Assembly: GCF_900110485.1 (NCBI RefSeq)
Contig: NZ_FODY01000013.1
Location: 1 to 64,000, forward strand
Source of the DNA: Propionispora vibrioides
GTDB taxonomy: Bacteria > Bacillota > Negativicutes > Propionisporales > Propionisporaceae
Direction: 5' to 3'
Length of the DNA stretch: 64,000 nt
In this document: piece by piece, positions 1 to 64,000 of the stretch
Layout of the letters: each line of letters opens with the position of its first letter
Position numbering within the stretch: position 1 is the first letter of the stretch
Made by a program: the position numbers and the translations under genes
The notes under the pieces: model-generated
Told to the model about the DNA's origin: nothing
Database searches by the model: none
What the model saw: the letters and a program-made list of their open reading frames with translations, nothing else

Positions 1-331
1 CCATACTCCTTTCGGAGAGCGGCAGGGTCTCCCAAGTTCACACGGAGTAATGGTGTGTAGCATGCCAAGACCTTCGATCCCGGGGCGCCAGACTTAACTC
101 GCCTTTATCGCTAAGCCCAGTATTGTCTTCTGCTCGTCCCATACATCGACCTTTCCCTTTAGGAATTTCGGGATTCTACATCTTCAGCTTTCGCTTTCGG
201 CCTACTACCTTTCCTACCTACGCTTAGACCTGGCGTTACCGCTTCAGTCCCAAGGCTGGATACAGAGTGGCTGGCTAGACCTTCTCTGGCGGGATTTCCA
301 CCCGCTTTACTCCGTGCGCTTCTTGGCGCAC
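1..331 (-). mobile_element. Group II intron, 5' portion (continues beyond window)
   Basis: Read on the minus strand, the segment begins at 331 with GTGCGCC, which fits the GUGYG 5' end of group II introns. It soon reaches AAGCGGGTGGAAATCCCGCC, typical of the domain I stems of these introns. No convincing protein is encoded; the 69-codon reading frame in this stretch has a composition typical of structured RNA. The intron-encoded reverse transcriptase would lie to the left of the window start. The identification rests on recalled intron sequence features, not on a search. A different structured RNA or IS end remains possible. Confidence 0.55.
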
Positions 332-530
332 GGGACGGTTCTATCGAACCCAATTTGGTTGTCTTCACTTTTGCCTGCCAAATTCATGTTTCTGCTTGTC
401 ACTCATTTTCTAGTTTAAGCTTAGTGACCAAAAAACTAACTTTTAGCGTGAATCTTGTAACATGGCTGTTACACTGGCTCTCTAGAATAAGGATGAACAT
501 TCTAATCCTTAAAGAGGGAGGAGTTTAGAC
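332..530. other. Intergenic region: intron 5' exon and promoter region of the 531 gene
   Basis: On the minus strand, GGTTCGATAGAACC forms a small hairpin just outside the presumed intron boundary and may be part of the 5' exon. On the plus strand there is an imperfect inverted repeat TGTAAC-ATGGCT-GTTACA (456-473), possibly an operator, and a short AAGGAT/ATCCTT hairpin near 490-510. An AGGGAGGAG ribosome binding site precedes the gene at 531. No convincing -35/-10 pair was found. Confidence 0.3.
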
Positions 531-1118
531 ATGAAGGCTACGGCCCCGATCATGATTTTAGTCTTTGTTTTATTTTGCCTTTCCGGTTCTGTCTTAGCTG
601 CTGAATCACTAAAATTATCCGGACAACCTACCATGTTCGTCCCCGGTAAAAGCACCGGTTATTTTATCTGGCAGGATAGCGATGGCCTGCACCTTCGCAG
701 CACGTCTGACCAGAAGCATGTATTTAGCGGCGTTATTCAGACAAACGGCCATTTTGAAAATGTTTTCACGAAGCTGACGGAAAAGGATGACTACGCCCGC
801 GTTAACCAAGCCCGTGATGAAGTCAACTTTACATTTACTACGGCAGGCAATGAAGCGGGAATTGATCTGTCGCTTAAAGGAGGGACCTATATCAAGTTCG
901 ATTTATCTATGGATAGCCAGAAGGTAAACCCGTTCGATATATTTATCGGCAGCGAAGGCTGGCATCCGGTGGATTACAAATTCACGCTCCGCCATAAAGA
1001 AGACCACCAGGGCGATCGCGATGACGATCATACCACCATTATTATCGACGGAGGGTTCTGGTGGGACTGGCTGCCACATCATTTTCATCCCGGTCCTGGT
1101 CCCGCCCCCAATCCCTGA
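531..1118 (+). CDS. Small secreted protein of unknown function
   Basis: This 195-residue protein has a clear N-terminal signal peptide (hydrophobic stretch at residues 6-22, cleavage likely near SVLA-AES). It should therefore be exported to the periplasm or cell surface. The mature part looks beta-rich. The C-terminus is unusual: an acidic/histidine stretch (residues ~157-167, HQGDRDDDHTT), then aromatic and histidine-rich residues (FWWDWLPHHFHPGPGPAPNP). That could bind metal, but this is only inferred from composition. The start follows a strong GGGAGGAG ribosome binding site. It sits 87 bp upstream of bamA on the same strand, so envelope-related co-expression is plausible. I do not recognise the family. 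Confidence 0.75.
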   Translation: MKATAPIMILVFVLFCLSGSVLAAESLKLSGQPTMFVPGKSTGYFIWQDSDGLHLRSTSDQKHVFSGVIQTNGHFENVFTKLTEKDDYARVNQARDEVNFTFTTAGNEAGIDLSLKGGTYIKFDLSMDSQKVNPFDIFIGSEGWHPVDYKFTLRHKEDHQGDRDDDHTTIIIDGGFWWDWLPHHFHPGPGPAPNP

Positions 1119-1205
1119 TAAACCGTCTGATCTATTATGAAAGATCAGCACGAGAAAACTGCTAAGCCAATTAGCATTAATTACATAATTAATAGGAGCT
1201 TTAGA

Positions 1206-2975
1206 ATGAAAAAAAGGACAGTCAAGCCCCTCCTCTTTGCCGTCGGTTTTATGATCACAAGCATGTTTACTATGGTTCCATCCATATACGCCGACGACTT
1301 CACCGGTAAAACCATTGTCGGCATCAGCGTTACCGGTAATGAAGCCGTACCAAACGACCAAATTACCTCGGTACTTAAAGTGAAAGCCGGTGATACCTAT
1401 GATGCCGACGCCATTAAACAAGATATGAAAGCTGTTTTTGATCTTAACGATTTTTATGACGTACAAGCCAATTTCGTGGAAGTGCCCGAAGGAATCCAAC
1501 TGGTCTATTCTGTTGTGGAAAAAAAACCGGTTAAGGAAATAACCTTTACCGGCAACACCAAAATTTCCGCTAATGATTTGCTCACTCTGGTTTCGACACT
1601 CAAAGGTGCTGTTGTTGACAATAAAAGCTTACATGATGCCTCCCAGTCGATTGAGCAGTACTATCACGATCAAGGCTACATATTGGCGAAAGTAAGTAAT
1701 ATCGCCATGAACCCGGACGGAGAAATAAATTTCACAATTAACGAAGGCCTGGTAGAGGGTATCGTGATAAAGGGCAACGAAAAAACAAAAACATCGGTCA
1801 TTTCCCGTGAGCTGAACATAAAACCACAGCAACCGTTTGATGCCAAGGCCGCCAAACGGAGTCTCCAGAAAATCTATAATCTGGGCTTTTTTGAAGATGT
1901 CAATATCAAGCTGAACCCCGGCAGAGAACCGAATGCCGTTGTGGTGGAAATTGACGTTGTGGAGAAAAAGACAGGCTCGTTTACGATTGGCGGCGGCTAT
2001 AGCGAAAGCTATGGGTTCTCTTCTATTGTGGGCCTCGGCGACACGAATTTTAGGGGAACCGGCAATAATCTCAATGTGGAATTCCAGCACAGTTATTATA
2101 AATCACTCGGTACAAGCTGGAAAGTAAACTTCACCAATCCGTATATTGATGCTAAAAAGACGTCATTAAGTATTAGTGTCTTTAATACAACCGGTGAATA
2201 CAGCGATTACGGACTGGACGGTGATAATACAACGCTGCGCTCCACCTATTACCGGCGTAGCAGAGGGGTCAGTCTTACCTTGGGCCGGCCGCAGGGCGAA
2301 TATACCCAGAATTATATCACCCTTACCAAACGCAAAGACAGCTATTTAGAGTATGTTTCCGGGCCGGTTAACTACCTGGCCGGATCAAGCGATTCCACTT
2401 ACAATGCCGATTACAACGCCGACTACCTTAAGGATAATTTTGGTGAGGTGCACAGCGTCACGTTGGCTAAGGTTTATGATAATCGTGACAATATCTTTAA
2501 CCCCTCGGAAGGAAAACGTTTATCGTTGTCCAGCGAGTTTGCGGGAAAAGCGCTGGGCGGTCAGTTTGATTTCGACAAATACATCGCCGATTACCGGCAA
2601 TATTTTAAAGTAGGCAGCAAACAGGTTATGGCCCTGCGTCTTTCCGCCGGAGCGGCCACAGGCCATGTACCGGATGCCAGCCTGTTTACCGTAGGTGGCA
2701 TTGACACCTTGCGCGGCTATGAGGATGATCTGTTCAAAGGCAAGAAAATGTTTTCCTCATCCATCGAATACCGCTACCCTATCGCAAAAAAAATACAGGG
2801 AGTTGTCTTTACCGATGCCGGTAATGCCTGGAATGGAGATTATAATCTAAGTGAGCTGTACTATAGCATCGGTACCGGGGTTCGCGTGGAAACTCCGCTA
2901 GGACCGGTACGGCTTGAGTATGGGCACGGCAGTGAAGGCGGTAAATTCCACTTTACTTTTGGTACTCAATTCTAA
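1206..2975 (+). CDS. bamA: BamA/Omp85-family outer membrane assembly protein
   Basis: This Omp85-family protein inserts beta-barrel proteins into the outer membrane. I place the start at ATG 1206, after AGGAGC, because it begins a signal peptide (KKRTVKPLLF...YADD); the frame stays open upstream to 1137 but without a good start. The 589 residues contain three POTRA-like repeats (about 30-105, 106-180 and 181-255, each with a VxGN-type strand) and a C-terminal 16-strand-type barrel. The barrel carries the TLRGYEDD loop motif, the GPVRLEYG segment and a terminal phenylalanine (FGTQF). E. coli BamA has five POTRA domains, so this is a shorter form. Its presence in an otherwise Firmicute-like window indicates a diderm host. 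A TamA-like role is a lesser alternative. Confidence 0.92.
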   Translation: MKKRTVKPLLFAVGFMITSMFTMVPSIYADDFTGKTIVGISVTGNEAVPNDQITSVLKVKAGDTYDADAIKQDMKAVFDLNDFYDVQANFVEVPEGIQLVYSVVEKKPVKEITFTGNTKISANDLLTLVSTLKGAVVDNKSLHDASQSIEQYYHDQGYILAKVSNIAMNPDGEINFTINEGLVEGIVIKGNEKTKTSVISRELNIKPQQPFDAKAAKRSLQKIYNLGFFEDVNIKLNPGREPNAVVVEIDVVEKKTGSFTIGGGYSESYGFSSIVGLGDTNFRGTGNNLNVEFQHSYYKSLGTSWKVNFTNPYIDAKKTSLSISVFNTTGEYSDYGLDGDNTTLRSTYYRRSRGVSLTLGRPQGEYTQNYITLTKRKDSYLEYVSGPVNYLAGSSDSTYNADYNADYLKDNFGEVHSVTLAKVYDNRDNIFNPSEGKRLSLSSEFAGKALGGQFDFDKYIADYRQYFKVGSKQVMALRLSAGAATGHVPDASLFTVGGIDTLRGYEDDLFKGKKMFSSSIEYRYPIAKKIQGVVFTDAGNAWNGDYNLSELYYSIGTGVRVETPLGPVRLEYGHGSEGGKFHFTFGTQF

Positions 2976-2981
2976 TAATAA

Positions 2982-3029
2982 AGTCTGAGGTAGAAACCGC
3001 AGCGTAGCTTACGGTTTCTACCTCAGACT
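2982..3029. terminator. Bidirectional intrinsic terminator
   Basis: A perfect 18-bp stem (AGTCTGAGGTAGAAACCG and its complement) with a 12-nt loop is followed by TATTTT on the plus strand and preceded by an A-rich stretch. It separates bamA from the convergent racemase gene, whose stop codon it touches. Confidence 0.88.
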
Positions 3030-3720
3030 ATTTTAATGCATATTCCACGGCGGCGACGGCATGTAGCCTGGTTGTATCAAAAACCGGGATTTCAACATCG
3101 GCCTGCCTGATCAGCAGAGGGATTTCCGTACAGCCTAATACAACGCCCGCTGCCCCGTTTGCCGCCAGCTTATCTATGATGGTGGTAAATCGCGCCCTGG
3201 AATCAGACCGGATCATTCCCTGGCACAATTCATGGTAAATCACATGATGAATAAATTCTCTTTCCGCTTCCTCGGGAATCACTACGGTTATGTCAAACTT
3301 TTCTTTCAGCACCTGCTTATAGAAGTCTTGTTCCATCGTAAATTTAGTCCCCAGGAGCCCAACCTTTTTCATTCCCTTTTGAACAATGGTATGTCCAGTT
3401 ACTTCGGCAATATGGAGCACCTTGATGCCGGCCCGAGTCTCTATGTCATTTGCCATTTTATGCATGGTGTTCGTACAGATAACCACAAAATCAGCACCGC
3501 CGTTTTTCAGTCTGGCAGCGGCAGCTACCATCATATCGGTCAGTGTGTCCCAGCGGTTTTGATGCTGCAAGGTTTCTATTTCCTGAAAATCGACGGAATA
3601 CATCAGGCATTGGGCCGAATGAAGTCCTCCCAGTTTCGTGGCCACCGTTTCATTGATCAGTCTGTAATACTCCAGTGACGACTCCCAGCTCATACCACCG
3701 ATCAAGCCGATTGTTTTCAA
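3028..3720 (-). CDS. Aspartate/glutamate racemase family protein
   Basis: The protein (230 residues) belongs to the PLP-independent Asp/Glu racemase family (YgeA/RacX-like) that interconverts amino-acid stereoisomers in the cytoplasm. The two catalytic cysteines are visible in ICTNTMH (Cys82) and GCTEI (Cys197), and the N-terminal IGLIGGMSWESS signature is intact. The start codon appears to be TTG, 11 nt after AAGGAG. The gene stands alone between a terminator and a 220-bp gap. The exact substrate (aspartate, glutamate or another amino acid) cannot be told from sequence. Confidence 0.88.
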   Translation of the reverse strand: MKTIGLIGGMSWESSLEYYRLINETVATKLGGLHSAQCLMYSVDFQEIETLQHQNRWDTLTDMMVAAAARLKNGGADFVVICTNTMHKMANDIETRAGIKVLHIAEVTGHTIVQKGMKKVGLLGTKFTMEQDFYKQVLKEKFDITVVIPEEAEREFIHHVIYHELCQGMIRSDSRARFTTIIDKLAANGAAGVVLGCTEIPLLIRQADVEIPVFDTTRLHAVAAVEYALK

Positions 3721-3943
3721 ATTAAACCATCTCCTTTTTATGCTGCCATGCGAAGAATAACGACTCCCCTAACGATAAGACAGGCCCCGGTCAGCCTTAC
3801 GGGTCCTATTTTTTCTTTTATTTACAAATTTACCCTAAAAGGAAAAACTCCTGCTAAAAACTTAACAGAAGTCTCCCTGCAGATGTAAAATATAAGGAAT
3901 ATATAATACAATCGTCTTCTACCATAAACAAGAAAAATCAATT

Positions 3944-4549
3944 CTAAAACAATAGTTGCTCCAATTGCCGGCATAGCTCTTCATAGTCAACAGCGTTAAA
4001 ATCGGTCATATCCAGCTTGATCAAATATCCCAGCGAAAACTCACCATAGCCGCGGGTAAGACAGCGTTTGCTGAATTCATCATAATCCAGCAGGGCATCT
4101 GCCTTGCGGCGGTCAGCCGGCTGTTGGCCCTGATGATAGCTGGTCAACACGTGCCCCCAATGCCGGGAAGAATCCAGGTCCCGCCGTTTTTGCCGTTCAA
4201 ACAAAATAGCCAGGTCGCCGGTCATCCGGAGCGTAATCACCTGATAGCCATACTGCCCGGTCAAAGCGGCCAGGCGGGCCTTTTGTTTATCACTGAAGGG
4301 ATAATCCGACATGACGGCTAAACCCTCCTGCATGTAATCACATAGTTTGCCGTAATAATATTCCCAGCTTAGCCGGATGGTCGCTTCCTTTTCCGCCAGG
4401 TTGTCAAAACCTTGTTCATCCCAGAACTTTTCTTTGATCGCATCCGGTGACAGCAAGATGAACTCCGGCTGCCAGTCACGTATTTTATTGGCCAAATAGG
4501 TCTTTCCCGTACCGGGAAACCCAGCCAGTAAAATGAGTGTCTTCTTCAT
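3944..4549 (-). CDS. Small P-loop kinase-like protein (AAA_33/zeta-type)
   Basis: The product is about 201 residues from ATG 4549 (preceded by AAAGGA); the frame stays open upstream to 4627 but without a better start. Residues 10-17 form a Walker A loop (GFPGTGKT), immediately after a hydrophobic strand. The pattern of a small ATP-binding fold resembles gluconokinase-like and zeta-toxin-like kinases. It ends the minus-strand PTS operon, 100 bp beyond the aldolase stop. In that position it could phosphorylate the sugar phosphate made by the PTS to give the bisphosphate an aldolase needs. That role is inference; the substrate is unknown. Confidence 0.72.
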   Translation of the reverse strand: MKKTLILLAGFPGTGKTYLANKIRDWQPEFILLSPDAIKEKFWDEQGFDNLAEKEATIRLSWEYYYGKLCDYMQEGLAVMSDYPFSDKQKARLAALTGQYGYQVITLRMTGDLAILFERQKRRDLDSSRHWGHVLTSYHQGQQPADRRKADALLDYDEFSKRCLTRGYGEFSLGYLIKLDMTDFNAVDYEELCRQLEQLLF

Positions 4550-4649
4550 AGCCCTTATCCTTTCTGCTAAATAAACAGGTGCTACCCGCTCGAAAAGCGA
4601 CTGCCTCATCGGCCGACCGCTTTCCACAAACGGATAACACCTTTTTTGA

Positions 4650-5492
4650 CTATGCGTTTAAAAAGATCCCGATCTTATTTTTGATAATATTGAAAACCAC
4701 TTCATTACAGGGCATGATGTTTTTCCGCAGCGAAGTATTCTCCCTGCTTTGCGAAAAATATTTGCTCGCTTCCCGTGTCCAGCCAACCAACAGCTCGGTG
4801 CCCACGTTGAACTTGCGCACGCCGTGCTTGGTGCACTGCCTGATGTCCTCATCCTTGACACCAGTGCCGCCGTGAATAACCAGCGGAATATCGACAGTCT
4901 CATGAATCTCTTTTAACAGCGGTATATTGAGCTCGGTTTTCGATTTATACTGGCCATGGTTGGTGCCGACGGCAACCGCCAGGGCGTCAATCCCGGTCTC
5001 GGCCACAAACCGTTTGGCATCGGCCGGATTGGTGTAGGCCTTTTGCTGTTCCGTCACCACCAGCCCGTCTTCCATACCGCCAATGGTTCCCAGCTCGCCC
5101 TCCACCGACACACCTCTGGCCTGAGCATAGTCAACTACTTCCTGCGTTCTCAGGACATTTTCCTTAAAGCTCAGCGCCGAACCGTCAAACATGACCGAAG
5201 AGTAGCCGGCATCAATGGCCTTCCGGATATCTTCAAATTTGTTGGCATGGTCCAGATGCAGTACAACTTCGGCGCTTTCGTAGTCGGCCAGATGCTTGCA
5301 CACATTGGCGATGACGCCATAGCCGATATATTCCGCCGTACCGGCGCTGGTCTGGATAATGACCGGCGATCCCATAGCCTTGGCAGCCCGGATCATGGCC
5401 GGCAGCATCTCCAGATTATGCATGTTGAAGGCGCCCACCGTAAAATTCAACCGGGCCGCTTTCTCCGTCACTTTTTTCAAGGTAGTATACAT
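4650..5492 (-). CDS. Class II (zinc) fructose/tagatose-bisphosphate aldolase
   Basis: This 280-residue enzyme cleaves a ketose bisphosphate to dihydroxyacetone phosphate and an aldehyde. Residues expected of class II aldolases are present: catalytic Asp81 and zinc ligand His82 in LHLDHA, and further zinc histidines in GTNHG (His179) and IHGGTG (His207). The length and spacing fit the GatY/KbaY/FbaA group. The start ATG follows GGAGGAAATCACAC. It lies in the PTS operon, so its substrate probably derives from the imported sugar or alditol. A second class II aldolase is encoded at 49442. Fructose- and tagatose-bisphosphate specificity cannot be separated by eye. Confidence 0.9.
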   Translation of the reverse strand: MYTTLKKVTEKAARLNFTVGAFNMHNLEMLPAMIRAAKAMGSPVIIQTSAGTAEYIGYGVIANVCKHLADYESAEVVLHLDHANKFEDIRKAIDAGYSSVMFDGSALSFKENVLRTQEVVDYAQARGVSVEGELGTIGGMEDGLVVTEQQKAYTNPADAKRFVAETGIDALAVAVGTNHGQYKSKTELNIPLLKEIHETVDIPLVIHGGTGVKDEDIRQCTKHGVRKFNVGTELLVGWTREASKYFSQSRENTSLRKNIMPCNEVVFNIIKNKIGIFLNA

Positions 5493-5527
5493 GTGTGATT
5501 TCCTCCTGACTGCGTGTTTCTTTGCGT

Positions 5528-5911
5528 TTACTCCAGACCGCGAATGACATCCTTCGAGAGCTTCATCAGCGCGTCAATTTTATCAAGATAGTGCTGCAGC
5601 TGCTCGTCATCATTCTGTTCGGCCGCTTCTTTTCGCTTGACATTGTACAGCTTTAACAGATCAGTGTATGCCTTACCCAGTGTACGATTTTCCTGAATGC
5701 TTAGCTCATAGAAGCGAATGGCTTCGTCAATCTGCTCCAGCGCAAACAACTTGCCGCCCAGCTCATTAAGCAGTTCAAGCCGGACAGCTCCTTCGGCTGT
5801 TTCCAGGCGCTGCTTTAACACCGCCACCTGTTCAGGCAAAGCCGGATCAAGCTGTTTCACCGCAGCGGCAGGCTCCACTGGTTTTGCTGCTTTCTTTCCG
5901 AAGAAAAACAA
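5528..5911 (-). CDS. TPR-like helical protein of the PTS operon
   Basis: A 127-residue, highly charged, all-helical protein. The stretch EQIDEAIRFYELSIQENRTLGKAYTDLL (about residues 55-82) reads like one tetratricopeptide-type helical pair. The N-terminus (FFFGKKAAKPVEPAAAV) is low in complexity. The start appears to be TTG 5911 after AAGGGA. It is placed between the EIIC and aldolase genes (35-40 bp gaps), so it is very likely cotranscribed. It may mediate protein-protein contacts in the pathway. I recognise no enzymatic motif. Confidence 0.7.
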   Translation of the reverse strand: MFFFGKKAAKPVEPAAAVKQLDPALPEQVAVLKQRLETAEGAVRLELLNELGGKLFALEQIDEAIRFYELSIQENRTLGKAYTDLLKLYNVKRKEAAEQNDDEQLQHYLDKIDALMKLSKDVIRGLE

Positions 5912-5950
5912 GTTTTATCCCTTCTTTTCCTCAGGGCGTGTTAACACGCC

Positions 5951-7231
5951 CTAGAATATACTCATTAGCGGACTGATAATCCAGGCATACAGCAGCGCGG
6001 CTGCCACCGTATCCACATCAGTCGCCGTAGCGTTGGCAAAGCCCAACTGGCTGAACACCGTGACCAGCAGGGCCGGCAACAGAGTGATGAAAAAACCGTG
6101 GGCGATGCCGCCGATGATAGCGCCCCGTTTGCCGCCGGTGGCATTACCGAAAATCCCCGCCGTACCGCCGGCAAAGAAATTGGTCAGCATACCCGGCAGA
6201 ATCATGGCCAGGCCGAACAGGGGCAATACAAACATCGCGATAACCGTACCAATCGTCGTAGTCACAAAACCAATGATCACGGCATGGGGCGCGTAGGGAA
6301 ACAGCACCGGGCAGTCCAGCGCCGGTATGGCGTTAGGCACCAGCCGCATGGCAATACCACGGAAAGCAGGCACGATCTCGGCCAGAATCAGGCGAACACC
6401 GGCCAGCAGGACATAGACGCCGACGACAAACTGGATGGCCTGCAAAAAGGCATGCACCAAATAGTCGGTATGGCCGGCCAATGGAGCGCAAAACTCCGGT
6501 CCGGCAAAAAAGGCGGTAATCAGGTAAAGCGGCACCATAACGACCATCACCGAGAGATAGGTATCCTGCAAAAACTCAAACCCTTTGGGCAGCTTGATAT
6601 CTTCGGTGGATTCCTCCGGGTTGCCGCAAACCTTGGCTACCGCTGCCTCAAACAAATAGCCGATGGTGCAAAAATGGCCCAGCGCAATATCGTTGCTGCC
6701 GGTGATCCTGCGAATGAGCGGCTGAGCAATCGCCGGCATGGCTACGGCAAAAATACCGCCCACAATACCACCGATTACGATCAGTGTAACGCCTCTAAAG
6801 CCTGCGCTATAGCCAAATACGGTGCACATGGTCGCCATCCACAGAATGGCCTGACCGGTCAAAAAGATATATTTCCACTTGGTAAAACGGGCAATGATAA
6901 TATTTACAATAAAGATAGCTAAAAAAGTAAAGGCGATCGGGCTGCCCAGCCCCAGTTCGTTCATCGCCTGCCCGTTAATGGCTTCGATGGAAGGAATAAT
7001 ACCCTGCATATGAAATCCTTCGGTAAAAATCTTGCCAAAGTAAATCAAACTGCCGACAATGATACCTGCCCCGGCCGATAATACCTGGAAGCCCAATAAG
7101 GTTTTAAAGGTTCCGGCAATAGTCTGTCCCACCGATTTCTTCTGCAAAATCAACCCCAGCATGGCAATTAGCGAAATAGTAATTGCCGCCTGCGTCAAAA
7201 TATTGGTGATAATGAAGTTAATGATTGACAT
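5951..7231 (-). CDS. PTS EIIC component, ascorbate/UlaA type
   Basis: The membrane subunit of a phosphotransferase system: about 426 residues, roughly ten or more hydrophobic segments and UlaA (SgaT)-like features such as NIGQTIAG-like SVGQTIAGTFKTLLGFQVL near the N-terminus and a glycine-rich TNFFAGGTAGIFGNATGGKRGA segment near the C-terminus. The start chosen is ATG 7231, six bases after GGAGG; the ATG at 7237 abuts the ribosome binding site. It lies 30 bp downstream of the EIIB gene. Family members move L-ascorbate or related sugar acids and alditols; the aldolase neighbour argues for a sugar or alditol rather than ascorbate itself. Confidence 0.9.
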   Translation of the reverse strand: MSIINFIITNILTQAAITISLIAMLGLILQKKSVGQTIAGTFKTLLGFQVLSAGAGIIVGSLIYFGKIFTEGFHMQGIIPSIEAINGQAMNELGLGSPIAFTFLAIFIVNIIIARFTKWKYIFLTGQAILWMATMCTVFGYSAGFRGVTLIVIGGIVGGIFAVAMPAIAQPLIRRITGSNDIALGHFCTIGYLFEAAVAKVCGNPEESTEDIKLPKGFEFLQDTYLSVMVVMVPLYLITAFFAGPEFCAPLAGHTDYLVHAFLQAIQFVVGVYVLLAGVRLILAEIVPAFRGIAMRLVPNAIPALDCPVLFPYAPHAVIIGFVTTTIGTVIAMFVLPLFGLAMILPGMLTNFFAGGTAGIFGNATGGKRGAIIGGIAHGFFITLLPALLVTVFSQLGFANATATDVDTVAAALLYAWIISPLMSIF

Positions 7232-7261
7232 AAACATCCTCCTTCGCTCTTTTACTCAGGT

Positions 7262-7567
7262 CTACAGCACGCCTTTGGCCTGCAGTAAGGGTACCAGCTT
7301 TTCCTCAATCTCCGCTTTGCTAACAATGTTTTTCAGGTACAAAATAGTTGTTGTCTCCGGAAGGGTAAACTGTTCAAACTGGGATTTAAAATTGCTTGCC
7401 GTAATAATAACCTCCGGATTCATCGACACGGCTGAGGAGATATCGCAGTGATCCATGTCCGCCTCCACCCCCAGCTTGTTCAATACATCCTCCACACTCA
7501 TCTGGCAGGCAAAACTGCTGCCCAGACCGGCACCGCACACCATGAGCATTTTGATTTTCCGCTTCAT
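7262..7567 (-). CDS. PTS EIIB component, ascorbate/lactose-like
   Basis: A 101-residue cytoplasmic phosphocarrier. The phosphorylated cysteine is Cys11 in the VCGAGLGSS loop, which closely matches UlaB-type EIIB proteins. It passes phosphate from EIIA to the sugar bound by EIIC. The start ATG follows GAGGGG. It sits between the regulator gene (42 bp gap) and the EIIC gene. No separate EIIA gene exists in the operon; the EIIA domain on the adjacent regulator is the likely donor. Confidence 0.88.
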   Translation of the reverse strand: MKRKIKMLMVCGAGLGSSFACQMSVEDVLNKLGVEADMDHCDISSAVSMNPEVIITASNFKSQFEQFTLPETTTILYLKNIVSKAEIEEKLVPLLQAKGVL

Positions 7568-7609
7568 ACCGACCCCTCTTTTCTGATTAATGAACTAGAC
7601 CCCGGAAAC

Positions 7610-9742
7610 TCACGCCTGCATCCCCTCCTCAAATTCATCCAAGACCTTTTGAAAATCAGCGATGGTAGCTTGACCGGCAATCTTCTCAATCTTCGAATCT
7701 TCGCTGATGATGTTAACAATCGACTTCATTACTTTTAAATGGGAGAAATTATCAACAGCCGCCAGACAAAAGACCAGACTGACCGGATCGTTGGTTTCAT
7801 GGCCGAAACGGACCGGCGTCTTCAGGGTCATGACGCTAAGTCCCAGTTTCAGCACGCCGTCTTCCGGCCGGGCGTGGGCCAAGGCCACTCCCTTCCCGAC
7901 AACAATATACGGCCCGTATTTGTTCACGGCGGCGATCATCGCTGCCACATACTCCGGCTTGATATATTCTTCGTCCAGCAATGGCTGTGCGGCATCCCGT
8001 ATACAGGCTTCCCAGTCCTGAGATGTCTGCTGCAGCAGAATATGCTGGTTTTTTAGCACTTCACGGATCATTGGTTGAACCCCCTGACGGTTTAGAATGA
8101 TTTTATTGGTGGCAAACAGTTGTTCCAGTTCTTCAATGAACGGCTCCATTTTCAACTTGGTGCTGTGTTTTTCGGCTATTTTGCAAATATCTTTAAAAAA
8201 ATCAACCGCAGCCAAATGAGTGGTGCCGGATTTTTTGATGTCCCGATGATTGTCCAGAAACTGTTTAATTTTCTGCTGGTCATGTTCGGTCAGTACCGGG
8301 TCGATTTTTAAAGAAGGCAAATTGTTGATTTCCATGTCGATCGTTTTCAGGGCAAAATCGGCACCCAGCCGCTTAATGGCGTGGAGATCATAGCCGTTGA
8401 CAACACCCAGCACGTCAAACTGGTAATACTTCTTAAGGTTTTCCGCCAACAATTCTCCCGTAGCCACACCGTGGCCACAGATAATGACCACACGGTATTT
8501 CCCCGGATTATATTGAGCCAGTTTTTCCTCCGACGCGCTGAAATGCAGCGTCAGATAGGCAACTTCCTCTTCCGAAAGCTTCTGCCGGCAGAACAGTTCC
8601 AGTACCCGAACGGCCTTGTGCACCGTGTTGTACATCATGCTGTACTGCTCCATGACCATGTTCTTAAGGGGATTGAAAATGCTGACCCCGTTTTTAATCC
8701 GGTTGATCAACGGTTCGATATGATTAAACAACCGTTCAAACAGTTCTTTGTCCTGAGAGAAAGGAATCGCGGTAAGCTGCTCCATCTCCTGAATCAGTTG
8801 AATAGTCAGCAGTTGCAAGCCGCCCCAGTCAATTTTCAGGACCGTCGAATGTTTAATATTAAAACTATCAATGATAAAGCACAGATAGTAACGCTCATAT
8901 TCACTGATAGCGCACGCTTCCAGCCCCATAGTCTCCTGCAAAAGCGGCACCACCATCTGGTAGGAATGCAGTTTTTCATGGCGCAGCGGCAGACAATTCG
9001 TACTGGTTACGGTGTATCCCTGGGTGAAACGCCTATACCAGACAGCAAAAATAACCGCCATTTGCCGGAAATGAATTTCATTGAAGGCAAATCCCTCACT
9101 GCGTGCCATCTGCTCAATATGACGATACATGCTGAACAGCAGTTTTTCGTTTAAATATTCCAGAACGATTTTTTCTTTCTTGGAAAAAACGAAATGATGG
9201 CAGCCATTATCCATCATCATTTCCAGATTGAGATATTGGTTGATGACATTATTAATGAACAGCCGGACCGACCATTCATCACCCTGGAATTTAAAGCCTT
9301 CCTTAGGTGTGCTTTTAAGGACGACCCCATACTCTTTCGCCAGCTTACGGATGGTCTTCATATCGGAATCAATCGAGCTTTTGCTGGTAATCAGTTCATC
9401 GATAAAGGTAGTGGCAAAAGTGGGTTCCTGCTCCTGCAAGATGGAAAACAAAATCCTGAGAATTCGTTCGTCAGCCGGATAATATTCCGCCTGTTCCTGA
9501 TTGGTGTCCAACAGCGAGAAAAAGTGCTGCTTCTCGGCTGCTGTAAACTGCAGCCTGATCCCTAGCTTCCGGTCCTGCTCAATACAGGGAAATCCCTGCT
9601 GCTGCAAAGCCTGGTTGGCCTGCTCCAGATAATACCGGACGGTGCGTTCCGACTTTTGCAATGCGGTTTTCAATTCTCCATAGGTGCTATATTCATTTCT
9701 GGCGATTAGAAACAAGATCAACTCCAATTCCTTACTGGTCAT
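7610..9742 (-). CDS. PRD-containing transcription activator with C-terminal EIIA domain
   Basis: The 710-residue regulator has a DNA-binding helix-turn-helix at the N-terminus (residues ~1-65, SERTVRYYLEQ), two PRD-type regulatory domains (about 165-400), an EIIB-like segment (VVIICGHGVATGELL) and a complete UlaC-like EIIA domain at about 560-710. The active-site His623 lies in ALAHARPEDG, the equivalent of the PHGRPEEG of UlaC. It heads the PTS operon. Phosphorylation by the PTS should tune its activity. Because no other EIIA is encoded nearby, its EIIA domain may also serve transport; this is inferred. It lacks the RNA-binding CAT domain of BglG, so DNA binding is expected. Confidence 0.88.
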   Translation of the reverse strand: MTSKELELILFLIARNEYSTYGELKTALQKSERTVRYYLEQANQALQQQGFPCIEQDRKLGIRLQFTAAEKQHFFSLLDTNQEQAEYYPADERILRILFSILQEQEPTFATTFIDELITSKSSIDSDMKTIRKLAKEYGVVLKSTPKEGFKFQGDEWSVRLFINNVINQYLNLEMMMDNGCHHFVFSKKEKIVLEYLNEKLLFSMYRHIEQMARSEGFAFNEIHFRQMAVIFAVWYRRFTQGYTVTSTNCLPLRHEKLHSYQMVVPLLQETMGLEACAISEYERYYLCFIIDSFNIKHSTVLKIDWGGLQLLTIQLIQEMEQLTAIPFSQDKELFERLFNHIEPLINRIKNGVSIFNPLKNMVMEQYSMMYNTVHKAVRVLELFCRQKLSEEEVAYLTLHFSASEEKLAQYNPGKYRVVIICGHGVATGELLAENLKKYYQFDVLGVVNGYDLHAIKRLGADFALKTIDMEINNLPSLKIDPVLTEHDQQKIKQFLDNHRDIKKSGTTHLAAVDFFKDICKIAEKHSTKLKMEPFIEELEQLFATNKIILNRQGVQPMIREVLKNQHILLQQTSQDWEACIRDAAQPLLDEEYIKPEYVAAMIAAVNKYGPYIVVGKGVALAHARPEDGVLKLGLSVMTLKTPVRFGHETNDPVSLVFCLAAVDNFSHLKVMKSIVNIISEDSKIEKIAGQATIADFQKVLDEFEEGMQA

Positions 9743-9790
9743 TTCAATCCACCTCGCATGTTTAGTATACTGACTCCGGATTTTTCAAAA

Positions 9791-9833
9791 AAGTAGAACT
9801 ATTTGCAAGATGGTTTTGCAAAAAGTTCTACTT
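9791..9833. promoter_or_regulatory. 18-bp inverted repeat upstream of the PTS regulator
   Basis: AAGTAGAACTATTTGCAA and its complement (one mismatch) are separated by 7 bp, 49 bp upstream of the regulator start. On the minus strand the hairpin is followed by TTTTTTG, so it could be an attenuator. Its place just upstream of a TATACT -10-like hexamer also fits an activator binding site. The sequence alone does not decide between them. Confidence 0.5.
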
Positions 9834-9893
9834 ACCTGTCCTCAATGTTTGGCAACCTCAGAAAATAAGATTATGGCAAGATAAGAACATAAT

Positions 9894-9939
9894 AAAACAA
9901 AGTACCGCAATAAACCAAGTTATTACGATACTTTGTTTT
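9894..9939 (-). repeat. Terminator-like hairpin related to the one at 21163
   Basis: A 19-bp stem containing ACAAAGTACCGCAATAA. The arms have two C-A mismatches when read on the plus strand that become G-U pairs on the minus strand, so an RNA from the minus strand would pair fully and end in TTTTATT. The same stem sequence terminates the chemoreceptor gene at 21163-21199. Here no minus-strand gene lies upstream of it. Confidence 0.5.
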
Positions 9940-10069
9940 TGGCTAAACGATGCTATATTATACATGGCAAGTAAGTTTTAGTCACCATGCTTGACCACTT
10001 TATCAGCCAAGCCTACAATATAAGGGAAAGCATAAACTGCGGAACTCATCGTGGGAAGGAGACAATCCC

Positions 10070-10666
10070 ATGTATTATACAACTACAACAGTTAATGGTA
10101 AACCGTTAGACGAGTTTATTGCAAAATACCAGGATCAAGCGAAATTTTTAGTCTTTTGCCAACACTGCAGCAATTACCAAACCCTTTGGTCCTGCCCGCC
10201 GTTATTACTGGATATACCTCAATTCTTACAGGAGTTCAACTATATCTATATCATTGGGGTTAAAGTCATCTACGATGAAGAAACCATAAAATCAGCTCAT
10301 ACAGCGGAAAAGATCAAAGAAATTACGTTCCAGTCTTTACAGGAAGTTAAAACTAAGTTAGCCGCAGCTTTACTTGCTTTGGAACAACAAATCCCGGGTA
10401 GTGTCAGCCTATCCTCCGGGGGCTGCCGCCTCTGTCAGCGCTGTGAACGCTGTGACGACCGCCCCTGCAGGTATCCTGAAAAAATGCGTTATTCTTTAGA
10501 TGCCTTTGGCTTTGACCTGACGGCGATTACGTCCGATTTACTCCAGATTGAATTAAAATGGGCCAAAAATAGTCTGCCGGAATATTACACCTTAATCCAC
10601 GCATTACTAACCAATCAGGAATTAGACAAAACCATACTGCATGAAATGACACGGGGACTTTTCTAG
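10070..10666 (+). CDS. DUF2284 putative metal-binding protein
   Basis: This 198-residue protein has the cysteine pattern of DUF2284: an N-terminal FCQHCSNYQTLWSCPP (residues ~28-43) and a central CRLCQRCERCDDRPCRYP cluster (about 118-135) resembling ferredoxin-like metal or Fe-S ligands. The function of the family is not established to my knowledge. The start follows GGAAGGAGACAATCCC. The stop codon overlaps the left end of a 61-bp MITE-like element, so that element may now act as the 3' terminator. Confidence 0.82.
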   Translation: MYYTTTTVNGKPLDEFIAKYQDQAKFLVFCQHCSNYQTLWSCPPLLLDIPQFLQEFNYIYIIGVKVIYDEETIKSAHTAEKIKEITFQSLQEVKTKLAAALLALEQQIPGSVSLSSGGCRLCQRCERCDDRPCRYPEKMRYSLDAFGFDLTAITSDLLQIELKWAKNSLPEYYTLIHALLTNQELDKTILHEMTRGLF

Positions 10667-10725
10667 GGAACCACTGATTAATTCACGCTGCGCGTCCTGA
10701 CGGATCTTTTAATCAGCGGTTCCCT
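10665..10725 (-). repeat. MITE-like element, internally deleted copy (A)
   Basis: The ends AGGGAACCACTGATTAA and TTAATCAGCGGTTCCCT form a 17-bp inverted repeat. Compared with the 166-bp copies at 27896 and 38232, it keeps one short end and about 44 bp of the other, with the middle missing. It overlaps the stop codon of the DUF2284 gene and is flanked symmetrically by TA. Confidence 0.8.
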
Positions 10726-10834
10726 AAGAAAACTTCTTAAAAGTCCTTTTTCTTTTTCCCGGCACGGTTCCTGTTTTACCCCGCCTGGCATTATGCCCGG
10801 CAAGCCGGTTTTTTGTACCTAAGCACCCCGTCGC

Positions 10835-11269
10835 TCATTTCTCCGTATTGTTTTTGTACTCACTTAGTTTTTCATTAATCCGTCTTGCCTCTTTTTCACC
10901 GTCCACATACATCATGGCAAAGACGACTCCTTTTACAAGTAAAAGCACCACAATATAGGGTAGAATCAGGCTGCTGTCTGTGCTGGGACTAACCATAAAC
11001 AACCATAGAACAATCAATATATCTGCCAGGAGGGTGCAAAGAGAAAATACAATTATCTGTCCTTTTCCGGTCAAATCATGGGGATTGGTATAAGCAACCT
11101 TAAACAGGGCAAAGGCCGCAGCCAGGACAATGATCTGCCACAGCAGTATAGGCCTGATTATTTCCGATGAATTGATTCCTAAAAGCAACGCCATTATAAT
11201 CAGTAAACACCCACAGGCTTTAAAAATATCCGATACGATAGGTTTTATATATTGACCGACATCCATCAC
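10835..11269 (-). CDS. DUF3021 family membrane protein
   Basis: A 144-residue integral membrane protein with four hydrophobic segments (about residues 14-35, 41-60, 70-92 and 100-120) and a charged C-terminal tail ending in EYKNNTEK. The length, topology and its position 12 bp after a LytTR regulator gene match the widespread LytTR-DUF3021 pairs, in which the membrane protein is thought to restrain the regulator. Either GTG 11269 or ATG 11266 could start it, both after GGAGG. The signal it senses is unknown. Confidence 0.82.
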   Translation of the reverse strand: MMDVGQYIKPIVSDIFKACGCLLIIMALLLGINSSEIIRPILLWQIIVLAAAFALFKVAYTNPHDLTGKGQIIVFSLCTLLADILIVLWLFMVSPSTDSSLILPYIVVLLLVKGVVFAMMYVDGEKEARRINEKLSEYKNNTEK

Positions 11270-11280
11270 TAAAAACCTCC

Positions 11281-11727
11281 TTATAAACCTAATCTCTGTT
11301 TGAGAACAGGAACATATTGCCGGGAAATAACTGTTTTTTCACCATTTTGCAGTAAAGCCTCAAATCTTCCATAGAAAATCGACTTTAACGAATCTATTTT
11401 AGTAATATTAAGGATGGTTGATTTAGAGGCTCTGAAGAAATCACCCTTCTCATAGAGCTTTTCAATCTCGTAAAGCTTTAGTTTTGATTCGAAAACCTTC
11501 TCGTGACAGTAAATAAATACTTTATTATCGACCGACTCAAAATAGAAAACATCCCGGGGATCAACGATATGCATTTCCCCATCGGCCATTCCCGCCAGCT
11601 TTCTGGAAACTGATTTGATTGAATCAATACACTGCAGTAATGCCTCATCAACGTCATTAGCCCGTATGATGATTTCCGGTTCCGTTCCGTCGGGTATATT
11701 TTCAATCGTGATTTTTATGCTGACCAC
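11281..11727 (-). CDS. LytTR-domain DNA-binding regulator
   Basis: A single-domain LytTR transcription factor of about 148 residues, without a receiver domain. The LytTR fold is seen at residues ~50-148, including IVDPRDVFYFESVDNKVFIY, the GDFFRASKSTILNI DNA-contact region and a final SRQYVPVLKQRLGL. The N-terminal segment ITIENIPDGTEPEIII fits the family. The start is uncertain because the GTG at 11727 lies within the GGGAGGTG ribosome binding site. It is cotranscribed with the DUF3021 gene and probably regulates its own operon. Confidence 0.85.
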   Translation of the reverse strand: MVSIKITIENIPDGTEPEIIIRANDVDEALLQCIDSIKSVSRKLAGMADGEMHIVDPRDVFYFESVDNKVFIYCHEKVFESKLKLYEIEKLYEKGDFFRASKSTILNITKIDSLKSIFYGRFEALLQNGEKTVISRQYVPVLKQRLGL

Positions 11728-11960
11728 CTCCCGCTTCTTCTATTTCCAGTATAGGTCAGTAAATCAGCTTATTCAATACATGCAAAGGTAAGCTGCACCT
11801 ATGGCAATCTAAGTTGCAAGTTTCGGGGATCTACAAAAAAAGAAACCTCTACTACATATTTCAGTTCTCAACCTTATAAATTTCTCCATAATAAAATATC
11901 ATAGTGGTTTACATAGCAACAAAACTTCCGGAAACACTATACAAAAAGGAGGAGTAGAGC

Positions 11961-12485
11961 ATGAACATCATACGCCTGGGAACAAGATTTCTCAACAATA
12001 GTTCTCCGCTTACGTTATTAGCTGCCGGTGCTGCTATTGCCGTTGCTTTTCCACCTGTCCGGCGGGGCTTTCGCGCGGTTGCCGTCATGACTACCCGAGG
12101 AGCCTTGGCCGTTGCAGACAGCGTTAAAGATTTAGGAGGCAAACTGAAAGAAAGTACCGCGGATATTGTGGCGGAAGCCAGAGACTATAGCGGGTCTCCA
12201 CAGGACACTCTGTCGGAAACCATTGACTGTATTAAAGATACTGTCAGACACCAAGGCCGTCGTGTCGCAGTAGCAACCACCGCAGGTGCCCTGACATTGT
12301 CGGATAGAGCCCGGAAAATACGCCGGAACTTTAAAGATGTGGTAGAGGAAGCCAGAACCAGTCGCGCTGATAGAAACGATACCGAAGAGGTACGAGACGA
12401 CCTGGCTTATGAAAACCCGGAAGATTCACCATACGAACTTTTAGATACCGATCTAACTCCCCCTCATAACAGACATAAAGAATAA
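11961..12485 (+). CDS. Membrane-anchored PacL/DUF1490-like protein with duplicated module
   Basis: This 174-residue protein has one N-terminal hydrophobic segment (about residues 15-32, TLLAAGAAIAVAFPP) followed by a module repeated twice. The first copy reads RAVAVMTTRGALAVADSVKD and ends TADIVAEARDY (about 38-78). The second reads RRVAVATTAGALTLSDRARK and ends DVVEEAR (about 94-132). The module resembles what I recall of DUF1490/PacL proteins of mycobacteria, small membrane partners of metal-exporting P-type ATPases. A large P-type ATPase gene lies next to it, convergently. The start follows AAAGGAGGAG. A terminator follows directly. The PacL link is from memory and needs a profile search. 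Confidence 0.62.
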   Translation: MNIIRLGTRFLNNSSPLTLLAAGAAIAVAFPPVRRGFRAVAVMTTRGALAVADSVKDLGGKLKESTADIVAEARDYSGSPQDTLSETIDCIKDTVRHQGRRVAVATTAGALTLSDRARKIRRNFKDVVEEARTSRADRNDTEEVRDDLAYENPEDSPYELLDTDLTPPHNRHKE

Positions 12486-12499
12486 AGGATAAAAAGAAC

Positions 12500-12540
12500 A
12501 GAGTTGCCACTGTGCATTAGTGGCAACTCTATTCTTTTTC
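12500..12540 (+). terminator. Intrinsic terminator of the PacL-like gene
   Basis: An 11-bp stem (AGAGTTGCCAC) with a 9-nt loop is followed by ATTCTTTTTC, 14 bp after the stop codon. Confidence 0.9.
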
Positions 12541-12624
12541 CATGATCCAAAAGTACGGCTTTCCGGTCTGATTAAAATAAACCATCTGCCTGTGCTCCGG
12601 AAGTGGCATAAGCCAAGTCTTTTC

Positions 12625-12768
12625 CTAAATTCCCGGGTCCTGCTTCTTTTCCTGCATTTTTTTCATTGCACAGGTTTTACCCACACCGTATACAAAAGGA
12701 ATCCCGATGGCATGAATCAAAAGGAATGCGCCCCAGCCAATCGCGGGACGTGCCAGCAGCCAGTACAT
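12625..12768 (-). CDS. 47-residue membrane peptide
   Basis: The peptide MYWLLARPAIGWGAFLLI... has one transmembrane stretch (residues ~10-32) and a lysine-rich tail (KKMQEKKQDPGI). The ATG at 12768 is preceded by a very strong AAGGAGGTG ribosome binding site, which is the main support. An upstream extension of the frame to 12852 lacks a start signal. It lies 152 bp downstream of the giant ATPase gene on the same strand and could be a small subunit of that transporter, as seen for many P-type pumps. That role is inference. Confidence 0.6.
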   Translation of the reverse strand: MYWLLARPAIGWGAFLLIHAIGIPFVYGVGKTCAMKKMQEKKQDPGI

Positions 12769-12920
12769 AGCATCACCTCCTTGCCACTTGTGCCGTGTCA
12801 GCCCTATTCCGTGGATACTGACGGGAGATATTACAAAAAATCTTCTCGCCACAACCCAGCAGTGTTAAGGTTGATACAAGACTAGTATTAGCAAAGAGGA
12901 AACATCCAACCCTTTCAACT

Positions 12921-15900
12921 TCAGTTCTCCTGCAATAACCTGAGTTGTGGCAAGGGACGCGTTTGTAACTCCTTGCCCGGTCTCCTCCATAACCAAAAGT
13001 CAAATACCGCAGTTACGATAGACACAAAGATCGCCAGACTCCATTCCCATACCGTTAATGGAACTGTACCGAAGACGGGCTGCAAAAACGGCAGATGAAT
13101 GGACCCGATGACCATGAGCATCGATAGTGCTATCGCCGCAAACAGCCATTTGTTGTTTATACATTCCGTTTTTTTGATACCCTTTTCGATCCGGCAATCC
13201 AAAAGGTGGATAAACTGGCTGATAGCCAACTGGGCCAGCAGCAAAGAACGGGCGAGCAACAGATTGCCGCTTTGCCGCAATTTCCATCCATACAGCAATA
13301 AGCTGCTAACGCCAATAATCAAACCCCTGCTTATAATTTTCCTGCCCAGCCCATGAGCAAATACGCTTTCACTGCTTGACTGGGGACTTTGTTCCATTAT
13401 ATTTTCCGGCGGTGGATCATTGACAAGGGCAACCGCCGGCAAACCGTCACCGACCAGGTTAATCCACAAGAGTTGTATCGGTATCAACGGCAGCGGCATG
13501 CCTAGCACAACGGCCAAAAACATAAGCACTACCTCGCCAACATTGGTTGCAACCAAATACCGTATGGCCTTACGGATATTATTATAAATCGAACGGCCTT
13601 CTTCCATAGCCTTTATGATGGTCGCAAAATTATCATCGGCTAATGTCATACAAGCAGCTTCTTTGGTAACATCCGTGCCGGTTATCCCCATGGCAATGCC
13701 AATATTGGCGGCCTTTACGGCTGGAGCGTCATTTACCCCGTCGCCAGTCATGGCAACCACCTCGCCCCGGCTTTGAAAGGCCTTAACAATACGCATCTTA
13801 TGCTGTGGGGTCGTCCTGGCGAATATGCAGGCTGTGGGGGCCGCTGCGGCCAATTCCTCATCCGTCATGCTGTCAATTTCCAGGCCTGTAATAATGCGCC
13901 CGTTATCCTTTAACAATCCCAGTTCCAGACCGATTGCCCTGGCCGTATTCGGGTGGTCTCCGGTAATCATGACTACCTTGACTCCGGCGCGGTGACATTT
14001 GGCGATCGCTTCCGGGACCTCGGCCCGAGGCGGATCGATCATCCCAACCAGGCCGCAAAAAACCAGATTATCTTCTCTTACCTGCTCCTGCCCCGCACCG
14101 TCTGCTTCCATAGGCCGGTAAGCACAAGCCAGAACACGCAATGCTCTTGCAGCCATAGCATTATTCGCCTGTTCAATATTCCGACGGGTTGTCTCATCCA
14201 ACGGATAGCTATGTTCTCCGTCGGTGTAGTGAGTGCAAAGGCTAAGAATTTTATCAGGGGCTCCCTTGGAGTAAAGCGACATCTGCTTGCTGTCATCGGT
14301 ACATAAAACGGACATCATACATCGTTCCGATTCAAAAGGGTATTCCACTACCCGGCAATGAGTTTCCGAAAATTGCTCAATATCAATGCCGGCCTTTGCC
14401 GCCAAAGTCAGGAGGGCCCCTTCAGTTGGATCACCGTCAATCGCCCAGCTTGCGGTTATACAAGGTCGCAAGGGAATCACCTTGCGATTTGCTTCCGTTT
14501 TCATCAGCTTTGCATTATTGCAAAGCGTGGCAATGGTTGCTACTTTTTTTAGCAGGCCGTTGGGTTTTACCGATTGATTATCAGCCACAAACTTACCCGC
14601 CGGATCATACCCTTCCCCGCTGACCAGCCAGTGACCGGCTGGTGAATATACCTCGCGCACCGTCATTTGGTTCTGCGTCAGCGTTCCCGTTTTATCGGAG
14701 CAAATGACGGTGGCCGCCCCTAGATTCTCAATGGAGGAAAGCCGGCGAACAATAATATTCCGTTTGCTCATCCGCTGAACCCCCATAGCCAATGCAATGA
14801 GAACAATGGCGGAAAGTCCCTCCGGTATCGCGGCCACAGCCAGACTGGCTCCTGTTTGCAGCATCTGAATCATCGGTTCGCCCCTTAATGTGCCCGCTAA
14901 AAAGACGAGGCCGGACACGGCCAGGCAGCCATACACTAAATATTTCCCCAGTTCCTCCAGCCGCCGTTGCAAAGGAGTTGCCTCTTCCTTCTGCTCCCCG
15001 ATCAAGGAGGCAATCTTGCCCATTTCCGTCTGCATACCGGTAGCGACCACCACCGCGGTTGCCCGTCCTCTGGTAACAGTGGTGCCCATAAACACCATAT
15101 TTCTCCGGTCTCCTAAGGCAACCTGATCCTTTTCCAACTTATCATATTGCTTTTTTACCGGAAGCGTTTCCCCGGTTAAAGACGCTTCTTCCACTTCAAA
15201 ATGAACGCCTTGCAGCAACCGGGCATCAGCCGGTACCCGGTCCCCCGCTTCCAGAACAATGATATCACCGGGAACTACGGCGGCGGCGCTCACTTTAACC
15301 TGCCGGCCTGCCCGGATTACCCTGGCCTGCGGCGCCGCCAGTTCCTGCAGGGCATCTAGCGACTGACCGGCCTTTCGTTCCTGGGCAACCCCCAAAAACG
15401 CGTTGGCCGTGACAATTCCCACTGTCAGCATGGCATCTCTTCTTTTACCCAGTATGAAGCTTAAACCGGCGGCGCCAACCAGCACCTGAACCATAAAATC
15501 CTTAAATTGATCCAGCAACTGCCGCCAAAACGAAGGCTTGGGCCGTTCCGCCAGACGGTTATGGCCATAATGCAAGCAGCGCAGTGCCGCATCCTGTTCA
15601 CCCAGTCCCCACTTGTTGGAAGTTCCCAGTTCCTCGCAGGTTTCTTCCGGACTCAGCCCATACCATTTTTTCGCTTCTGCCGGGATATGATTTTTCGCCT
15701 CACCCGCCTGCAGCGAACCAAGCTGAGATTCATTCATGGCAAAACGCTGCAAATTCAAGGGTTGACCCATTGGTGTGTTTTGGCCGGAAGTCAACAGGCG
15801 CCCTGAGTTGAGCACGACTCCCAGCGTGCTGATATTGGCCAGCAGCCCTGCCGTCAGCGGAGAAATAAGCCGGACAGCGGCTAAAGCTATCCCTATTATG

Positions 15901-17939
15901 TTTAATCCCGCAGCTAAAGCAATATTTTGCTTTACCACCTCATTTAGCCGTTTTCCCAATACCACTGTTTTTGCTATTTTGGCAGGATCATCATCGCCAA
16001 TGACAATATCGGCCTTGTTGATGCTGGGCCCGGAGCCGGTTTTTCCCATGACAATGCCTACGTTGCTTGCCTGCAGGGCGTGCACGTCATTCATACCGTC
16101 GCCTACCATGATCACTTTATAATCATGCCGCTTTATATTTTGTATGATTCTGGCCTTTTCTTCGGGCAGCACCCCGCTGTAGGTATAGGGAATATCCAGC
16201 GTTGCGGCCACCGCCTGGGCGGCAGGATCCGCATCGCCGGTCAGCAGTGCCAGGTTCTGAATGCCCAGGCAGCGCAAAGCGGCCACACTTTCCAAACTGG
16301 CTGGCTTTATTTTGTCCCGGACTGCAATCAGTCCGCATAATTCCCGGTTAACCGCGACGTAGACAATTGTTTTGCCGTTCATTTTCATTCGGACAATCCG
16401 GTCTTTTGCCCCACCCAGCAGGACTTTTTCCTGCTGCATGAGTGTCTGATTGCCCACAGCAACCTGTTTCCCTGCTATAACGGCACAAACGCCTTTACCA
16501 GGAACCAGCCGGCTGTCGGCTGGCGGAAGCTGCAAGCCTCGTTTGACTGCTTCTGCCAGCAGCACCCGGTTGTACGGTTGAAATTCCCTTTCTCCTGCTG
16601 CCGCCGCCAGACGTATTATTTCGTCCTCACTCATACCGCCGATTGGCACAATTTCACCAATATGCGGCACAGCTTCCGTGAGTGTACCTGTTTTGTCGAA
16701 TACAACCGTATCGGCTTCTCCCGCCGTTTCCAGTGCCCTGGGCTCTTTTACATAAATATTGTCTCCCATTGCCTGGGCAACTGCCGTCCCCATCGCCGAA
16801 TTTCTCGCCAGCGAGATGGCTGCCGGCGACCCGGCAAGCAGTACGGCGATACTGCGGGGAATATCCCGGGTAAACAGAAAGATCAAACCGGCAATTGTAA
16901 GGCTCCACCACATCACTTTGTTGACATACCGGTCACTGATATGCCAAAGACCTTCATATTTGACCATATCATAGGCCAACGGCCTATAAGGAGTATTGTC
17001 AACATTATGTACCTGAATTTGAATCGATCCGGTTTCAATCAGCGCTCCGGGATGAACTATATCACCTTTAAGAGCCAAATACGGCATACAATCACCGTTC
17101 ACCGCCGCCCGGTTTAATTCCGCCTGGCCGGCAATGATTTTTCCCTCAACAGGTATCGTTTCCCCCGAATGTAATGCAATCACATCGCCAGCCTTAATAT
17201 TATGTTCCTGTATACTCTGCCTGCGGTCTGCCTCCAAACTAAGCCATTGTTGCTGCTTTTGCTGGAGCATTTTCTCAATCTGGCCACGGGATCTGGCCTG
17301 CATCACAAATTGAAAGAAATTAGCCAAATGGACAATCCACAGAATGGATAAGCCTGTTATACTTTCCCGCATGGCCAGCATCAGCAAGGAGGCTATAAAA
17401 ATAACCAGGTCATGATTGACCCGTTTATGCCGTATCAATGATTTTACCCCGCTGCGAAATAAGGGATACCCCGATATAATTGTTGTGAGAGCCACCAGGT
17501 TAAACACATGGGGCGAAGAAGCCAGCGTCGAACGCCCTACTACCAGCCGTTTGGCAAAAATAGCCGCCAAAACACCGCCTGTTGTCAAAGCATACAACCC
17601 GGCACGGGAAGTTTCTCCCGGTTCCGGTACCGGAGCGGCAGCGGCGATCTGTCGCAACGCTGTGGCCTCACGGCGAACCTCCTCCAAAGTCTGATAGGTA
17701 CTGACCACTTTAGCCACTTTTGCTCTGATGTCCGGCAAACCAATGACCGCAGCCTCATATAACACCAAAATCCGCCCGGTAAGCGGATTTGCCGTTACTT
17801 CACGAATTCCTGCCACCGAAGGCAGACATTCCTTTAGTAATTTTGCTAAAACAATATTCCGGTAAAGTCCTTTAACTTCCATTCTTAGACGTCCCGGTAT
17901 CAGCCTACATTTCCCTGTCATCGTTTCCAAATGTATCAC
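12921..17939 (-). CDS. Tandem double P-type cation ATPase (degenerate P1B-like plus P2-like)
   Basis: A 1672-residue membrane protein containing two complete P-type ATPase frameworks. The N-terminus (about 1-85) is an HMA-like fold without the CxxC metal site. The first ATPase half has the phosphorylation motif DKTGT at Asp415 and GDGMND at 613, but the TGE loop reads NGDC (281-284), the CPC membrane motif reads SPAA (371-374) and the HP motif is absent. The second half has TGE at 922, PEGL at 1039, DKTGT at Asp1082 and TGDGVND near 1399. It also has the SERCA-like metal-site segments NVGEV and NLVGDGLP. It is therefore likely a working Ca2+/Mn2+-type exporter with a regulatory first half. 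The size recalls actinobacterial CtpH/CtpI. The start may be GTG 17939, the TTG three codons on, or ATG 17921. Confidence 0.88.
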   Translation of the reverse strand: MIHLETMTGKCRLIPGRLRMEVKGLYRNIVLAKLLKECLPSVAGIREVTANPLTGRILVLYEAAVIGLPDIRAKVAKVVSTYQTLEEVRREATALRQIAAAAPVPEPGETSRAGLYALTTGGVLAAIFAKRLVVGRSTLASSPHVFNLVALTTIISGYPLFRSGVKSLIRHKRVNHDLVIFIASLLMLAMRESITGLSILWIVHLANFFQFVMQARSRGQIEKMLQQKQQQWLSLEADRRQSIQEHNIKAGDVIALHSGETIPVEGKIIAGQAELNRAAVNGDCMPYLALKGDIVHPGALIETGSIQIQVHNVDNTPYRPLAYDMVKYEGLWHISDRYVNKVMWWSLTIAGLIFLFTRDIPRSIAVLLAGSPAAISLARNSAMGTAVAQAMGDNIYVKEPRALETAGEADTVVFDKTGTLTEAVPHIGEIVPIGGMSEDEIIRLAAAAGEREFQPYNRVLLAEAVKRGLQLPPADSRLVPGKGVCAVIAGKQVAVGNQTLMQQEKVLLGGAKDRIVRMKMNGKTIVYVAVNRELCGLIAVRDKIKPASLESVAALRCLGIQNLALLTGDADPAAQAVAATLDIPYTYSGVLPEEKARIIQNIKRHDYKVIMVGDGMNDVHALQASNVGIVMGKTGSGPSINKADIVIGDDDPAKIAKTVVLGKRLNEVVKQNIALAAGLNIIGIALAAVRLISPLTAGLLANISTLGVVLNSGRLLTSGQNTPMGQPLNLQRFAMNESQLGSLQAGEAKNHIPAEAKKWYGLSPEETCEELGTSNKWGLGEQDAALRCLHYGHNRLAERPKPSFWRQLLDQFKDFMVQVLVGAAGLSFILGKRRDAMLTVGIVTANAFLGVAQERKAGQSLDALQELAAPQARVIRAGRQVKVSAAAVVPGDIIVLEAGDRVPADARLLQGVHFEVEEASLTGETLPVKKQYDKLEKDQVALGDRRNMVFMGTTVTRGRATAVVVATGMQTEMGKIASLIGEQKEEATPLQRRLEELGKYLVYGCLAVSGLVFLAGTLRGEPMIQMLQTGASLAVAAIPEGLSAIVLIALAMGVQRMSKRNIIVRRLSSIENLGAATVICSDKTGTLTQNQMTVREVYSPAGHWLVSGEGYDPAGKFVADNQSVKPNGLLKKVATIATLCNNAKLMKTEANRKVIPLRPCITASWAIDGDPTEGALLTLAAKAGIDIEQFSETHCRVVEYPFESERCMMSVLCTDDSKQMSLYSKGAPDKILSLCTHYTDGEHSYPLDETTRRNIEQANNAMAARALRVLACAYRPMEADGAGQEQVREDNLVFCGLVGMIDPPRAEVPEAIAKCHRAGVKVVMITGDHPNTARAIGLELGLLKDNGRIITGLEIDSMTDEELAAAAPTACIFARTTPQHKMRIVKAFQSRGEVVAMTGDGVNDAPAVKAANIGIAMGITGTDVTKEAACMTLADDNFATIIKAMEEGRSIYNNIRKAIRYLVATNVGEVVLMFLAVVLGMPLPLIPIQLLWINLVGDGLPAVALVNDPPPENIMEQSPQSSSESVFAHGLGRKIISRGLIIGVSSLLLYGWKLRQSGNLLLARSLLLAQLAISQFIHLLDCRIEKGIKKTECINNKWLFAAIALSMLMVIGSIHLPFLQPVFGTVPLTVWEWSLAIFVSIVTAVFDFWLWRRPGKELQTRPLPQLRLLQEN

Positions 17940-18013
17940 CCTATCCGACTACAATTTGTTTAGTTATTATACTGGAAAGAAAATATGGAAACTAAAGACC
18001 TGATGACGCAAAG

Positions 18014-18046
18014 GAACAACAGTAAGGCTTGTCCTTATTGTTGTTC
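18014..18046 (-). terminator. Hairpin downstream of the 77-residue gene
   Basis: GAACAACAGTAAGG pairs with CCTTATTGTTGTTC (one G-T type mismatch) right at the stop codon of the 18045 gene. On the minus strand it is followed by CCTTTGCG, a weak T tract, so termination may be partial, letting transcription reach the ATPase gene. Confidence 0.55.
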
Positions 18047-18278
18047 AAAAAAACTTCAGGCGCGTCCAGGAAACACCGGAGAGTAAATTGTCCTTGGCCT
18101 CTTTACTCCTCTGTTTAACATACCCGAAAAAATCTTTTAAAAATAATTCCCACACCACAATCACTTCCGACTTGTCCTTTGGTGATTGCCGGCGTAGCTC
18201 AATGCTTAAATCTACAGCCTCCCGTAATTCTTTGCTAATCGCGGATACTTTTTCTTTCAAATCCTGTAGATCGGCCAT
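18045..18278 (-). CDS. Small helical protein of the ATPase locus
   Basis: A 77-residue, charged, mainly helical protein without membrane segments. The first half (about residues 4-30) has heptad-like spacing suitable for a coiled coil, and the C-terminus is basic and aromatic (SWTRLKFF). The start ATG is well supported by CAGGAGGAACGAG. It begins 14 bp after the 18293 gene stop, so the two are one transcript. I do not recognise a family. Its fixed place beside the ATPase suggests an accessory role. Confidence 0.65.
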   Translation of the reverse strand: MADLQDLKEKVSAISKELREAVDLSIELRRQSPKDKSEVIVVWELFLKDFFGYVKQRSKEAKDNLLSGVSWTRLKFF

Positions 18279-18292
18279 CTCGTTCCTCCTGA

Positions 18293-18919
18293 TTAAGGTG
18301 TAGGCTCCGTGGGCTCTGTCACCGTTTCATCTATAGCACTGTCAATGGACTGCTTAAACTGTTCAAACTGAGCTTCACTGACAATATCCTCCAAATCCTC
18401 CCGGACACCGCTAAACATTCCCTGGGCTTGTTCCGATAAGCCCATAATTCCCTGAACCGTTTTAATAGCCAGGGGCCGAAGTTTTTCTCTTACACTTGGC
18501 AGCAACAGCATACCCAATGCTGCTGTTCCCAGCCAAAAGGTCGGGCTGTGGCCCGTTTTCATTCTCATCCGGTGCCCCATTCTCCGGTGGGTGCGGGTAA
18601 AACTGTTCATATCCGGACTTTGCTCCACCAAATCGGCCAATTCGGTCAGATGCATTAATTCCCGGCGTTCCTGACGGATCATATCCTGTAAAACACTTCG
18701 GGCATAAGGATCGGTTATGGTGGCAAGTTTACGTTCATACGTACTAACCGCCGCTAACTTGGCCTCAAAAATCTGATCCAGACTTTCGGAAGATTCTACA
18801 TTGGTTGTTTCCGTAATTCTTTCCCGCATGCGCTGTCCGCGGCTTTTTCGTTCATACCGTTCCTGCGATTTTGCCTCTTGTTTTTCGTTTTGTTCGTGAT
18901 TTGATTCAATAGCCGGCAT
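18293..18919 (-). CDS. Ferritin-like helical segment joined to a PacL-like module
   Basis: About 208 residues from ATG 18919; an upstream TTG at 18952 lacks a ribosome binding site. After a very polar N-terminus (about 1-45), residues ~47-100 form two helices with a carboxylate pattern (AKLAAVSTYERKL ... RQERRELMHLTELADL) like half of a ferritin/rubrerythrin four-helix bundle, including an ExxH-type motif. A hydrophobic stretch follows (FWLGTAALGMLLLPS). Then comes a module (VREKLRPLAIKTVQG ... REDLEDIVSEAQ) that aligns with the repeated module of the 11961 protein (P-VR--R--A---T--G----S ... DIV-EA). Function is unknown. A metal-handling partner of the neighbouring ATPase is plausible. Confidence 0.6.
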   Translation of the reverse strand: MPAIESNHEQNEKQEAKSQERYERKSRGQRMRERITETTNVESSESLDQIFEAKLAAVSTYERKLATITDPYARSVLQDMIRQERRELMHLTELADLVEQSPDMNSFTRTHRRMGHRMRMKTGHSPTFWLGTAALGMLLLPSVREKLRPLAIKTVQGIMGLSEQAQGMFSGVREDLEDIVSEAQFEQFKQSIDSAIDETVTEPTEPTP

Positions 18920-19020
18920 ATACGCTCTGCCCCTTCTGTTATAGGATAACAATGTACAAGATAATATTACCCAGTTTAACCCATGTTATGCAGTTGCCTT
19001 CTCTGCGGGCAATAAAAAAA

Positions 19021-19044
19021 CAGCATGATGTGGCCATCATACTG
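19021..19044 (-). terminator. Intrinsic terminator of the 19037 gene
   Basis: On the minus strand CAGTATGATG and CATCATGCTG pair around GCCA and are followed by TTTTTTTATT. The hairpin overlaps the last codons of the gene. Confidence 0.8.
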
Positions 19045-19873
19045 CATAGGGAACCTCATATAAAGAATGCCTCTTTTTCCGGCGTTTCCAATGTAGCAAT
19101 TTATACTGATTTATTGTGGGAAGTTCAACATTCTTGCCGGTATATTCATCATAAAACCGGTAGTAAACTTCAGCGGCGGTTTCCTGATATTGATGTGTTA
19201 TTTGGGTTGCCCAGTGGCTCAGCATACCATGAATGCAGTCATCGACCTGCCGCTGTAGCCGCTCTGTCTGTTCTGCCGGTGAGCAATCAAACCGGCTTAA
19301 TAATAAGTCGCCCCAATCCATCTGGCCGGCTAACTGCCGCAACACCCGGGGCAATCCAGTGTGTGATAAGCTTTCCCGACAAGTTTTATTAACGACTCTG
19401 CCCATTGTTTTTGTAAAACGAAAGGTATTTCGATATTCCTGCAAGACCTGACTAATATAGGCCGGGGGAGAAAACAGCCGGGCACTGACCGTAAATAAAT
19501 CTGCACATTCCGGTACGGAACGCCCGAAATAGTGCTGCATATCGGCCCTGACTAACGCATGGATTTCCTGTGCTAATTCATCAACCTGTAAATCTGCAAG
19601 CATGACTTCCAGGATACTCCGGTAATCCCATCGGCCACTAAGTAAAAGTAATGCATACGGACGGGAAATATTTTGACTTATTGCCAAAGTTCTTTGAATA
19701 TACTGATCGATTTTTTCCTTGCAGGCGTTAATCCGGAGCAAAAGTTTTTTTTCTTCAGCCACACGGTGATTTGCCGCTATACAGCCAAGCAAGTGCTCAC
19801 AAGAAACATTTGTCTGCATCACTGCAAAAGCTGATGAGAATGGGCGTATACATCGTCCTGACAAAGTTTTCAC
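19037..19873 (-). CDS. Helical protein of unknown function
   Basis: A 278-residue protein predicted to be almost entirely alpha-helical and soluble, with many conserved-looking aromatic and charged residues and no signal peptide. The start is GTG 19873 after AGGGGAAAGTGCT. Cysteines are scattered (residues 8, 25, 31, 48) without a clear metal motif. It has its own terminator and is separated by about 120 bp from the 18293 gene. Whether it belongs to the ATPase locus is uncertain. I do not recognise it. Confidence 0.65.
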   Translation of the reverse strand: MKTLSGRCIRPFSSAFAVMQTNVSCEHLLGCIAANHRVAEEKKLLLRINACKEKIDQYIQRTLAISQNISRPYALLLLSGRWDYRSILEVMLADLQVDELAQEIHALVRADMQHYFGRSVPECADLFTVSARLFSPPAYISQVLQEYRNTFRFTKTMGRVVNKTCRESLSHTGLPRVLRQLAGQMDWGDLLLSRFDCSPAEQTERLQRQVDDCIHGMLSHWATQITHQYQETAAEVYYRFYDEYTGKNVELPTINQYKLLHWKRRKKRHSLYEVPYAV

Positions 19874-20078
19874 AGCACTTTCCCCTCTACTGGTCCCTAT
19901 TTTCCCTTATTTTATTATATACCGGCATCTTTACGGGGAAGTTAAGTAAACGTAAAGGCTGTGTAAAATTTATTTTGGTATGGAAGAAACTACATCCTAT
20001 AGCCACATAGAAATAACGCAAGCTTTCTCGCTGAACGTTTTATACTATAGGTTATATTGTCACTAGGGGGGATTTCTG

Positions 20079-20714
20079 TTGCAACATATTGGCTGGGCTT
20101 TTTTCGTTGCTTTTGCTGCCAATCTTGATAACCTGGGAGTAGGCATCACCTACGGAATGCGCCATATAAAAATATCCTATACGGCCAACGGGATCATTGC
20201 CGCTACATCGTTTTTCGTTGCCTGGATCTCCTCACAAGCCGGGCAAAGCTTCAGCCTATATGCCTCGCCCCAAATCGGCGCCATCATCAGTACCGCTTTA
20301 CTGGTTTCAATGGGGCTATGGATCTGTCTCCAGCCAATCATTCACGCTGTCAAAGAGAAGCAGCCTATCATGGATCTACAGTTATTCGGAACCAAAATAT
20401 ATATCGGCCCGGTTGAAATATTGCGTCATCCGGAAAAGGTGGATCTGGATGCCTCGAAAGATCTTTGCTGCCGTGAGGCTTTCCTGCTTGGCTTTGCGCT
20501 TTCCCTGAATGCCATAGCCGGAGGGTTTGCTATCGGCACTGCCGGCCAGTCCCCTTTACTCGAATCTGTTCTCGTTAGCGCCTTCAGCCTTCTTACCGTC
20601 AGTTTAGGACATTATTGGGGACAAAAATATGCTTCGGAACTTCTCGGGAACTATGCGACTACCGTTTCCGGCTTTTTGCTGATGCTCATTGGAGTATACC
20701 AACTGGCCGGCTAA
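20079..20714 (+). CDS. ytaF: YtaF-like (MntP-fold) membrane protein
   Basis: A 211-residue integral membrane protein with two homologous halves, each starting with the family signature: FAANLDNLGVGITYGMR (residues ~12-28) and GFALSLNAIAGGFAIG (about 137-152). A loop of about 60 residues separates them. These features define the MntP/YtaF group; YtaF members are associated with sporulation in Bacillus and the fold resembles manganese exporters. The start is TTG, supported by a strong AGGGGGGA ribosome binding site. It is a single-gene unit with its own downstream hairpin. Transport activity for this copy is not proven by sequence. Confidence 0.82.
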   Translation: MQHIGWAFFVAFAANLDNLGVGITYGMRHIKISYTANGIIAATSFFVAWISSQAGQSFSLYASPQIGAIISTALLVSMGLWICLQPIIHAVKEKQPIMDLQLFGTKIYIGPVEILRHPEKVDLDASKDLCCREAFLLGFALSLNAIAGGFAIGTAGQSPLLESVLVSAFSLLTVSLGHYWGQKYASELLGNYATTVSGFLLMLIGVYQLAG

Positions 20715-20738
20715 AGCTTTACCCGGCGCAACCTCAAA

Positions 20739-20778
20739 TACAAGGCAGGCATTCATTTAATTGAATGCCTGCCTTGTA
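20739..20778. terminator. Bidirectional terminator
   Basis: A perfect 17-bp stem (TACAAGGCAGGCATTCA and complement) with a 6-nt loop lies between the convergent ytaF-like gene and the 20753 gene. The last codons of the latter form part of the stem. Confidence 0.8.
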
Positions 20779-20980
20779 CCGCAATACCGTCTAAATAAAC
20801 CATAAGTTCCTGACTCGTCCAAAATGCATTTACTACTTCCTCCAGTAAGGCATGAATATTACTGGTTTCCAAAGTGATGTCGATGAGATGTGCCCTTGTT
20901 GTCCGTGGTTTAAGAATAACTCTGTAATTATAACCTGCAACAACCCAACAATCCAAGATTTCCCATCTTTCCTTGATCAT
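20753..20980 (-). CDS. 75-residue hypothetical protein
   Basis: The small acidic/hydrophobic protein (MIKERWEILDCWVVAGYNYR...) has no recognisable motif or membrane helix. The ribosome binding site AAGGAG lies 13 nt from the ATG, a little far. The 3' end overlaps a terminator stem, which supports an expressed gene ending here. The composition (strand-like first half, helix with EEVVNAFW in the second) fits a small folded domain. Function unknown. Confidence 0.55.
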   Translation of the reverse strand: MIKERWEILDCWVVAGYNYRVILKPRTTRAHLIDITLETSNIHALLEEVVNAFWTSQELMVYLDGIAVQGRHSIK

Positions 20981-21162
20981 AGCAGCAAATTCGCTCCTTA
21001 TTACCGCCTGATATATTTACTGGAGGATATTCTGGATTAATAAAACGAAAACCTTTTTTTAATACAAAACTTTACAAATTTTTCATAAACTTAACTATCG
21101 TCCTCCTGTATTATCGGTCAGTAAATTCGCCTGTTCAGCAAACAACAATGCTCAAGTAATAA

Positions 21163-21199
21163 ACAAAGTACCGCAATAGCTGTTATTGCGGTACTTTGT
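21163..21199 (-). terminator. Intrinsic terminator of the chemoreceptor gene
   Basis: A perfect 17-bp stem (ACAAAGTACCGCAATA core) lies 8 bp after the stop codon and continues into TTTATT on the minus strand. The stem sequence is nearly the same as in the hairpin at 9894-9939. Confidence 0.85.
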
Positions 21200-21207
21200 C
21201 GGTTGTT

Positions 21208-22923
21208 TTAAATCTGAAATTTATTGATTTCACTTTGAAGATTCATAGCCAGCTTGGCCAATGCCTGACTGGATGACGCGACCTCTTCCATCGTGGCCAG
21301 CTGCTCTTCGGTCGCAGCGGATACGGACTGCGTTTCGCCGGAAGCGCTTCGGCTCAGAGCATCAATTTGCTTGGCCGATTCTGCAACTTGCTGGCTTCCG
21401 ACAGCCATTTGCTCAATAGCTGCAGTAATTTCCTTAATCTGCTCAGACACAAGAGTGATAACCGTAACAATTTCCTGGAAGGCCTGTCCTGAGGCATCAA
21501 CAATTTCTGTTCCCAGTTTAACTTCCCTTGTCCCTTCTTTCATAGCATCTACAGCCATATTGGTATCTCCCTGAATTTCACCAATCAAAGTTGCAATTTG
21601 CTTAGCCGCCTCCTGAGATTGCTCTGCCAGCTTGCGAACCTCTTCGGCAACTACGGCAAATCCCCTTCCCTGTTCACCGGCCCGGGCCGCCTCAATGGCT
21701 GCATTCAAAGCCAACAGATTCGTCTGTCCGGCAATACCGGAAATAGTATCGACAATCTGACCAATTTCCTGGGAGCGTTCCCCTAATTTAGTCACAACCC
21801 CGGCCAGTGTTGTGACAGTATTTTCGATATGAAACATCTGCTTTACTGCCTTATCAATCGATTCTTTACCATGACTGGCCTTTTCAGAAGCCTGGTCCGA
21901 ATGATTGGACACTTCGTGGACGTTAGCGGCTACCTGTTGAATACTGGCCGACATCTGCTGCACTACGGCCGATGTATCGTTCGCTGCCGACATCTGATTA
22001 TCCATACCTTTCGCCACTTCTGCCATGGAACTGGCAACCTGATTGGCTGCCTGGGATGACTGCTCGGCACCGGCACTGAGTTCTTCTGAGGAGGAGGCAA
22101 CCTGTTCCACCGACTGGCCAACCTGTTTTAATAAAACCTGTAGACTGCTGCGGGTATGCTCCAGAGCAGTCACTAATTGACCGATCTCATCACGGCGATT
22201 TATCTTACTGCCTTTATCCCGGAAGTCGCCGGCCGCAAAATCCCGGCATAAACCCACCATAAACGATAACGGCCCGGTAATGCTTTTAGTTATGTATAGG
22301 CCGCTAAACCCTAATAGCAGCACAACAGTTAGGATAACGGCTGAAACAATCAGTACCGCTTTTTCAAAATCAGCCTGATTTTCTTTATCGGACCGTTCCG
22401 ACAGATCCGCATAATATTCGGAAAGTCCGCGTAGTTTATCCATAAAGTCGGTAGCTAACGGGTCTACTTTATCTATATAAAGAGCATAGGCTTCCGCATT
22501 TTTATTTTGTGCAGCCAATTCTATCACACCGGCTCTGGCCTGGCGATATTTGTCCTGCGCTGCTTGTATTTGATTCAATATGGATTGAGCTTTTTCATCC
22601 ATCTGCATACTGACAAGCGATTTCATATTAGTATCTGCAGCAGCAGCGCCCTCGCTGATCGTGGCTTTTAATTCTTGATTTCTTTGTTCATTGGTAGTGA
22701 TCATCAATTCCAAAATAGCCGAATTCACCTTGCGGGTTATTGTACGGGTATCATTAATCGTTTGTACGGGAAGCAGCCTATCCTTATATAAGGTAGTCAT
22801 AGCTGTATTGGCATGCCCAAGATAGTAAAAGCCGGTAAAACTGATAATGCCTAAGGAAAGAAACGCAATAACAATCAGTATACTGAGTTTAAAAACTACT
22901 TTCATATTGTCCAAAAAGTGCAT
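21208..22923 (-). CDS. Methyl-accepting chemotaxis protein
   Basis: A 571-residue chemoreceptor in the inner membrane. It has an N-terminal transmembrane helix (about 8-30), a ~150-residue periplasmic four-helix-bundle ligand domain (4HB_MCP type, with [21 protein letters not shown]), a second transmembrane helix (about 187-210) and a HAMP segment. The long cytoplasmic signalling coiled coil contains the conserved hairpin tip [51 protein letters not shown]. It should signal to CheA/CheW. The start ATG follows AAGGGGGA. No chemotaxis genes adjoin it. The ligand is unknown. Confidence 0.95.
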
Positions 22924-23110
22924 ATAAATCCCCCTTATAAGTATGTTTTATACATTTAAATGCTAGCATTATAAATGTTGCGGGTGGTCTAGCCTGATCA
23001 GAAATACAACGGACAAATAGGCTCCCTGAGGGCAAGCCGAATATCCAAAAAATAAATTGTAAAATTTATCACAAAGCAGATTTGCCTTCTGCGGACGTTA
23101 TCAAAAAGCT

Positions 23111-23165
23111 AAGTCGACTTTCTAATGTAACAAAATGACCTTGTGTTACATTAGAAAGTCGACTT
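23111..23165. repeat. Perfect 21-bp inverted repeat
   Basis: The arms AAGTCGACTTTCTAATGTAAC and its exact complement are separated by a 13-nt loop (AAAATGACCTTGT). The stem contains the SalI palindrome GTCGAC. There is no T tract on either side, so it is not an ordinary terminator. Confidence 0.85.
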
Positions 23166-23325
23166 GAGCTAGAAAAATCAAGGTTTTATAAAGAAAAAAC
23201 TTGAAAACCAGGTTAACATATCACTAATTTCCACTACTTTTATCTTTTTGCAAGAAATGTAAGTTTATAGAGGAATCAAGCGAATCTTGTCGTATATAGT
23301 GTTAGAAGTGAATTGGAATATTACA

Positions 23326-23348
23326 GTAACACAAGGTCATTTTGTTAC
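23326..23348. repeat. Inverted copy of the loop and inner stem of the 23111 repeat
   Basis: These 23 bases are the exact reverse complement of 23127-23149, that is, of the loop plus five bases on each side. An RNA covering both could pair the loop of the first hairpin with this segment. Confidence 0.8.
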
Positions 23349-23433
23349 TATCTATTCGTAAACTCCGAAATCATCCGGAAAATGCAACTGAGAAAAAACT
23401 ACTGGCGGATCTACCTTCCATCAGTAAAGCCAA

Positions 23434-23478
23434 ACCGCCCCCAATCGCAGCATGAACTTAACTGCAATTGGGGGCGGT
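23434..23478 (-). terminator. Terminator-like hairpin downstream of the QueG-like gene
   Basis: ACCGCCCCCAATCGCAG pairs with CTGCAATTGGGGGCGGT (one mismatch). On the minus strand it is followed by TTGGCTTT. It lies 75 bp after the stop codon of the 23554 gene. Confidence 0.65.
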
Positions 23479-23553
23479 CTCTATAACAGCGCTCTGCTGT
23501 CCAGTCAGATTAAATGATTCTACGCCTGGCTTCTCTACTTTTATTAGCTCTCT

Positions 23554-24582
23554 TTATCCGGTTGGCCGGTTACGGTTTAACGCCCACTCGGCCATTTGTC
23601 TTACACGGGCATCAGGATCTTCCAGCGCTCTGGTAAAGTAAGGGGCATACGCTTTCGGGTCCTTATTAGCCATGGCCCGGATTATATTGCAACGCCATTG
23701 CCAAAAATCCTCTTGGGCGATATACCAGAAGCGAGGCTGCAAAACATTCCGGTACGTCACCTCATCCATAGCCAGCAGGGTCTCCAATTCCAGCAAACTG
23801 TCCAGAGCAACCGGTTCAACGAATTCCTCCTTACCCTGCCAGGCTTTATTCATGGGGCAGGCATTCTGGCATTCGTCACAGCCATACAGATAAGTGCCCA
23901 TAGTTTTTCTGACATCTTCCGGCGGCAATGCGTCCCATTCACTGAAAGTCAAGTGAGCAATACAGCGGGTAGCGTCCATTGTCAATGGCGCGGTCAAAGC
24001 CCCCGTCGGGCAAGCCTGTATACATTTGTTACAGTTAGGCGGACAGGGGAAACGGCTGTCGCCGCCTGGCTGATCATAGGCCAGCGGCTTATCAACCAGC
24101 CAGGCATCAATCCAATGCCACGATCCCTGCGCAGTATATACAAAATTATTATTGCGGAACTTCCCCAAGCCGGCCTTCACCGCCGCCCAGCGCAGCGGCA
24201 GCCGCTCCCGGGCAATACGAAAACCGCTGTCCGTCAAAAACTGTTCAAAATCAGCCTGTGCCGCATATTCCGGCGAGTAAGGCAACCGCCCGTCGAACAG
24301 ATAGTACTTGCCCACCAACTGATCCAGTTGCGGCTGAAGCTTATACTTATCGTAACGCCGCAGGCAAACTACGATAGAACGGGCCCAGGGGACGACAGCT
24401 TGCGGCTGCGAAGCGACTCTTGCCTCCAGCTTGTCATAAAACGGCGCCGCATGAGGAAACAGGCGGGCGCGCCGCTCCACTCCCGCTAAAAATTCCTGAA
24501 ACGGTGCCGCCGCAATAATCCCACAGCCGTCATAGCCCAGCTCACGGGCTTTTGCCTTGATAGCCTCTTCCCAGGTTCCCAA
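23554..24582 (-). CDS. QueG-like double-cubane-type 4Fe-4S protein
   Basis: A cytoplasmic protein of about 342 residues. The N-terminal half carries a cobalamin-domain-like fold as in epoxyqueuosine reductase. A bacterial ferredoxin segment then shows two cysteine sets, CPPNCNKCIQACPTGAL and CDECQNACPMNK, ligands for two 4Fe-4S clusters. The end (NKDPKAYAPYFTRALEDPDARVRQMAEWAL) is a HEAT-like repeat, as in QueG. QueG reduces epoxyqueuosine to queuosine in tRNA. The weak identity of the N-terminal part leaves a QueG paralog of other function possible. The start is TTG 24582 (AGGAG, 10 nt) or GTG 24591. It is 11-20 bp downstream of the diguanylate cyclase gene. Confidence 0.75.
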   Translation of the reverse strand: MGTWEEAIKAKARELGYDGCGIIAAAPFQEFLAGVERRARLFPHAAPFYDKLEARVASQPQAVVPWARSIVVCLRRYDKYKLQPQLDQLVGKYYLFDGRLPYSPEYAAQADFEQFLTDSGFRIARERLPLRWAAVKAGLGKFRNNNFVYTAQGSWHWIDAWLVDKPLAYDQPGGDSRFPCPPNCNKCIQACPTGALTAPLTMDATRCIAHLTFSEWDALPPEDVRKTMGTYLYGCDECQNACPMNKAWQGKEEFVEPVALDSLLELETLLAMDEVTYRNVLQPRFWYIAQEDFWQWRCNIIRAMANKDPKAYAPYFTRALEDPDARVRQMAEWALNRNRPTG

Positions 24583-24602
24583 ATGTATCACGCTCCTGTT
24601 CC

Positions 24603-26120
24603 TTAATCCCCCACTGGTTCTTCTGCTCCGGGTTTTCTGTTCACCATACAGGAAAAGTTAACTACACGGTTTTTCCCGGAGGCTTTGGCCTGCAGCATGG
24701 CCGTGTCTGCCATAGTAATAATTTCATTGAGCGATTTGTCCGGACATTGCGTTATATCCACATAGCCGATACTGGCACTGACGCAATACCTGTTTTGATT
24801 ACAATAAACCGGCTGCTCGATCTGAGATAGCAGGACAGCTCCGTCAAACACCTCACCGGACTCCAGGATCAGTAAAAACTCGTCGCCGCCCATCCGGTAG
24901 ACCGAGGCCTGGGGCAGACAGTTTTGCAACCGCACGGCGATCTCCTGTAAAACCTGGTCGCCGGCTTCATGACCAAAATTATCGTTAATGACCTTGAAGT
25001 GATCCAAATCCACGTAGATAATGCTGGACTGCTGCAATCTGGACACGTCGGAAAACTCGTTGAACAAAGCATGCCTGTTTTTTACGCCCGTCAGATAATC
25101 GGTAGCCGCCAGCCATTCCAGTTCTCTGTTCCGTCGACGCATCAAAACCGTAGCAATCATAAAAATCATAAAAGTCGTTAGCAGCAGCATGAGAAAGAAA
25201 TTGCGAAGCTCGTTCATGTGCTGCTCTTGCAAAACATGGTCCTTATAGTAGGCAAAAATACTTTTATCTTCATAATACTGCTTGCCAATCGTCTTTAAAT
25301 CCAACTTTTTCATGCCTTTATCAAGAATTTCAATGAGTTTTTTCCCGTTTTCCGTCTTAGGCGAAAAAAAAGCATACTGCCGGATGTTATCGTTAATGGA
25401 AAATACAATCTCATAATCAAATAATTTCCCCGTAAAATACCGCTCCACAAAAGCCGCTTCATTATGTGAAATCAGGTTTACCTCTTGCCTTCGCAAAGCG
25501 GCAAACGCATCATCAAAGGTCCGGTAATAGATAACTTTTTGCGGATCGGCAAACTTTAATAGATAATCGTTAACCGACATCCCCTCAACCAGGCCTATTT
25601 TATACCGCGCAATATCATTGATCCGGCTTAGCCGTACATGATGATCAATAGCACCAATCAAAGCATAATTCATTTCAAAATAAACAGTATTGGCAAAATA
25701 CCCGTACGATTTCCGTTCATCGGTTACACTGGCGGCGCATAGTATATCAATTTTGTTGTCCCTGATTAAGTTCAGATGCTCGATCCAGGACAGGTCGCCA
25801 TACGGGATAAGCGTATACTTAAACCCCAGTGTTTGCGATAAAATCCGCAGTACCTCGATGGACACACCGTCAAATTCACCTGTTTTCTTGCTATAGCAGG
25901 ATATGGGCGGAAACCTCTCGTCCACCGCCACTTTTAGAGTGCCCAGCGAACGGATGAATTCCCTCTCTCCCGCCGTCAGTTCCACCTGCATATCAGGCGT
26001 AATGGCGACGTGTCTGTTTTGCGTGGTCCGCATTTCTTGTACCTTATAACCATAAAACGCGGTCATACCAATGATGATCACTATAAGAAAAAGACCTGCC
26101 AGTTGTTTACTTTGTTTCAT
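24603..26120 (-). CDS. Diguanylate cyclase with periplasmic SBP_bac_3 sensor
   Basis: About 505 residues. A transmembrane helix lies at about 7-27. A periplasmic amino-acid-binding-protein-like sensor (about 45-290, LKVAVDERFPPISCYSKKTGEFDGVSIEVL) follows. A second membrane helix is near 310-330, then a GGDEF domain with the intact MGGDEF catalytic motif, which makes cyclic di-GMP from GTP. It therefore couples an extracellular small molecule to cyclic di-GMP. The start is ATG 26120 or GTG 26132; neither has a strong ribosome binding site. It precedes the QueG-like gene by about 20 bp. The ligand is unknown. Confidence 0.9.
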   Translation of the reverse strand: MKQSKQLAGLFLIVIIIGMTAFYGYKVQEMRTTQNRHVAITPDMQVELTAGEREFIRSLGTLKVAVDERFPPISCYSKKTGEFDGVSIEVLRILSQTLGFKYTLIPYGDLSWIEHLNLIRDNKIDILCAASVTDERKSYGYFANTVYFEMNYALIGAIDHHVRLSRINDIARYKIGLVEGMSVNDYLLKFADPQKVIYYRTFDDAFAALRRQEVNLISHNEAAFVERYFTGKLFDYEIVFSINDNIRQYAFFSPKTENGKKLIEILDKGMKKLDLKTIGKQYYEDKSIFAYYKDHVLQEQHMNELRNFFLMLLLTTFMIFMIATVLMRRRNRELEWLAATDYLTGVKNRHALFNEFSDVSRLQQSSIIYVDLDHFKVINDNFGHEAGDQVLQEIAVRLQNCLPQASVYRMGGDEFLLILESGEVFDGAVLLSQIEQPVYCNQNRYCVSASIGYVDITQCPDKSLNEIITMADTAMLQAKASGKNRVVNFSCMVNRKPGAEEPVGD

Positions 26121-26325
26121 TAGGTAACCCACTTTACCAGGTAAATTTACCTTTACTGCCCACGGGGCTGCTTTAATACCGGTTATGACTGGGATAAATC
26201 ACCAAGATTCCGGTTGTGTACTCATTCTGTACGGAGCTGAAAGTTCCTGCCAAATTCGACAAGAATATGCAAATACTTCTTCGCTAAAAGAGCAATGCTT
26301 ACTGCTACGGCTTGGCTGGAAAATG

Positions 26326-26365
26326 AATAGCAACCCCGGCAGGAAATCCTGCCGGGGTTGCTATT
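26326..26365 (-). terminator. Intrinsic terminator of the gabT-like gene
   Basis: A perfect 18-bp stem (AATAGCAACCCCGGCAGG) with an AAAT loop lies 22 bp after the stop of the 26387 gene and is followed by CATTTT on the minus strand. Confidence 0.85.
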
Positions 26366-26386
26366 ATAGCGATTTTATATTTTAAT

Positions 26387-27706
26387 TCATCCTTCGGCAA
26401 CTGCCTTTAGAATGCTTTTCTCCAGTACCGTCAGCCCCCGGTCCAGTTCTTCGTCAGTGACAACCAGTGGAATAAGCAGGCGGATGACATTGCCGAACAC
26501 TCCGGCGCTAATCAGCATAACGCCCTGTTCCAGGCAGTACTGGATGATCTTGCCGGTCAGTTCCTTGGCCGGTTCCTTAGTCTCCCGGTCTTTGACCAAT
26601 TCAATGCCGATCATGGCTCCCACACCGCGCACGTCGCCGATAGCCGAACAGCGTTCCTGCAGAGTTTTCAGGCGGCTCATCGTAATTTCACCGATCTTAG
26701 TTGCCCGGCTGCACAGCGCATTTTCTTCAATATATTTAATGGTCTCCAACCCGGCTACGCAGGCCAGCGGATTACCGCCATAGGTACCGCCGATATTGCC
26801 GCCGTCGGGAGCGTCCATATATTCGGCCTTGCCGGTTACCGCACTTAAAGGGACACCGGCGGCAATCGACTTGGCCGTTGTCATCAGATCAGGCTCAACA
26901 CCCCAATTTTCTATGGCAAACATTTTGCCCGTCCGGGCAAAGCCGGTCTGCACTTCATCGGCAATCAGCAAAATGCCTTTCTTCTCACAAATAGCTTTCA
27001 GGCCCGGCAAAAATTCCGGCGGCGGCACCAGGAAACCGCCCTCGCCCTGTACCGGCTCAATGATCATGGCGGCGATGTGTTCGGCGTCAATCTCGGTGGT
27101 AAAGAACCGCTCAAAATTCTCCAGACAATGCATGCCGCAGCCCGGATAGCTTGAGCGGTAATGACAGCGGTAGCAATAAGCCGAAGGCACCTTGTAGATA
27201 TCCGGCGCAAAGGGGCCGAAGCCGTATTTATAGGGCTTTACCTTGCTGGTCAGACTCATAGTCATCAGCGTCCGTCCGTGAAAAGCACATTCAAAGGCAA
27301 TAATGCCGGTCCGCCGGGTGGCATGACGGGCAATCTTCACGGCATTTTCCACCGCTTCAGCGCCGCTGTTGGCAAACATCGTCTTCTTCGGCGAAGCGCC
27401 CGGTGCGATGGCGTTCATCTTTTCAGCAAGTGCCACATATGATTCGTACATACCAATGGCAAAGAAGGAATGCAGCAACTTCTCCGCCTGGCTTTGCACC
27501 GCCTTGACTACCGGTGCGGGACAATGTCCGATATTCAGCACACCGACCCCGGCATAAAAATCCAGATATTCTTTGCCTTCCACATCGGTAATGACGGCGC
27601 CGCTAGCCTTTTCCACAAATACTCCGGTAGAATTAGCAATGCCCTTAGGTACCGCCTTGTTTTTTCTTTCAATCAACTGCTTCGTTTTGTCTCCTCTAGC
27701 GCTCAT
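26387..27706 (-). CDS. gabT: 4-aminobutyrate aminotransferase (class III)
   Basis: A 439-residue PLP enzyme, the usual length for GabT, which moves the amino group of 4-aminobutyrate (or a related omega-amino acid) to 2-oxoglutarate. The PLP-binding Lys279 lies in DLMTTAKSIAAGVP. The cofactor-site DEVQTGFARTGKMFAIE and the substrate-channel ECAFHGRTLMTMSLT are clear, as is the GAEAVENAVKIAR motif. The start ATG follows GGGAGGGATTCGC. A hairpin lies in its leader. A PucR regulator, an aldehyde dehydrogenase, a second aminotransferase and an ABC importer follow upstream on the same strand, pointing to GABA or another omega-amino acid as nutrient. Confidence 0.9.
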   Translation of the reverse strand: MSARGDKTKQLIERKNKAVPKGIANSTGVFVEKASGAVITDVEGKEYLDFYAGVGVLNIGHCPAPVVKAVQSQAEKLLHSFFAIGMYESYVALAEKMNAIAPGASPKKTMFANSGAEAVENAVKIARHATRRTGIIAFECAFHGRTLMTMSLTSKVKPYKYGFGPFAPDIYKVPSAYCYRCHYRSSYPGCGMHCLENFERFFTTEIDAEHIAAMIIEPVQGEGGFLVPPPEFLPGLKAICEKKGILLIADEVQTGFARTGKMFAIENWGVEPDLMTTAKSIAAGVPLSAVTGKAEYMDAPDGGNIGGTYGGNPLACVAGLETIKYIEENALCSRATKIGEITMSRLKTLQERCSAIGDVRGVGAMIGIELVKDRETKEPAKELTGKIIQYCLEQGVMLISAGVFGNVIRLLIPLVVTDEELDRGLTVLEKSILKAVAEG

Positions 27707-27741
27707 GCGAATCCCTCCCCTTCCCTGATAAAAAAGATAAA

Positions 27742-27773
27742 CGCTGAACCGCCTCTAGGGATACGGTTCAGCG
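27742..27773 (-). promoter_or_regulatory. Terminator-like hairpin in the gabT leader
   Basis: CGCTGAACCG pairs perfectly with CGGTTCAGCG and is followed on the minus strand by TTTATCTTTTTT, only 36 bp before the gabT start codon. It can end readthrough from the PucR gene or act as an attenuator. Confidence 0.65.
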
Positions 27774-27895
27774 CCATTGCTTAAAAACTATTTGCGTGTC
27801 CTTATGCTTTTATAGTACCAAATACCGGCCGGGGCGTCTATGTGACACCTTCACAAGATATATCGGCGTATTTTGTGATATCATCCTAATATCAT

Positions 27896-28061
27896 AGGTA
27901 ACCGCTGATTAAATGAACCTGTCGGGCTGGCGAGAGATTTTTTCGTCTGGCAAGGAAGCAAAACCGCAGAAATAGCGGCCTCTGTTGCAAGGTTTTGCTG
28001 ACGCAGCCAGGCGGAGAAAGCTCCATCAGAACGCACAGTGTGAATTAATCAGTGGTTACCC
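27896..28061 (+). repeat. MITE-like element, full copy (B)
   Basis: 166 bp bounded by AGGTAACCGCTGATTAA and TTAATCAGTGGTTACC(CT). The interior contains further partial complementarity (GCAAAACCGC near the middle with GCAAGGTTTTGC), so the whole can fold into a long hairpin. It closely resembles copy D at 38232. Confidence 0.85.
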
Positions 28062-28070
28062 TGAGTCCGC

Positions 28071-29312
28071 TCAACCCGGCAAATCAAGGGAAAATACACT
28101 GCTGTCCATTTGTTTGCCCATAATTACCCCGAGCTGCAGCGTCAGCCGGTCATAGGGATCATCCAAATCACGGCCGCTGATTTCTTCAATCTTTTTCAAA
28201 CGATAGTCCAGCGTGTTGCGGTGAACAAAAAGCCGTTTGGCAGTTTGCGCGGCATTACAGTTTTCTTCAAAATAGGCAAACAGTGTGTCAATCAGCTCGG
28301 TGTTGTTTCTCCGGTCGTACTCATGGAGCGGTTCAATGATTTCCTGATAATAAAGCGCAAGCTTCTCCGGACCGATTTCAAACAACAGCTTGTAAATACC
28401 CAGCCGTTCATAGGCATAAACCGGTCGGGCAGCTCTCCGTAAACCGCCGAACAGCCGCAGCACCCGGCTGGCCTCCAAATAACTGCGCCGGGCCTCCGGC
28501 AGCGCCGCAAACCGCCCGCCCACCGCTACGGTAACCGCCAGTTCCGGCATCTCATCGACAAGCTGCGTCCAGACCCGTGTCAACAGCTCCAGGTTCTGCC
28601 GCACACCGGCCGGTTCACTGTCATAAGGCATCAAAAGAACGATATCATCGCCGCAAAGGGTCTGCAGAATCTTCCGGTCCCAGCGGGCCAAAATGTCCTG
28701 TACAACATTGCCAAAACGCATTTTAAACGCCATCAGGGCATTTTCGTCTTTCAACTTTTGCGCCTCCAGATATTCGGTTAAATTGCGCGGACTGATGACC
28801 GCCACCTGATGCGGCCGGGCAAGATCATAACCGTAATAAGCCGCCCGCTGGATCAGCACTTCCGGGTCGGCCAGCGGGAAAAACAGCAGTTGCTCCAGGA
28901 AGTCCTTAATTGACCGTTCCTCGGTCTGCTTCCGGACGATATGACTGCAGATGTCTCTGGTCACTTCAATGATTTTGACTTCCCAAGGCAGCGCAAAAAT
29001 CGGGAAATGAGCCTGATCGGCCAGTTGCAGCACCTCTGCCGGGATATCCTCAATATAGGGCCCGACATTAATAATCAGCCCGGCCAGTTTTTTGTTGATA
29101 ATCCCCCGGACAAGCTCCCTGAGTTTTTCCGTATCTCCCTGCAGGCCGATGCCGGTGATAATGAGCAACTCACCGCCCTGCACCCAGGGCAGCACATCGG
29201 GCAGATCGATAAAATGCACCCAGCGCACCAGCCGGTTCAGTCCGGCATGTCCCGCCACGATTTGCAGCTTGGTCAGCGAAGCTAAATTGACAACTTCACG
29301 GCAACTGATCAT
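28071..29312 (-). CDS. PucR-family transcriptional regulator
   Basis: A 413-residue regulator with an N-terminal PucR ligand-sensing domain (about 1-125), a middle GGDEF-like CdaR segment and a C-terminal helix-turn-helix (about 345-400, NCNAAQTAKRLFVHRNTLDYRLKKIEEISG). PucR proteins activate catabolic operons for purines, amino acids and similar compounds; the B. subtilis GabR-independent systems and actinobacterial GABA operons include such regulators. The start ATG follows AAAGGAGACCGGCT. Its place between the aldehyde dehydrogenase and gabT genes suggests it activates this catabolic locus. The effector is unknown. Confidence 0.88.
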   Translation of the reverse strand: MISCREVVNLASLTKLQIVAGHAGLNRLVRWVHFIDLPDVLPWVQGGELLIITGIGLQGDTEKLRELVRGIINKKLAGLIINVGPYIEDIPAEVLQLADQAHFPIFALPWEVKIIEVTRDICSHIVRKQTEERSIKDFLEQLLFFPLADPEVLIQRAAYYGYDLARPHQVAVISPRNLTEYLEAQKLKDENALMAFKMRFGNVVQDILARWDRKILQTLCGDDIVLLMPYDSEPAGVRQNLELLTRVWTQLVDEMPELAVTVAVGGRFAALPEARRSYLEASRVLRLFGGLRRAARPVYAYERLGIYKLLFEIGPEKLALYYQEIIEPLHEYDRRNNTELIDTLFAYFEENCNAAQTAKRLFVHRNTLDYRLKKIEEISGRDLDDPYDRLTLQLGVIMGKQMDSSVFSLDLPG

Positions 29313-29339
29313 AGCCGGTCTCCTTTCACCGTATTCCGG

Positions 29340-30758
29340 TTAAAATTTAAAGACAATCAATTTTTCTTCCGTCATTTCCCGGACGGCGTACTGCGGACCT
29401 TCTTTCCCCATACCGCTTTCTTTGACGCCGCCGTAGGGCATATTGTCCGTTCTAAAAGTGGCGCCGTCATTAATGATCACACCACCTGTTTCAAGCTTCA
29501 TGGCACACTCGCGGGCCACGTCCAGCGAGCCGGTAAAGACGCCGGCCTGCAGGCCGTACGCCGAATCATTGACCAGGGCAATGGCTTCGGAAATAGTATC
29601 ATAAGGAATAATGGAAAAAAGCGGTGCGAAAACCTCCTGGCATACCAGCTTCATGTCCGGCCGGACATGAGTCAGTATGGTGGGGGCAAACCAGGCGCCG
29701 GAGCGTGTGCCGCCGGTCAGTACCGTGGCGCCCTGCGTTACGGCCTCTTTCACCCATTCCTCCACCCGCCCGGCTTCACTCTCGCTGATCATAGGCCCCA
29801 CATCGGTGGCCGGGTCCATTGGATCACCGACAATAAGCTGTTTGGCATAGGCCACCGCCTTGTCGCAAAATTCCTGATACACACTGCGGTGCACATAGAC
29901 GCGCTGACAGGAAATGCAGACCTGTCCGGCATTGGCAAAGGCATATTTGGCGCACAAAGCGGCCACTGCCGCCACATCGGTATCATGATGTACAATATTG
30001 GCCGAGTTGGAACCTAGCTCCAGCGCCACCCGCCGGAGGCCCGCCCGCTTCAACAGTTCTTTGCCGACCGCCGGACTGCCGGTAAAGCTGTAAAAGCCAA
30101 TCCGTTTTTCTACCAGCAGCCATTCACCCAGTTTGGCACCCGAACCTGTCAGCAAGTTCAAAAAGCCGTTCGGCAAACCGGCCTGAGCAAAGATCTCGCA
30201 CAACAGCACGGCTGACAGCGGCGTAACGGTGGCCGGTTTATACACCACCGCATTACCGGCGGCCAAGGCCGGACCGATCTTGTGGCAGGCCAGATTCAAC
30301 GGGAAGTTAAAGGGCGTAATGGCACAGACAACGCCCACAGGCACCCGCAAAGTAAATGCCCAGCGGTTATCGCAGCCCGGCGCGCCGGCTAGCGGCACCA
30401 TTTCGCCGGTCATCCGCTTGGCTTCTTCCGCCGACAGAATGAGGGTCTGCTGCGCCCTGGTTACTTCCGCCAGAGCTTCCTTCATAGGCTTACCTACTTC
30501 CTGGACGAGGATTTCCGCCATCTCCCGCTGCTTTTCCCGCAAAAGCTGACTGGCTTTCATAAGAATGGTATAGCGCATATACGGCTCCAACTTAACCGTT
30601 TTAAATGCCTGCTCGGCCGCATCGACCGCCGCCTGCACATTGTCCTGCCCGGCTGCAGCCACATACCCCAGTACACTGTTATCCGCCTTATTTTTCACGG
30701 CAATTTTATCCCCGGTGGCTACCCAGGCGCCATTAATAAATAAACCATGTTCTTTCAT
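29340..30758 (-). CDS. NAD(P)-dependent aldehyde dehydrogenase (succinate-semialdehyde type)
   Basis: About 472 residues from ATG 30758, which is preceded by AGAGGAGGATTGATT; the frame is open to 30923 but that extension lacks a start signal and a protein-like composition. The catalytic cysteine is in NAGQVCISCQRVYVH, the general-base glutamate in RVALELGSNSANIV and the cofactor site in FTGSPAVGKELLKRAG. The sequence type fits succinate-semialdehyde or related aldehyde dehydrogenases. In this locus it should oxidise the semialdehyde produced by the gabT-like transaminase. Its stop lies 27 bp from the PucR gene. Confidence 0.9.
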   Translation of the reverse strand: MKEHGLFINGAWVATGDKIAVKNKADNSVLGYVAAAGQDNVQAAVDAAEQAFKTVKLEPYMRYTILMKASQLLREKQREMAEILVQEVGKPMKEALAEVTRAQQTLILSAEEAKRMTGEMVPLAGAPGCDNRWAFTLRVPVGVVCAITPFNFPLNLACHKIGPALAAGNAVVYKPATVTPLSAVLLCEIFAQAGLPNGFLNLLTGSGAKLGEWLLVEKRIGFYSFTGSPAVGKELLKRAGLRRVALELGSNSANIVHHDTDVAAVAALCAKYAFANAGQVCISCQRVYVHRSVYQEFCDKAVAYAKQLIVGDPMDPATDVGPMISESEAGRVEEWVKEAVTQGATVLTGGTRSGAWFAPTILTHVRPDMKLVCQEVFAPLFSIIPYDTISEAIALVNDSAYGLQAGVFTGSLDVARECAMKLETGGVIINDGATFRTDNMPYGGVKESGMGKEGPQYAVREMTEEKLIVFKF

Positions 30759-30771
30759 AATCAATCCTCCT

Positions 30772-32091
30772 CTATTTTGCTCTGCGATTTTTCGTTTCCG
30801 CAAAAATTCGCTCCGCCACCTGCAGTGTCCTGCTAATATCCGCTTCGCTGTGTTCGGTAGACAGATAAATCCGCCCCCGCCGCGCCGTGAAACGCACGCC
30901 ATATTGCCGCGCTTTGCGCACAAACAGATCGTAATAAGCGATATCGGCGGCGGTTAGATAGTGCCGGAAATCATCGACCCCCTTTTTCAGGCCGAACATC
31001 AGAATGCAGATGGAGCCCACCGCCTGGCAAAACAAGGGTATCCCATAGGTTTCACCCAGCGTCCGCATGCCCTGGACAAACAGGCCACCTAACTGCTCCA
31101 GCCGCGGGTATACCTGTTCAGTTTCCAGCACCCCGATGGTCGCCAACGAGGCCGCCACGGCAATAGCATTGGCATTAAAGGTGCCGGCCGCCGGTACACC
31201 GGCTTCCATGATTTCCCGTTTCCCAGCGATTGCCGCCAGCGGATAACCGCCGGCAATCGCCTTGGCGAACACCGCTAAATCCGGCGTGACCCCATAGTAT
31301 TGCTGCGCACCGCCCAGAGCCACCCGGAAGCCGGTGATGACTTCATCAAAGATCAGCACTACCTGATAGTGGCTGGTCAAATCCCGCAAACCGGCTAGAT
31401 AGCCTGGTTTAGGTAGGATTGGACCCGAATCACACATGATCGGTTCAGTAATAACGGCGGCAAGCTCACCGGCCTCTTGCTCAATAACCTGTTCCAGCAA
31501 CTCCAGATCATTCCAGGGCAGAATAATGATATCGTCTGCTGTTTCCCGTCGCTGCCCCCTGGTAGTAAACAGCCGGGCTGGTGCCTGCCGCTCGCCCAGT
31601 TCTTTTACGTTGGCGGCGTCAATACTTATTTTTTCTTCGTCCGCCCAGCCATGGTACTGGCCTTCAAACTTGATAATTTTTTTCTTGCCCGTATAGGCCC
31701 TGGCCAACCGAAAGGCATGCATATTGGCTTCGGTGCCGGAGTTCTGAAAGGATACCCGTTCGGCGCAGGGAATGATCTCAGTCAGCTTCTTCGCCAGTTG
31801 ACAGAGAGAAACGGTCGTTGCCGACAATTGTGAACCCCGCTCGATTTGCGCCACCACAGCCCGGTTGACCGCCTCCGGGCTGTACCCCAGCAGCATGGGA
31901 CCGAAGCCGCCAATATAGTCAATGTATTCATTGCCGTCCACATCATAGACCTTGGAGCCTTTGCCCCGCTCCAGGCAGAGCGGATACTCCTCATCGGCCG
32001 CTTTGTGAAACGAACTGGCCACGCCCTCTACCAAGTACATTTTTGTTTTTGCGAATAACGCCTTGGAACCTTCTGTATTTAATTTTTCCAC
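30772..32091 (-). CDS. Class III aminotransferase, glutamate-1-semialdehyde-aminomutase-like
   Basis: About 439 residues from GTG 32091, which follows GGAAAGGGGCGATAACG. The PLP-dependent fold shows YIDYIGGFGPMLLGYS near the N-terminus, FQNSGTEANMHAFRLAR, VLIFDEVITGFR and the lysine in DLAVFAKAIAGGYPLAA. These match the HemL-like branch of class III enzymes. A role in haem synthesis is unlikely because it sits between an aldehyde dehydrogenase and an amino-acid ABC importer. It is more likely a second catabolic transaminase or an aminomutase that repositions an amino group. The substrate is not known. Confidence 0.82.
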   Translation of the reverse strand: MEKLNTEGSKALFAKTKMYLVEGVASSFHKAADEEYPLCLERGKGSKVYDVDGNEYIDYIGGFGPMLLGYSPEAVNRAVVAQIERGSQLSATTVSLCQLAKKLTEIIPCAERVSFQNSGTEANMHAFRLARAYTGKKKIIKFEGQYHGWADEEKISIDAANVKELGERQAPARLFTTRGQRRETADDIIILPWNDLELLEQVIEQEAGELAAVITEPIMCDSGPILPKPGYLAGLRDLTSHYQVVLIFDEVITGFRVALGGAQQYYGVTPDLAVFAKAIAGGYPLAAIAGKREIMEAGVPAAGTFNANAIAVAASLATIGVLETEQVYPRLEQLGGLFVQGMRTLGETYGIPLFCQAVGSICILMFGLKKGVDDFRHYLTAADIAYYDLFVRKARQYGVRFTARRGRIYLSTEHSEADISRTLQVAERIFAETKNRRAK

Positions 32092-32204
32092 CGTTATCGC
32101 CCCTTTCCAAACAGTAATATATAATTGGTACAACACGCGGTGCACCGTTAAAATGGTGCAGGAGGAAACCAAAGCTCCCTCCTGCAGGTAAACGGTTATT
32201 TGAT

Positions 32205-33086
32205 TTATTTCACGTTTTTCGTTTTACCGTCTTCCAGCGATACGAAGTAATCCTGGTTCAGACCGTATTGTTCCAGTATTTTCATCAGGGTGCCATCTTT
32301 TTTCATATCGTTTATCGCTTTATTGACCGCATCGTTCAATTCCTTGTCTTCAAACCGGATAGCCGCGCCAATCTTGCCGGCAGCTTCCGCTTCATAGGGA
32401 CTCAGGATTCTCAGGTCCAGACTGGAGTCCTGTTTTAAGGTATAGCCGGCCACAATGCCGTCGGTAACACAGGCATCAATTTTCCCGGTGTTAACCGCCA
32501 TCATCAGTTCTGCCTGGCTGCCAAAAATTTTCAGGTCTTTAATTTTGCCTTCATTCAGCCATTTTTGAGCGATTTCCAGGAAGGCCGTACCTTTTTGGCC
32601 GCCCAAGACTTTATCCTTCAGGTCTTCCTTGGATTTTATACTGGAATCCTTTTTGACTACAACAGCTTCGCCTTCTTTATACCATACATCGGTAAACAGG
32701 GCTTTTTCCAGGCGCTCCTGTTTGATATACATGCCGTCGGTTACCATATCAATCGTTTTGTTGTTAAGCTCAATGAGCAAGTTCTCAAAGGGAATCTGCT
32801 TCATTTCCACTTTGGCAATGCCCAGACGTTTAGCCACTTCGCGGATAATGTCGGCATCAACACCGGAAAACTTGTTGCTGCTGGCGTCCATATAGGCGAA
32901 AGGAGCATCATTGGAGGAACCCACTACCAGAACACCTTTTTCCTTTATGGCGCTTAGCGTACTGCCGGCACCGGCGTCCTTCTTCTCCGTCGTAGTGCTG
33001 GAGGAACCGCAGCCAACCAGCAGGGCTGCCAGGGCAAATACCAAAACCACTAAACCTGCAAACCGTTTATACACTTTGTTCATCAT
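32205..33086 (-). CDS. ABC amino-acid-binding lipoprotein (SBP_bac_3)
   Basis: A 293-residue extracytoplasmic solute-binding protein. The signal peptide ends in a lipobox (LLVGCGSS), so Cys26 should be lipidated. The mature protein has the family-3 pattern (LVVGSSNDAPFAYMDASSNKFSGVDADIIREVAKRLG and the MVTDGMYIKQERLEKALFTD segment). It captures the substrate for the permease and ATPase encoded upstream. Start at ATG 33086 or the next ATG, both after AGAGGAG. The substrate is presumably the amino acid degraded by the neighbouring enzymes. Confidence 0.92.
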   Translation of the reverse strand: MMNKVYKRFAGLVVLVFALAALLVGCGSSSTTTEKKDAGAGSTLSAIKEKGVLVVGSSNDAPFAYMDASSNKFSGVDADIIREVAKRLGIAKVEMKQIPFENLLIELNNKTIDMVTDGMYIKQERLEKALFTDVWYKEGEAVVVKKDSSIKSKEDLKDKVLGGQKGTAFLEIAQKWLNEGKIKDLKIFGSQAELMMAVNTGKIDACVTDGIVAGYTLKQDSSLDLRILSPYEAEAAGKIGAAIRFEDKELNDAVNKAINDMKKDGTLMKILEQYGLNQDYFVSLEDGKTKNVK

Positions 33087-33188
33087 GTTCCACTCCTCTT
33101 TTTTTATGAATGAATATATAGTACAGAAAACCAGCAGTTTCGAACTCTGCCGCCGGCTTTCTCTTCCACCGGTAACTGTCTTACCCGG

Positions 33189-33881
33189 TTATTTGGTCTT
33201 TAACCGGTGTTCCACAAAGGCCACCAGGTGCGACAGCGGCACACTGATGATAAGATAGGCCAGAGCCAAAAAAGTATATGATTCAATAGTTAAAAAGGTT
33301 TGTGACGCGAAGGTCTGGGTGCGAAGCAGCAGTTCATTGACCGCCACGTAAGCCAGGAGCGACGTGTCTTTGACCATCATGACCAGATAATTGCCCAATG
33401 ATGGGATAATGCTCCGCAGGGCCTGGGGCATCACGATGCGGAACAGGGCCTGGTATTTGCCAAAGCCCAGCGCCAGGGCCGCTTCGGTCTGGCCGGGATC
33501 GACGGCAACGATGGCGGCCCGGATGACCTCGGACATATAACAGCCGTAATTGATACCCAGTCCCAGGATGCCGGCCGTCAGCGAGGCGATCTGTACATCC
33601 GTTTTATAGCCGAACAGACCGGCGATAAGGTTAAGCAGCAAAGGTACCACATAGTAGATATAGACAAGCTGCACCAGTAAGGGCGTTCCCCGGATAAGTT
33701 CCAGCAGCAAATACAAAAAACCTCTAATGATTTTAATGGATGAAAGCCTGCCGATAGCAATGATAAGTCCGATGAAAGTTGCCAGGATAAACCCCAGAAT
33801 TGTCGCCTGAATAACCACACCAAAACCATGTAACAGGGAAGGAATTAAAAGATCGGCTGCTTTAGCAAAGTGTAGTGGCAT
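33189..33881 (-). CDS. Amino-acid ABC transporter permease (HisM/GlnP type)
   Basis: A 230-residue inner-membrane permease with about five transmembrane segments and the polar-amino-acid family motifs: LLELIRGTPLLVQLVYIYYVVP near residues 65-90 and the EAA loop (EVIRAAIVAVDPGQTEAALALGFGKYQALFRIVMPQALR, about 117-155). It forms the channel of the importer. The start follows AAGGAGGGAGAAC. A MITE copy separates it from the ATPase gene, which could weaken cotranscription with that gene. Confidence 0.93.
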   Translation of the reverse strand: MPLHFAKAADLLIPSLLHGFGVVIQATILGFILATFIGLIIAIGRLSSIKIIRGFLYLLLELIRGTPLLVQLVYIYYVVPLLLNLIAGLFGYKTDVQIASLTAGILGLGINYGCYMSEVIRAAIVAVDPGQTEAALALGFGKYQALFRIVMPQALRSIIPSLGNYLVMMVKDTSLLAYVAVNELLLRTQTFASQTFLTIESYTFLALAYLIISVPLSHLVAFVEHRLKTK

Positions 33882-33896
33882 GTTCTCCCTCCTTAT

Positions 33897-34055
33897 GAAT
33901 CACTGATTTATTCGCACTGGGCGTCCTGACGGATCTTTTTCCGCCTGGTTGCGTCGGCAAAACCTTGAAACAACTTAATTATTCCTGTGGTTTTACTTCC
34001 TTACCAGGCAAAATCTTTTGTCATGCCGACAGGCTCATTTCTCAGCGGTTCCTTA
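33897..34055 (-). repeat. MITE-like element, diverged copy (C)
   Basis: Read on the minus strand it aligns with copies B and D along its length (GGAACCGCTGA ... ATGAGCCTGTCGG ... AAGGAAGTAAAACC ... CAAGGTTTTGC ... CAGGCGGAAAAAG ... TCAGTGATTC), with degraded ends. Its 3' boundary overlaps the TAA stop of the ABC ATPase gene, and it lies between that gene and the permease gene. Confidence 0.8.
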
Positions 34056-34772
34056 TAAAACTCTTGCCAGAAACTCTTGAGTCCGCTGGTGTTCCGGCCG
34101 GTTAAAGATTTTGGCCGGCGGCCCTTCCTCCACGATATAGCCTTTATCCATAAAAATGACACGATCGGCCACATCGCGGGCAAAGCCCATTTCGTGAGTA
34201 ACCACCACCATGGTCATCCCTTCGGCAGCCAATTGCTTCATGACTTCCAGCACATCGCCGACCAGTTCGGGGTCCAGCGCGGAAGTTGGTTCATCAAACA
34301 GCAGGAGCTTGGGTTTCATAGCCAGCGCGCGGGCAATGGCCACCCGCTGCTGCTGTCCGCCCGAAAGCTTAGCCGGATACTGATTGGCTTTATCGGCCAG
34401 GCCGACTTTGCGCAGCAGCTCCATAGCTATTTCTTCCGCTTCCGCTTTCTTTACTTTATTGACATGAATGGGAGCATAGGTTAAATTGTCCAGCACGGTT
34501 AGCATGGGGAAAAGATTAAACTTCTGGAACACCATGCCGACTTCTTTGCGGAGCTTTTTGCTGTCCAGATCGGCCTCAATCAGCGTTCCGCCATAATAGA
34601 TTTTTCCGCTTGTCGGCACTTCCAAAAGATTCAGACAGCGCAGAAAGGTACTCTTGCCGGAACCGGACGGTCCGATAATACAGACTACCTCGCCGGCCTT
34701 GATAAACAGGCTGATGCTTTTCAGTACTTCCAAATCGCCGAACTTTTTACCTAAATTGATTATGTTAAACAT
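34053..34772 (-). CDS. Amino-acid ABC transporter ATP-binding protein (GlnQ type)
   Basis: A 239-residue ATPase with Walker [10 protein letters not shown] (about 34-42), Q-loop VFQKFNLFP, signature [15 protein letters not shown], Walker [15 protein letters not shown] and switch histidine in VVTHEMGFA. It powers the importer with the permease and binding protein. It is the first gene of the set, after GAGGAGGAAGGGCT. The last codons and stop fall in or next to a MITE copy. Confidence 0.93.
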
Positions 34773-34853
34773 AGCCCTTCCTCCTCTATTCTATAATTTG
34801 GGAAGGCGCCTGCCGCTAAAAGCAACCAGACGCACCGGCTAAAAAACAAAAAA

Positions 34854-34885
34854 AGCAAAGCACTCTCAGATTAAGCGTCTTTGCT
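34854..34885 (-). promoter_or_regulatory. Possible attenuator hairpin before the ABC operon
   Basis: AGCAAAG pairs with CTTTGCT and is followed on the minus strand by TTTTTTTGTTTTTT. It sits about 80 bp upstream of the ATPase start codon. Confidence 0.55.
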
Positions 34886-34977
34886 TGATCGCCAGTAGGC
34901 AGTAGCCGCCGGGACGGTACGCCAACTGGCCGGTATTCACTTTTTTTACGGTAGTCTTTGCCGAAAGGATAACAAAA

Positions 34978-35026
34978 AAGATGCCTGGCAGAATAAGACA
35001 GTCTTTGTCTTATTTGTTAGCATCTT
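34978..35026 (-). terminator. Terminator-like hairpin in the leader region
   Basis: AAAGATGC and GCATCTTT form the outer stem, with AATAAGACA/TGTCTTATT inside; TTTTTTG follows on the minus strand. It lies 86 bp beyond the kimA terminator, so it may belong to the leader of the ABC operon. Confidence 0.6.
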
Positions 35027-35111
35027 TGCTCAATTTTTTCGGTTGTATTTACTTTTATCTCATTATAGCAGAGCCGTCAAGCACTGTCCAGGGACAAAAA
35101 TAACAATATAT

Positions 35112-35150
35112 ATGGCCTGCATTTGTGCAAACAACACAAATGCAGGCCAT
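35112..35150 (-). terminator. Intrinsic terminator of kimA
   Basis: A 16-bp perfect stem (ATGGCCTGCATTTGTG) with a 7-nt loop lies 4 bp after the stop codon and continues into ATATATTGTTATTTTT on the minus strand. Confidence 0.9.
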
Positions 35151-35153
35151 TCA

Positions 35154-37001
35154 TCACTCCTTCAACTGATACGGCACCGTAGTGACAATGACATTTTCCT
35201 TGAGAATCAGCGTAGTCCGCAGAATCCAGCCTGTTTGGTTGTGCAGCAGGCGGTGCCACCATTTGGGAGTTTCAAATTCCGGGATAACCACCGTAATATA
35301 GTCATTGCTGGCTTTTTTCTGGACAATGTTTTCGATGTACTCCAGCAGCGGGTTCATCAGCAGCCGGTAAGGCGACCGCAGGATGACCAGCCGGACCCCC
35401 AGATTCCATTTGTCCCAGTTCTGCCTGATCTTTTCCTCCGACGCTTCGGTACTCGCCACATGAACCGCCAGCACATTATCACCGATCAGCTTGGCGTATT
35501 TCAAGGTTTGAAACACCACCCGCGTCGGCGTGGAAACCGGCACAATGACGATATGCTTACCGGCCGTCGATAAAGAATTCCCCTCACAAATCAATTCCTC
35601 CGGCACCCGCAGCTGTTCGGCGATGCTGTCATAATGACCGCGAATTTTCTTAAAGATAAATACAATAAAGGGAATAAACAATAAAATAATCCAGGCGCCG
35701 TGCACAAACTTAGTCACCGTAATAATCAGCACGACAATGCCGGTCGTGACCCCGCCAACGCCGTTCATCCAGGCCCGCAGGACCCAGCCGGGCTGGCGTT
35801 CCCTTTTCCAGTACACCACCATACTGGTCTGGGCGATGGTAAAGGAAATAAACACGCCAATGGCATACAACGAGATCAAGTGGTCAATCTGCCCCTGGAA
35901 GGCGACAATCAGCAGCGCGGCCATAAAGGTAAGCAATACAATGCCGTTGGAGTAAGTCAGCCGCTCACCCCGGGTGGCCAGATAGCGGGGCATATAGCCG
36001 TCCCTGGCGATGATGGACAGCAGGATGGGCAGTCCGTTATAGGCCGTATTGCCGGCCAGATACAACACCAGCATGGTACTAAGCTGAATGTACAGATAGA
36101 TACCGTCCCGGCCGAACACTTTCTCGGCAAGCTGCGACAAAGCCGTCACCTCATGGTGCGGCACGATATGATAGTGCATGATCAGGAAGGTAATGCCGAT
36201 GAACATAACCCCGAGAATACCGGCCATCCAGTACGTAGTGATGGTGGCGTTACGGGCCTCCGGCTTCCGGAACATCGGCACGCTGTCGGCAATCGCCTCG
36301 ATACCGGTCATTGAGCTGCAGCCGTTGGCAAAGGCACGCAGAATCAAAAACAGCATGGCCCAGTCCAGCGGCTGCTTGGCCAGCGCGTCAGGATGGATGA
36401 GATAGGGAGCATCAAACAGCGCTTTGTAGCAGCCCGCTCCCAGCAGGGCCAGCACGCCGAACAAAAAAGCATAGGTAGGGATAACAAAGGCATTGGACGA
36501 TTCCCTGACACCGCGCAAATTGACGACCATTAAAATAACGAATAAAACAAATAAATCAATAAAGACCTTGTGTTGCAATAAGGGGGGGTACGCCGAAGTA
36601 ATCGCCGCCGTGCCCGCCGAGACACTAACCGCCGCGGTCAGCACATAGTCGGCAAACACCGAGCCGGCGGCAACCAGGGCCGGCAATTCACCTAAATTCT
36701 TTTTGGCGATAGCATAAGCACCGCCGCCTTCCGGATTGGCTTTCGCCACCTGAACATAGGACAGGGCGATGATGGCAAGTAAAAGTAATATGGTCAGGGC
36801 CACCGGCGCCATATAACCGTAGGCGATGATACCGGGAACGGTAATCAGTGTAATCATGATCTGTTCAGGGCCGTAAGCCACTGACGATAAGGCATCGGAA
36901 GAAAAAATAGATAAGGCCTTCCATTTGGGCAGGCGCTCGTGGGCCAGCTCGTTGTTGTGCAGCGGCTTGCCGATCAGCAAGCGCCGAATCACGCTCATCA
37001 T
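35154..37001 (-). CDS. kimA: KimA-type potassium importer (APC superfamily)
   Basis: About 615 residues from ATG 37001; the open frame to 37097 lacks a good start. The N-terminal LPKWKALSIFSSDALSSVAYGPEQIM and AKANPEGGGAYAIAKKNLGE segments are typical of KimA (formerly YdaO of B. subtilis), a high-affinity proton-potassium symporter. About twelve membrane segments (residues ~35-445) are followed by a cytoplasmic C-terminal domain of ~150 residues (GKHIVIVPVSTPTRVVFQTLKYAKLIGDNVLAVHV) that in KimA binds regulatory nucleotide. A divergence from potassium to other amino-acid-type substrates cannot be excluded. It is a single-gene unit. Potassium sensing is also represented by kdpDE at the right end of the window. 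Confidence 0.85.
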   Translation of the reverse strand: MMSVIRRLLIGKPLHNNELAHERLPKWKALSIFSSDALSSVAYGPEQIMITLITVPGIIAYGYMAPVALTILLLLAIIALSYVQVAKANPEGGGAYAIAKKNLGELPALVAAGSVFADYVLTAAVSVSAGTAAITSAYPPLLQHKVFIDLFVLFVILMVVNLRGVRESSNAFVIPTYAFLFGVLALLGAGCYKALFDAPYLIHPDALAKQPLDWAMLFLILRAFANGCSSMTGIEAIADSVPMFRKPEARNATITTYWMAGILGVMFIGITFLIMHYHIVPHHEVTALSQLAEKVFGRDGIYLYIQLSTMLVLYLAGNTAYNGLPILLSIIARDGYMPRYLATRGERLTYSNGIVLLTFMAALLIVAFQGQIDHLISLYAIGVFISFTIAQTSMVVYWKRERQPGWVLRAWMNGVGGVTTGIVVLIITVTKFVHGAWIILLFIPFIVFIFKKIRGHYDSIAEQLRVPEELICEGNSLSTAGKHIVIVPVSTPTRVVFQTLKYAKLIGDNVLAVHVASTEASEEKIRQNWDKWNLGVRLVILRSPYRLLMNPLLEYIENIVQKKASNDYITVVIPEFETPKWWHRLLHNQTGWILRTTLILKENVIVTTVPYQLKE

Positions 37002-37189
37002 AACAGTGTTAGTACATCCTTTCTGCTTTCGAATCCTATGTAGTATATGTGGTTTAGGGAAAAGATACCCCTGGTACTCTGCGTCACCTAAATACACGGA
37101 CTTGCAACCTTATAATGATTTAAGTGATCCAGGATATTAGCGGCCCACCAAGTCTGAAATTACAATTACTTCACGGACCTTTTCCCGCA

Positions 37190-37250
37190 AGGTTTCGTTG
37201 TCGTCGGCTTACCTATATCCGCTAGGCGCGCCTCTTTCGCCTTGCCTTAC
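37190..37250 (-). repeat. Interspersed repeat segment, copy 1
   Basis: On the minus strand AAGGCAAGGCGAAAGAGGC is followed by TAGCGGATATAGGTAAGCCG and ACGACAACGAAA. Copy 2 at 45581-45640 has the parallel order GGAGAAGGAGGC, TACCGGAAGTATGCTAAGTG, ACGACAGCGAAG. The two share about two thirds of positions over 32 bp. Confidence 0.45.
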
Positions 37251-37363
37251 AAAAAAATCTCCATAAGTTCAATTTGCACTTTCAAAGCCCGCGGACCACT
37301 AATCACAGATTAGATCATATCATCCGCCGGGATGCTTGTCCAGACGGCAGCAAATAATAAAAA

Positions 37364-37404
37364 AAACGCCCCGTACGCTGTCCGTCACCGGTCGCCGGGC
37401 GTTT
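37364..37404 (-). terminator. Intrinsic terminator of the HAD gene
   Basis: AAACGCCCGGCGACCGG... pairs with ...GGGGCGTTT and is followed by TTTTTATTATT on the minus strand, 33 bp after the stop. Confidence 0.85.
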
Positions 37405-37436
37405 AGTCATTCTCGTTCCCTTCTTACCACTGTTAC

Positions 37437-38093
37437 TTATTCTACCATAGGTATAACTTCTTCCAAACTGTTCAGCGAAGCACAAGTAAGCGCTACGATA
37501 GCCTCGCCCGGATCAACGATATCTTTGACAAAAATACAGTCTATTTCAGCGCCGCTTGCTGCCTTAATGCCATTGATCGAATCTTCCAATACGACAGCTT
37601 CCCGCGCTGCATAGCCACTCATAGCCAACACCTTTCTGTAGATCTCCGGGTGGGGCTTACCATGACAGATTTCATCGCCACACAAAAAATAATCAAACTT
37701 TGAATAAACCTTGGCTGCTTTCAGCAATTTTTCCATACTGGCTCGCGGACTTGATGTGGCCACCGCTTTCTTTCGCCCTTTTCGTGTCAATAGGTCTAAC
37801 AAATCTCCCAGTCCCGGCTTGATAGGCACACCTTCTTTAGCGATAATAGCGTCACTCTCAATTTTATATTGCTGCAAATAATAAGAGAATGGAAAATCCG
37901 GACCAAATTCTGCAAAATACTTATCTTGCAGCGTATGATCCGGTGAACCGATTAATGTTTTATAAAACTCAAAATTCAGTTGATAGCTATCCACTGCCAA
38001 TAGTCTTTTCCAGGCTTGATAGTAAATCCATTCGGTATTGAACATTAATCCGTCCATATCAAAAATGAAGAGCTTTTTTGCCTGTAACTCCAA
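37437..38093 (-). CDS. HAD-superfamily phosphatase
   Basis: A sugar-phosphatase-type HAD hydrolase of about 218 residues. The start proposed is TTG 38093, 8 nt after GGGGAG, because the conserved motif I (FIFDMDGLMFNTE) then begins near residue 8; the 25 residues encoded further upstream do not fit the family. Motif II (VATSSPRASMEKLL) and motif III/IV (KPHPEIYRKV ... VVLEDSINGIKAA) are intact, with a helical cap domain between. The family includes beta-phosphoglucomutase and phosphoglycolate-type phosphatases. It lies upstream-to-downstream next to the mtl-hxl operon but is separated by a MITE copy and may be independent. Confidence 0.83.
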   Translation of the reverse strand: MELQAKKLFIFDMDGLMFNTEWIYYQAWKRLLAVDSYQLNFEFYKTLIGSPDHTLQDKYFAEFGPDFPFSYYLQQYKIESDAIIAKEGVPIKPGLGDLLDLLTRKGRKKAVATSSPRASMEKLLKAAKVYSKFDYFLCGDEICHGKPHPEIYRKVLAMSGYAAREAVVLEDSINGIKAASGAEIDCIFVKDIVDPGEAIVALTCASLNSLEEVIPMVE

Positions 38094-38231
38094 TATATAA
38101 CTCCCCGCTCCCCTAGCAAATACTTCCGTCTCAGCCACACATAAAACCCGTCTCATGCTAACCAGCAACTGTAACAGCTAGCCGGATTTGCATACATTGT
38201 AGAATTAAGCGACAACGCGGCAAATCCAGTT

Positions 38232-38397
38232 AGGTAACCGCTGATTAAATGAACCTATTGGCCTGGCGAGAGATTTTTTCGTCTGGCAAGGAAGTAAAGC
38301 CGCAGGAATAGCGGACCCTATTTCAAGGTTTTGCTAACGCAGTCAGGCGGAAAAAACTCCGTCAGGACGCGCAGCGTGAATTAATCAGTGGTTACCT
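38232..38397 (+). repeat. MITE-like element, full copy (D)
   Basis: 166 bp with ends AGGTAACCGCTGATTAA and TTAATCAGTGGTTACCT (one mismatch between the inverted ends), directly flanked by T and A so that the palindrome extends to TAGG...CCTA. It fills most of the gap between the HAD gene and the hexuloisomerase gene. Confidence 0.87.
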
Positions 38398-38408
38398 AGC
38401 TCTAGCTA

Positions 38409-38972
38409 TTACTCTAAATTCGCATGCCTTGCGTACATCTGCTCATACGACTGTTTTACAACCTTGTTTACTTCAATAATTATGCTGTCATAAATCAACC
38501 AGCTTAATTGCTCAAAGGAAGAACCCAGCGGTTGAAGGGAAGATTGTTTCCCTGTTTCACTGCCGCATTTTGCAGTAACTCCAGGAATTTTGATAATTGC
38601 ATCTGCCATTGAGCCAATAGTATGGTCGGGGAAAATAGTTAATGTAGCTATTTTGGCTCCCTGGGAACTTGCCTTTTTCGCCATGGTAACAAGGCTTGCC
38701 GTTTCCCCTGAGCCTGAACCGATAATTAAGAGATCCGCTTCCTGAATAGAAGGCGTGGTAGGCTCCCCTACAAAATAGACAGTTAACCCTAAGTGCATCA
38801 ATCTATTGGAAAATGCTCTTGCTGCAAAGCCTGATCGCCCTGCTCCGGCAATAAATACCCGTTTTGCCTCTACTATTAATTTTACGACAGATTGGATCTC
38901 ATCCTCATCTGTCAGCTTGGAATCAGCTGCCAGTTCACCAATGATGGTCAGTAGTGTTGTGCATTCTTTCAT
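38409..38972 (-). CDS. hxlB: 6-phospho-3-hexuloisomerase (SIS domain)
   Basis: A 187-residue SIS-domain isomerase from ATG 38972 (AAGGAG, 9 nt; GTG 38981 is an alternative). It interconverts D-arabino-3-hexulose 6-phosphate and fructose 6-phosphate. Family features are RVFIAGAGRSGFAARAFSNRLMHLG (about 33-57), EPTTPSIQEADLLIIGSGSGETASL (about 65-90) and the C-terminal ..QPLGSSFEQLSWLIYDSI. It lies 15 bp behind the hexulose-6-phosphate synthase gene, the usual partner. Together they form the ribulose monophosphate pair. Confidence 0.92.
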   Translation of the reverse strand: MKECTTLLTIIGELAADSKLTDEDEIQSVVKLIVEAKRVFIAGAGRSGFAARAFSNRLMHLGLTVYFVGEPTTPSIQEADLLIIGSGSGETASLVTMAKKASSQGAKIATLTIFPDHTIGSMADAIIKIPGVTAKCGSETGKQSSLQPLGSSFEQLSWLIYDSIIIEVNKVVKQSYEQMYARHANLE

Positions 38973-38987
38973 TTGTTCCACTCCTTC

Positions 38988-39617
38988 TTATTTCATAATA
39001 GCCTGTTTAATTAATTTTGCTTCTTCTACCGGATTTGCTGCGTTGCCGATTGCTGAACCAACAATGACGATATCCGGTTTTAGAGCAACATACAGATCAA
39101 TTGTTTTACTGTTAATTCCACCGGCAACTGAAATTTTAACCGTCTTGGCATGCTCCACCATTACTTTTAGATCTTCAATAGGTTTACGCCCGGCAGCCTG
39201 TTGATCAGCACCTGTATGCACGGCTAGAACATGTGCATTAATAGCTTCCATTTCATGAATTCTTTTAGGCAAATCTTGTACACAAATCATGTCAACGACA
39301 ACTTGTTTACCATATTTTTCAGCGGCCTTTATGCAACCTTTTGCCGTCAAAATATCGGTTACTCCCAGTACTGTAATATAATCGGCTCCGGCATCGAAGG
39401 CCAATTCAGATTCATAAAATCCACCGTCCATAATTTTCAGATCGGCCAGGATCTCTTTTTCGGGAAAATATTTTTTAAATTCCCGCACTGCCCGCATACC
39501 TTCATCAATGACAAACGGGGTACCGATTTCAATAATATCTACATATTCGGCTACTTTTTCCGTAAAAAGCAACGCATCAACTAAGCGTTTTTCATCTAAT
39601 GCTAACTGTAACTTCAT
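38988..39617 (-). CDS. hxlA: 3-hexulose-6-phosphate synthase
   Basis: A 209-residue enzyme of the orotidine-monophosphate-decarboxylase fold that condenses formaldehyde with ribulose 5-phosphate to D-arabino-3-hexulose 6-phosphate, reversibly. The metal and substrate motif DLKIMD (Asp59, Lys61, Asp64), ITVLGVTD and AVHTGADQQAAG are those of the synthase rather than the related 3-keto-L-gulonate-6-phosphate decarboxylase. The start ATG follows GGGAGGGAAACGAC. It is placed 15 bp after mtlD in the mannitol operon, an unusual location. There it could turn fructose 6-phosphate into ribulose 5-phosphate with release of formaldehyde, or detoxify formaldehyde. Confidence 0.92.
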   Translation of the reverse strand: MKLQLALDEKRLVDALLFTEKVAEYVDIIEIGTPFVIDEGMRAVREFKKYFPEKEILADLKIMDGGFYESELAFDAGADYITVLGVTDILTAKGCIKAAEKYGKQVVVDMICVQDLPKRIHEMEAINAHVLAVHTGADQQAAGRKPIEDLKVMVEHAKTVKISVAGGINSKTIDLYVALKPDIVIVGSAIGNAANPVEEAKLIKQAIMK

Positions 39618-39632
39618 GTCGTTTCCCTCCCA

Positions 39633-40808
39633 TTACTTACGATGAATATTTTTAATTGCGGCCAATTCATTATATCTGGATAAAATAACATGAAACATTT
39701 TTGATTCTGGCTGAATACCGGTGAAGGTCTCAATCGCTTTGGCCACACCATGAGACTCTACATAACTTTTTAATTCCACGCACTGCGGATCTTCCGCATT
39801 GTCCACAAATAGCAATGCTGCGGCAATCCCCTTCAACAGATTTGTATTATCACAGCCAAACTCCTCACACTGTACGCAAGGACCGGTCAATCGATCGGCC
39901 AGTGCCAGCTTACGGATCGGTGAGCGCGATACACGGTTAATCGTATCGGTAATCCCCGGAGTTTTAAAACGGCCGATAGCAAAGTCGATATAGTCTTCCA
40001 GCTCCTGTGCCTTAAAGCCATATTTTTTCACTAATAATCCAGCCGATTCTTGCATAGTTTTGCGGACTTCTTTAACCAGCTCTTCATTATGGAATACATC
40101 CTGGATAATATCGTAGCCATATAGATGACCTAGATAACCGGCCCATGCATGCCCGCAATTGATAATATAGAGTTTGCGTTCTAAAAATTTCTGCAGATTA
40201 TCGGTATATTCGCCACCCTTAATTGGCTCACTCCCCGGCTCAAGCAGCTTGTTTTGCTCAATAACGAGTTCAAAATCCGTCCCGATATCCACTGCTTTTT
40301 TCCCATCACGTACCGAGTCGAACACCATGCGATCGACAGCCGTATTCGGGTAACAACCAATCGACTCAAGTTCACTCATATTAATATCCACCGGGCAATC
40401 GGCCATTGCCTTTTTCAAAATATCGGTATTAAACATAGCATTTTCACAAGCTAACACGTTAACCTTTCCCTTACCGGCCGCTAAGCGAGCCTTGAGCCCC
40501 TTCGCCAAAGTCGGCGCAATTTTAGGCAGGTTATCGGCCCACACGGAGGTCGTAATCATATCGGCTTCCACAATTTCCTGAATAACTTCAACCTCTTGGG
40601 TGATCGGCGAAAGGGCCGTTACCTGATCAATCGTTTTTTTCGCGTATCCTTCATTAATTAAATACACATCATAGCTTTTTTCGGCATTTAGCTGTTTCAC
40701 CAGTTCGTCATTCACTTCGACAAAGGTAATCGCAAAGCCGGAATTATGCAGCAATTCGCCAATAAAACCCCGGCCGATATTGCCCGCTCCAAAATGTACT
40801 GCTTTCAT
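39633..40808 (-). CDS. mtlD: Mannitol-1-phosphate 5-dehydrogenase
   Basis: A 391-residue NAD-dependent dehydrogenase (typical length ~382) that oxidises mannitol 1-phosphate to fructose 6-phosphate in the cytoplasm. The N-terminal nucleotide-binding loop reads HFGAGNIGRGFIGELL and the family segments NCGHAWAGYLGHLYGY and RFKTPGITDTINRVSRSPIRKLA are clear. It begins right after mtlF (the mtlF stop ends one base before) with AGGAGTTGTCATAG as ribosome binding site. It completes the PTS-mannitol pathway. Confidence 0.95.
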   Translation of the reverse strand: MKAVHFGAGNIGRGFIGELLHNSGFAITFVEVNDELVKQLNAEKSYDVYLINEGYAKKTIDQVTALSPITQEVEVIQEIVEADMITTSVWADNLPKIAPTLAKGLKARLAAGKGKVNVLACENAMFNTDILKKAMADCPVDINMSELESIGCYPNTAVDRMVFDSVRDGKKAVDIGTDFELVIEQNKLLEPGSEPIKGGEYTDNLQKFLERKLYIINCGHAWAGYLGHLYGYDIIQDVFHNEELVKEVRKTMQESAGLLVKKYGFKAQELEDYIDFAIGRFKTPGITDTINRVSRSPIRKLALADRLTGPCVQCEEFGCDNTNLLKGIAAALLFVDNAEDPQCVELKSYVESHGVAKAIETFTGIQPESKMFHVILSRYNELAAIKNIHRK

Positions 40809-41240
40809 CTATGACAACTCCTTAAAGATTGATAATATTTCTTGCTTGGTTTGAGCCTGTACTAATTTTTCAATGTTTTCTTCTTCCGTGCAGACCATCG
40901 CAATTTTCCCTAATATCTCCAGGTGCTCATTGTCTTTCCCGGCGATACCGATAATCAGACGGGCCACGCCACCTTCAAATTCAACACCTTGCGGTACTTG
41001 TACAAAGGAAATCCCTGAATTTTCAATGCGGTTCTTCGATTCCGATAAACCATGGGGAATCGCTACCGAATTACCAATATAGGTACTGACCGCTTTTTCC
41101 CGGGCCAGCATATCGTCGATATAATCAGCGTCCACATAAGCGTTATCCACTAAAATCTGTCCTGCAGCCCGAATAGCCTCCTCCTTATTGCTAAACACAG
41201 CCTGGAGGCGAATATTTCGTTCATCAAAAATAGTTTTCAT
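40809..41240 (-). CDS. mtlF: Mannitol-specific PTS EIIA component
   Basis: A 143-residue EIIA phosphocarrier. Starting at ATG 41240 (spacing 9 nt from AAAGGG) places the active-site histidine at His63 in VAIPHGLSES, equivalent to His65 of characterised EIIA-Mtl proteins. It receives phosphate from HPr and donates it to the EIIB domain of MtlA. The start overlaps the end of mtlR by 17 bp, which implies translational coupling. Two further in-frame start codons lie upstream (41246, 41270). Confidence 0.92.
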   Translation of the reverse strand: MKTIFDERNIRLQAVFSNKEEAIRAAGQILVDNAYVDADYIDDMLAREKAVSTYIGNSVAIPHGLSESKNRIENSGISFVQVPQGVEFEGGVARLIIGIAGKDNEHLEILGKIAMVCTEEENIEKLVQAQTKQEILSIFKELS

Positions 41241-43317
41241 CGCCATTATCCCTTTCCTGAAAGTTTTCAATGATATATTGTTTCATCCGCTGGCCGAGCG
41301 ACACAGAAAGCCTGTTTTTTTGATCAATATCCACTAGCGAAATCATATCCACTTCTTCAATGATCCACATAATCATATTGCCGATAAAATCCCCCAGCAC
41401 ATCACTGCGCTTGGCGGGATACAGAAGCAGCACCACGGACTTAATCTCTCTGCCTTCAGCAATAAGCTGCGCCTGCGAAAAATTATAAATAAACATTTTG
41501 GGTTGACTGACTTCCGGCAGACAGCAATCTAAATAACTAAGCTGCGTATTAGGAATGATAAAGTTCACATCATTGATGTTGTGGGTAATAAAGTCCTGTG
41601 CCTTATCAAAACTCATGGCAATCCCTGCATCGATAATCTGCTGCGCAAAAAAGTCAATCAATCCTCCCGGCATATTCTCATTTGTCACGGTAAGCACATC
41701 AAAGTAAGCTAATATATGGAGACTCCACTCTGCCATAATTTTCATATTCGCAAAATCCTGCCATGCTGCAGCTCCGCCACCGCTCCCCTGCATACGTTTC
41801 TTTTGGGTCAAGATCCGTAGTTTCCGGTGCTTATGCCGTTGAATAGCCTGTTGAATTTTTTCTAATTCCTTATGATTCAAGAGTGGCGATACCCTCATAT
41901 AGTTGGCATTATCCAGCATCAGCGGTATCGTAGAGAGAATCAAATCGTATTCTTGCAAATCCTCTTCCGGCAGGCTGATCAGCGAAATTATTTTTTTGAT
42001 ATAAATCTCGGGAATCTCCCGTTCCAGGCGGCTGGCCAGCATCTTGGAAGATCCCATCCCACTCGAGCATACCACCAGCACCCGGAACGAACCTTTGGCA
42101 AATTTATCAACCGAAACGGCAAAATATAAAACCAGATAGCCAATTTCATCTTCGGGGAACTGATCCTCGGGAAACACATAATGCATACAGTTTTTTACTA
42201 CCCAATACAAATCTCCGTATTTGTCCTGGATTTCTTTATTGATCGGATTAATAACGCTCATACCGCTGCGAATCCGCGTTAGCGTCTTGTCCATGTGTGC
42301 CGACAATCCTTTTAGCAATGTAATATCATTACTAAAAGAAATTCCCGTTTGTTCTTCCACTAGGGAGATTATCTTTTTCATTTGCGGCGCCAGCATAAAC
42401 TCCCGCAGGCACAGCATAGTATTGATATTGGGGTTAAAACTCAAATACATTAACCATAGTAAATAGCGAAATTCATCTGCCGTACAGGTAACATGAAATT
42501 GTTTTTCCAAGGTCCCTTTTATTTTTTTTGCCTGCTCATAAAGATCGCTTTTTTGCTCGGTAAAATCAAAATCATCATAGCTTCGCTTTCCCTCCAATGT
42601 GCGTTTCATAAGTAATGCCGCCAGCATCACAAATTCTAAAAAATTCACATCAGTGGTACGTATATTTTTATTATCAATAACGGTTTTTAAAAGCAGATAT
42701 ACAGTCTGAAACAGTTCAGCATAACCATATAGCTGCAGGGTATCCAGAAATACTTGACTGCCACGGTAGCGGCCTTCCATCCAGGCCAGCAACAGATCGA
42801 CATCTACATTCCGCGTAATCACACTGACAAGCAAATGATGTTTAAAGACAGGATCCCCCGATAGATAGATACCTTCACCCTTTTTGGTCTGTAGCTTTAA
42901 ATTATGGCTGAGCGCCATTCGTTCAATTAGTTTAAGATCATTACGGCTTGTCCTGAGCGAGCTTTTGGTTTGAATGGCAACTGCCTGGGTTTTAATATAA
43001 TCTTCCTGGTTTAATAGCTCAATAATGGTAAGATCAATGCGGTCCTGCGAGCTGACATCATAATCTGCCCGTTTATCCTGCAAAATCTGTCCTAAGCGGT
43101 CCAAAGCCTCCGGCTCGCCTTTTAAAAACATCCCTTTTCCTTGTACTGTTTCCAGCTTAACCTGACACTGCTGCAGCACTTTTATGACTTCCGGAATCTC
43201 CCGGTATACCGTCCGCTCTGTCACTTTTAACTTATGGGCAATTGCTTGGATTGGCACATAGTCAATGCTCTTACGCAAATAATCAATAATTGCTTTGGTG
43301 CGTGAAGAAATAACCAT
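41224..43317 (-). CDS. mtlR: PRD-type transcriptional activator of the mannitol operon
   Basis: About 697 residues from ATG 43317, which follows AAAGGTGG (an earlier ATG at 43338 has no good site). It contains an N-terminal helix-turn-helix pair (MVISSRTKAIIDYLRKSIDYVPIQAIAHKLKVTERTVYREIP), two PRD domains, an EIIB-like domain with a cysteine in VLVVCSSGMGSSKMLASRL and a C-terminal EIIA-like domain. This is the MtlR architecture. Phosphorylation by the mannitol EII proteins and HPr should set its activity on the mtlA promoter. The EIIA-like part lacks an obvious HGxxE histidine context, so it is probably regulatory only. Confidence 0.92.
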   Translation of the reverse strand: MVISSRTKAIIDYLRKSIDYVPIQAIAHKLKVTERTVYREIPEVIKVLQQCQVKLETVQGKGMFLKGEPEALDRLGQILQDKRADYDVSSQDRIDLTIIELLNQEDYIKTQAVAIQTKSSLRTSRNDLKLIERMALSHNLKLQTKKGEGIYLSGDPVFKHHLLVSVITRNVDVDLLLAWMEGRYRGSQVFLDTLQLYGYAELFQTVYLLLKTVIDNKNIRTTDVNFLEFVMLAALLMKRTLEGKRSYDDFDFTEQKSDLYEQAKKIKGTLEKQFHVTCTADEFRYLLWLMYLSFNPNINTMLCLREFMLAPQMKKIISLVEEQTGISFSNDITLLKGLSAHMDKTLTRIRSGMSVINPINKEIQDKYGDLYWVVKNCMHYVFPEDQFPEDEIGYLVLYFAVSVDKFAKGSFRVLVVCSSGMGSSKMLASRLEREIPEIYIKKIISLISLPEEDLQEYDLILSTIPLMLDNANYMRVSPLLNHKELEKIQQAIQRHKHRKLRILTQKKRMQGSGGGAAAWQDFANMKIMAEWSLHILAYFDVLTVTNENMPGGLIDFFAQQIIDAGIAMSFDKAQDFITHNINDVNFIIPNTQLSYLDCCLPEVSQPKMFIYNFSQAQLIAEGREIKSVVLLLYPAKRSDVLGDFIGNMIMWIIEEVDMISLVDIDQKNRLSVSLGQRMKQYIIENFQERDNGDENYF

Positions 43318-43450
43318 TAAGAATGCCACCTTTCTCATGTCTGTATAGGAAATATCGAATGTGTTCGCTAAGAATCTGGTGCCCCCTGCTTTCCATATCG
43401 ATATTTCCCATACTCCACTATCGTGTGCGTTATAAAAGGCGGTTTATTCT

Positions 43451-44869
43451 TTATTGTGCTTTTTTCAAATACGTTACAATGCGATCATATTCATTATTGT
43501 CTAAGAAATTCTTGATGGTTAAAACATCCGCACCGTTCGGGGCCTTTTCCCGTACCCGTTCTTCGAGTACAGCGTTGGTAATCACAACATCGGCATCGTG
43601 GGGAATATTGTCAACCGATACATTGACCACCTCCATATCGAGCATGGCTTTACGCATTTTAGTTTTTAAAATCGATACCCCCATCGCGCTAGACCCCATA
43701 CCGGCATCACAAGCGATGATGACTTTATTGATTCTTTTTCCGGCAGCCGGAACAGGAACTGTGACCGCAATACCACTCGCACCGGCCAGGGCTATGCTGT
43801 TATTTAAAATCCCGTCAGTATCTTCATCATAATCTTCCCCTGCTTCGACCTTGGCGGTTTTCAAGAAAAATGCCACAGTCACAAAGGAAACCGCTGCACT
43901 AATAATATACGCCATTGCGTTAACTATAAAATATCCTTTCGGGGTCATCGCCAGCAGCGCCAGGAAGCTGCCCGGTGATACAGCGGCAACGGTACCGCCC
44001 TGGAAGATCTGCAGCCAGAATAGGGCAGCCATATTACCAAGGATAGGCCCCAACAGGGTAACCGGTTTAATCATCGCATAAGGGAAGGCAACCTCACCGA
44101 TCCCACCTAAAAACATGATACTGGCGGAAGCCGGTGCAGTTTTCTTAGCCATGCCACGGCCAAAGACAGCAAAACCTAACAACAGGCCCAGCCAGTTTCC
44201 GCCATTTGCCTCTACCAGGAACAAAATCGAACGTCCGGTTTCCATTGCCTGCTGGATACCCAGCGGAATCATAATTCCATGATTTACAGCATTATTTAAA
44301 AACAATACTTGCGCCGGCTGAACGAATAAGCTTGCCAATGGGATAAGCCCCTGTTTTGTTACCCATTCAACACCGCCAGCCAAGAATTTTATGATAACGG
44401 AAAAAATCGGTTCAACGGCAACGTAACCAAAAATCATGATGAGAGCGCCGACAATACCGAGGGCAAAATTGTCTACCAGCATTTCCAAGCCGGAACGCAT
44501 TTTGCCGGCTAACATACCATCGACCTTTTTGATAACAAAGGCGCCGAGCGGTCCCATAATCATACCACCGATCAGCATCGGCATATTAGCCCCGACAATC
44601 ACGCCCATGGTTGACAAAGCACCAATCGCTCCGCCACGCTTGCCATACACATTGTAGCCGCCGGTATAACCGATTAAAAGCGGCAGCAGGTACGTAATGG
44701 TTGGACCAACTAATTTACAAAGATATTCATCCGGCACCCAGCCAGTAGGGATAACGAAAGCGGTGATAAGGCCCCAGGCAATAAATACACCGATATTGGG
44801 CATTACCATAGAACTCAAAAATCCGCCCATCTTTTGTATCTTTACACGAAGAGAAGCTGAATTCGACAT
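43451..44869 (-). CDS. mtlA: Mannitol-specific PTS EIICB component
   Basis: A 472-residue permease with an N-terminal EIIC of about 340 residues (MGGFLSSMVMPNIGVFIAWGLITA, GGYNVYGKRGGAIGALSTMG, GANMPMLIGGMIMGPLGA) and a C-terminal EIIB domain whose phosphorylated Cys387 lies in IIACDAGMGSSAMG. It imports mannitol while phosphorylating it to mannitol 1-phosphate. It lacks the EIIA domain found in the E. coli protein; that is supplied by mtlF. The start ATG follows CAGGAGGCTAATAT. A sigma-A type promoter is visible upstream. Confidence 0.95.
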   Translation of the reverse strand: MSNSASLRVKIQKMGGFLSSMVMPNIGVFIAWGLITAFVIPTGWVPDEYLCKLVGPTITYLLPLLIGYTGGYNVYGKRGGAIGALSTMGVIVGANMPMLIGGMIMGPLGAFVIKKVDGMLAGKMRSGLEMLVDNFALGIVGALIMIFGYVAVEPIFSVIIKFLAGGVEWVTKQGLIPLASLFVQPAQVLFLNNAVNHGIMIPLGIQQAMETGRSILFLVEANGGNWLGLLLGFAVFGRGMAKKTAPASASIMFLGGIGEVAFPYAMIKPVTLLGPILGNMAALFWLQIFQGGTVAAVSPGSFLALLAMTPKGYFIVNAMAYIISAAVSFVTVAFFLKTAKVEAGEDYDEDTDGILNNSIALAGASGIAVTVPVPAAGKRINKVIIACDAGMGSSAMGVSILKTKMRKAMLDMEVVNVSVDNIPHDADVVITNAVLEERVREKAPNGADVLTIKNFLDNNEYDRIVTYLKKAQ

Positions 44870-44935
44870 ATATTAGCCTCCTGTCATTTGTGTGTTTATT
44901 ATTTTGTTATAACATCCCTGCCGATCGACACCTTC

Positions 44936-44965
44936 ATTATACGGGCGGCTGAGAACCAGTGTCCA
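44936..44965 (-). promoter_or_regulatory. Sigma-A-type promoter of mtlA
   Basis: On the minus strand TGGACA (44960-44965) and TATAAT (44936-44941) are spaced by 18 bp, 67 bp upstream of the mtlA start codon. A near-consensus -10 with a slightly weak -35 fits activator dependence. Confidence 0.7.
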
Positions 44966-45151
44966 CACAAAGCAGTTGCACATATTTCACAAACGAAATT
45001 GACAAAAATGTACTTGCTTCGGACAGGGCAGTGCTATCAAGTGTTCCACGGTTTCTAAATCTAAACCACAAATAATACATAAGAGTAGCACACTGCGTGC
45101 TACTCCTGTTTTATACCTTATTGTCTCTATTTATCCGGACAAATGCAGGAA

Positions 45152-45186
45152 AAAGACCGCCTTCCCTTTCCGGGAAGACGGTCTTT
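45152..45186 (-). terminator. Intrinsic terminator of the small-peptide gene
   Basis: AAAGACCG(T/C)CTTCCC pairs with its complement (one mismatch, 5-nt loop) and ends in TCTTTTTCC on the minus strand, 25 bp after the stop at 45211. Confidence 0.8.
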
Positions 45187-45210
45187 AGCGACCTTTCGTG
45201 CCGCTACCGC

Positions 45211-45321
45211 CTAACAAGTCGGCGAGCAGCCGTTATCATCGAAGCAGCAGAACAACAAAAGGATGATAATGATTATGATAAACCAACTTCCTCCGCGGCC
45301 AAATCCATTTCCCCAAGCCAT
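45211..45321 (-). CDS. 36-residue membrane peptide (YjcZ-like)
   Basis: The frame ATG GCT TGG GGA ... encodes MAWGNGFGRGGSWFIIIIII followed by LLLFCCFDDNGCSPTC. It has a glycine-rich start, one strongly hydrophobic helix and a cysteine-rich tail (four cysteines). The start is preceded by GAGGAGG (8 nt) and a terminator follows, so it is an expressed unit despite its size. The glycine/tryptophan start plus a run of isoleucines resembles the YjcZ-type small sporulation proteins of Bacillus. That link is by resemblance only. Confidence 0.72.
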   Translation of the reverse strand: MAWGNGFGRGGSWFIIIIIILLLFCCFDDNGCSPTC

Positions 45322-45720
45322 AATGACAACCTCCTCATAGAATATTTTATTAAGTAGCGGTTTCTAATGTATCCTATGATGCGTTAAAGGCTTCGGTGAC
45401 TCTATCGGGAAAAAAGAACATCCCATCCGCTTCTTTGCCATCATGTCCGGTGCTTCCCTCCTGTTTCTGTCCCTAGTCAGGAAGGCCCGGTCCATCTTCT
45501 GTTTGCAAGGCTAGGCATTGTGCCATATAATGGTACTAGTACCTTACCAGCCTTAAGCCAGTGACTCAGGGAACTACGTTCCTTCGCTGTCGTCACTTAG
45601 CATACTTCCGGTATGCCTCCTTCTCCATCTTATGCTGCGAAAAATAACTTTGCCAGCATCCTACTGTTTTAAAGCTGACAAGGTACTGGTTTTTTAATTG
45701 AAGATCTGGAGGGAACAACC
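45322..45720. other. Gene-free region with palindromic repeats upstream of the aminotransferase
   Basis: The 399-bp stretch holds the interspersed repeat copy 2 (45581-45640), a nested hairpin (GTGAC ... GTCAC around GGAACTACGTTCC, 45561-45595), a short hairpin AGCATACTTCCGGTATGCC and the aminotransferase ribosome binding site TGGAGGGAACAACC. No gene or clear promoter pair was found. Confidence 0.5.
45581..45640 (-). repeat. Interspersed repeat segment, copy 2
   Basis: Minus-strand order GGAGAAGGAGGC, TACCGGAAGTATGCTAAGTG, ACGACAGCGAAG parallels copy 1 at 37190-37250. It lies next to hairpin-forming sequence, as expected for REP/BIME-like elements. Confidence 0.45.
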
Positions 45721-46905
45721 ATGTTGTCACAAAATATTCAAAACAAAATCAGCAAATCTTCATGGATTCGCGCCATGTTTGAGCAGGGCGAAAAACTTCG
45801 TAAGCTCTATGGTTCGGAAAAGGTCTACGATTTCAGCCTGGGTAATCCTGACTACGAACCGCCGCAGGAAGTGCAGGACGCCCTGATCAAATACGTAACC
45901 GGCGAAACGGCAGGACTGCACAAGTATATGAATAACGCCGGCTATCCCGAGATCAGGGAAAAGATAGCGAAACGAACCGGCGAAGAATCCGGCCTGCCAT
46001 TGACGTCGAACCATATTATTATGACCTGCGGTGCTGCCGGCGGGCTCAATGTTGTCTTAAAAAGCATTCTAAACCCCGGGGATGAAGTCATCGCCCTGGC
46101 GCCATACTTTGTGGAATACGGGTTCTACGCCGAAAACCATGGCGGCAAACTGGTGGTTGTCCCGACCGATCCGGCCACTTTCCAGCCCTCTATAGCCGCT
46201 CTGGAACAGGCTATTACCCCGAAAACCAAAGCACTCATCATTAACTCGCCGAACAACCCGACCGGCGTTATCTACAGCGAAGCTGTCCTTACCCAGGTTG
46301 CCGGCCTCTTAGCCCGCAAGGAACAGGAATTTGGCTCCCAGATTCTTGTGATTTCCGACGAACCTTACAGCAAAATTGTCTATGACAACGCCAAGGTGCC
46401 CAACATTCTTTCGATTTTCCCCAATTCTGCTGTAGTCAACTCTTACAGCAAGTCGCTGGCCTTACCCGGCGAACGGATCGGCTACATCGCCGTCAATCCG
46501 CAAATTAAAGACGTGGAGCTCCTCATTAGCGGTCTGATCTTTGCCAACCGCACCTTGGGCTTTGTCAATGCGCCGTCCCTCTTTCAGAAAGTTATTGGCG
46601 ACTCGCTGGATGTGGCCGTCAACACCGACGAATACAAACGCCGCCGCGACTATCTCTACTCCCACCTGACCGAACTGGGCTTTACCTGCGTTAAGCCGGA
46701 AGGGGCTTTCTACCTGTTCCCCAAGGCGCTTATCCCGGATGATGTGGAATTTGCCCAGCGAGCCTTGAAATACAATCTGCTGATCGTTCCCGGCAGCGGC
46801 TTCGGCTGCCCCGGCTACTTCCGCCTCGCCTACTGCGTCAGCATGGAAACCATCAAGAATTCCATCAGCGCCTTTAAGGCCCTGGCTGAAGAGTTCCGGG
46901 CCTGA
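45721..46905 (+). CDS. Class I/II aminotransferase (aspartate-aminotransferase-like)
   Basis: A 394-residue PLP-dependent transaminase. It shows the N-terminal SLGNPDYEPP, the cofactor-binding TCGAAGGLNVVLKSIL, the NSPNNPTGVIY motif, SDEPYSKIVYD and the PLP lysine in VNSYSKSLALPGERIGY. The C-terminal FRLAYCVSMETI carries the substrate-carboxylate arginine. It likely moves amino groups between an amino acid and 2-oxoglutarate in the cytoplasm; the exact amino acid is unclear. It is a single gene with terminators behind it. Confidence 0.9.
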   Translation: MLSQNIQNKISKSSWIRAMFEQGEKLRKLYGSEKVYDFSLGNPDYEPPQEVQDALIKYVTGETAGLHKYMNNAGYPEIREKIAKRTGEESGLPLTSNHIIMTCGAAGGLNVVLKSILNPGDEVIALAPYFVEYGFYAENHGGKLVVVPTDPATFQPSIAALEQAITPKTKALIINSPNNPTGVIYSEAVLTQVAGLLARKEQEFGSQILVISDEPYSKIVYDNAKVPNILSIFPNSAVVNSYSKSLALPGERIGYIAVNPQIKDVELLISGLIFANRTLGFVNAPSLFQKVIGDSLDVAVNTDEYKRRRDYLYSHLTELGFTCVKPEGAFYLFPKALIPDDVEFAQRALKYNLLIVPGSGFGCPGYFRLAYCVSMETIKNSISAFKALAEEFRA

Positions 46906-46958
46906 GCCGACCGCCAGCAAAACGCTTGTCTGCTTAACAACTTTACAAAATAAAAAGG

Positions 46959-46980
46959 CCCGGCAGCCAAAACCGCCGGG
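46959..46980 (-). terminator. Terminator-like hairpin, minus strand
   Basis: CCCGGC pairs with GCCGGG around a 10-nt loop. The minus strand continues into CCTTTTTATTTT. Confidence 0.6.
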
Positions 46981-47070
46981 AAACAAAAAAATACATAGCA
47001 AAAAGGAGTCATTACGCTTTATATTATACCCCTTTATCTTCGCGTAAAACTCGCAAACATATCTATTTTG

Positions 47071-47113
47071 ACCGAGCCGCCCCAGTTATTACACCGGGGG
47101 CGGCTCGGTTTTT
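47071..47113. terminator. Intrinsic terminator of the aminotransferase gene
   Basis: ACCGAGCCGCCCC pairs with GGGGCGGCTCGGT and is followed by TTTTT on the plus strand. Confidence 0.85.
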
Positions 47114-47183
47114 CCGTTTAGTATTTTGCCTGTTTCAGGGGCCTCTTCACCAGCTCCTGTAAATACGGCTGCAGCCGGCAAAA

Positions 47184-47210
47184 AAGCTCCCAGCATATTG
47201 CTGAGAGCTT
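47184..47210 (-). terminator. Intrinsic terminator of the GntR gene
   Basis: AAGCTCTCAGCA pairs with TGCTGGGAGCTT (one G-T pair) and is followed by TTTTGCC on the minus strand, 18 bp after the stop. Confidence 0.75.
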
Positions 47211-47227
47211 AGTAGCGCGTTGTTAGC

Positions 47228-48010
47228 TTATGGCTCACCGGCAGGAAAAGAATGCAGCTTGCCAGATCGCTCACGGTCGGTAGAAACAGTCAATTCAATT
47301 CTGGTTTTATACGCTAATGATTTCGATATCACATATTCGAGAATCCTATTATTTTCATCGAAAGTTACCGTATAGGTAATCGTAATCGGATCGCCAACCT
47401 GAATGCCCAGATGCAGTGCTTCATACTCTTCCGCTTTTGAAATTTCGATCACCTTATGGGCATAGCTCGGATAAATACCATACTCCGCCAAAGTACGGTA
47501 TAACGATCTGTTGGTAAAGTCTTTTTCCAAGAGTCCTGAACACAAGGTATAAGGAAGATATGCATTCGCCAAAGAATAAACCTTGCCGTTAATGTAACGC
47601 AATCGCTCCAATCGAAATACATAATCGCCCTTTTTCAATTCCAATTTGGCTGCCACCTCTAACGAAGCTGGCTCTATATTTTGAAATAACACCTTACTGC
47701 TTGTATAGTTGCCTCTTAAAACAACTCGATTGTAAAATGCCAGTTCATTTTTACTCGTTTCTGACTGACCATCAACAAACTCTTTATTACCGAGGAAGAA
47801 TGTTCCCTTCGTCGGAATCTTTACTATAAATTTTTCTTCTTCCAACAGCAATAAAGCCTTCCTGACAGTAGGGCGACTGACATTATAATTACTGCAAAGA
47901 TCCCGTTCGCTTGGCAGGGGTGTAAAATATGGCTTATCGGAATAATCAGCTAAGATCCTTTTTTTTAATTCATCATACAAAAATTCGCCTTCCCTTTTTC
48001 CGACAGCCAA
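47228..48010 (-). CDS. GntR/HutC-family transcriptional regulator (UTRA domain)
   Basis: A 260-residue regulator. The N-terminal winged helix (about 8-75) contains PLPSERDLCSNYNVSRPTVRKALLLLEEEKFIVKIPTKGTFF. The C-terminal UTRA ligand domain (about 95-245) ends with a typical ITYTVTFDENNRILEYVISKSLAYKTRIELTV. UTRA repressors bind sugar phosphates or amino acids. The start is TTG 48010 after AGGGAG. It is 24 bp downstream of the alcohol dehydrogenase gene. The two identical palindromes in the divergent promoter region upstream (49259 and 49381) are its likely operators. The effector may be an intermediate of the aldolase/dehydrogenase pathway. Confidence 0.9.
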   Translation of the reverse strand: MAVGKREGEFLYDELKKRILADYSDKPYFTPLPSERDLCSNYNVSRPTVRKALLLLEEEKFIVKIPTKGTFFLGNKEFVDGQSETSKNELAFYNRVVLRGNYTSSKVLFQNIEPASLEVAAKLELKKGDYVFRLERLRYINGKVYSLANAYLPYTLCSGLLEKDFTNRSLYRTLAEYGIYPSYAHKVIEISKAEEYEALHLGIQVGDPITITYTVTFDENNRILEYVISKSLAYKTRIELTVSTDRERSGKLHSFPAGEP

Positions 48011-48034
48011 AACGCTACACTCCCTGTTATCATT

Positions 48035-49087
48035 TTAGAACTTAACAACGACTCTAAATTTGTCTCCCTTGCTGGCAGATTCAAATGCGGCCTTTATATC
48101 ATTTACCGGATATACTTCACTAATAAACGGCTTTACATCTATGATACCATATGACAGCATTCTTGTCGCTTTCACAAAATCCCGCGCATTGGAATTGGCT
48201 GTTCCCAATACTTTAACGGCGCTTTTATGAAGCCAATCGGGGCTAAAAGATACCGGGATGTCCGGATAAAACGCGCTATATAAAACAAGCCTGCCATTAT
48301 TCGCAAGGCATTTTCTCGCTTCCTCAACCACTGCTGAAATAGGTGTTGTATCAAATACAACTTGCGCCTTAAGACCGTCAGTAATCTCCCTTACTCTTTC
48401 CGCCAAATCTTCTCTCTTAGGATTAACCGCATATGCCGCGCCCATTTTCAGCGCTAATGCAGTCCTCTTTTCGTCGGTATCAGATACAATGACTACCGCA
48501 CCTTTCCTAGTGGCAAGAAGAACATGCAACAAGCCCATAATTCCACAGCCAATGACAACTACAACATCACCAAATTGCACATCGGCCGTTTCCACGCTAT
48601 GCAATACGCACGACACAGGTTCCGTAACAGTTGCCTCTTCGACCGAAATATTTTTGTATTTAAACAAATTGGCTGGATGTACAAGCAAATGAGAACTGAG
48701 TCCTCCCATCCCTTTATGCGGAAGGCCTTCAAGCTGCTTGCTATGATTAAAATGTTCACAATTTTGTTCATTTCCGCTCTTGCATTGATAGCAATTATTA
48801 CAAGCAAGTGTAACACCAAGAGCTACCCGGTCATGTAACTGCCAGTGTACCTTATCTACGCGATCTCCCATAGCAATAATTTGGCCAACCGTTTCATGCC
48901 CGCCAATAAAGGGAAACTCGACTTGCTTAATTCCTTTATAAACCCGCTGTTCCCATGTGCAGATAGCACAGGCATCTACTTTGATCAGTACTTTATCGGG
49001 CTCGACTTCAGGTATATCGTATTCTTCCAGCTGGATTTGACCTACTCCGGTAAATACGGCTGTTTTCATTTTGTGACTCAATTTCAT
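48035..49087 (-). CDS. Zinc-dependent medium-chain alcohol/polyol dehydrogenase
   Basis: A 350-residue MDR-family dehydrogenase. Catalytic-zinc residues appear in CAICTWEQRVYKG (Cys near 38) and the GGHETVGQI glutamate/histidine segment. The structural zinc lobe shows spaced cysteines in ACNNCYQCKSGNEQNCEHF. The NAD-binding loop is VVIGCGIMGLLHVLLA and SDTDEKR supports NAD over NADP. Family members oxidise sorbitol, threonine or other secondary alcohols. Coupled to a GntR regulator and, divergently, a ketose-bisphosphate aldolase, it probably oxidises a polyol phosphate or polyol. The substrate is not clear from sequence. Confidence 0.88.
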   Translation of the reverse strand: MKLSHKMKTAVFTGVGQIQLEEYDIPEVEPDKVLIKVDACAICTWEQRVYKGIKQVEFPFIGGHETVGQIIAMGDRVDKVHWQLHDRVALGVTLACNNCYQCKSGNEQNCEHFNHSKQLEGLPHKGMGGLSSHLLVHPANLFKYKNISVEEATVTEPVSCVLHSVETADVQFGDVVVVIGCGIMGLLHVLLATRKGAVVIVSDTDEKRTALALKMGAAYAVNPKREDLAERVREITDGLKAQVVFDTTPISAVVEEARKCLANNGRLVLYSAFYPDIPVSFSPDWLHKSAVKVLGTANSNARDFVKATRMLSYGIIDVKPFISEVYPVNDIKAAFESASKGDKFRVVVKF

Positions 49088-49258
49088 TCACCCCATTATT
49101 CTAATATTTCTTTATTTTAATTACAAGATATTTAATATACCGCCAATTACATCAACAGCAATCAGCTCCACATGTATTACCAGCAAGATTCCAATCATGT
49201 TACCAGCACACTTTTCATAAATCCCACAATCATAACCACTTGTCACATCCCCTTCGTT

Positions 49259-49278
49259 TTATATTACCATTGGTTATA
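49259..49278. promoter_or_regulatory. Operator 1 (20-bp palindrome-like site)
   Basis: TTATATTACCATTGGTTATA, containing the imperfect palindrome TTACCA-T-TGGTTA. It lies 3 bp downstream of the -10 of the leftward promoter, over the expected transcription start. An identical 20-bp copy is at 49381. Confidence 0.8.
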
Positions 49279-49281
49279 AGT

Positions 49282-49310
49282 AGAATAATCCGTAATTTTT
49301 AAAATGTCAA
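49282..49310 (-). promoter_or_regulatory. Leftward promoter of the dehydrogenase-GntR operon
   Basis: On the minus strand TTGACA (49305-49310) and TATTCT (49282-49287) have a 17-bp spacer. Confidence 0.72.
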
Positions 49311-49373
49311 TATAAAACCTACAAATATTGAGTTTATTGACTTAACCAGTTGCATTTGCGTATTAAAAGATAA

Positions 49374-49402
49374 TTGACAATTATATTACCATTGGTTATA
49401 CT
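49374..49402 (+). promoter_or_regulatory. Rightward promoter of the aldolase gene
   Basis: A consensus TTGACA (49374-49379) and TATACT (49397-49402) with a 17-bp spacer. Operator 2 covers the spacer and most of the -10. Confidence 0.85.
49381..49400. promoter_or_regulatory. Operator 2 (identical to operator 1)
   Basis: The same 20 bases as 49259-49278. Binding here would block RNA polymerase at the aldolase promoter, which argues for repression by the GntR-type regulator. Confidence 0.82.
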
Positions 49403-49441
49403 TTTTCTTAAGTAATCAATAAAAGCGAATGGAGGATTCGT

Positions 49442-50323
49442 ATGTTAACCACAATGAAAGATGTGTTATTAACGGCAAAAAAGCACAAGTATGCAGTAGG
49501 TGCCTTTAATGTCCCCAATCTGGAATCGATTCAGGCAGTTATTTCTGCTGCAGAGGAGTTGCAAACTCCAGTCATCATACAACACGCAGAAGTGCACGAA
49601 AAATATATCCCCTTGACTGTTATCGGTCCTATCATGCTCGATTTTGCCAAAAGAGCAACGGTTCCGGTATGTGTGCATTTGGACCACGGCTCCAGCTTCG
49701 ATTTATGTATGCAGGCGATTCGCCTTGGCTTTACCTCCATTATGTACGATGCTTCTGCCAAAAGTTATGAGGAAAACTTTAACGAAACAAAAGAAATGGT
49801 TCGTATCGCCCACGCTGTTGGTGTTTCTGTAGAAGCCGAATTAGGTCATATTTTCACCTCAGCCATAGGCGGCGGTGAAGGACGCGGAGCTGTGGGCGCC
49901 GAAGATTTCGCTTCGCTGGAAGATTGTTATACCGATCCTGAAACCGCCCGGAAATTTGTCGAAGGAACCAATGTAGACGCACTGGCTATTTCCTTTGGAA
50001 CAACGCACGGAGTTTATCTGACCAAACCCCGTTTAGATTTAAACCGTATAACCGAAATTAAAGAAAAAATCGATATTCCTTTAGTCATGCACGGAGGTTC
50101 CGGCCTTTCTGATGATGATTTCAAAACCGCCATTCATAATGGCATTACTAAAATAAATTATTATACTTATGGGACAATAGCCGGTGGCGAGCAAGTAGCA
50201 AACATACTCGAAACCGCACATGATGAAAAATTATTTTACCATGATATTGTTCTTGCCGGCATAGCCGGCATTAAGGCAAATATAAAATCAGCCATGCAGG
50301 TATTCTACCATTCCATTTTATAA
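49442..50323 (+). CDS. Class II ketose-bisphosphate aldolase
   Basis: A 293-residue zinc aldolase with catalytic Asp81 and His82 in VHLDHGSSF and zinc histidines in GTTHG (His189) and MHGGSG (His217). It differs clearly from the copy at 4650, including an extra glycine-rich insertion near residue 140 (SAIGGGEGRGAVG). It cleaves fructose-, tagatose- or a related bisphosphate to dihydroxyacetone phosphate plus an aldehyde. Start ATG after TGGAGGATTCGT. It is divergent from the GntR/dehydrogenase operon and shares its regulatory region. No transporter or kinase is encoded beside it. Confidence 0.92.
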   Translation: MLTTMKDVLLTAKKHKYAVGAFNVPNLESIQAVISAAEELQTPVIIQHAEVHEKYIPLTVIGPIMLDFAKRATVPVCVHLDHGSSFDLCMQAIRLGFTSIMYDASAKSYEENFNETKEMVRIAHAVGVSVEAELGHIFTSAIGGGEGRGAVGAEDFASLEDCYTDPETARKFVEGTNVDALAISFGTTHGVYLTKPRLDLNRITEIKEKIDIPLVMHGGSGLSDDDFKTAIHNGITKINYYTYGTIAGGEQVANILETAHDEKLFYHDIVLAGIAGIKANIKSAMQVFYHSIL

Positions 50324-50455
50324 AAGTTGCAAGGCATAAAAACAGTTCTCAGCCTACTGCCGAGAACCCAAAATAAAGCACTCCTTTTTGTTCGTATAAA
50401 GCTCGTATCAATATCCATCCTGAACCTGCCGGGCAAAAAATTCCGGCAGCAGCTA

Positions 50456-50488
50456 AAGCAGCCCCGGCATGATAGCCGGGGCTGCTTA
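50456..50488 (+). terminator. Intrinsic terminator of the aldolase gene
   Basis: AAGCAGCCCCGGC pairs with GCCGGGGCTGCTT around ATGATA and is followed by AGTTGCGTTCTTATTATTTT. Confidence 0.8.
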
Positions 50489-50500
50489 GTTGCGTTCTTA

Positions 50501-50634
50501 TTATTTTGTCAGTTCCAGAACAATGTTCATCATTTGCATAAACATGGTCTGCCGTTCCTCGCCTGTCGCAGCCTCACCGGTAACCAGATGATCGCTGACC
50601 GTTACAATCGTCAGCGCCTGTACTCCGATTTTCC
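50501..50634 (-). pseudogene. Truncated deoD-like purine nucleoside phosphorylase (C-terminal end only)
   Basis: On the minus strand 43 codons read [20 protein letters not shown] and continue to MMNIVLELTK and a stop. This aligns with the end of the intact DeoD at 57779 ([20 protein letters not shown] ... [10 protein letters not shown]), with about ten substitutions. Nothing upstream continues the frame, so about four fifths of the gene is missing. It is the remnant of a second purine nucleoside phosphorylase gene, not a recent exact copy. Confidence 0.85.
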
Positions 50635-50689
50635 CCTTTCTAATAATCAAGCAGGCCGGTCCAACGGCTGGCTTTTAATAGAACTACTT

Positions 50690-51289
50690 TCAGCACCGAA
50701 TTCCTTGCAAACAATAATGAATGGATTGCATAATATAATTTTTACGGTTAGCTTTATCGGATAAGTTTAGTTCCTGCGGTAGTAATGACACGGCAAGATG
50801 TGGCGCATGCAGCATTTCTACTAATACGGAGGCCGTATGGAAAGGTTCCAAATCGGCAAGAAATTCTTCCTGGGAAATTCCATGACGCAAAGAAGAGACG
50901 ATATACTGATATAATTGCAGCGTATATTCCCTTACAAAAAAACTGCTCTCAGTAGTAGGGTGACGGCTCATTTCACGTTGCCAAAATACAGATAAATAAG
51001 GTTGTTTGTATTGGATCGCAGTTAATACATTTGTATAGGTGAGCAATCTCTCGGTAGCGGTAGTACCGGACCCGAATTCTATTTCTTTTAATGATTGAAT
51101 AGGAGGACTAAACTGTCTTCTTAAAACCTCTTGATAAAGATTCTCTTTATTACCGAAATAATAGGAAATTGCTGCAGGATTACTTTTTGCCTCTCGCGCT
51201 AATTGATTTACAGTTACAGTTTCAAAACCAAGTTTGGCAAATAAAAAAGTGGCATTATCCAGTATTTTGTTGGCTGTATCGTTTTTCAT
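50690..51289 (-). CDS. TetR-family transcriptional regulator
   Basis: A 199-residue regulator. The helix-turn-helix (about 8-52) reads ILDNATFLFAKLGFETVTVNQLAREAKSNPAAISYYFGNKENLYQEVL, which is the canonical TetR recognition region. The ligand domain of about 140 residues has a conserved-looking aromatic pattern like the CerR/DUF1956 group. The start ATG follows GGAGTTGGTGAT. It lies between the deoD remnant and a universal stress gene and may regulate a nearby gene or itself; the RND pump has another TetR gene of its own. The ligand is unknown. Confidence 0.88.
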   Translation of the reverse strand: MKNDTANKILDNATFLFAKLGFETVTVNQLAREAKSNPAAISYYFGNKENLYQEVLRRQFSPPIQSLKEIEFGSGTTATERLLTYTNVLTAIQYKQPYLSVFWQREMSRHPTTESSFFVREYTLQLYQYIVSSLRHGISQEEFLADLEPFHTASVLVEMLHAPHLAVSLLPQELNLSDKANRKNYIMQSIHYCLQGIRC

Positions 51290-51416
51290 ATCACCAACTC
51301 CTTAAAAGGATATATTGAGATCTCCATTGATTATTGATGCAGCGAATGGCTTATTTTATGCTGTTTCTTGCTCGGCCAGTATGCAACATAGCCTGCTGCT
51401 ATACAGACAGATTAAA

Positions 51417-51860
51417 TTAGTGAACAACCAGAACAGGACAGGTAGCATGATGCACAACGTATGTACTGACACTGCCCAAAAATAGCCCGGCAATTGTCCC
51501 CAGTCCTCGACTGCCAACAACAATGACGTCACACTCATTGTTGTTGGCAAAGTCAATAATAAAAGTACGTGGTTCGCCCAATTCGTTATAGGTTTTAACC
51601 GGAATATCTTTCGGGACAAGCTGAGTAGCTTCTGCCAAAATTGCTTTAGCAAAGCTTGCGGGATCTTTAGCTGCATGGGGTGGAATTTTAGAGCCTTGAA
51701 TTTGATCGTATAGCGGAACCTGCTGAGACAGGACCGATACATAAAGAATGTTAAGTTCGCCGGCAAAAGAACGTGCTAAGGCTTCGGCATGCAGCAGTGC
51801 TCTTATTGAATGACGTGAACCATCTACAGGTACCAAAATTTTCTTATACACCATTTCCAT
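51417..51860 (-). CDS. Universal stress protein (UspA family)
   Basis: A 147-residue single-domain Usp from ATG 51860, 9 nt after AAGGAG (a TTG at 51869 lies too close). The fold begins KKILVPVDGSRHSIRALLHAEALA and ends with the ATP-binding loop GSRGLGTIAGLFLGSVSTYVVHHATCPVLVV (G-2x-G-9x-GS), so it probably binds ATP. Usp proteins help survival under stress; the specific role is not readable from sequence. It follows the IS630 remnant and precedes the TetR gene on the same strand. Confidence 0.9.
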   Translation of the reverse strand: MEMVYKKILVPVDGSRHSIRALLHAEALARSFAGELNILYVSVLSQQVPLYDQIQGSKIPPHAAKDPASFAKAILAEATQLVPKDIPVKTYNELGEPRTFIIDFANNNECDVIVVGSRGLGTIAGLFLGSVSTYVVHHATCPVLVVH

Positions 51861-51928
51861 TATGTTCAACTCCTTATAAATATTTTTAAACCATATAACG
51901 GACTAAAAGCAGACAAGTTTTAATAAGG

Positions 51929-52420
51929 CTAATTTTTTTTTAAGCTTTCTCCTTTCTCTCCATCATTTGCTTTAACCAGTGTATAGGTAGAATGTGTGTA
52001 GCTAAAACCCAGATCATGCAGTAAAAACAATACCCCACGATCTGAATATTTTATTTGGAATTGACAATAAATCCAGGAGGCGACTAACGAACATGTCCAA
52101 TTCAGTTCGCCAGGAAAGCCAACTTCTTCAGGACGTTGGGAAACCACCTGTTTTACCTGTTGCTTTTGCGTGTCACTCAAAAAAGGCTGTCGGCCAGGAG
52201 GAAGTTTACGCTCTAAACCGGAAAGGCCCTTTGCTAAATAAGCACGAATATAAGAACCAACTGTTACGCGGCATCTACTGATAATTTCAGCAATCTGGTC
52301 AACCTGCGAGCCTTCTAAATACAACTTAACTGCCTGGTATCTCTCAAGCATACGGCAATCTTTAGTTGATTTTATTGCAGTTGTGATTTCTTCTAGTTTT
52401 AGATTTTCCGTTTCACTCAT
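51929..52420 (-). pseudogene. Truncated IS630-type transposase (N-terminal part)
   Basis: About 163 residues from ATG 52420 (after GGAAGGAAGTGTTGTC). Helix-turn-helix and winged-helix regions resemble the N-terminal half of IS630 transposases (YQAVKLYLEGSQVDQIAEIISRCRVTVGSYIRAYLAKGLSGLERK; then HDLGFSYTHSTYTLVKA). The frame stops at a run of nine adenines, a site that could cause frameshifting. The following 60 bp before the usp gene do not encode a DDE domain, so the catalytic half is missing and the element cannot move itself. It may still be translated. Confidence 0.75.
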
Positions 52421-52509
52421 GACAACACTTCCTTCCAGACAATAAATATGGTTAATAGGCTGTGCCATATAGGAACAAAAGAATAGCTATTACATTCTAA
52501 ACAGCAAAG

Positions 52510-55500
52510 TTAAACTGAAGGACCGGCTGCACCGGTAGTCACGTTGCCTTGCACACTACTATTAGGCTTCGCTCTATACCAGGCGGCGTACATGACCGGT
52601 AATACAACCAAGGTTAAAATAGTAGCCCCCATTAATCCCGCCGCAATAGCAATAGCCATCGGCCCCCAGAAAATACTGGAGACTAAAGGAATCATGCCTA
52701 AAATAGCTGCCGCAGCTGTCAACAGAATGGGCCGCAGCCGGATGACAGTAGCGTTAATAATGGCATCCCAAAGCGGTTCGCCATTATCTAACAATTGGTC
52801 AATCTGATCCATTAATATAACGGTATTACGCATGATGATCCCCGATAGGGCTAACATACCTAATTGAACGACAAAGCCCATAGGACTGTTGGTAATCAAT
52901 AGTCCGGCAACCACGCCAATAAATCCCAGCGGCGCTGTCATCAAAGTCAGAATCATTTTGGGAATGTTCTGCAGTTGTATAATTAAAAGAATCATAATCG
53001 CAATGATCATGGCCGGAACAGGCTGCATCATAAAACCGACTGCCTTGATGCTATCCTCCTTAGGTCCGTCATACTCAATGCTGTAGCCAAACGGTAACCC
53101 GGCGCGCAATTCATTCAGGTTGTTGTAGACTTGTTCCGCCACATTATCCCCGGTTACATCGTTAGAATTCAATTCCGCCTGTATCCAGATCATCGGTTTT
53201 AGATCACGCCGGTAAATCAATCCGTCTTCTGCTTCAAAGCTGATTTTGGCAATTTGATCAAGCGGAACATATTTGCCATTGCCAAGCGGAATGTTGAAAT
53301 TTTTAATTTCAGCAGGATTGTTTCGATCCTGCGCGTCAAAGCGAAGCAACATATTAACTGTTTTGTCATCTTCACGGAATTGAGTGATATCTGTTCCTGA
53401 CTGTTGCATCTGCAGCGCAGATGCCAGAGTTTGTGATGTAATCCCCAGTTTGCGGACCTTATCCTGGTCTATGGATAAATGGGCGATCTTACTTTTTTCA
53501 CTCCATTTTAAATTGACGTTTCGGGTATGGGGATTAGCGGCCATAACCGTCTGTACCTGTTCGGCAATTTCCCGCACTTTGTCCACGTCGTATCCTTTGA
53601 CCCGCAGCATGACCGGATAGTCGGAAGTAGGACCGTTATTGATTACTTTGGTATGGAATTGTACATCGGAAAATTCGTTTATTAGCACCTGACGATATTT
53701 CTTCTGCAGTTCATCACGGGCCTTGTAATCTTTGGCGACAATGATGAATTCGGAAAAATTAGTCTTGTTTGCTGTGGGATCAAAACTTAGCACAAAACGA
53801 GGCGCACCTTCCCCTACATGATAGGTATAATAAGAAATTTGCGGATCACCTTCCAGTTCTTGGGCAAACTGGCAGGCAACAGCATCCATATTTTTAAGCG
53901 AAGAGCCTTCCGGCAGTTCCAACTGGACAATCAGCTCCGAACGGGTAGAAGCCGGAAAAAACTGTTGCTTTACCAGCCCTAAGGCAGAAACTGCAACAAT
54001 AAAAACGCCCACAGTCATTCCTAAAACGATTTTTTTATGAGTCATGCACCAAACCAAAAGCTTTTTAAATTTTTGATAAAAAACCGTGTCATAAGGATCG
54101 TGCTCGGTTTCACCGTCATTTTTGGGCTTAATTTTGATAAATAAGTAGCCTAGCAACGGAGTGGCGGTTCCGGCAACAATCCAGGAGGTCAGCAAGGAGA
54201 TGGTGACAACTGTAAAGATGGTAACGCAATATTCCGACGCACTCCCGACGGCAAAGCCGACCGGAATAAAGCCGGCGCAGGTCACCAGTTCCCCGGTTAA
54301 ACGGGGATAGGCAGTGGAGGAATAGGCAAAGCAGGCGGCATTAAAGCGGCTCCAGCCTTGTTCAAGTTTAACCACCATGGTTTCAATGGTAATAATCGCA
54401 TCGTCAACTAGCAATCCCAAAGCAATAATCAGAGCGCCCAAAGATATACGCTGTAAATCAATACTGAACAAGTTCATAAAGGTAAACACGATGGCGATAA
54501 CCAGAGGAATACATAAGGCCACGATAATGCCTGAATGCACACCCAGACTAATAAAACTGACAATAAGAACAATCACAATGGCTTCAAACAGCGATTCTAC
54601 AAATTCATCAATTGAGCTTTCCACCACTTTAGGTTGATTTACCGTTTGATGAATTTCCATACCGGCCGGCAATTCTTTTTTCACCTGTTCGATTGTTTTA
54701 GCGATATTCTCACCTAAAGTCAAGACATTGCCACCAGGTTCCATGGCCAGAGAAATTCCGACACTGGGCTCCCCATTATAATAAAACTTAGGATCGGAAG
54801 GCTCGCTGTAGGAACGGGTAACGGTAGCAATATCGCCAAGGCGGAAGGTGCGGCCATTCGCCTGAATCGGAGTATTTTTAACATCTTCCAGATTTTCGAA
54901 CATGCCGGTAACCCGCAAGTAAATATTATCGCTGGTTGTTTCCAACATGCCCGATGCGGACATGGCGTTTTGCGCTTGCAATGTGCTTGTAATGAGAGTG
55001 GGATCAATGCCTAATTGTGCCAATTTATTATTTTCGACTTCAACATAAATCTTTTCAGTCTGTACGCCAAGCAGATTTACTTTTTTTACACTGGGAACTC
55101 CCAATAAAATTCGCCGGATTCTTTCCGCTTTTACGCGCATATCCTCATAGGTATAACCATCACCGGTTAAAGCGAATACCACGCCATAAACCTCGTCAAA
55201 CCGGTCATTAAATTGCGGTGTAGTGACGCCGGTAGGAAGGGTGCCCGCAATATCGTTAACCATATTGCGAACTTCCAGCCATTTGCCGCGCACCTCCTTT
55301 TGGAGTATAGAATCCTTTAAATGGACATAAATAACTGTTGTGCCCGGAGTAGAATAACTCTTTAAATAATCGAGTCCCGGCAGGTCCTGCAATTTCTTTT
55401 CAATTTTATCGGTAACTTGTTCCTCCATCTGTTTCGCCGTGGCTCCCGGCCAGGCTGCACTGACAATCATTTGCTTAATGGTAAAATCAGGATCTTCCAT

Positions 55501-55611
55501 TCTTCCCAGCTTTTGATAGGAGACAAAACCGGCAATGAAAAAAAGTATCATAAAAAAGTATATGACTTGCTTATGATTCAACGACCATTCGGTCAAGTTG
55601 AAGCCTTTCAC
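52510..55611 (-). CDS. RND-family efflux transporter
   Basis: A 1033-residue HAE-type inner-membrane pump of the AcrB/MexF fold. The first transmembrane segment (about 13-33) is followed by periplasmic porter domains with the signature DPDFTIKQMIVSAAWPGATAKQMEEQVT. Then come six helices in the middle (for example LGALIIALGLLVDDAIITIETMV) and a second periplasmic and transmembrane half ending in LTLVVLPVMYAAWYRAK. It uses the proton gradient to export drugs or other hydrophobic compounds. It overlaps the adaptor gene by 4 bp (ATGA). No TolC-type channel gene is seen here, so an outer membrane partner must be encoded elsewhere. Confidence 0.93.
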   Translation of the reverse strand: MKGFNLTEWSLNHKQVIYFFMILFFIAGFVSYQKLGRMEDPDFTIKQMIVSAAWPGATAKQMEEQVTDKIEKKLQDLPGLDYLKSYSTPGTTVIYVHLKDSILQKEVRGKWLEVRNMVNDIAGTLPTGVTTPQFNDRFDEVYGVVFALTGDGYTYEDMRVKAERIRRILLGVPSVKKVNLLGVQTEKIYVEVENNKLAQLGIDPTLITSTLQAQNAMSASGMLETTSDNIYLRVTGMFENLEDVKNTPIQANGRTFRLGDIATVTRSYSEPSDPKFYYNGEPSVGISLAMEPGGNVLTLGENIAKTIEQVKKELPAGMEIHQTVNQPKVVESSIDEFVESLFEAIVIVLIVSFISLGVHSGIIVALCIPLVIAIVFTFMNLFSIDLQRISLGALIIALGLLVDDAIITIETMVVKLEQGWSRFNAACFAYSSTAYPRLTGELVTCAGFIPVGFAVGSASEYCVTIFTVVTISLLTSWIVAGTATPLLGYLFIKIKPKNDGETEHDPYDTVFYQKFKKLLVWCMTHKKIVLGMTVGVFIVAVSALGLVKQQFFPASTRSELIVQLELPEGSSLKNMDAVACQFAQELEGDPQISYYTYHVGEGAPRFVLSFDPTANKTNFSEFIIVAKDYKARDELQKKYRQVLINEFSDVQFHTKVINNGPTSDYPVMLRVKGYDVDKVREIAEQVQTVMAANPHTRNVNLKWSEKSKIAHLSIDQDKVRKLGITSQTLASALQMQQSGTDITQFREDDKTVNMLLRFDAQDRNNPAEIKNFNIPLGNGKYVPLDQIAKISFEAEDGLIYRRDLKPMIWIQAELNSNDVTGDNVAEQVYNNLNELRAGLPFGYSIEYDGPKEDSIKAVGFMMQPVPAMIIAIMILLIIQLQNIPKMILTLMTAPLGFIGVVAGLLITNSPMGFVVQLGMLALSGIIMRNTVILMDQIDQLLDNGEPLWDAIINATVIRLRPILLTAAAAILGMIPLVSSIFWGPMAIAIAAGLMGATILTLVVLPVMYAAWYRAKPNSSVQGNVTTGAAGPSV

Positions 55612-56735
55612 AATGAATCACCACCGATGCTCACTTGTTGCCCTTCGGTCAGTTTATGAACCCCGGCAATAACAATCCGGTCTCCCTGCTGTAAGCCACT
55701 GATAACCTGAATGGTATTATCCTTGCCATAGTTGCCGGTTTGAATGGAACGCAAGGTTACCCTGCCGTCTGTTACCACCCAGACAGCAGGAGTGTTTCCT
55801 TCAGCCTGGTAAACAGCCGCTACAGGAATATTCACAGTTGGTTGCATCGTGCTGTCGTTTATGGCTACGGCAGCGGTCATACCCAACTTCATTTCGGGCG
55901 GCGGGTTGACTAAACTGACCCGGACTTTAAAAGTACGGGTGGTTTGATCAGCCATCGGAGAAATCTCCCTTATTTTACCGGTTACTGTCACCTCTGGCAA
56001 AGCCCAAAAGGAAACCTGTATTTTTTCAGCTTTGCGCAGGCCTTCTATCCGGTTTTCCGGTACACTGATTTCTACTTCTCGCTCTCCGTCCTGTACGACA
56101 GTGACAATCACTTGCCCGGCACTGACAACTTGACCTATTTCGGCAGAGATACCTGATACGATCCCCGGTTTATCAGCCTTTAACAAGGTATAATCCAATT
56201 GATTGGTGCCTTGTGTGTATTGGGCCTGGGTCTGCCGTACCCCGGCTACAGCCACTTTGTAAGCATTGACATATTGATCATATTGCGACTGGCTGATTGC
56301 GCCTCCTTCTAATAATTCACGATAGCGTTTAAGATTGCTCTCAGCCAATTGCAATTGCGATTCAGCCGAATCGACCTGAGCAGAATAGTTATTTACCGTT
56401 TGCAGGACATCTTTTGCATCAATTTGCAAAAGAACGTCACCGGCATCTACTTTACTGCCCAGTTGAATATTTCTTTTGATGATTTTCCCATTTACCTGAA
56501 AAGCCAACTGACTTTCATAACGCCCCCTCACCTCACCGGCGTAAGTATAACCTTGCGAAATATCGGAACCACCAATGACGGTAGTACGTACTGCAGGAAT
56601 TTCCTTGAGAGTTTCCTGGGCAGGCTGCTGTCCTTTCCAGAGTACACTGCCGAGAATGCACAAGCCGGCGATTACAGACAGGGTTAAGTATAATTTTTTT
56701 CGGTTGATTTTACTTGATAAAGCTGATAATTGCAT
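55608..56735 (-). CDS. RND efflux periplasmic adaptor (membrane fusion protein)
   Basis: About 375 residues from ATG 56735 (after GAGGAGTGAGATC; the TTG at 56750 is less likely). An N-terminal membrane anchor (about 20-38) is followed by a lipoyl/barrel-sandwich segment (QLAFQVNGKIIKRNIQLGSKVDAGDVLLQID), an alpha-helical hairpin (NNYSAQVDSAESQLQLAESNLKRYRELLEGGAISQSQYDQYVNAYK) and beta-barrel/membrane-proximal domains. It joins the pump to an outer-membrane channel. It is cotranscribed with the pump gene. Confidence 0.92.
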   Translation of the reverse strand: MQLSALSSKINRKKLYLTLSVIAGLCILGSVLWKGQQPAQETLKEIPAVRTTVIGGSDISQGYTYAGEVRGRYESQLAFQVNGKIIKRNIQLGSKVDAGDVLLQIDAKDVLQTVNNYSAQVDSAESQLQLAESNLKRYRELLEGGAISQSQYDQYVNAYKVAVAGVRQTQAQYTQGTNQLDYTLLKADKPGIVSGISAEIGQVVSAGQVIVTVVQDGEREVEISVPENRIEGLRKAEKIQVSFWALPEVTVTGKIREISPMADQTTRTFKVRVSLVNPPPEMKLGMTAAVAINDSTMQPTVNIPVAAVYQAEGNTPAVWVVTDGRVTLRSIQTGNYGKDNTIQVISGLQQGDRIVIAGVHKLTEGQQVSIGGDSL

Positions 56736-56782
56736 GATCTCACTCCTCAATTAATTTGTAGCAAAGCTTTATAATCCAGCAA

Positions 56783-56820
56783 ATTAATTAAACTCATTTA
56801 ATTAAATACGTTTAATTAAT
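56783..56820. promoter_or_regulatory. Nested AT-rich palindrome upstream of the RND operon
   Basis: ATTAATTAAAC (56783-56793) and GTTTAATTAAT (56810-56820) form an inverted repeat around an inner TTTAATTAAA (56797-56806). It lies about 60 bp upstream of the adaptor start codon. Candidate binding site for the TetR regulator encoded at 57002. Confidence 0.6.
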
Positions 56821-56895
56821 ATATCAAAAAAACCGCCAACTCATAGTTAGAGAAAGCGGAGTTTGAGACATCACTCCCTGTACTCAGCATATACA

Positions 56896-56923
56896 CAATT
56901 AATTAAATGCATTTAATTAATTG
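56896..56923. promoter_or_regulatory. Perfect 28-bp palindrome upstream of the RND operon
   Basis: The half-site CAATTAATTAAATG is followed by its exact complement. The same AATTAAT/ATTTAATTAA core occurs at 56783-56820. Each palindrome is followed by a similar short stem-forming block containing TAGAGAAAG(C/T)GG (near 56850 and 56955), as if a promoter unit had been duplicated. Confidence 0.7.
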
Positions 56924-57001
56924 ATTCAAATCGACCACTCCCCCTCTGATTAGAGAAAGTGGCACAGTAAAGACTTTCTCATTATATTCTCTTCTCACTG
57001 T

Positions 57002-57616
57002 TTAGAATAAAATATGAATTTTTCCCGCTGGCAGGCCAACTACTCTTTCAATAAGTGATTCTGCAAGCCTCACACGCAGTTCCAGAAGATCGTCAGCTAT
57101 TTTTTCATAAAGGGCGTCAATTAAAAATTCGTTAACCAGTAAAATAAAACTCCAGGAAGTTGGCGGATGTTCTACTTTGAATTCACCGCAACGCTGCCCC
57201 TCTTCAAGGATTCTTAAGCCCCATGGTGTGAGTAAGCCCGTTACTTCCTGAATTAATTTATTTTTAATATGCAAATTTTTCTCATGATAGACAGTATCTA
57301 ACAATTCCATGCCTTGCGCTCGAATGCTCTTAATGATGATACCGGTCAGAAGTCCCAGCTTCTCGGAAGGAAGAAAGCTAGAATAAGTCATCTCTCTAAC
57401 TTCGGACACTAATATAGCCGTTTGACGCTTAAGCAGTTCTTCAAGAATTTCTTCCTTGGATTTAAAATAGTAGTAAAACATACCCTGGGTGACACCCATT
57501 TTCTTGGCAATATCGCTGACAGTGGTGCCAAAATAACCTTTACTACTAAATAAATATTTTGCCGTATCCAAAATCTCATTAATACGGATTTGGGGATCCT
57601 GTGGAGGTCTGGCCAT
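57002..57616 (-). CDS. TetR-family repressor of the RND operon
   Basis: A 204-residue regulator with the helix-turn-helix at about 10-55 (LDTAKYLFSSKGYFGTTVSDIAKKMGVTQGMFYYYFKSKEEILEELLKRQ), ideal for TetR. The remaining ~145 helical residues form the ligand pocket. The start ATG follows AACTGAGGTGTTAT. It is placed immediately upstream of the efflux operon on the same strand, with palindromes on both sides of the gene. It most likely represses the pump and itself until a pump substrate binds. The inducer is unknown. Confidence 0.88.
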   Translation of the reverse strand: MARPPQDPQIRINEILDTAKYLFSSKGYFGTTVSDIAKKMGVTQGMFYYYFKSKEEILEELLKRQTAILVSEVREMTYSSFLPSEKLGLLTGIIIKSIRAQGMELLDTVYHEKNLHIKNKLIQEVTGLLTPWGLRILEEGQRCGEFKVEHPPTSWSFILLVNEFLIDALYEKIADDLLELRVRLAESLIERVVGLPAGKIHILF

Positions 57617-57630
57617 ATAACACCTCAGTT

Positions 57631-57648
57631 ATTTAAACATGTTTAAAT
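57631..57648. promoter_or_regulatory. Perfect 18-bp palindrome before the TetR gene
   Basis: ATTTAAACATGTTTAAAT lies 15 bp upstream of the start codon of the 57002 gene. It is a candidate autoregulatory operator, although its spacing differs from the palindromes upstream of the pump genes. Confidence 0.65.
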
Positions 57649-57738
57649 TATAAATCCACTAGAAAATTTTTTCAAGGGTAATTTTTCCACTAACCATATA
57701 ACCGCATATTTGCTCAACTTTGCCAAAAGTAATTAAAA

Positions 57739-57773
57739 CAGGCAGCCCCGACCGACTTCGTCAGAACTGCCTG
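57739..57773 (-). terminator. Intrinsic terminator of deoD
   Basis: CAGGCAG pairs with CTGCCTG, 5 bp after the stop codon, and is followed by TTTTAATT on the minus strand. Confidence 0.75.
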
Positions 57774-57778
57774 CTTTC

Positions 57779-58480
57779 TTATTTTACCGTTTCCAGGGCA
57801 ATGTTCATCATCTGCGTAAACGTGGTCTGCCGTTCCTCGGCTGTCGTTGCCTCACCGGTAACCAGATGATCGCTCACCGTTACAATAGTCAGCGCCTGCA
57901 CACCGTATTTGGCAGCCAGCGTATACAGTCCCGCTGTTTCCATTTCCACCGCCAGCACGCCATAGGCCGCCCAGCGCTTCCAATAATCCGGATCGTCATG
58001 ATAAAAAGTATCGGAAGTCAGCACATTGCCTACCTTGGGTTTAATACCCAGCTTCGCTGCCGCCGCATAGGCCTGCTGCAAAAGCGCAAAGTCGGCCGTT
58101 GGGGCGTAGGTCATCCCCGGAAACCGCTGAGCGTTGATATTGGAGTCGTGGGAAACAGCCATTGCCAGAATGACATCCTTTACCTTTACGTTTTCCTGCA
58201 GCGAGCCGCAGGTGCCGGTCCGGATAAGACGCTTTACGCCATACTGAGTAATTAGTTCATTTACATAGATGGATATGGAGGGAATACCCATGCCTGTTCC
58301 CTGCACCGAGATCCGCTCTCCTTTGTAAAAGCCGGTAAAACCGTACATACCGCGCACTTCATTGTAACCCACGGCATCTTCCAGAAAATTTTCGGCAATG
58401 AACTTCGCCCGCAGCGGATCGCCGGGCAGCAGCACCGTTTCGGCAATAGCTCCCGGTTTAGCCCCAATATGTATACTCAT
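57779..58480 (-). CDS. deoD: Purine nucleoside phosphorylase, DeoD type
   Basis: A 233-residue enzyme, the usual length of hexameric DeoD, which splits purine (deoxy)nucleosides with phosphate. The start is ATG 58480, eight nt after AAGGAG; earlier in-frame starts overlap the ribosome binding site. It begins [30 protein letters not shown] (phosphate-binding GDP loop) and includes [18 protein letters not shown], the substrate [13 protein letters not shown] motif and [10 protein letters not shown]. It stands alone with its own terminator. A truncated second copy lies at 50501-50634. Confidence 0.94.
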
Positions 58481-58558
58481 CACCATCACTCCTTTATATT
58501 ATAGTAACCAATCTGGCAAATAGCAGGCCGCTACACACCATCCCAAATGCAGCCCGCT

Positions 58559-59485
58559 TTACGCCTGCTGGTCCATAGCCTGCTTACCGCGGCCAAACTG
58601 CGGCAGCGGAAGAATTCCCGTACCGATGGTAACCCCCAGAACAACCAGCACCAAAGCCGTAAGATGGTGCCAGCTTAGCTGCTCACCAAGAAAAAGCACC
58701 GAGGCAAATACGCCGATGACCGGACAGCCGTTTTGGAACAACGACGCCGTGGAAGCACCCAAATGCCTGATAGACACATTCCAAAGCAAGGCGCCCAATG
58801 CGGTACTGAAAAAACTGGAAAATAGCAGTACAGCTACCGGTATCCAGGAAGAATAAGCGGCATGGCCCCAGTCCGGATTGGCCGCAAACCCGACCAGGCC
58901 AAGCCCGGCGGCAGCCAACGCATGGCTGTAGGCGGTAACCGTTAACGGACTGGCATAAGAAGTAGCTGTTTTAACAAAAAGCGAGCCAATGACAAAGACC
59001 AGCGTGGCAATCCCCATCACAGCATCACCAAACAGACTGGCTCCGCTTTGTGCATTGGCCGCCACAACAAACAACAACCCACCAAATCCCAAAACCATGC
59101 CGGCTGCCTTGGCTGCCGTAAACTTCTCCTTTAAGAAATAACCGGCCAGCAGGGCCGTCATGAGCGGATTCATTCCTAAAATCAGCACGGCATGGGTGCC
59201 GCTGGTGGCTTTAATACCGAAAGTAAGGGCAATCTGATGCAAAAATATGCAAAACAAAGCGATTCCACCAACCGAAGGCCAGGCTTTTCGGGGAAGTCTC
59301 CAGCATTTCTGGACGATCATAACCGGCACCAGCAACAGGCTGGCCAGGCATAACCGGACAGGCGCCAGGACCAACGGCGGATAAAACTGCGTTAAATATT
59401 TTATTGCTACCGCATTCACACCCCATAGAATAACAACCCAGATGAGTATGACGATCATTTTATAATTAGGTTTACCCGTTTCCAA
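58559..59485 (-). CDS. EamA/DMT-superfamily transporter
   Basis: An integral membrane protein of about 308 residues with ten hydrophobic segments in two EamA repeats (first NAVAIKYLTQFYPPLVLAPVRLCLASLLLVP; second SFFSTALGALLWNVSIRHLGASTASLFQNGCPVIGVFASVLFLGEQLSWHHLTALVLVVLGV). Members export amino acids, nucleosides or other metabolites. The start is probably TTG 59485 (GGAG, 8 nt), with GTG 59494 as alternative. It lies 80 bp upstream of deoD. A purine-related substrate is possible but unsupported. Confidence 0.9.
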   Translation of the reverse strand: METGKPNYKMIVILIWVVILWGVNAVAIKYLTQFYPPLVLAPVRLCLASLLLVPVMIVQKCWRLPRKAWPSVGGIALFCIFLHQIALTFGIKATSGTHAVLILGMNPLMTALLAGYFLKEKFTAAKAAGMVLGFGGLLFVVAANAQSGASLFGDAVMGIATLVFVIGSLFVKTATSYASPLTVTAYSHALAAAGLGLVGFAANPDWGHAAYSSWIPVAVLLFSSFFSTALGALLWNVSIRHLGASTASLFQNGCPVIGVFASVLFLGEQLSWHHLTALVLVVLGVTIGTGILPLPQFGRGKQAMDQQA

Positions 59486-59614
59486 TTGATTCACTCCAGC
59501 TATTGTCTATGTAAAAATTCCTCTAAAATCGTATCACATTTTTCCGGAAGCGGAAACCCTAAATCCTTTTTCTTTTTTAAAAACCGCCATTACACTCAAC
59601 CCGGGAAAATCCAT

Positions 59615-60610
59615 TTAACTTGTCTTAAGCCTGTTCCCCGGACATAGTGTATGATCGGTAAACCACCGGCACGCCGGTATCGTGCCGCCACAGCCAAAAC
59701 ACTTGTTTACCGGTTCCCCCTGCAACACGTGATTAGCAAAAGCAGGATCGGTAAACATTCCCCGGCCAATAGCCACTACATCGGCGTAGTCGTTATCCAG
59801 CAAAAAACGTACCTGTTCTGCTGTACGGATTTCATTCACCGCGATAACAGGGATATGTACCTCTTTTTTAATGATATAGCCACTGTATGTGGTCGGACTA
59901 CAGATAAATCCGTCAGGCACAGGCGTTTCCGGCGGCTTCATGCCAAAAGAAATATGCAGCAAATCAACCCCGGCACTTTCAAAGGCCCGGGCTGTTTCTA
60001 TGCCTTGACGGCTTTCCGGCAAATAGGCTCCCATCCGTACACTCACGATAAACCGGTCATGGACAGAACTGCGAATATCCGGTAATAGGTCCGTCAAAAT
60101 TCGGGTTCTATTTAGGGCATTGCCTCCATAGCAATCGGTTCGCTGATTGTATGACGCGTCAATAAACTTACATAAAGTATATCCATGAGCAAAGTGGTAT
60201 TCCACGCCGTCAAAGCCCATGTCACAGGCAGCCAGGGCAGCCTGCTTCATATCCGCCTGCATGGCCTGGATATCGTCGATGGCTAACTGATTGATATCCA
60301 TATCACCGCAAGAGAGCTGCATCATGACCACTGCACCGTAATCATGACAGTTCCCGGCAATCTGCCGCAATACTCTCCGGTTGTCAGCCGACCACATATC
60401 CGTGGCCTGCGCGGCACCGAGAACCCGGGTAGCCTGCAAAATAATAAGGCCTGCCCCGCCTTTTGCCCGGTCCGTATAATGTTCAATATGCTGCCGGCCA
60501 TAGTAGGAGCCGTTGTCTCCCCGGAAGGAAAAAGTAACCATGGGAGCCATAGCAATTCGATTTTTCACCCGGTTCCCGCGAATCATGATATCGTCGGCTA
60601 ACTTAGCCAC
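59615..60610 (-). CDS. Old yellow enzyme family flavin oxidoreductase
   Basis: A 331-residue FMN-dependent TIM barrel of the NADH:flavin oxidoreductase/12-oxophytodienoate reductase family. The N-terminal NRIAMAPMVTFSFRGDNG, the GFDGVEYHFAHGYTLCKFIDASYNQRTDCYGGN segment (substrate/catalytic region) and the VDLLHISFGM and AVNEIRTAEQ phosphate-binding strands are typical. The C-terminal KCFGCGGTIPACRWF has cysteines that could start the Fe-S ligand set seen in longer family members, but the protein ends soon after, so a second domain is absent. It likely reduces an activated alkene. GTG start after GGGGGAAGC. Confidence 0.88.
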   Translation of the reverse strand: MAKLADDIMIRGNRVKNRIAMAPMVTFSFRGDNGSYYGRQHIEHYTDRAKGGAGLIILQATRVLGAAQATDMWSADNRRVLRQIAGNCHDYGAVVMMQLSCGDMDINQLAIDDIQAMQADMKQAALAACDMGFDGVEYHFAHGYTLCKFIDASYNQRTDCYGGNALNRTRILTDLLPDIRSSVHDRFIVSVRMGAYLPESRQGIETARAFESAGVDLLHISFGMKPPETPVPDGFICSPTTYSGYIIKKEVHIPVIAVNEIRTAEQVRFLLDNDYADVVAIGRGMFTDPAFANHVLQGEPVNKCFGCGGTIPACRWFTDHTLCPGNRLKTS

Positions 60611-60695
60611 ACCGCTTCCCCCTTACCATTTGATATTCCATCATCCAGCTCTGACATTCTCTTATCTATTATACACCTCGCCGCACCTACTTTGG

Positions 60696-61388
60696 TTAGC
60701 TTTTTCCCATCAGGCGGTAACCGACACCCGACTCGGTGATAATATAGCGCGGCTGCGCCGAATCGGCTTCAATTTTCCGCCTCAGTTGTCCGATATAGAC
60801 ACGGATGTAGTGCGTATCATTATTGTAGTCGTTACCCCAAACCGCCTTTAGCAGTTGCTTGTGCGTCAGTACACGGCCGGCATGCTGCGCCATGACCTTG
60901 ATAATTTCGTATTCAGTGGGCGTCAGCTTCACTTCCCTGCCGTCTACCGTCACCGTCCGCTGCAACAGGTCGACCGCCAGCCCGCCGCAGGTAAGCACCG
61001 GCTCATCCTCCACCTGGGCCATCCGTCGGAGACAGACCCGCATGCGCGCCATGAGTTCTCCCATACCAAAGGGTTTTGTCACATAATCATCGGCACCGGC
61101 ATCGAGGGCTTCGATTTTTTCCTGCTCCTGGTCACGGGCCGTCAAGACAATAATCGGCACCTGGGACCACTCCCGCACCTGCAGCACCACCTCTTTACCG
61201 TCCATGTCGGGCAAGCCTAAGTCGACAATCATGATATCCGGTTTCATGATCGCCGCCCGGACCACACCGTCCTTGCCGGTCAGTACACCTTCAAACAGGT
61301 AACCCTGAACCTGCAGTGACACACGCAGCAGCTTTTGGATCTGTGGCTCGTCATCAATAACCAATACCCGTAATTTCTTTTCATTCAT
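60696..61388 (-). CDS. kdpE: Response regulator KdpE (OmpR type)
   Basis: A 230-residue regulator from ATG 61388 (after AGAGGTGAGTCGG; the open frame continues upstream to 61505 but overlaps kdpD). The receiver domain has the phosphoacceptor aspartate in IMIVDLGLPDMDGKE and the lysine in DDYVTKPFG. The C-terminal OmpR winged helix (LTPTEYEIIKVMAQHAGRVLTHKQLLKAVWG ... DTHYIRVYIGQLRRKIEAD) is typical of KdpE. It activates kdp potassium-ATPase genes when potassium is low. It is 13 bp downstream of kdpD. The kdpABC genes would lie beyond the right window edge, if adjacent. Confidence 0.93.
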   Translation of the reverse strand: MNEKKLRVLVIDDEPQIQKLLRVSLQVQGYLFEGVLTGKDGVVRAAIMKPDIMIVDLGLPDMDGKEVVLQVREWSQVPIIVLTARDQEQEKIEALDAGADDYVTKPFGMGELMARMRVCLRRMAQVEDEPVLTCGGLAVDLLQRTVTVDGREVKLTPTEYEIIKVMAQHAGRVLTHKQLLKAVWGNDYNNDTHYIRVYIGQLRRKIEADSAQPRYIITESGVGYRLMGKS

Positions 61389-61401
61389 CCGACTCACCTC
61401 T

Positions 61402-64000
61402 TTAAGGATTTGTGCCGTCACTGGAGACCGGCAGGCGAATAGAGATTTGCGCACCGCCGTCAGGATGATTCTCCGCCCAGATAACTCCTTTGTGGGCTTC
61501 CACAATACCTTTACAAATGGATAATCCTAAACCGGTGCCGGACACTTTTCGCACCTGCGGGGCCCGGTAAAACTTTTCAAAGATGCGCTCCCGGTCTTCC
61601 CTGCCGATTCCCGGCCCCTCATCCCTTACACTGAGCACCACCTGGCTCCCGTCTTGCGCCGCGCTGACGGTAATGGGACTTCCCTGCGGTGAATACTTGA
61701 TCGCGTTGTCCAGCAGGTTAATCAGCACCTGTTCCAGCAGAACACAGTCGGCCCGGAGCAGAGGCAATGTTTCCGGCAATTTAGTAATTAATGTATGAGT
61801 TTGTTTTCTTTCGCTAATACGGCGCCAGGCCGATCCCACCATATCCTCTATATCGCACCAGTCGGTTTTTAGCTGCAGCATGCCGCTCTCCTGCCTGGCC
61901 GTATCCAGCAGATTGTTGACTACCCGTTCCATCCGGGCCGCTCCATACAAAATGGTTTCCAACAATTCGGTCCGCAATTCCTCCGGGTATTGAATATCCG
62001 GATCAAGCAACGTGGACACTGCTCCGGTTATGGTCGCCAAAGGCGTCCGCAGTTCATGGGACACCGAATTAAAGAGCGCCATCCGAAGTCTGTCCGACTC
62101 TACAACTAACGCAGCCTGCTGCGCCTGGCGGGCCAGGGTTACCCGCTCGATGGCCATGGCCGCCAAACCGGACCAGGCATCAATCAGGCGTTTCTCCTCC
62201 GGAGTCACCGGCTGCGTGCCGATGCGCACCCCGAACACCCCGCCCACGTTTTCTCCGGCCGTCAACGGCACATAGAGATTCTCAGCCCCCGGCAGCGTTT
62301 CTGTGGAACAGCCTGCCACCCGCCGATTTTTATAAGACCAGACCGCTACGGCATATTCAGCGTCGGATAAAGAAAAATCCTCAACCAAAGCAAACCGGCT
62401 GCTGTCATAGCTTCCCGCCAGATACAGCTTACCGCTTTTATCCGGGCACAGTACCAGCGTATCCCGTCCGATGGTTTCGCCGGCGTGCCGCACCAGCTCC
62501 CGGCAAATAAACTCCAGGTCAATAACGGCGGCGATTTCCCGGCTGAATTTATATAAGGCCCGGATACCGCGTTCCCTGAGTTGAGCTGCTTTGGCCTCCC
62601 GCCGCAGCCATTCCGTCCGGCCGCCAATCAAAAAAGAAACCAAGAGAAAAATCGCGAAGCTCCAGACAAAGCGAAAATCATAGACGGAGAAGGTAAACAG
62701 CGGCGGGACAAACAAATAATCAAAACATGATACGCTGATCACCGCTGTGAAATAGGAAGGCCACCGGCCCCACCAAACGGCGGACAACAGCACCGGCAGC
62801 AGGTATAGCAGCGCCACATTGACCAGTTCCCAATGGTCTCTGCCCAGCCAGCCTGCCAGGGTGACCAGAGCGGTCATGGCCAGCCCGCCGGCAAAAGGCA
62901 TCATCCCGGCAAAAGAAGTAGTAGGAATTACCGTCTTGATTTCGGGACGTTTTTCCTCTTCCACCGTCCCCTGGATGACATACACATGAATACCGCCGCT
63001 GGCCCGGATCAACCGGTCCACAAAGGATTTGCGAAAAAGGTCCTGCAGGTGGGTATTGCCCGATTTGCCGACTACGATGGCGGTAACATTATGGGTTCGC
63101 GCTACTTCCAGAATTTCCTTCACCAGATCATTGCCTACCACCATAAGCGTCCTGGCCCCCAGTTCTTCGGCTAACCGCATATTGCGGGCAATCCGGTCCC
63201 GTTCTTTATCGCCCAGAGGAAAGCGCCGCTGCGCCGTCTCGATATGGACGGCGAGAAACTCGGCATGCAAGCCGCTGGCAAACCGGTGCGCCGCCCGGAT
63301 CAGTTGGGCGGAAAAAGGGCTGGGGCTTACGCATACCATGATGCGGCCGGCAGCCGGCCAGGGCCCGGCAATCTGTTTCTGACGCATGTACTCGTTCAGG
63401 TCCTGGTCAACCCGGCTGGCGGTAAAGCGCAGGGCCAGCTCGCGCAGCGCGTTGATGTTGCCCAGGCGGAAAAAATTCTTTAAAGCCTGCTGCACCTGTC
63501 CCTGGCGGTATACCTTGCCCTCCTGCAGGCGCTTGATCAATTCCTCCGGCGGAATATCGATCAACTGAATATTATCTGCCTGGGCCAGAACATAATCAGG
63601 CACCGTTTCCCGTACAATCACGCCGGTAATTTGAGCTACCACATCGTTCAGGCTCTCCATATGCTGAATATTGACGGTGGTATAAACGTGGATGCCGGCA
63701 ACCAATAATTCTTCCACATCCTGATACCTTCGCACATGGCGGGAGCCGGGAATATTGGTATGAGCCAGTTCGTCCACCAGCACCAGTTCGGGTTGCTGCA
63801 GCAGCACGGCATCAATATCCATTTCCTGCATGACCCGGTCCCGGTATACCAGTTCCCGCGGCGGAATTCCGGGTATGCCGGCCGCCAGTCTTTCCGTTTC
63901 CGGGCGGCCGTGCGTTTCAATCCAGCCGGTCAGGACACGCACACCGTCCGCTTTGCGTTCATGGGCCGCTTCCAGCATTTTATACGTTTTTCCCACACCG
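61402..64000 (-). CDS. kdpD: Sensor histidine kinase KdpD (5' end outside window)
   Basis: At least 865 residues, cut at the window end; the Walker A remnant GVGKTY is encoded at the very edge. In order it shows the N-terminal KdpD domain (DVRVLTGWIETHGRPETE, LVDELAHTNIPGSRH), a UspA-like domain (IMVCVSPSPFSAQLIRAAHRFASG), four transmembrane helices (about 365-470, DUF4118), a GAF domain and a kinase core. The core has the phosphorylated histidine in SVSHELRTPLATITGA, the N box LINLLDNAIKYSP and the G boxes DEGPGIG and GTGLGLSICKGIVEAH. It senses potassium limitation and phosphorylates KdpE. Confidence 0.95.
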   Translation of the reverse strand, partial: GVGKTYKMLEAAHERKADGVRVLTGWIETHGRPETERLAAGIPGIPPRELVYRDRVMQEMDIDAVLLQQPELVLVDELAHTNIPGSRHVRRYQDVEELLVAGIHVYTTVNIQHMESLNDVVAQITGVIVRETVPDYVLAQADNIQLIDIPPEELIKRLQEGKVYRQGQVQQALKNFFRLGNINALRELALRFTASRVDQDLNEYMRQKQIAGPWPAAGRIMVCVSPSPFSAQLIRAAHRFASGLHAEFLAVHIETAQRRFPLGDKERDRIARNMRLAEELGARTLMVVGNDLVKEILEVARTHNVTAIVVGKSGNTHLQDLFRKSFVDRLIRASGGIHVYVIQGTVEEEKRPEIKTVIPTTSFAGMMPFAGGLAMTALVTLAGWLGRDHWELVNVALLYLLPVLLSAVWWGRWPSYFTAVISVSCFDYLFVPPLFTFSVYDFRFVWSFAIFLLVSFLIGGRTEWLRREAKAAQLRERGIRALYKFSREIAAVIDLEFICRELVRHAGETIGRDTLVLCPDKSGKLYLAGSYDSSRFALVEDFSLSDAEYAVAVWSYKNRRVAGCSTETLPGAENLYVPLTAGENVGGVFGVRIGTQPVTPEEKRLIDAWSGLAAMAIERVTLARQAQQAALVVESDRLRMALFNSVSHELRTPLATITGAVSTLLDPDIQYPEELRTELLETILYGAARMERVVNNLLDTARQESGMLQLKTDWCDIEDMVGSAWRRISERKQTHTLITKLPETLPLLRADCVLLEQVLINLLDNAIKYSPQGSPITVSAAQDGSQVVLSVRDEGPGIGREDRERIFEKFYRAPQVRKVSGTGLGLSICKGIVEAHKGVIWAENHPDGGAQISIRLPVSSDGTNP

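Follow-up and report, generated by a model that had tools for sequence, protein, structure and literature searches.

A tandem P-type ATPase with PacL-like neighbours in Propionispora vibrioides and a suggested link to sporulation

Known partner systems and the layout of the locus

In Mycobacterium tuberculosis, the small membrane protein PacL1 stabilises the P-type ATPase CtpC and clusters with it, and its metal-binding tail is needed at high zinc (PMC9374683, PMC13043812). PacL-like proteins of the DUF6110 family that accompany P1B6 ATPases have also been described in Firmicutes (Boudehen 2022, PMC9374683). The giant P-type ATPases of the FUPA24 type (CtpH/CtpI; TC 3.A.3.24) are presented, in the passages of PMC3573892 that deal with them, as about twice as long as normal, the catalytic motifs lying in the C half and the N half being poorly conserved, and CtpH/CtpI are called still uncharacterised in the corresponding passage of PMC10654040. 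Here, we analyzed a stretch of 64,000 nucleotides of the Propionispora vibrioides genome (hereafter the window), in which a preliminary description had placed PacL-like modules on both sides of a two-headed ATPase and proposed a metal-efflux platform.

The open reading frames were found where that description had put them, that of P3 at 18293-18952 (-). P1 (11961..12485, +, 174 aa) has an N-terminal membrane segment and two PacL-like modules, as delimited by the ORF list, family search, alignment, and profiles. Its gene is convergent with that of the tandem P-type ATPase (12921..17939, -, 1672 aa), the two genes being separated by a two-way terminator-like hairpin (12491..12539). On the minus strand, P3 (18293..18919, 208 aa from the ATG at 18919) comprises a ferritin-like hairpin, a membrane segment, and a PacL-like (DUF5132-like) module, and P2 (18045..18278, -, 77 aa), a conserved two-helix protein of unknown family, is encoded between P3 and the ATPase. 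The start of P3 is most likely the ATG at 18919 rather than the TTG at 18952, because a promoter-like -10 occupies 18971-18962 and the alignments start at this ATG. The terminator-like hairpin behind the next gene upstream of P3 (19045-19020), together with a promoter-like element at 18991-18962, suggests that P3, P2, and the ATPase form a separate transcription unit.

Like PacL1/2/3 of M. tuberculosis (DUF1490), P1 has one membrane segment followed by an Ala/Glu-rich helix that ends in D(I/V)xxEA, and its gene adjoins that of a P-type ATPase. In contrast to them, it has two helix modules and lacks a conserved metal-binding motif at its C terminus, its partner is a tandem FUPA24-like pump instead of CtpC/CtpG/CtpV, and its promoter is of a putative forespore type. 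With the DUF6110 proteins it shares what is probably the same module superfamily, the occurrence in Firmicutes, and the lack of a metal-binding motif, but DUF6110 sits in other Negativicutes, was not found in cassette genomes among the 100 searched, and has a different partner ATPase. DUF6110 genes had P-type ATPases nearby in 12 of these 100 genomes of the class (L066-L077; L numbers denote loci), none of which has the P3 cassette. The module of P3 aligns with DUF5132 (PF17195), to which P3 adds the N-terminal hairpin. This hairpin is a short, two-helix, ferritin-like one as in the encapsulated ferritins (EncFtn, EncB/EncC), from which it differs by Exx(E/Q) in the place of ExxH and by its fusion to a membrane module; we recognised no encapsulin gene among those window proteins that were examined. 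Finally, the cassette ATPase resembles the FUPA24 type in its length and C-half motifs, a likeness drawn from the published description and not from CtpH/CtpI sequences. The Propionispora N half nevertheless retains DKTGT, which is lost in many relatives, whereas that description places the motifs in the C half only. The PacL-like genes that flank the cassette ATPase have no counterpart in what the passages on CtpH/CtpI report.

Several other elements lie in or near the cassette. An RNA hairpin at 18014-18046 (-; -14.9 kcal/mol, z -2.7) lies in the stretch that separates the P2 stop from the ATPase start and could damp readthrough into the pump gene. For the 278-aa protein P4 (19037-19873, -), neither Pfam nor NCBIfam offered a convincing family; more than half of the loci have a weak homologue of it near the cassette (about 17-50% identity outside the closest genome), where it lacks a forespore-type promoter. 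At 20079-20714 (+), an MntP-superfamily protein is closest to the sporulation membrane protein YtaF (143.7 bits for a cut-off of 149.6), and relatives of its gene are near the cassette in L040, L044, L046, L047, L048, L052, and L061. We had considered this MntP-like "Mn efflux" neighbour as a hint of manganese and dropped it, since its greater proximity to YtaF leaves it no value as evidence for Mn.

The PacL-like modules and the small proteins

The first module of P1 (12003..12185, +) consists of a hydrophobic segment, RRG...G.L..D, and DIVAEAR. The second (12240..12359, +) has the helix half only, with DVVEEAR: its amphipathic helix is kept and the hydrophobic segment is absent. In P3, the membrane segment and module, found by family search and profile comparison, cover 18350..18565 (-). 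Using profiles built from 21-22 homologues, P1 module 1 matched the P3 module with a probability of 98.5% and a score of 76, and P1 module 2 with 97% and 51, versus about 18 or less for the best of 60 column-shuffled controls and about 13 for reversed profiles. As these scores far exceed both kinds of control, the three modules are homologous beyond chance, which bears out what the preliminary description had claimed for them. One might have suspected generic membrane-anchored amphipathic helices, alike by convergence, that happen to lie near a pump without working with it. The helices are indeed short and of low complexity, and there are weak YtxH and apolipoprotein matches. This explanation is nonetheless very improbable given the distance from the controls, a linkage that spans 11 families and monoderm Firmicutes, and the same promoter type in front of ATPase genes encoded separately (see below).

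The resemblance to DUF1490/PacL, also proposed before, holds for P1 and its relatives and less directly for P3. The profile of P1 module 1 scores 35 with DUF1490 and 34 with DUF6110, close to the 37 between DUF1490 and DUF6110 themselves; the match to DUF1490 has a probability of 88%, and the shuffled maximum is 17. The window P1 itself reaches 14.7 bits with DUF1490 (PF07371), under the curated cut-off of 28.4, and a single homologue passes it at 32.5 bits (L049, from the genus group to which the Sporomusa loci belong). This pass contradicts a report that DUF1490 is confined to Actinobacteria, and DUF1490 is the family most frequently matched by P1 homologues. The window P3 reaches 20.2 bits with DUF5132, under the cut-off of 25. 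Among the relatives found via the P3 profile, L108, which adjoins a giant ATPase, exceeds the DUF5132 cut-off (29.8 bits), while L110 and L111 pass that of DUF6110 and also match DUF5132 weakly. The direct profile comparison of the P3 module with DUF1490 gave no match, and the link runs via P1 and intermediates. DUF1490, DUF5132, and DUF6110, three families of unknown function, can thus be grouped with the P1 and P3 modules in what is probably a single superfamily of partners of P-type ATPases. Among the papers covered by our literature search, none mentions DUF5132.

P1 has a single N-terminal membrane segment by simple hydropathy (best 19-residue values of 1.3-1.9, starting at residues 6-18). 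The GxxG of the PacL membrane segment (PMC13043812) is not present in P1, where G23 is invariant and A27 nearly so instead. The C-terminal metal-binding motif of PacL (DLHDHDH type) is not conserved in the P1 tails, most of which lack an HxH cluster, and the tail is missing altogether from Pelosinus P1. Histidine makes up 6.2% of the last 20 residues of P1 versus 1.7% elsewhere, in a His tail that only some P1 have and that is absent from Pelosinus and several others. Since there is no conserved PacL-type metal-binding tail, a role as scaffold or stabiliser, by analogy with PacL, is likelier for P1.

The helical hairpin of P3 (18623..18799, -; residues 41-99) weakly recalls ferritins. Of 22 P3 homologues, 19 match the EncB ferritin-like family, with a best E of 4e-5 that is far under the family cut-off. 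The hairpin is predicted with a confidence of about 90 over residues 50-90, the remaining model being of low confidence, and the top structural matches of the predicted model (Foldseek) are EncC, EncB, and EncFtn, with high probability and none at E <0.1. A profile search of the PDB with P3 returned nothing significant. The ferroxidase ligand ExxH is absent from the aligned P3 homologues, which have Exx(E/Q) in its place, and, judged by spacing, the other ferroxidase Glu seems to be replaced by Lys. Hence, the ferritin-like segment noted earlier persists as a faint family signal, and iron oxidation by it is unlikely because the ExxH ligand is lacking. P2, which the preliminary description had overlooked, is the best-conserved small protein of the set, with about 51-81% identity across the Negativicutes relatives. 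Its predicted structure had no match in the PDB, and it is unrelated to P3 by profile. In monoderm cassettes, P2 is followed by a glycine-rich (glycine-zipper-like) small protein (L106:10495-10839, L109:3509-3871, L112:10425-10907); none was seen in Negativicutes.

The tandem ATPase and its linkage to the modules

The two-headed ATPase is real. Its 1672 residues combine an N half with HMA_2 and a P1B-like part (15705..17939, -) and a C half of the P2A type (12924..15704, -), Ca2+-ATPase-like and close to PMR1/SERCA. The C half carries PEGL, DKTGT, TGD, GDGVND, and NLVGDG and thus has the motif set of P2A Ca2+-ATPases (PEGL in TM4, DKTGT, GDGVND, and N..xD in TM6). The N half does not have that of P1B heavy-metal pumps: in the window, it has GSPA for CPC and NGD for TGE, and keeps DKTGT with its phosphorylated Asp. 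Across the aligned cassette N halves, CPC is changed to a (C/S)PxA type. The window genus and several relatives retain the phosphorylated Asp. The motif that bears it is lost or deleted in L042, L043, L045, L052, L054-L059, and L060 and truncated in L062, and the monoderm tandems L106, L107, L108, and L112 lack it. This degeneration, which had gone unnoticed in the preliminary description, fits a decaying pseudo-pump, and the N half probably serves in regulation or docking. When plasmids were searched for full tandem ATPases, the matches listed were to the C half only. In several genera, the cassette is adjoined by a stand-alone P1B ATPase, 739-749 aa long, that has CPC and an HN motif and is CtpC-like, P1B6-like (L049:547-2796, L054:9136-11355, L055:10691-12910, L064:5607-7844).

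To describe the distribution of the cassette, we used a sample of 250 genomes of the class. P3 or its module is present in 27 of them, from 11 families, and the other 223 are module-free. The cassette ATPase clade occurs in 20 genomes, all module-positive, and in 0 of the 223 module-negative ones. The co-occurrence that the preliminary description had set as a check is supported in other genomes. The remaining seven module genomes are five of the Pelosinus group, one Anaerospora, and one degraded case. In the Pelosinus group and Anaerospora, P1, P2, P3, and a shrunken N half are kept with no Ca2+-type half alongside. Because these genomes lose that half and keep the rest, the pattern links the small proteins with the ATPase's N half. 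In the degraded cassette of L044 (8397-8753, 5501-6403), P3 is reduced to the module and the ATPase to a 300-aa remnant, with P2 intact.

When 84,980 species were scanned with the P3 profile, the hits within the class came from Propionispora, Lucifera, Pelosinus, Anaerospora, and Sporomusa, and those outside it from Desulfofundulus, Acididesulfobacillus, a Peptococcaceae bacterium, Desulfosporosinus, and Aneurinibacillus, each locus adjoining a P-type ATPase. Two Sutterellaceae-type loci have a DUF6110 module next to an ordinary P1B pump and form a separate branch.

These results bear on the metal-efflux platform initially proposed, in which PacL-like P1 and P3 would gather a heavy-metal exporter and hand over metal under metal stress. 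The relation to PacL/DUF1490, the HMA_2 domain and P1B-like half, the ferritin-like hairpin, and the His-bearing tails of some P1 are all in its favour. We consider it unlikely, as the N half has no CPC and has repeatedly lost its phosphorylated Asp, the metal-binding tail is not conserved, P3 is without ExxH, the intact half is of the Ca2+-ATPase type, and the genes have forespore-type promoters in place of a sigma-A-type signal.

Forespore-type promoters and the restriction to spore-formers

Within the class sample, all 27 module-bearing genomes fall among the 54 that are SpoVAC-positive (spore-forming). The corresponding p value of 1.6e-21 assumes independent genomes, an assumption that does not hold for the spore-formers of the class, with their shared ancestry and larger genomes. 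As half of the 54 spore-formers lack the cassette, it is not essential for sporulation.

The promoter consensus strings are those of Bacillus regulons. P1 is preceded by a sigma-F-type (forespore) promoter-like element at 11911..11939 (+; ACATA-N14-GGAAACACTA) that agrees with the consensus at 11/12 positions; an element of this type precedes P1 in most relatives too. The P3-P2-ATPase operon has one at 18962..18991 (-; GCATA-N15-GGTAATATTA) that agrees at 12/12. With a spacer range that was adjusted once (14-16) after the first results had been viewed, the sigma-F-type scores of the P1 and P3 upstream regions are higher than those of 128 control genes taken from the same loci (p 1e-9 and 2e-10); restricted to one genome per family, the comparison gives 4.5e-8 and 1.7e-6. 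The sigma-A score does not differ between P1 or P3 and controls, and differences for sigma-E/K are marginal and concern P1 only. ATPase genes that lie outside the operon have a sigma-F-type site of their own (10-12/12), whereas those inside are mostly without one (8-10/12; p 0.001). The forespore gene gpr of the same class, a positive control, has the same promoter form, and the ATPase operon of Aneurinibacillus is preceded by a perfect sigma-G-type element. As a control, spoIIR gave a weak result, and the sigma-F pattern in its exact form has 20 matches in the whole genome versus 14 in the control, no clear enrichment. Hence, what carries the promoter argument is conservation from genome to genome. 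Because sigma-F and sigma-G promoters are very similar, the main differences being a G upstream of the -10 and an A downstream of it (PMC3789822), the assignment to one or the other is not firm.

The spore-former restriction and the forespore-type promoters, both missed by the preliminary description, suggest a link of the cassette to sporulation. This link is what is new here: the pairing of PacL-like proteins with P-type ATPases in Firmicutes has precedent in the DUF6110 systems, and our literature search on FUPA and forespore P-type ATPases returned nothing on a P1-P2-P3/ATPase system. The same locus could encode a vegetative pump for Ca2+/Mn2+ homeostasis, its spore-former link reflecting ancestry and genome size and its promoters belonging to another, related sigma factor. 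A C half of the PMR1/SERCA type, the non-independence of the genomes, and the unspecific whole-genome pattern scan agree with such a pump. We judge it quite unlikely, because the promoter signal persists with one genome per family and a perfect sigma-G-type element recurs in Aneurinibacillus, a separate lineage.

We thus favour, with moderate confidence, a conserved membrane pump complex that is probably made in the forespore of spore-forming Firmicutes and has PacL-like scaffold subunits. Its catalytic part would be the FUPA24-like ATPase, in which the intact Ca2+-ATPase-type half is joined to the degenerate P1B-type half and its HMA_2 domain. By analogy with PacL, P1 and P3 would each be anchored in the membrane by one segment, associate physically with the ATPase, and stabilise or cluster it through their amphipathic D(I/V)xxEA helix, with P2 as a presumed third subunit. 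The C-half motifs predict export of Ca2+ or Mn2+ from the cytoplasm; if the pump is made in the forespore, the ion would move out of it into the space between its two membranes. A more specific version, which we hold tentatively as possible, is a forespore-specific ion pump conserved in lineages as far apart as the diderm Negativicutes and the Bacilli, with an active Ca2+/Mn2+ ATPase that carries a decaying P1B pseudo-pump as the dock for PacL-like scaffolds.

CtpH/CtpI-type giant P-type ATPases are without known function, and little is known of how the forespore handles ions. With its forespore-type promoters, the conserved cassette opens both questions to tests in culturable Sporomusa and Pelosinus. 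If the more specific version is true, PacL-type platforms would serve not only metal resistance but also spore development.
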